A DNA stretch of 8,941 bases from Comamonadaceae bacterium (GTDB lineage: Bacteria; Pseudomonadota; Gammaproteobacteria; Burkholderiales; Burkholderiaceae_C), in the NCBI GenBank assembly GCA_947457975.1, contig CANGYC010000082.1:1-8941 (forward strand). The letters are read 5' to 3'. Below are positions 1-8,941 of the stretch, in pieces. A model generated the notes under the pieces. It was not told the origin of the DNA, searched no databases, and worked only from the letters and a program-made list of their open reading frames with translations. Every line of letters starts with the position of its first letter. The first letter of the stretch is position 1. Made by a program: the position numbers and the translations under genes.

Positions 1-3000
1 CGCGGATGCAGGCCGATGGTGGGCTCATCGAGCACGTAGCACACGCCCTGCAGGTTCGAACCCAGCTGCGCCGCCAGGCGAATGCGCTGCGCCTCGCCGC
101 CGCTGAGCGTGGGCGCGCCACGGTCGAGCGTGAGGTAGCCCAGGCCCACTTCTTCGAGGAACTCCAGGCGGCTCTTGATCTCGGGCACCAGGTCGCGGGC
201 GATGTCGGCCTCGCGGCCCACAAGCTCCAGGCGCTGGACCCAGGCGCGCACATCGCTGACTGAGAGGCGCGCAATGTCGGTGATGGACCAAGCCTCGCCG
301 CTGGCGCTTTGCAGGCGCACGGCGCGGGCGTGCTTGTTCAAGCGCGTGCCGGCGCAGCCAGGGCACGCCGTGTCGGCCACGTCGTCGATGTCGGGCTCGG
401 CAAAGCTTTGCTCGCGGCCTTTGTCTTTGTCGTCCTGCACCGAGTCGTCGAGCGCGCGGCGTTGCTCCTTGGTGAGCGCGACGCCCGTGCCCACGCAGTC
501 GGGGCACCAGCCATGCTTGCTGTTGTAGGAGAAGAGGCGCGGGTCCAGCTCGGCGTAGGAGGTGGCGCACACCGGGCAGGCGCGCTTGGTGGAAAACGCA
601 TGAATGTGGCCAATGCCGCGCGTGGAGGCGCCGGCCTCCATGGCGGCCTTCAGGCCCTCCAGCGGGGCCAGCACATGCACCACGCCCTTGCCGTGCTCCA
701 GCGCGGTCTTGAGGGCTGCGCGCAGTACGGGCTCGTGGGCGGGCAGCACCTGCAGGTCGGCCACGGGCAGCTCGATGGTGTGTTCCTTGAAGCGGTCAAT
801 GCGCGGAAAGCCGTTGGTGGGCAGGAACTCACCGTCCACCCGCAGGTGCGTGTAGCCGCGCGGGCGGGCCCAGTCGGCCAGCTCGGTGTACACGCCCTTG
901 CGGTTGATCACCAGCGGCGCCAGCAGCCCGATGTGCTGGCCTCGGTAGGCCTTGAGCAGCTGGGCGGCAATGCTGTCGCTGCTTTGCGGCATCACAGCCG
1001 CACCATCGTGCACGCAGTGCTGGATGCCCAGCTTCACGTACAAAAGCCGCAGGAAGTGCCACACCTCGGTGGTGGTGCCCACCGTCGACTTGCGGCCGCC
1101 GCGCGAGAGCCGCTGTTCAATGGCCACCGTGGGTGGAATGCCGTACACCGCGTCCACCTCGGGGCGACCGGCCGGCTGCACGATGCTGCGGGCGTAGGCG
1201 TTCAGGCTTTCCAGGTAACGGCGCTGGCCTTCGTTGAACAGGATGTCGAAGGCGAGCGTGGATTTGCCCGAGCCCGACACGCCCGTGACCACGTTGAACT
1301 TGCCGCGCGGAATGTCCACCGACAGGCTCTTGAGGTTGTTTTCGCGTGCGTTGACGATCTGGATGGCGTTCGGGGTCTGACCCCGATTTCCGGGGCTCGC
1401 TTCGGAACCGAAGGAGGCGCGCTTGCCCTCACCCCTGCCCTCTCCCAGGGGGAGAGGGGGCGAATACAGCGGCATCTTTTCGGCTGCGCCGTGCAGCTCG
1501 CCCATGGCCTCGGCGTACTCGCGCAGGGCCTGGGCGGTGTGGGAGCTCGGGTGCTGGCGCAGGGCTTCGGGCGTGCCTTCGGCCACCACCAGGCCGCCGG
1601 CCTCGCCGCCTTCGGGGCCGAGGTCGATCACCCAGTCGGCGGCGCGCACCACGTCGAGGTTGTGCTCGATGATGATGAGCGAATGCCCGGACTCCAGGAG
1701 CTTGCGCAGCGCGCGCATGAGCTTGGCAATGTCTTCAAAGTGCAGGCCCGTGGTGGGCTCGTCCAGCAGGAAGAGCGTGCCCTTGTGCTGGCGCAGGGCC
1801 AGCGGCTGGCGGCTCACGCTGCTGGGGATCTTGGGCAGCTTGGCCTTGGGTGCGCCCTCGCCCTTGCCGGCCAGAAAGCCCGCGAGCTTCAGGCGCTGCG
1901 CCTCGCCGCCCGAGAGCGTGGGCACGGGCTGACCGAGCTTCACATACTCCAGGCCCACGTCGATGATGGGCTGCAGCGCGCGCAGCACCTCGCGGTCGTG
2001 GCGAAAGAGTTCGCAAGCCTCGCTGACGGTGAGCTCCAGCACGTCGGCCACGTTCAGCGTGACGCGCTCGCCATTGGCGCGGTGGCGCTCAATGCCCACT
2101 TCCAGAATCTCGGGCCGGTAGCGCTTGCCGTCGCAATCAGGGCAGCGCAGGTACACGTCCGAGAGAAACTGCATCTCCACGTGCTCAAAGCCCGAGCCGC
2201 CGCAGGTGGGACAGCGGCCGTCGCCACTGTTGAAGCTGAACTTGCTGGGCGTGTAGCTGCGCTCCCGGGCCAGCGGCGCGTCGGCAAACAAATCGCGCAC
2301 GGCGTCCCAGGCGCCGACGTAGCTGGCGGGGTTGGAGCGCGCGGTTTTGCCAATGGGTGACTGGTCGACAAACACCACGTCATTGAGGTGGTCGGCGCCC
2401 AGCAGGCGGTCGTGCTCGCCCGGGGTTTCGGTGGCCTTGCCAAACTGGCGCAGCAGAGCCGGGGCCAGGATGTCCTGCATCAGCGTGGACTTGCCCGAGC
2501 CACTCACGCCCGTGACGCACACCAGGCGCTGCAGCGGAAACTCCACGCTGATGTTCTTGAGGTTGTGGCCGCGCGCGCCTTCCAGAATGAGGCGCGGCGT
2601 GTGGTCAGACACCGGGCGCTTCAGGCCCATGCCCACCTGCTTGCGGCCGCCCAGGTAGGCACCCGTGAGCGTGTCGGCGCGACGCAGCTCCTCGGGCGTG
2701 CCGTCAAAGACGATGCGCCCGCCCTTCTCGCCGGGGCCGGGGCCCATGTCGATCATGCGGTCGGCAGCCAGCATCACAGCCGGGTCGTGCTCGACCACCA
2801 CCAGGGTGTTGCCGGCATCGCGCAGGCGGTGCATGGCCTGGGTGATGCGCCCCATGTCGCGCGGATGCAGGCCAATGCTGGGCTCGTCCAGCACAAAGAG
2901 CGTGTTCACCAGGGAAGTGCCCAGGGCCGTGGTGAGGTTGATGCGCTGCACCTCGCCGCCTGAGAGCGTGCGGCTCTGGCGGTCCAGCGTGAGGTAGCCA

Positions 3001-4508
3001 ATGCCCACGTCGCAGAGGTATTTGAGGCGGGTCTGGATTTCTTCGAAGAGCAGCTTGAGGGCCTGCATTTCTCCCTCTCCCCCTGGGAGAGGGCCGGGGT
3101 GAGGGCCCGCGGTGCCAGGCTGGAATAGCAAATCAAAAAAGCGTCGCAGCCGGTCAATGGGCAGCTGCATGAGGTCGTGCAGAGACAGGCCCGGCAGAGC
3201 CTCCAGCTGCGCGCGGCTCCACTTCACGCCCACGGGCAGGAAGCGCTGGGCCGGCGGCAGCACCGCATCAGCCGCCGCCTTGCTGCCCAGGCGCCACAAG
3301 AGCGCATCGGTCTTCAGGCGCGCGCCACCACACACCGTGCAGGGCGTGTAGCTGCGGTACTTGGACAAGAGCACGCGGATGTGCATCTTGTAGGCCTTGC
3401 TCTCCAGGTACTCAAAAAAGCGATGCACGCCGAACCACTGCTTGTTCCACTGGCCCTTCCAGTGCGGCGAGCCCTTGATCACCCAGTCTTGCTGCTCGGG
3501 CGTGAGCTTGTACCAGGGCGTGTCGCGCGGAATGCCGGCGGTCTCGGCATGGCGCATGAGGTCGTCTTGCGCCTCTTGCCAGGCGGGGGTCTGCATGGGC
3601 TTGATGGCGCCCATGCGCAGGGTGAGCTTGTCGTTCGGGATCACGAGGCCCAGATCCACCCCGATGACGCGGCCAAAGCCGCGGCAGGTGTCGCAGGCAC
3701 CCATGGCCGAGTTGAAGGAAAAGAGCGAGGGTGTGGGCTCGGTGTAGCGCAGGTTGCTCTCGGGGCAATGCAGGCCGGTGGAGTAGCGCCACAGGGTTTC
3801 AGGGCGGTCCTGGCCTTGCACGAACACATTGAGCCGGCCGCCATGCTTGAGCGCCACCTCGATGGCCTCGATGGCGCGTGCCTTCTCGGTGCCCTGCAGG
3901 CGGAAGCGATCGGCCACCACATGCACGGCGCCGGCCTCCTGGAAGGCGGCCTCCGCTGGTTCGTGCACCCGCGTGAAGCCGCTGGCGGCCAGCCATTGCT
4001 CCAGCTGCTCGGTGCTGGTGCCCTCGGGCAGTTGCACGGGGAAGGTGAGGATGAGGCGCGGGTCGTCCTGCGCCGTGCGGGCCATCAGCTCGGCGTAGAT
4101 GGTCTCGGGCGTGTCGTGCCGCACGGCTTGCGCGGTGTCGCGGTCAAAGAGCTGGGTGGCGCGGGCAAAGAGGAGCTTGAGGTGGTCGTTGAGCTCCGTC
4201 ATGGTGCCCACGGTTGAGCGGGAGGAGCGCACCGGGTTGGTCTGGTCGATGGCAATGGCCGGCGGCACGCCCTCGACCTTGTCCACCGCAGGCTTGTCCA
4301 TGCGGTCCAGGAACTGGCGGGCGTAGGCCGAGAAGGTCTCCACGTAGCGCCGCTGGCCCTCGGCAAAGAGCGTGTCGAACACCAAAGACGACTTGCCTGA
4401 GCCGCTGGGACCGGTGACCACAGTCAGCTCACCCGTGCGGATGTCCAGATCGAGGTTCTTGAGGTTGTGCTGTCTGGCTCCGCGAATGCGGATCAGTCCT
4501 TGCGTCAT
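1..4508 (-). CDS. uvrA: Tandem ('dimeric-form') UvrA-family excinuclease ATPase, C-terminal part beyond the window edge
   Basis: UvrA is the ABC-type ATPase that finds damaged DNA in nucleotide excision repair and loads UvrB. One stop-free frame carries a whole UvrA unit plus the start of a second. Unit 1: Walker A GPSGSGKS (residues 33-40), signature LSGGEVQR (515-522), Walker B with VLDEPS (~539-544), second Walker [10 protein letters not shown] (667-675), CPTC/CPDC zinc module (766-769, 789-792), second signature LSGGEAQR (865-872), LLDEPTTG (914-921). Unit 2: Walker A GVSGSGKS (1076-1083), CPVC/CPDC (1311-1314, 1335-1338), signature 1468-1475, VLDEPTIG (1492-1499); it is cut at residue 1502. 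Ordinary UvrA is about 940-1000 residues, so the whole protein is probably about 1900. The ATG start follows an AAGGG SD at 4515-4519. Odd: repeat-derived peptides at 468-479, 1017-1028 and ~1041-1047, and CPES where CPxC is usual at 248-251. A separate normal uvrA elsewhere in the genome is likely but not visible here. Confidence 0.95.
1370..1386. repeat. Palindrome TCGGGGTC-T-GACCCCGA in the uvrA linker
   Basis: A perfect 8-bp inverted repeat around a single T lies about 40 bp from repeat copy B, in the same linker. It encodes roughly residues 1041-1047 (NRGQTPN) of the tandem UvrA. GGGGTCTGACCCC-type palindromes are, to my recollection, another common dispersed intergenic repeat in beta- and gammaproteobacteria. 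The match to a repeat family is inference; the palindrome itself is directly visible. Confidence 0.6.
1425..1458 (+). repeat. 34-bp palindromic repeat, copy B, inside the uvrA inter-unit linker
   Basis: It carries CCCTCACCCC (1426-1435), then the perfect stem CCCTCTCCC (1438-1446) and GGGAGAGGG (1450-1458) with a 3-base loop. It is inverted relative to copy A, so the uvrA frame reads it differently, as [12 protein letters not shown] (residues 1017-1028). It lies in the linker between the two UvrA units, where an insertion is easily tolerated. The surrounding frame stays open on both sides. Confidence 0.85.
3073..3106 (-). repeat. 34-bp palindromic repeat, copy A, inside uvrA
   Basis: A perfect 9-bp stem, CCCTCTCCC (3073-3081) and GGGAGAGGG (3085-3093) with a 3-base loop, is followed by GGGGTGAGGG (3096-3105). 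Its reverse complement matches 1425-1458 with one difference in 34 bases. Read in the uvrA frame it gives [12 protein letters not shown] (residues 468-479), between two helices just before the first ABC signature of unit 1. I recognise this as a repeat scattered in many proteobacterial genomes, usually between genes; other frames give the familiar [10 protein letters not shown] peptide. Confidence 0.85.
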
Positions 4509-4536
4509 GGCAGGCCCTTAGGAGGTGAGGCCAAAC

Positions 4537-4542
4537 ATTCTA
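4537..4542 (-). promoter_or_regulatory. Candidate -10 box for uvrA
   Basis: On the minus strand this reads TAGAAT, five of six matches to TATAAT, about 29 bp before the uvrA ATG, so transcription would start near 4530. No good -35 box is seen at 16-18 bp spacing, and no LexA-type CTGT-N8-ACAG operator is seen in the 184-bp gap. Weak evidence. Confidence 0.3.
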
Positions 4543-4643
4543 GGGAGAGGGGCCGGCTGAGCAGCGCGCAAGGGTATCGCACAGACGGGGCCGCATCGCC
4601 GAGAGGGCTCGGCTCCTGCAGGGGCCCGAGTCTGGAATGCCAA

Positions 4644-4675
4644 AGGCCCGCGCCCTGGGTTAGGGAAGCGGGCCT
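4644..4675 (-). terminator. Hairpin terminator after the small Ala/Pro-rich gene
   Basis: The arms AGGCCCGC (4644-4651) and GCGGGCCT (4668-4675) pair perfectly, and inside them CCCT (4653-4656) pairs with AGGG (4662-4665). On the minus strand the stem ends in GGGCCTTTGG, so the T run is short. It begins 18 bp after the stop codon of the small gene and lies about 135 bp before uvrA, suggesting that uvrA is transcribed separately. Confidence 0.6.
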
Positions 4676-4692
4676 GGACGGGGCGTTGGAGC

Positions 4693-4899
4693 TTACTTGG
4701 CGGCGGCAGGTGCAGCGGGCGCCGGGGCGGCAGCGGGTGCCTCTGCGGCTGGGGCGGGCGCGGGTGCAGGTGCAGCAGCCGGGGGATGGGCCGTGTCGCT
4801 GCCGTGCTTTTCGCCGCTCATGTCGAGCGAGTCGCCGCCTTTCATGATGACGAACAGAGACAGGGCTGCAAAGAGGATGAAGGCAATGGCGATTTTCAT
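4693..4899 (-). CDS. Small membrane-anchored Ala/Pro-rich protein of unknown function
   Basis: This 68-residue protein starts MKIAIAFILFAALSLFVIMK: a single hydrophobic segment (about residues 2-19) that could be a membrane anchor or uncleaved signal, then a short polar stretch (GGDSLDMSGEKHGSD), then a low-complexity tail of PA/AP repeats to the C-terminal Lys. No lipobox cysteine or catalytic motif is visible. I chose the ATG at 4897-4899 because AAGGA (4908-4912) lies 8 bp upstream. An in-frame start at 4929 would add ten residues, but it has no SD and falls in the terminator. Such tails often act as extended spacers in the periplasm, but no function can be assigned. It lies 79 bp after the transporter gene on the same strand and is flanked by hairpins on both sides. 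Confidence 0.65.
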   Translation of the reverse strand: MKIAIAFILFAALSLFVIMKGGDSLDMSGEKHGSDTAHPPAAAPAPAPAPAAEAPAAAPAPAAPAAAK

Positions 4900-4928
4900 G
4901 GTGGTCTTCCTTGAGGGGATGTTCAACA

Positions 4929-4960
4929 AAAGGCCCGCAGCCCGGAGGCTGCAGGCCTTT
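4929..4960 (-). terminator. Strong intrinsic terminator after the MFS transporter gene
   Basis: AAAGGCC (4929-4935) pairs with GGCCTTT (4954-4960) and GCAGCC (4937-4942) with GGCTGC (4947-4952), giving a 13-bp stem with one C/A mismatch and a 4-base loop. On the minus strand it ends in GGCCTTTTG, a typical U-tract. It begins 19 bp past the transporter stop codon and ends 29 bp before the ATG of the small downstream gene. Confidence 0.85.
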
Positions 4961-4978
4961 CAGTGACGATCCGCAGGA

Positions 4979-6649
4979 TCAGTCGTTGGCGTAGATGTCC
5001 ACGTCCTTGGTTTCACGCACGAAGAGCAGGCCGATCAGGAAGGTGATGGCGGCGATCGTGATGGGGTACCAGAGGCCGTAGTACATGTTGCCGTTCTGGG
5101 CGACCATGGCGAAGGCGATGGTCGGCATCAGGCCACCGAACCAGCCGTTGCCGATGTGGTACGGCAGGGACATGGAGGTGTAACGGATGCGGGTCGGGAA
5201 CATCTCCACCAGCATGGCAGCAATCGGGCCGTAGACCATGGTCACGTAAAGCACGAGGATGGTCAGGATGACCACGATGCTGACCTTGTCGACCTTGGCA
5301 GGATCGGCCTTGGCGGGGTAACCAGCTTCCTTCAGGGATTCGGAAATTTCCTTCTTGAAGGCGGCAATGGCAGCGACGCTCTCGGCGGTGAACTTGGAGT
5401 TCTCCACCTTGGCCACGGGCGCAGTGATCACTTTCTCACCGATCTTCACAGTGGCGGGGCCAGCTTCGGCCACGGTCACGTTGTCGTAGCTGACCGAGTT
5501 CTGGGCCAGGAAGCGCTTGGCGATGTCGCAAGACTTCGTGAAGTCAATCTCGCGGGCCACCGGGTTGCCCTGGAAGGAGCAGTCACCAGCAGGTGCAGAC
5601 ACCACGATCTTGTTCTTCGCCTGTGCGGCAGCCAGGTCCGGGTTGGCGGCCTTGGTCAGGGCGCCGAACAGCGGGAAGTAGGTGACCACAGCCAGCGCCA
5701 TGCCAGCCAGGATGATGGGCTTGCGGCCGATCTTGTCCGACAGGGCACCAAACACCACGAAGAACGGGGTGCCGATGATCAGCGAGGCCGCCACCAGGAT
5801 GTTGGCGGTGGCACCGTCGACCTTCAGGACCGAGGTCAGGAAGAACAGCGCGTAGAACTGACCGGAGTACCAGACCACGGCCTGACCGGCGACCAGGCCG
5901 AACAGGGCCAGCAGCACGATCTTGAGGTTCTTCCACTGGCCGAAGGACTCGGACAGGGGGGCCTTGGAGGTCTTGCCTTCCGACTTCATTTTCTGGAAGG
6001 CAGGAGACTCGTTCATCGACAGACGGATGTAGACGGAAATGCCCAGCATCACGATCGAGACGATGAAGGGCACACGCCAGCCCCAGTCGGCAAAGGCGGC
6101 TTCGCCGATGATGGTGCGGGTCCCCAGAATCACCATCAGGCTCAGGAACAGGCCCAAGGTGGCGGTGGTCTGAATCCAGGCGGTGTAGGCACCGCGGCGG
6201 CCATGGGGTGCGTGCTCGGCCACGTAGGTGGCGGCACCGCCATACTCACCACCCAGCGCCAGACCTTGCAGCATGCGCAGCGCGATCAGGATGATGGGGG
6301 CAGCCACGCCGATGCTGGCGTAGTTAGGCAGCACGCCGACGATGAAAGTCGAGGCGCCCATCAGGACGATGGTGACCAGGAAGGTGTACTTGCGGCCAAT
6401 CATGTCGCCCAGGCGGCCGAACACCAGCGCGCCGAAGGGACGCACGATGAAGCCAGCGGCAAATGCCAGCAGGGCAAAAATGAAGGCAGCCTGCGGGTCC
6501 AGACCCGAGAAGAACTGCTTGGCAATGATGGCTGCCAAAGAACCGTACAGGTAAAAGTCGTACCACTCGAACACCGTACCGAGCGACGAGGCGAAGATGA
6601 CCTTCTTTTCCTCGCCCGTCATTGGCCTGTTGGCTTCTGCTGCTGCCAT
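4979..6649 (-). CDS. MHS-family MFS transporter with a large periplasmic insert
   Basis: This 556-residue inner-membrane carrier belongs to the metabolite:H+ symporter branch of MFS (relatives ProP, KgtP, ShiA), which takes up organic acids or osmolytes with protons. Family marks: EWYDFYLYGSLA in TM1, GRLGDMIGRK in the TM2-3 loop, GGEYGGAATYVAEHAP after TM4, ALSDKIGRKP in the TM8-9 loop, EMFPTRIRYTS after TM10. Twelve helices can be placed. Family members are usually about 430-500 residues; the excess is a polar segment (about 336-455) in the predicted periplasmic TM9-10 loop, with Cys357 and Cys374 as a possible disulfide. The ATG at 6647-6649 has AAGGAG (6656-6661) 6 bp upstream; a TTG 18 bp further out would overlap that SD and is unlikely. 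Substrate unknown; a small carboxylate is a reasonable guess. It is divergent from the plus-strand genes. Confidence 0.9.
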   Translation of the reverse strand: MAAAEANRPMTGEEKKVIFASSLGTVFEWYDFYLYGSLAAIIAKQFFSGLDPQAAFIFALLAFAAGFIVRPFGALVFGRLGDMIGRKYTFLVTIVLMGASTFIVGVLPNYASIGVAAPIILIALRMLQGLALGGEYGGAATYVAEHAPHGRRGAYTAWIQTTATLGLFLSLMVILGTRTIIGEAAFADWGWRVPFIVSIVMLGISVYIRLSMNESPAFQKMKSEGKTSKAPLSESFGQWKNLKIVLLALFGLVAGQAVVWYSGQFYALFFLTSVLKVDGATANILVAASLIIGTPFFVVFGALSDKIGRKPIILAGMALAVVTYFPLFGALTKAANPDLAAAQAKNKIVVSAPAGDCSFQGNPVAREIDFTKSCDIAKRFLAQNSVSYDNVTVAEAGPATVKIGEKVITAPVAKVENSKFTAESVAAIAAFKKEISESLKEAGYPAKADPAKVDKVSIVVILTILVLYVTMVYGPIAAMLVEMFPTRIRYTSMSLPYHIGNGWFGGLMPTIAFAMVAQNGNMYYGLWYPITIAAITFLIGLLFVRETKDVDIYAND

Positions 6650-6655
6650 TTGCGT

Positions 6656-6661
6656 CTCCTT
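6656..6661 (-). promoter_or_regulatory. SD AAGGAG deciding the MFS transporter start
   Basis: Minus-strand AAGGAG, six bases before the ATG at 6649. It sets the start at MAAAEANRP rather than at the TTG at 6667, which lies upstream of this site. Confidence 0.85.
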
Positions 6662-6751
6662 AATCAATGGACATTGCCGCCAGGACTGGCGACATGGAGA
6701 GCACTATCTGCAGAGGGCCTGACCGGTTTCTGACGCCTCGAAAAGGGGGGA

Positions 6752-6780
6752 CTTATAGAAGCTGATCCACAGCTTACAGA
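6752..6780 (-). promoter_or_regulatory. Candidate transporter promoter with an inverted repeat in its spacer
   Basis: Minus-strand TATAAG (plus 6752-6757) is a fair -10 box. At 17 bp spacing the -35 position reads TCTGTA (6775-6780), a poor match. A perfect inverted repeat, AAGCTG-ATCCA-CAGCTT (6759-6775), fills the spacer, where a repressor or activator could act. This would give a leader of about 95 bases. No regulator gene is in the window. Confidence 0.3.
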
Positions 6781-7115
6781 CAGAGTAAAAACCCTTATTT
6801 CCCTTTTCTTTATATGGGAAATAGCCCATGCATAGGGTCTGCTTTCACTCTACAGGGCGACTGACACGCGTCTTCAGCCTAGGGAAAGTCCTAGGATAAA
6901 AAGATGTGACGGACCGCCTCAGAACCGCGGTCCAGCCCTTTATCGACCTTGCTGCATGCATGGGCACTGGTGGAATCCCCCTGCAGTGTTTGCCCTAGGC
7001 GGCAGACCTGAATAACCCCACAGTAAGTTTCGAGTCAGAGCTGATTTCGACAGTGGACGGGCTTATCCGTTCGCCTGCCCTCAGGCGGCTCGGAAACCCC
7101 TGCGAAAGACCCTGT

Positions 7116-7412
7116 GTGATCACGTTTCTCAACGTTGCCCAACTGCTTTTCTATATCGGCCTGCTGGCCCTGGCCGGCCAGGGCTTGCTCTATGTGCTCG
7201 CCGGCCAGAAGCGGGACAGCAACCTGTTCTACCAGCTGTTCCAGGTGCTCAACAAGCCCTGGATGGCGCTGGCCCGTCTGGTGTCTCCGGCCCGCGTGGC
7301 CGAGCGCCACCGTGGCTGGGTGGCCTTCTTCATCACGGCCGTGCTCTACATCGCCGTCACACTGGCCAAGATCGAGCATTGCATCAGCGCCGAGATGGTG
7401 GGATGCCGATGA
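7116..7412 (+). CDS. Small two-helix inner-membrane protein, unknown function
   Basis: A 98-residue protein beginning (as GTG) MITFLNVAQLLFYIGLLALA. It has two hydrophobic segments, about residues 4-30 and 68-86, joined by a basic/polar loop (GQKRDSNLFYQ, then a second part with RVAERHRG), and ends CISAEMVGCR with two cysteines. The loop is probably cytoplasmic by the positive-inside rule. The start is uncertain: GTG at 7116 is preceded by a weak GAAAG (7104-7108), and an in-frame GTG at 7053 would add 21 poorly membrane-like residues that also span the hairpin at 7072-7087, so I prefer 7116. Its stop TGA overlaps the next start codon (ATGA), so it is probably translated together with the TPR protein. 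I do not recognise a named family; it looks like a conserved hypothetical of Burkholderiales. Confidence 0.75.
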   Translation: MITFLNVAQLLFYIGLLALAGQGLLYVLAGQKRDSNLFYQLFQVLNKPWMALARLVSPARVAERHRGWVAFFITAVLYIAVTLAKIEHCISAEMVGCR

Positions 7413-7987
7413 TGAGCCTCTCGCACCTCCTCAAGAAATGGCGCATGCAGACGCAGCTGCTGCTGGGCCAGCGCGATGCAGCCCTGCGCACCCTCGATGA
7501 CATGCTGGCCAGCCAGCCCTCAGACAGCCATGCCCGCGCCAGCCGTGCGCACATTCGGGCGCAGGCGGGCGATTCGGCCGGGGCGCTCGCCGACTACGCG
7601 CACCTGACCAGCCAAGCCGATGCCACGGCAGCGCACTGGTTCAACCAAGGCTTCCTGCAGGAGGCCAGCGGCCTGGTACAGGAGGCCGAGCAGAGTTTCC
7701 GGCGTGCGCTGGCCCTCGATGGCCAGCTAGACCGCGCCTGGTTCGGGCTGGGCCTGGTGCTCATCCGCCTGGGCCGGCTGGACGACGCCATCGCAGCCCT
7801 CGAGCGCAACACCCAATTGCAACCCATGAGTCCTCACGCCTGGTATGAGTTGGCGCGGATTCATGAACGTCGAAGCAACCCTGAAGAGGTGGTACGGATC
7901 ATCCGGCACCTCCAGGGCTTCGAGCCCAGCTTTGCCTCCCGCCTTGCGCGTGAGACAGGGGTGGACTTGAAGGCACCGGCGTCTTAG
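7409..7987 (+). CDS. Tetratricopeptide-repeat (TPR) protein
   Basis: A 192-residue, mostly helical protein with TPR-type periodicity: a helix pair at about 15-35 (QLLLGQRDAALRTLDDMLA), then ARASRAHIRAQAGDSAGALA, AHWFNQGFLQEASGLVQEAE with FRRALALD, AWFGLGLVLIRLGRLDDAIA with LERNTQLQP, and AWYELARIHERRSNPEEVVR. That is roughly four to five repeats, with the usual W/L-G/Y-A/F-A-P spacing best seen in the two central ones. TPR domains are protein-binding scaffolds. No signal peptide is visible, so it is probably cytoplasmic, perhaps at the membrane with its upstream partner. ATG at 7409 overlaps the preceding TGA by four bases; ATGs at 7403 and 7412 are alternatives. Partner and process cannot be told from the sequence. 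Confidence 0.85.
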   Translation: MMSLSHLLKKWRMQTQLLLGQRDAALRTLDDMLASQPSDSHARASRAHIRAQAGDSAGALADYAHLTSQADATAAHWFNQGFLQEASGLVQEAEQSFRRALALDGQLDRAWFGLGLVLIRLGRLDDAIAALERNTQLQPMSPHAWYELARIHERRSNPEEVVRIIRHLQGFEPSFASRLARETGVDLKAPAS

Positions 7988-7988
7988 A

Positions 7989-8040
7989 GCGATCCCGTTG
8001 CAAGCGCAGGCACATAACACATACAAACCTGCCGGATCGC
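7989..8040 (+). other. Nested inverted repeat between the TPR gene and the symporter operon
   Basis: GCGATCC (7989-7995) pairs with GGATCGC (8034-8040), and inside it GCAGG (8006-8010) pairs with CCTGC (8028-8032). It begins immediately after the TPR stop codon. There is no T run, so a Rho-independent terminator is unlikely. It may structure the mRNA or be an operator. Confidence 0.4.
7998..8027 (+). promoter_or_regulatory. Possible sigma-70 promoter for the symporter operon
   Basis: TTGCAA (7998-8003) and TACAAA (8022-8027), 18 bp apart, each match four of six consensus positions. They fall within the nested inverted repeat, about 60 bp before the DUF4212 start. Weak; the 99-bp gap could also simply be read through from the upstream genes. 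Confidence 0.25.
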
Positions 8041-8086
8041 CCAGACAAGAGGGCCGTAGCGGCCGCAAAACCAGGAGACCTCCGTC

Positions 8087-8350
8087 ATGCAATTGACAGA
8101 ATCACATCGTCAGTATTGGCGCAAGAACCTCAACATCACCGCGTGGCTGCTCGCGCTGTGGTTTGTGGTGACCTTCGTCATTACTTTCTTCGCTCGAGAT
8201 TTGAGCTTTACCTTCTTTGGCTGGCCCTTCAGCTTTTGGGTGGCCGCCCAAGGATCCCTGCTGGTTTACCTGTTCGTGATCTGGTACTACGCCCATGTCA
8301 TGAACAAGCTTGACCAGGAACACGGCGTTGCCGAAGCGGAGGTGGATTAA
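8087..8350 (+). CDS. DUF4212 protein, putative sodium:solute symporter small subunit
   Basis: This 87-residue inner-membrane protein matches the DUF4212 family (symporter small subunit, TIGR03647-type): an N-terminal polar ESHRQYWRKN segment, a first helix (about 16-37, with AWLLALWFVVTFVITFFARDL), a conserved FFGWPFSFWVAAQGSLLVYL stretch opening the second helix (about 45-68), then IWYYAHVMNKLDQEHG. Length and layout fit the family. The start ATG has AGGAGA (8073-8078) 8 bp upstream. Its stop is two bases before the ATG of the symporter large subunit; this pairing is the main diagnostic. The small subunit is thought to assist or stabilise the large one, but its biochemical role is not established. 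Confidence 0.92.
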   Translation: MQLTESHRQYWRKNLNITAWLLALWFVVTFVITFFARDLSFTFFGWPFSFWVAAQGSLLVYLFVIWYYAHVMNKLDQEHGVAEAEVD

Positions 8351-8352
8351 TC

Positions 8353-8941
8353 ATGGCTGGAATGGCACCTGAAGCAGACGGCGGCGTGTTCAGCGCCAGC
8401 AGTCAAACTGCTTTCAAGAAACAACTGAACAAGGTTTACGCCTGGTACACGGGTGGCTTCTTCGTGTTCGTGGTGGCCCTGGCCATCCTCGAGCAGATGG
8501 GCCTGCCTCGCAACTGGATCGGCTACATCTTCCTGGCCGCCACCGTGCTGCTGTACGGCGGTATCGGCGTGATGAGCCGCACCAACGACGCCTCCGAGTA
8601 CTACGTGGCCGGACGGCGCGTGCCCGCGATCTACAACGGCATGGCCACTGGCGCGGACTGGATGAGCGCGGCGTCCTTCATCGGCATGGCCGGTACGCTC
8701 TACCTCACCGGCTACGGCGGCCTGGCCTTCATCATGGGCTGGACGGGTGGCTACTGCCTGGTGGCGCTGTTCCTGGCGCCCTACCTGCGCAAGTTCGGGC
8801 AATTCACCATTCCCGACTTCCTGGGCGCGCGCTATGACGGCAACATCGCCCGCTTCGTGGGTATCGTCATCGCCATCTTCGTGTCCTTTGTGTACGTGGT
8901 GGCGCAGATCTACGGCGTGGGCCTAATCACCACCCGTCTGA
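8353..8941 (+). CDS. Sodium:solute symporter (SSS family, VC_2705-like subfamily), C-terminal part beyond the window edge
   Basis: The first 196 codons of a large-subunit symporter that uses the sodium gradient to import a small solute. After a polar N-terminus, helices appear at about residues 33-50 (GGFFVFVVALAILEQMG), 55-74, 97-117 (MATGADWMSAASFIGMAGTL), 121-145 and 166-190. SSS-family marks include SEYYVAGRRVPAIYNGMA (81-98), GADWMSAASFIG and FGQFTIPDFLGARY (148-161). Family members are usually over 500 residues, so about two thirds is missing past the edge. GGAGG at 8338-8342, inside the end of DUF4212, serves as SD with 10-bp spacing. The adjacent DUF4212 gene is what separates this subfamily from acetate permease ActP, its nearest relative. 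Substrate unknown; short organic acids such as acetate or lactate are plausible. Confidence 0.92.
   Translation, partial: MAGMAPEADGGVFSASSQTAFKKQLNKVYAWYTGGFFVFVVALAILEQMGLPRNWIGYIFLAATVLLYGGIGVMSRTNDASEYYVAGRRVPAIYNGMATGADWMSAASFIGMAGTLYLTGYGGLAFIMGWTGGYCLVALFLAPYLRKFGQFTIPDFLGARYDGNIARFVGIVIAIFVSFVYVVAQIYGVGLITTRL

Follow-up and report, generated by a model that had tools for sequence, protein, structure and literature searches.

A tandem UvrA gene with in-frame palindromic repeats in two of its linkers, and recurrent inserts at the same places among its relatives

Palindromic Repeats Inside Genes

Insertions of ERIC or MITE elements in genes are known. The closest described counterparts of the elements treated here are the GTAG- or CGTC-tagged REPs, short palindromes, often in pairs, that have been found in frame inside genes including uvrA (in Thioalkalivibrio and in both uvrA genes of Opitutus terrae), uvrB and recB (PMC3733652). 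In that account linkers are proposed as tolerant places, repair genes are frequent hosts and a chance origin is doubted; genes of the same category are hit at different sites, the exception being recB in two Xanthomonas. The Rickettsia RPEs, as they are described there, are palindromic repeats in frame within proteins that are likely functional (PMC3733652).

The repeats of the tandem uvrA gene described below resemble the tagged REPs in being short palindromes, often paired and in frame, with uvrA among the hosts, and in-frame REPs in repair genes including uvrA are an already known kind (PMC3733652). They differ from those of PMC3733652 in that the element found here is without the GTAG or CGTC tag, as defined in that source, in that the host is a tandem UvrA, and in that several unrelated families occupy the same few linkers of one gene family in about ten named genera; in addition, the enrichment is measured here by comparison with genome totals and with control genes. 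As the initial annotation had it, the elements resemble Rickettsia RPEs in their predicted in-frame position within conserved proteins. Unlike the RPEs of that description, the present elements lack a CGTC end, reside in other bacteria, belong to several families in one gene and have a paired, BIME-like arrangement in related genomes. With BIMEs or REPINs, as generally understood and as far as PMC3733652 treats them, they share inverted pairs of short palindromes and a high copy number in some genomes. For a concentration in tandem UvrA, with several unrelated families at shared linkers, no earlier account was found in the open-access literature, which omits most subscription papers.

The Tandem uvrA Gene and Its Two Repeats

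The stretch of DNA analysed, in the following called the window, is 8,941 nucleotides long and belongs to a genome (G000) of 2.31 Mb in 302 contigs that is 78% complete. The open reading frame at 3–4508 on the reverse strand encodes UvrA in two tandem halves (a UvrA-UvrA fusion), of which the window holds the first 1502 amino acids, the frame being open at the window edge. Its match to TIGR00630 reaches 1320 bits (curated cut-off 729.8) in four stretches, the second half being cut by the edge; full-length relatives have stop-to-stop open reading frames of approximately 1925–2166 amino acids.

Two REP-type copies of 34 bp lie in this gene. The copy at 3073–3106 on the reverse strand has the coding-strand head CCCTCACCCC and the predicted peptide GPHPGPLPGGEG (amino acids 468–479); it is situated in linker e (3060–3137, reverse strand; amino acids 458–483), ahead of the first LSGGE signature. 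The copy at 1425–1458 has the opposite orientation (forward strand) and reads on the reverse strand as the predicted peptide PPLPLGEGRGEG (amino acids 1017–1028), in linker g (1362–1481, reverse strand; amino acids 1010–1049) between the two UvrA halves. Both linkers are recurrent insertion sites. Each copy contains a perfect stem of 9 bp with a loop of 3 bases (3073–3093 and 1438–1458, respectively), both copies read in frame with the tandem UvrA, and after reverse-complementing one of them they differ at 1 of 34 bases. In a repeat search the two elements make up the longest inverted pair of the window (39 nt, 92%). The two in-frame elements, their opposite orientation and single mismatch, the 9-bp stems and the two different predicted peptides had been described exactly in the initial annotation. 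Taken alone, the two 56-base stretches fold unexceptionally (z = −0.86 and −1.46), so that what sets the element apart is its recurrence and not the energy of its fold. An AlphaFold model of amino acids 1–1050 was too poor for locating the inserts (mean pLDDT 51, pTM 0.30).

Our reading, to which we assign a probability of roughly 0.8, is that the window elements are in-frame copies of a dispersed palindromic repeat in two linkers of tandem UvrA, that each is likely one half of an inverted pair whose other half was lost, and that across the bacterial family inserts of this sort are likely acquired, shortened and swapped by the gene time and again.

A Dispersed Repeat Family

The repeat family of the window, here given the working name F1, is recognised by a 21-base head, CCCTCACCCCNRCCCTCTCCC. 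That the element is dispersed had been proposed from the window, and the count over the whole genome agrees with it: G000 holds 16 heads with up to 2 mismatches and none of the pattern read backward; with up to 3 mismatches there are 19, of which 12 are exact, and 2 in the backward control. Heads with up to 2 mismatches occur in 63 of 87 genomes of the genus (0–164 per genome). The backward pattern is absent from 75 of the 87, occurs once or twice in ten, five times in G090 and nine times in G004, and this last genome, the one with the most backward matches, has 73 F1 heads. The family is dispersed above chance. In being a palindrome of 20–40 nt with many dispersed copies it agrees with REPs and BIMEs; in genome listings and in relatives the copies are frequently arranged as close inverted pairs, those of the window itself being single.

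Such repeats had been said to sit normally between genes, which is true of part of them. In G028, at least 12 of the 36 F1 heads examined (the genome has 41; five were left out) are inside recognised genes, namely four in uvrA, two in fdhA, two in an open reading frame for a caprolactamase-like alpha/beta fusion and one each in metG, xdhA, fdhD and a lipoyl ligase-type gene, while the remaining examined heads are intergenic, close to gene ends or within open reading frames without identification. The loci L197, L209, L211 and L201 of this genome correspond to metG, xdhA, the caprolactamase-like fusion and the lipoyl ligase-type gene, and in the first three the repeat lies between domains. In G000 none of the F1 copies beyond the two in uvrA could be assigned to a recognised gene within that part of the covering open reading frames that was searched.

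No transposase could be linked to the F1 repeat. A RAYT-type gene (PF01797), which the initial annotation had brought up as a possible partner, is present in 21 of the 22 genomes searched, but none was found in the incomplete G000, and none of six RAYT-type loci examined has an F1 repeat beside it (up to 4 mismatches, 1.5 kb on each side where the contig allows). In this F1 may be unlike BIMEs or REPINs that are associated with a RAYT.

Empty Sites, Pairs and Probably Trimmed Pairs Among Relatives

In an alignment of 110 loci, the window's own included, most homologues are without the inserted residues (this set still included ten loci that were present twice under different names; they were taken out for the 140-gene set used below). 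Those that carry inserts are alike at the DNA level, and across the tandem uvrA gene family F1 is read in both orientations and in six strand/frame combinations. The notion that the inserts are ancestral UvrA residues, which would appear as the same residues in diverged DNA across the family, is contradicted on both counts: the likeness is at the DNA level, and the residues in this form are common to close kin only. Nothing in favour of it was found; the empty sites in most relatives and the reading in several frames rule it out, and its probability is practically nil. The view of the initial annotation that dispersed palindromes have been inserted thus agrees with the alignment.

In 21 look-ups at the DNA level (two of them without anchors), complete inverted pairs were seen at site e in G055, G056, G078 and G091 and at site g in G055, G078 and G088. 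A lone F1 repeat is found at site e in G089 and G007; at site g, G007 has a pair-like insert in a different arrangement and G089 another palindrome. Compared with G056, G089 is missing exactly 99 bp in frame, which is the right half of the pair, and the lone left repeat stays, much as in the window. Because full pairs occupy these very sites in relatives, the singles of the window are read as two pairs that were each trimmed to one half, a parsimony argument taken from relatives and not from an ancestor. Each window copy would then likely be what is left of an inverted pair, that at 3073–3106 being the left half.

Between sister genomes, entire inserts or in-frame parts of them are present in one and missing in the other, and inserts of at least 20 nt are seen in 12 of 14 sister-pair alignments; few borders are clean because the aligner split many inserts into pieces not divisible by three. 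The pairs at site e of L095 and L099, two Variovorax loci with a core nucleotide identity of 95%, are oriented differently. In linker e of three relatives of the window (L181, L184 and L191) the stems go from CCCTCTCCC/GGGAGAGGG to the CCCTCCCCC/GGGGGAGGG type, a paired change that could represent subfamily replacement or stem correction.

The single mismatch in 34 bases had been taken as a sign of recent or ongoing mobility, or of conversion between the two copies. This claim did not survive the comparison with the sister genome G054, in which both repeats are present at the same two places; as G000 and G054 are separated by a dS of 0.27, the window copies are not recent. The mismatch falls at a position that is variable throughout the F1 family, and of the 16 heads that G000 contains 12 are exact, so that any two copies resemble each other and their near-identity needs no conversion; it is best read as the family consensus. 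Recent conversion of the two copies is rejected in view of the filled sites of G054, the dS and the exact heads genome-wide, and for recent transposition or gene conversion in this strain, taken together, we see very little probability.

Recurrent Insertion at a Few Linkers

With up to 3 mismatches allowed, the set of 140 tandem uvrA genes contains 96 F1 heads, distributed over 40 genes and lying nearly all at four linkers, namely e (amino acids ∼458–483), g (1010–1049), h (∼1397) and j (∼1583, in the second half). On a FastTree of the core, parsimony requires at least 12 state changes at site e (23 genes with, 114 without and 3 not covered), 4 at g (8, 128 and 4), 3 at h (3, 130 and 7) and 15 at j (25, 57 and 58), rows without the site being excluded; in these counts gain and loss are not separable, 37 of the 137 inner branches of the tree are poorly supported and the genomes share ancestry.

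The inserts are not of one family. Among the 140 genes, 66 long inverted repeats score at least 14 (one is a run of N), compared with a single one after one codon shuffle per gene, and the other 65 comprise 24 of F1, 22 of F2, 12 of F3, one of F4 and six others (F2, F3 and F4 are working names, too). Palindromes of several unrelated families thus share the linkers of tandem uvrA, also in other genera, about ten named ones being involved. Across nine linkers 147 were classed as long (at least 6 amino acids above the median), and many of these hold sequence of no recognised repeat. A blast of linker inserts against the locus flanks gave matches for 17 of 147 queries, a set too small for use. Rfam, applied to nine sources, returned one match, a tRNA, and none on any insert.

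Inserts of Other Families

F2 is a hairpin with a conserved tip, CTCCTCAT..AAATCGTC, that occurs in Limnohabitans, Hydrogenophaga, Curvibacter and relatives. Its arms of 15–30 bp are near-perfectly complementary and differ from site to site, even among the four copies in L122. Examples, in either orientation and in frame, are found in L059 (4564–4665), L058 (6073–6204), L122, L061 and L124. In orthologous copies the arms remain recognisable and show, by eye, a small number of changes, some of them paired and some unpaired. F2 matches no Rfam family and no description of it was found in the open-access literature, from which most subscription papers are missing; the exact pattern had no match in viral contigs and a 40-base core none in plasmids.

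An exact pattern for one F2 variant has 12 matches in 7 of 399 genomes of the bacterial family and none in the backward control. They represent 11 distinct copies, as both matches in G353 come from the ends of two contigs with a 76-base overlap; ten are at tandem uvrA and one is in frame in fdhA, a gene identified via TIGR01591 and ferredoxin-like N-terminal matches. In G353 (L314, L319) the contig break falls exactly within an F2 hairpin of the uvrA gene; assemblies may therefore be fragmented by palindromes at this gene, with more inserts hidden as a result. A blast of one F2 copy gave matches solely inside uvrA in G099 and G098 and none in G101. With a looser descriptor there are 27 copies in 70 named uvrA genes (414 kb) vs. 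one in the flanks (351 kb); the latter, beside uvrA in L066, is within no long open reading frame with a named function. In 400 kb of G099 two adjacent F2 copies lie at one place outside uvrA, covered by no open reading frame of more than 120 amino acids. Full exclusivity of F2 to uvrA is ruled out by the copies in L066 and G099; because the looser descriptor finds copies outside, F2 is to be called concentrated in tandem uvrA and not exclusive to it. In fdhA, the formate dehydrogenase alpha gene (L311, 1144–3024; L196, 346–3630), unrelated palindromes lie between the same domains, F2 in G190 and F1 in G028, and fdhA is possibly a second acceptor gene.

F3 consists of pairs with conserved arms and a variable spacer in 11 other tandem uvrA genes; its half-sites number 46 in uvrA (25 rows) vs. 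2 in the flanks. The window has one such half-site, the palindrome GGGGTCTGACCCC at 1372–1384 in linker g, which G089 carries in degraded form. At amino acid ∼1029 of uvrA in G089 (L019), also in linker g, there is a palindrome with 29-bp arms outside all named families. Another insert, of 84 bp or 28 codons and of yet another family, distinguishes L042 from L027, with the flanks intact: at L042 (2081–2164) it is in frame in uvrA of G004 and it is absent there from the sister genome G033. This family has at least 40–45 matches in each of four genomes of the genus, 8 in G100 and one weak match in G000. Its fold is not better than that of shuffled sequences (z = 0.07), and it is therefore regarded as a repeat but not as a clear palindrome.

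Enrichment, Control Genes and the Weighing of Explanations

For 70 of the 87 genus genomes a tandem-uvrA locus was available. With up to 2 mismatches these genomes have 1351 F1 heads in total, of which 64 are inside tandem uvrA, spread over 27 genomes, vs. 1.86 expected by length. For the 140 loci the corresponding figures are 96 heads per 805 kb of uvrA vs. 2 per 504 kb of flanks. Ordinary UvrA has no F1 head in 20 loci from repeat-bearing genomes (0.46 expected), and none was found in the best-scoring 30 loci of MutS (0.45 expected) or of RpoB (0.69 expected), a choice that could favour insert-free copies. Since the expected counts are small, these zeros are informative mainly by contrast with the tandem gene and less so by contrast with the average of the genome. 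As to a bias from the choice of loci, each of the 48 RpoB matches listed for positions 2–1238 nevertheless has a length of exactly 4077 bp, and the full-length MutS matches in the list are 2541–2589 bp long.

Is the accumulation of inserts then just a matter of tolerance? Random insertion everywhere, with the linkers of a large protein permitting in-frame survivors, would account for inserts that occupy variable linkers of a gene whose core is under strong purifying selection, and also for the inter-domain regions of fdhA, metG, xdhA and the caprolactamase-like fusion being hit in G028. It should not, however, lead to a density above that of non-coding DNA. The linkers contain 2.78 F1 heads per kb vs. 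approximately 0.041 per kb if all copies of the genomes were packed into non-coding DNA, the share of which is assumed to be 12%; this comparison is conservative because the linker length includes the inserts. Ordinary UvrA shares the fold, and yet its 20 loci are free of F1 heads. Tolerance alone thus seems insufficient and is considered unlikely as the whole explanation, with the reservations that the non-coding share is assumed and that tandem uvrA was picked because of the finding, fdhA, metG and xdhA being hit too. The excess suggests that the linkers are preferred targets or retain inserts for unusually long, beyond what tolerance would give. Relaxed constraint on the core of the tandem gene is ruled out by dN/dS values of 0.034–0.094 in six pairs and by a core identity that matches that of ordinary UvrA (medians of 85.6 and 84.2%, respectively, in 189 pairs).

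A selected function, be it regulation of the uvrA mRNA by the hairpins or a use of the linker peptides to the protein, appears improbable to us. Near-perfect stems are kept, and paired changes are seen in the repeats of the G055 type and in the F2 arms. Yet orthologous arms have unpaired changes, too, repeat subfamilies could account for the paired ones, and the inserts belong to unrelated families, are found in either orientation, encode different peptides and are missing in many species.

Under the preferred reading of repeated gain, trimming and exchange, the element would arrive by insertion, probably in a single-stranded hairpin form. Frame-breaking insertions would be purged, as may be expected of a gene under such strong purifying selection, and in-frame deletions would then trim pairs to singles. 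Because six strand/frame combinations are open, the surviving inserts would become new linker peptides. More tentatively, and at clearly less than even odds, tandem uvrA (and more weakly fdhA) may in this bacterial family truly act as a site at which hairpin DNA is captured, with unrelated palindromes being steered to, or selectively kept in, a few linkers. The conserved tip of F2 with new self-complementary arms of 15–30 bp at each site would in that case point to arms made at insertion, e.g., by fold-back copying.

Implications

The survey of tandem uvrA reveals in F2 a hairpin element whose tip is conserved and whose arms are specific to each site. The inserts of the gene constitute a natural series of in-frame peptide insertions in a conserved ATPase. 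And the question raised in PMC3733652 of why REPs are found in repair genes can now be tested as one of insertion bias vs. retention, because a single repair gene can be followed through about ten named genera, the ordinary paralogue serving as internal control.
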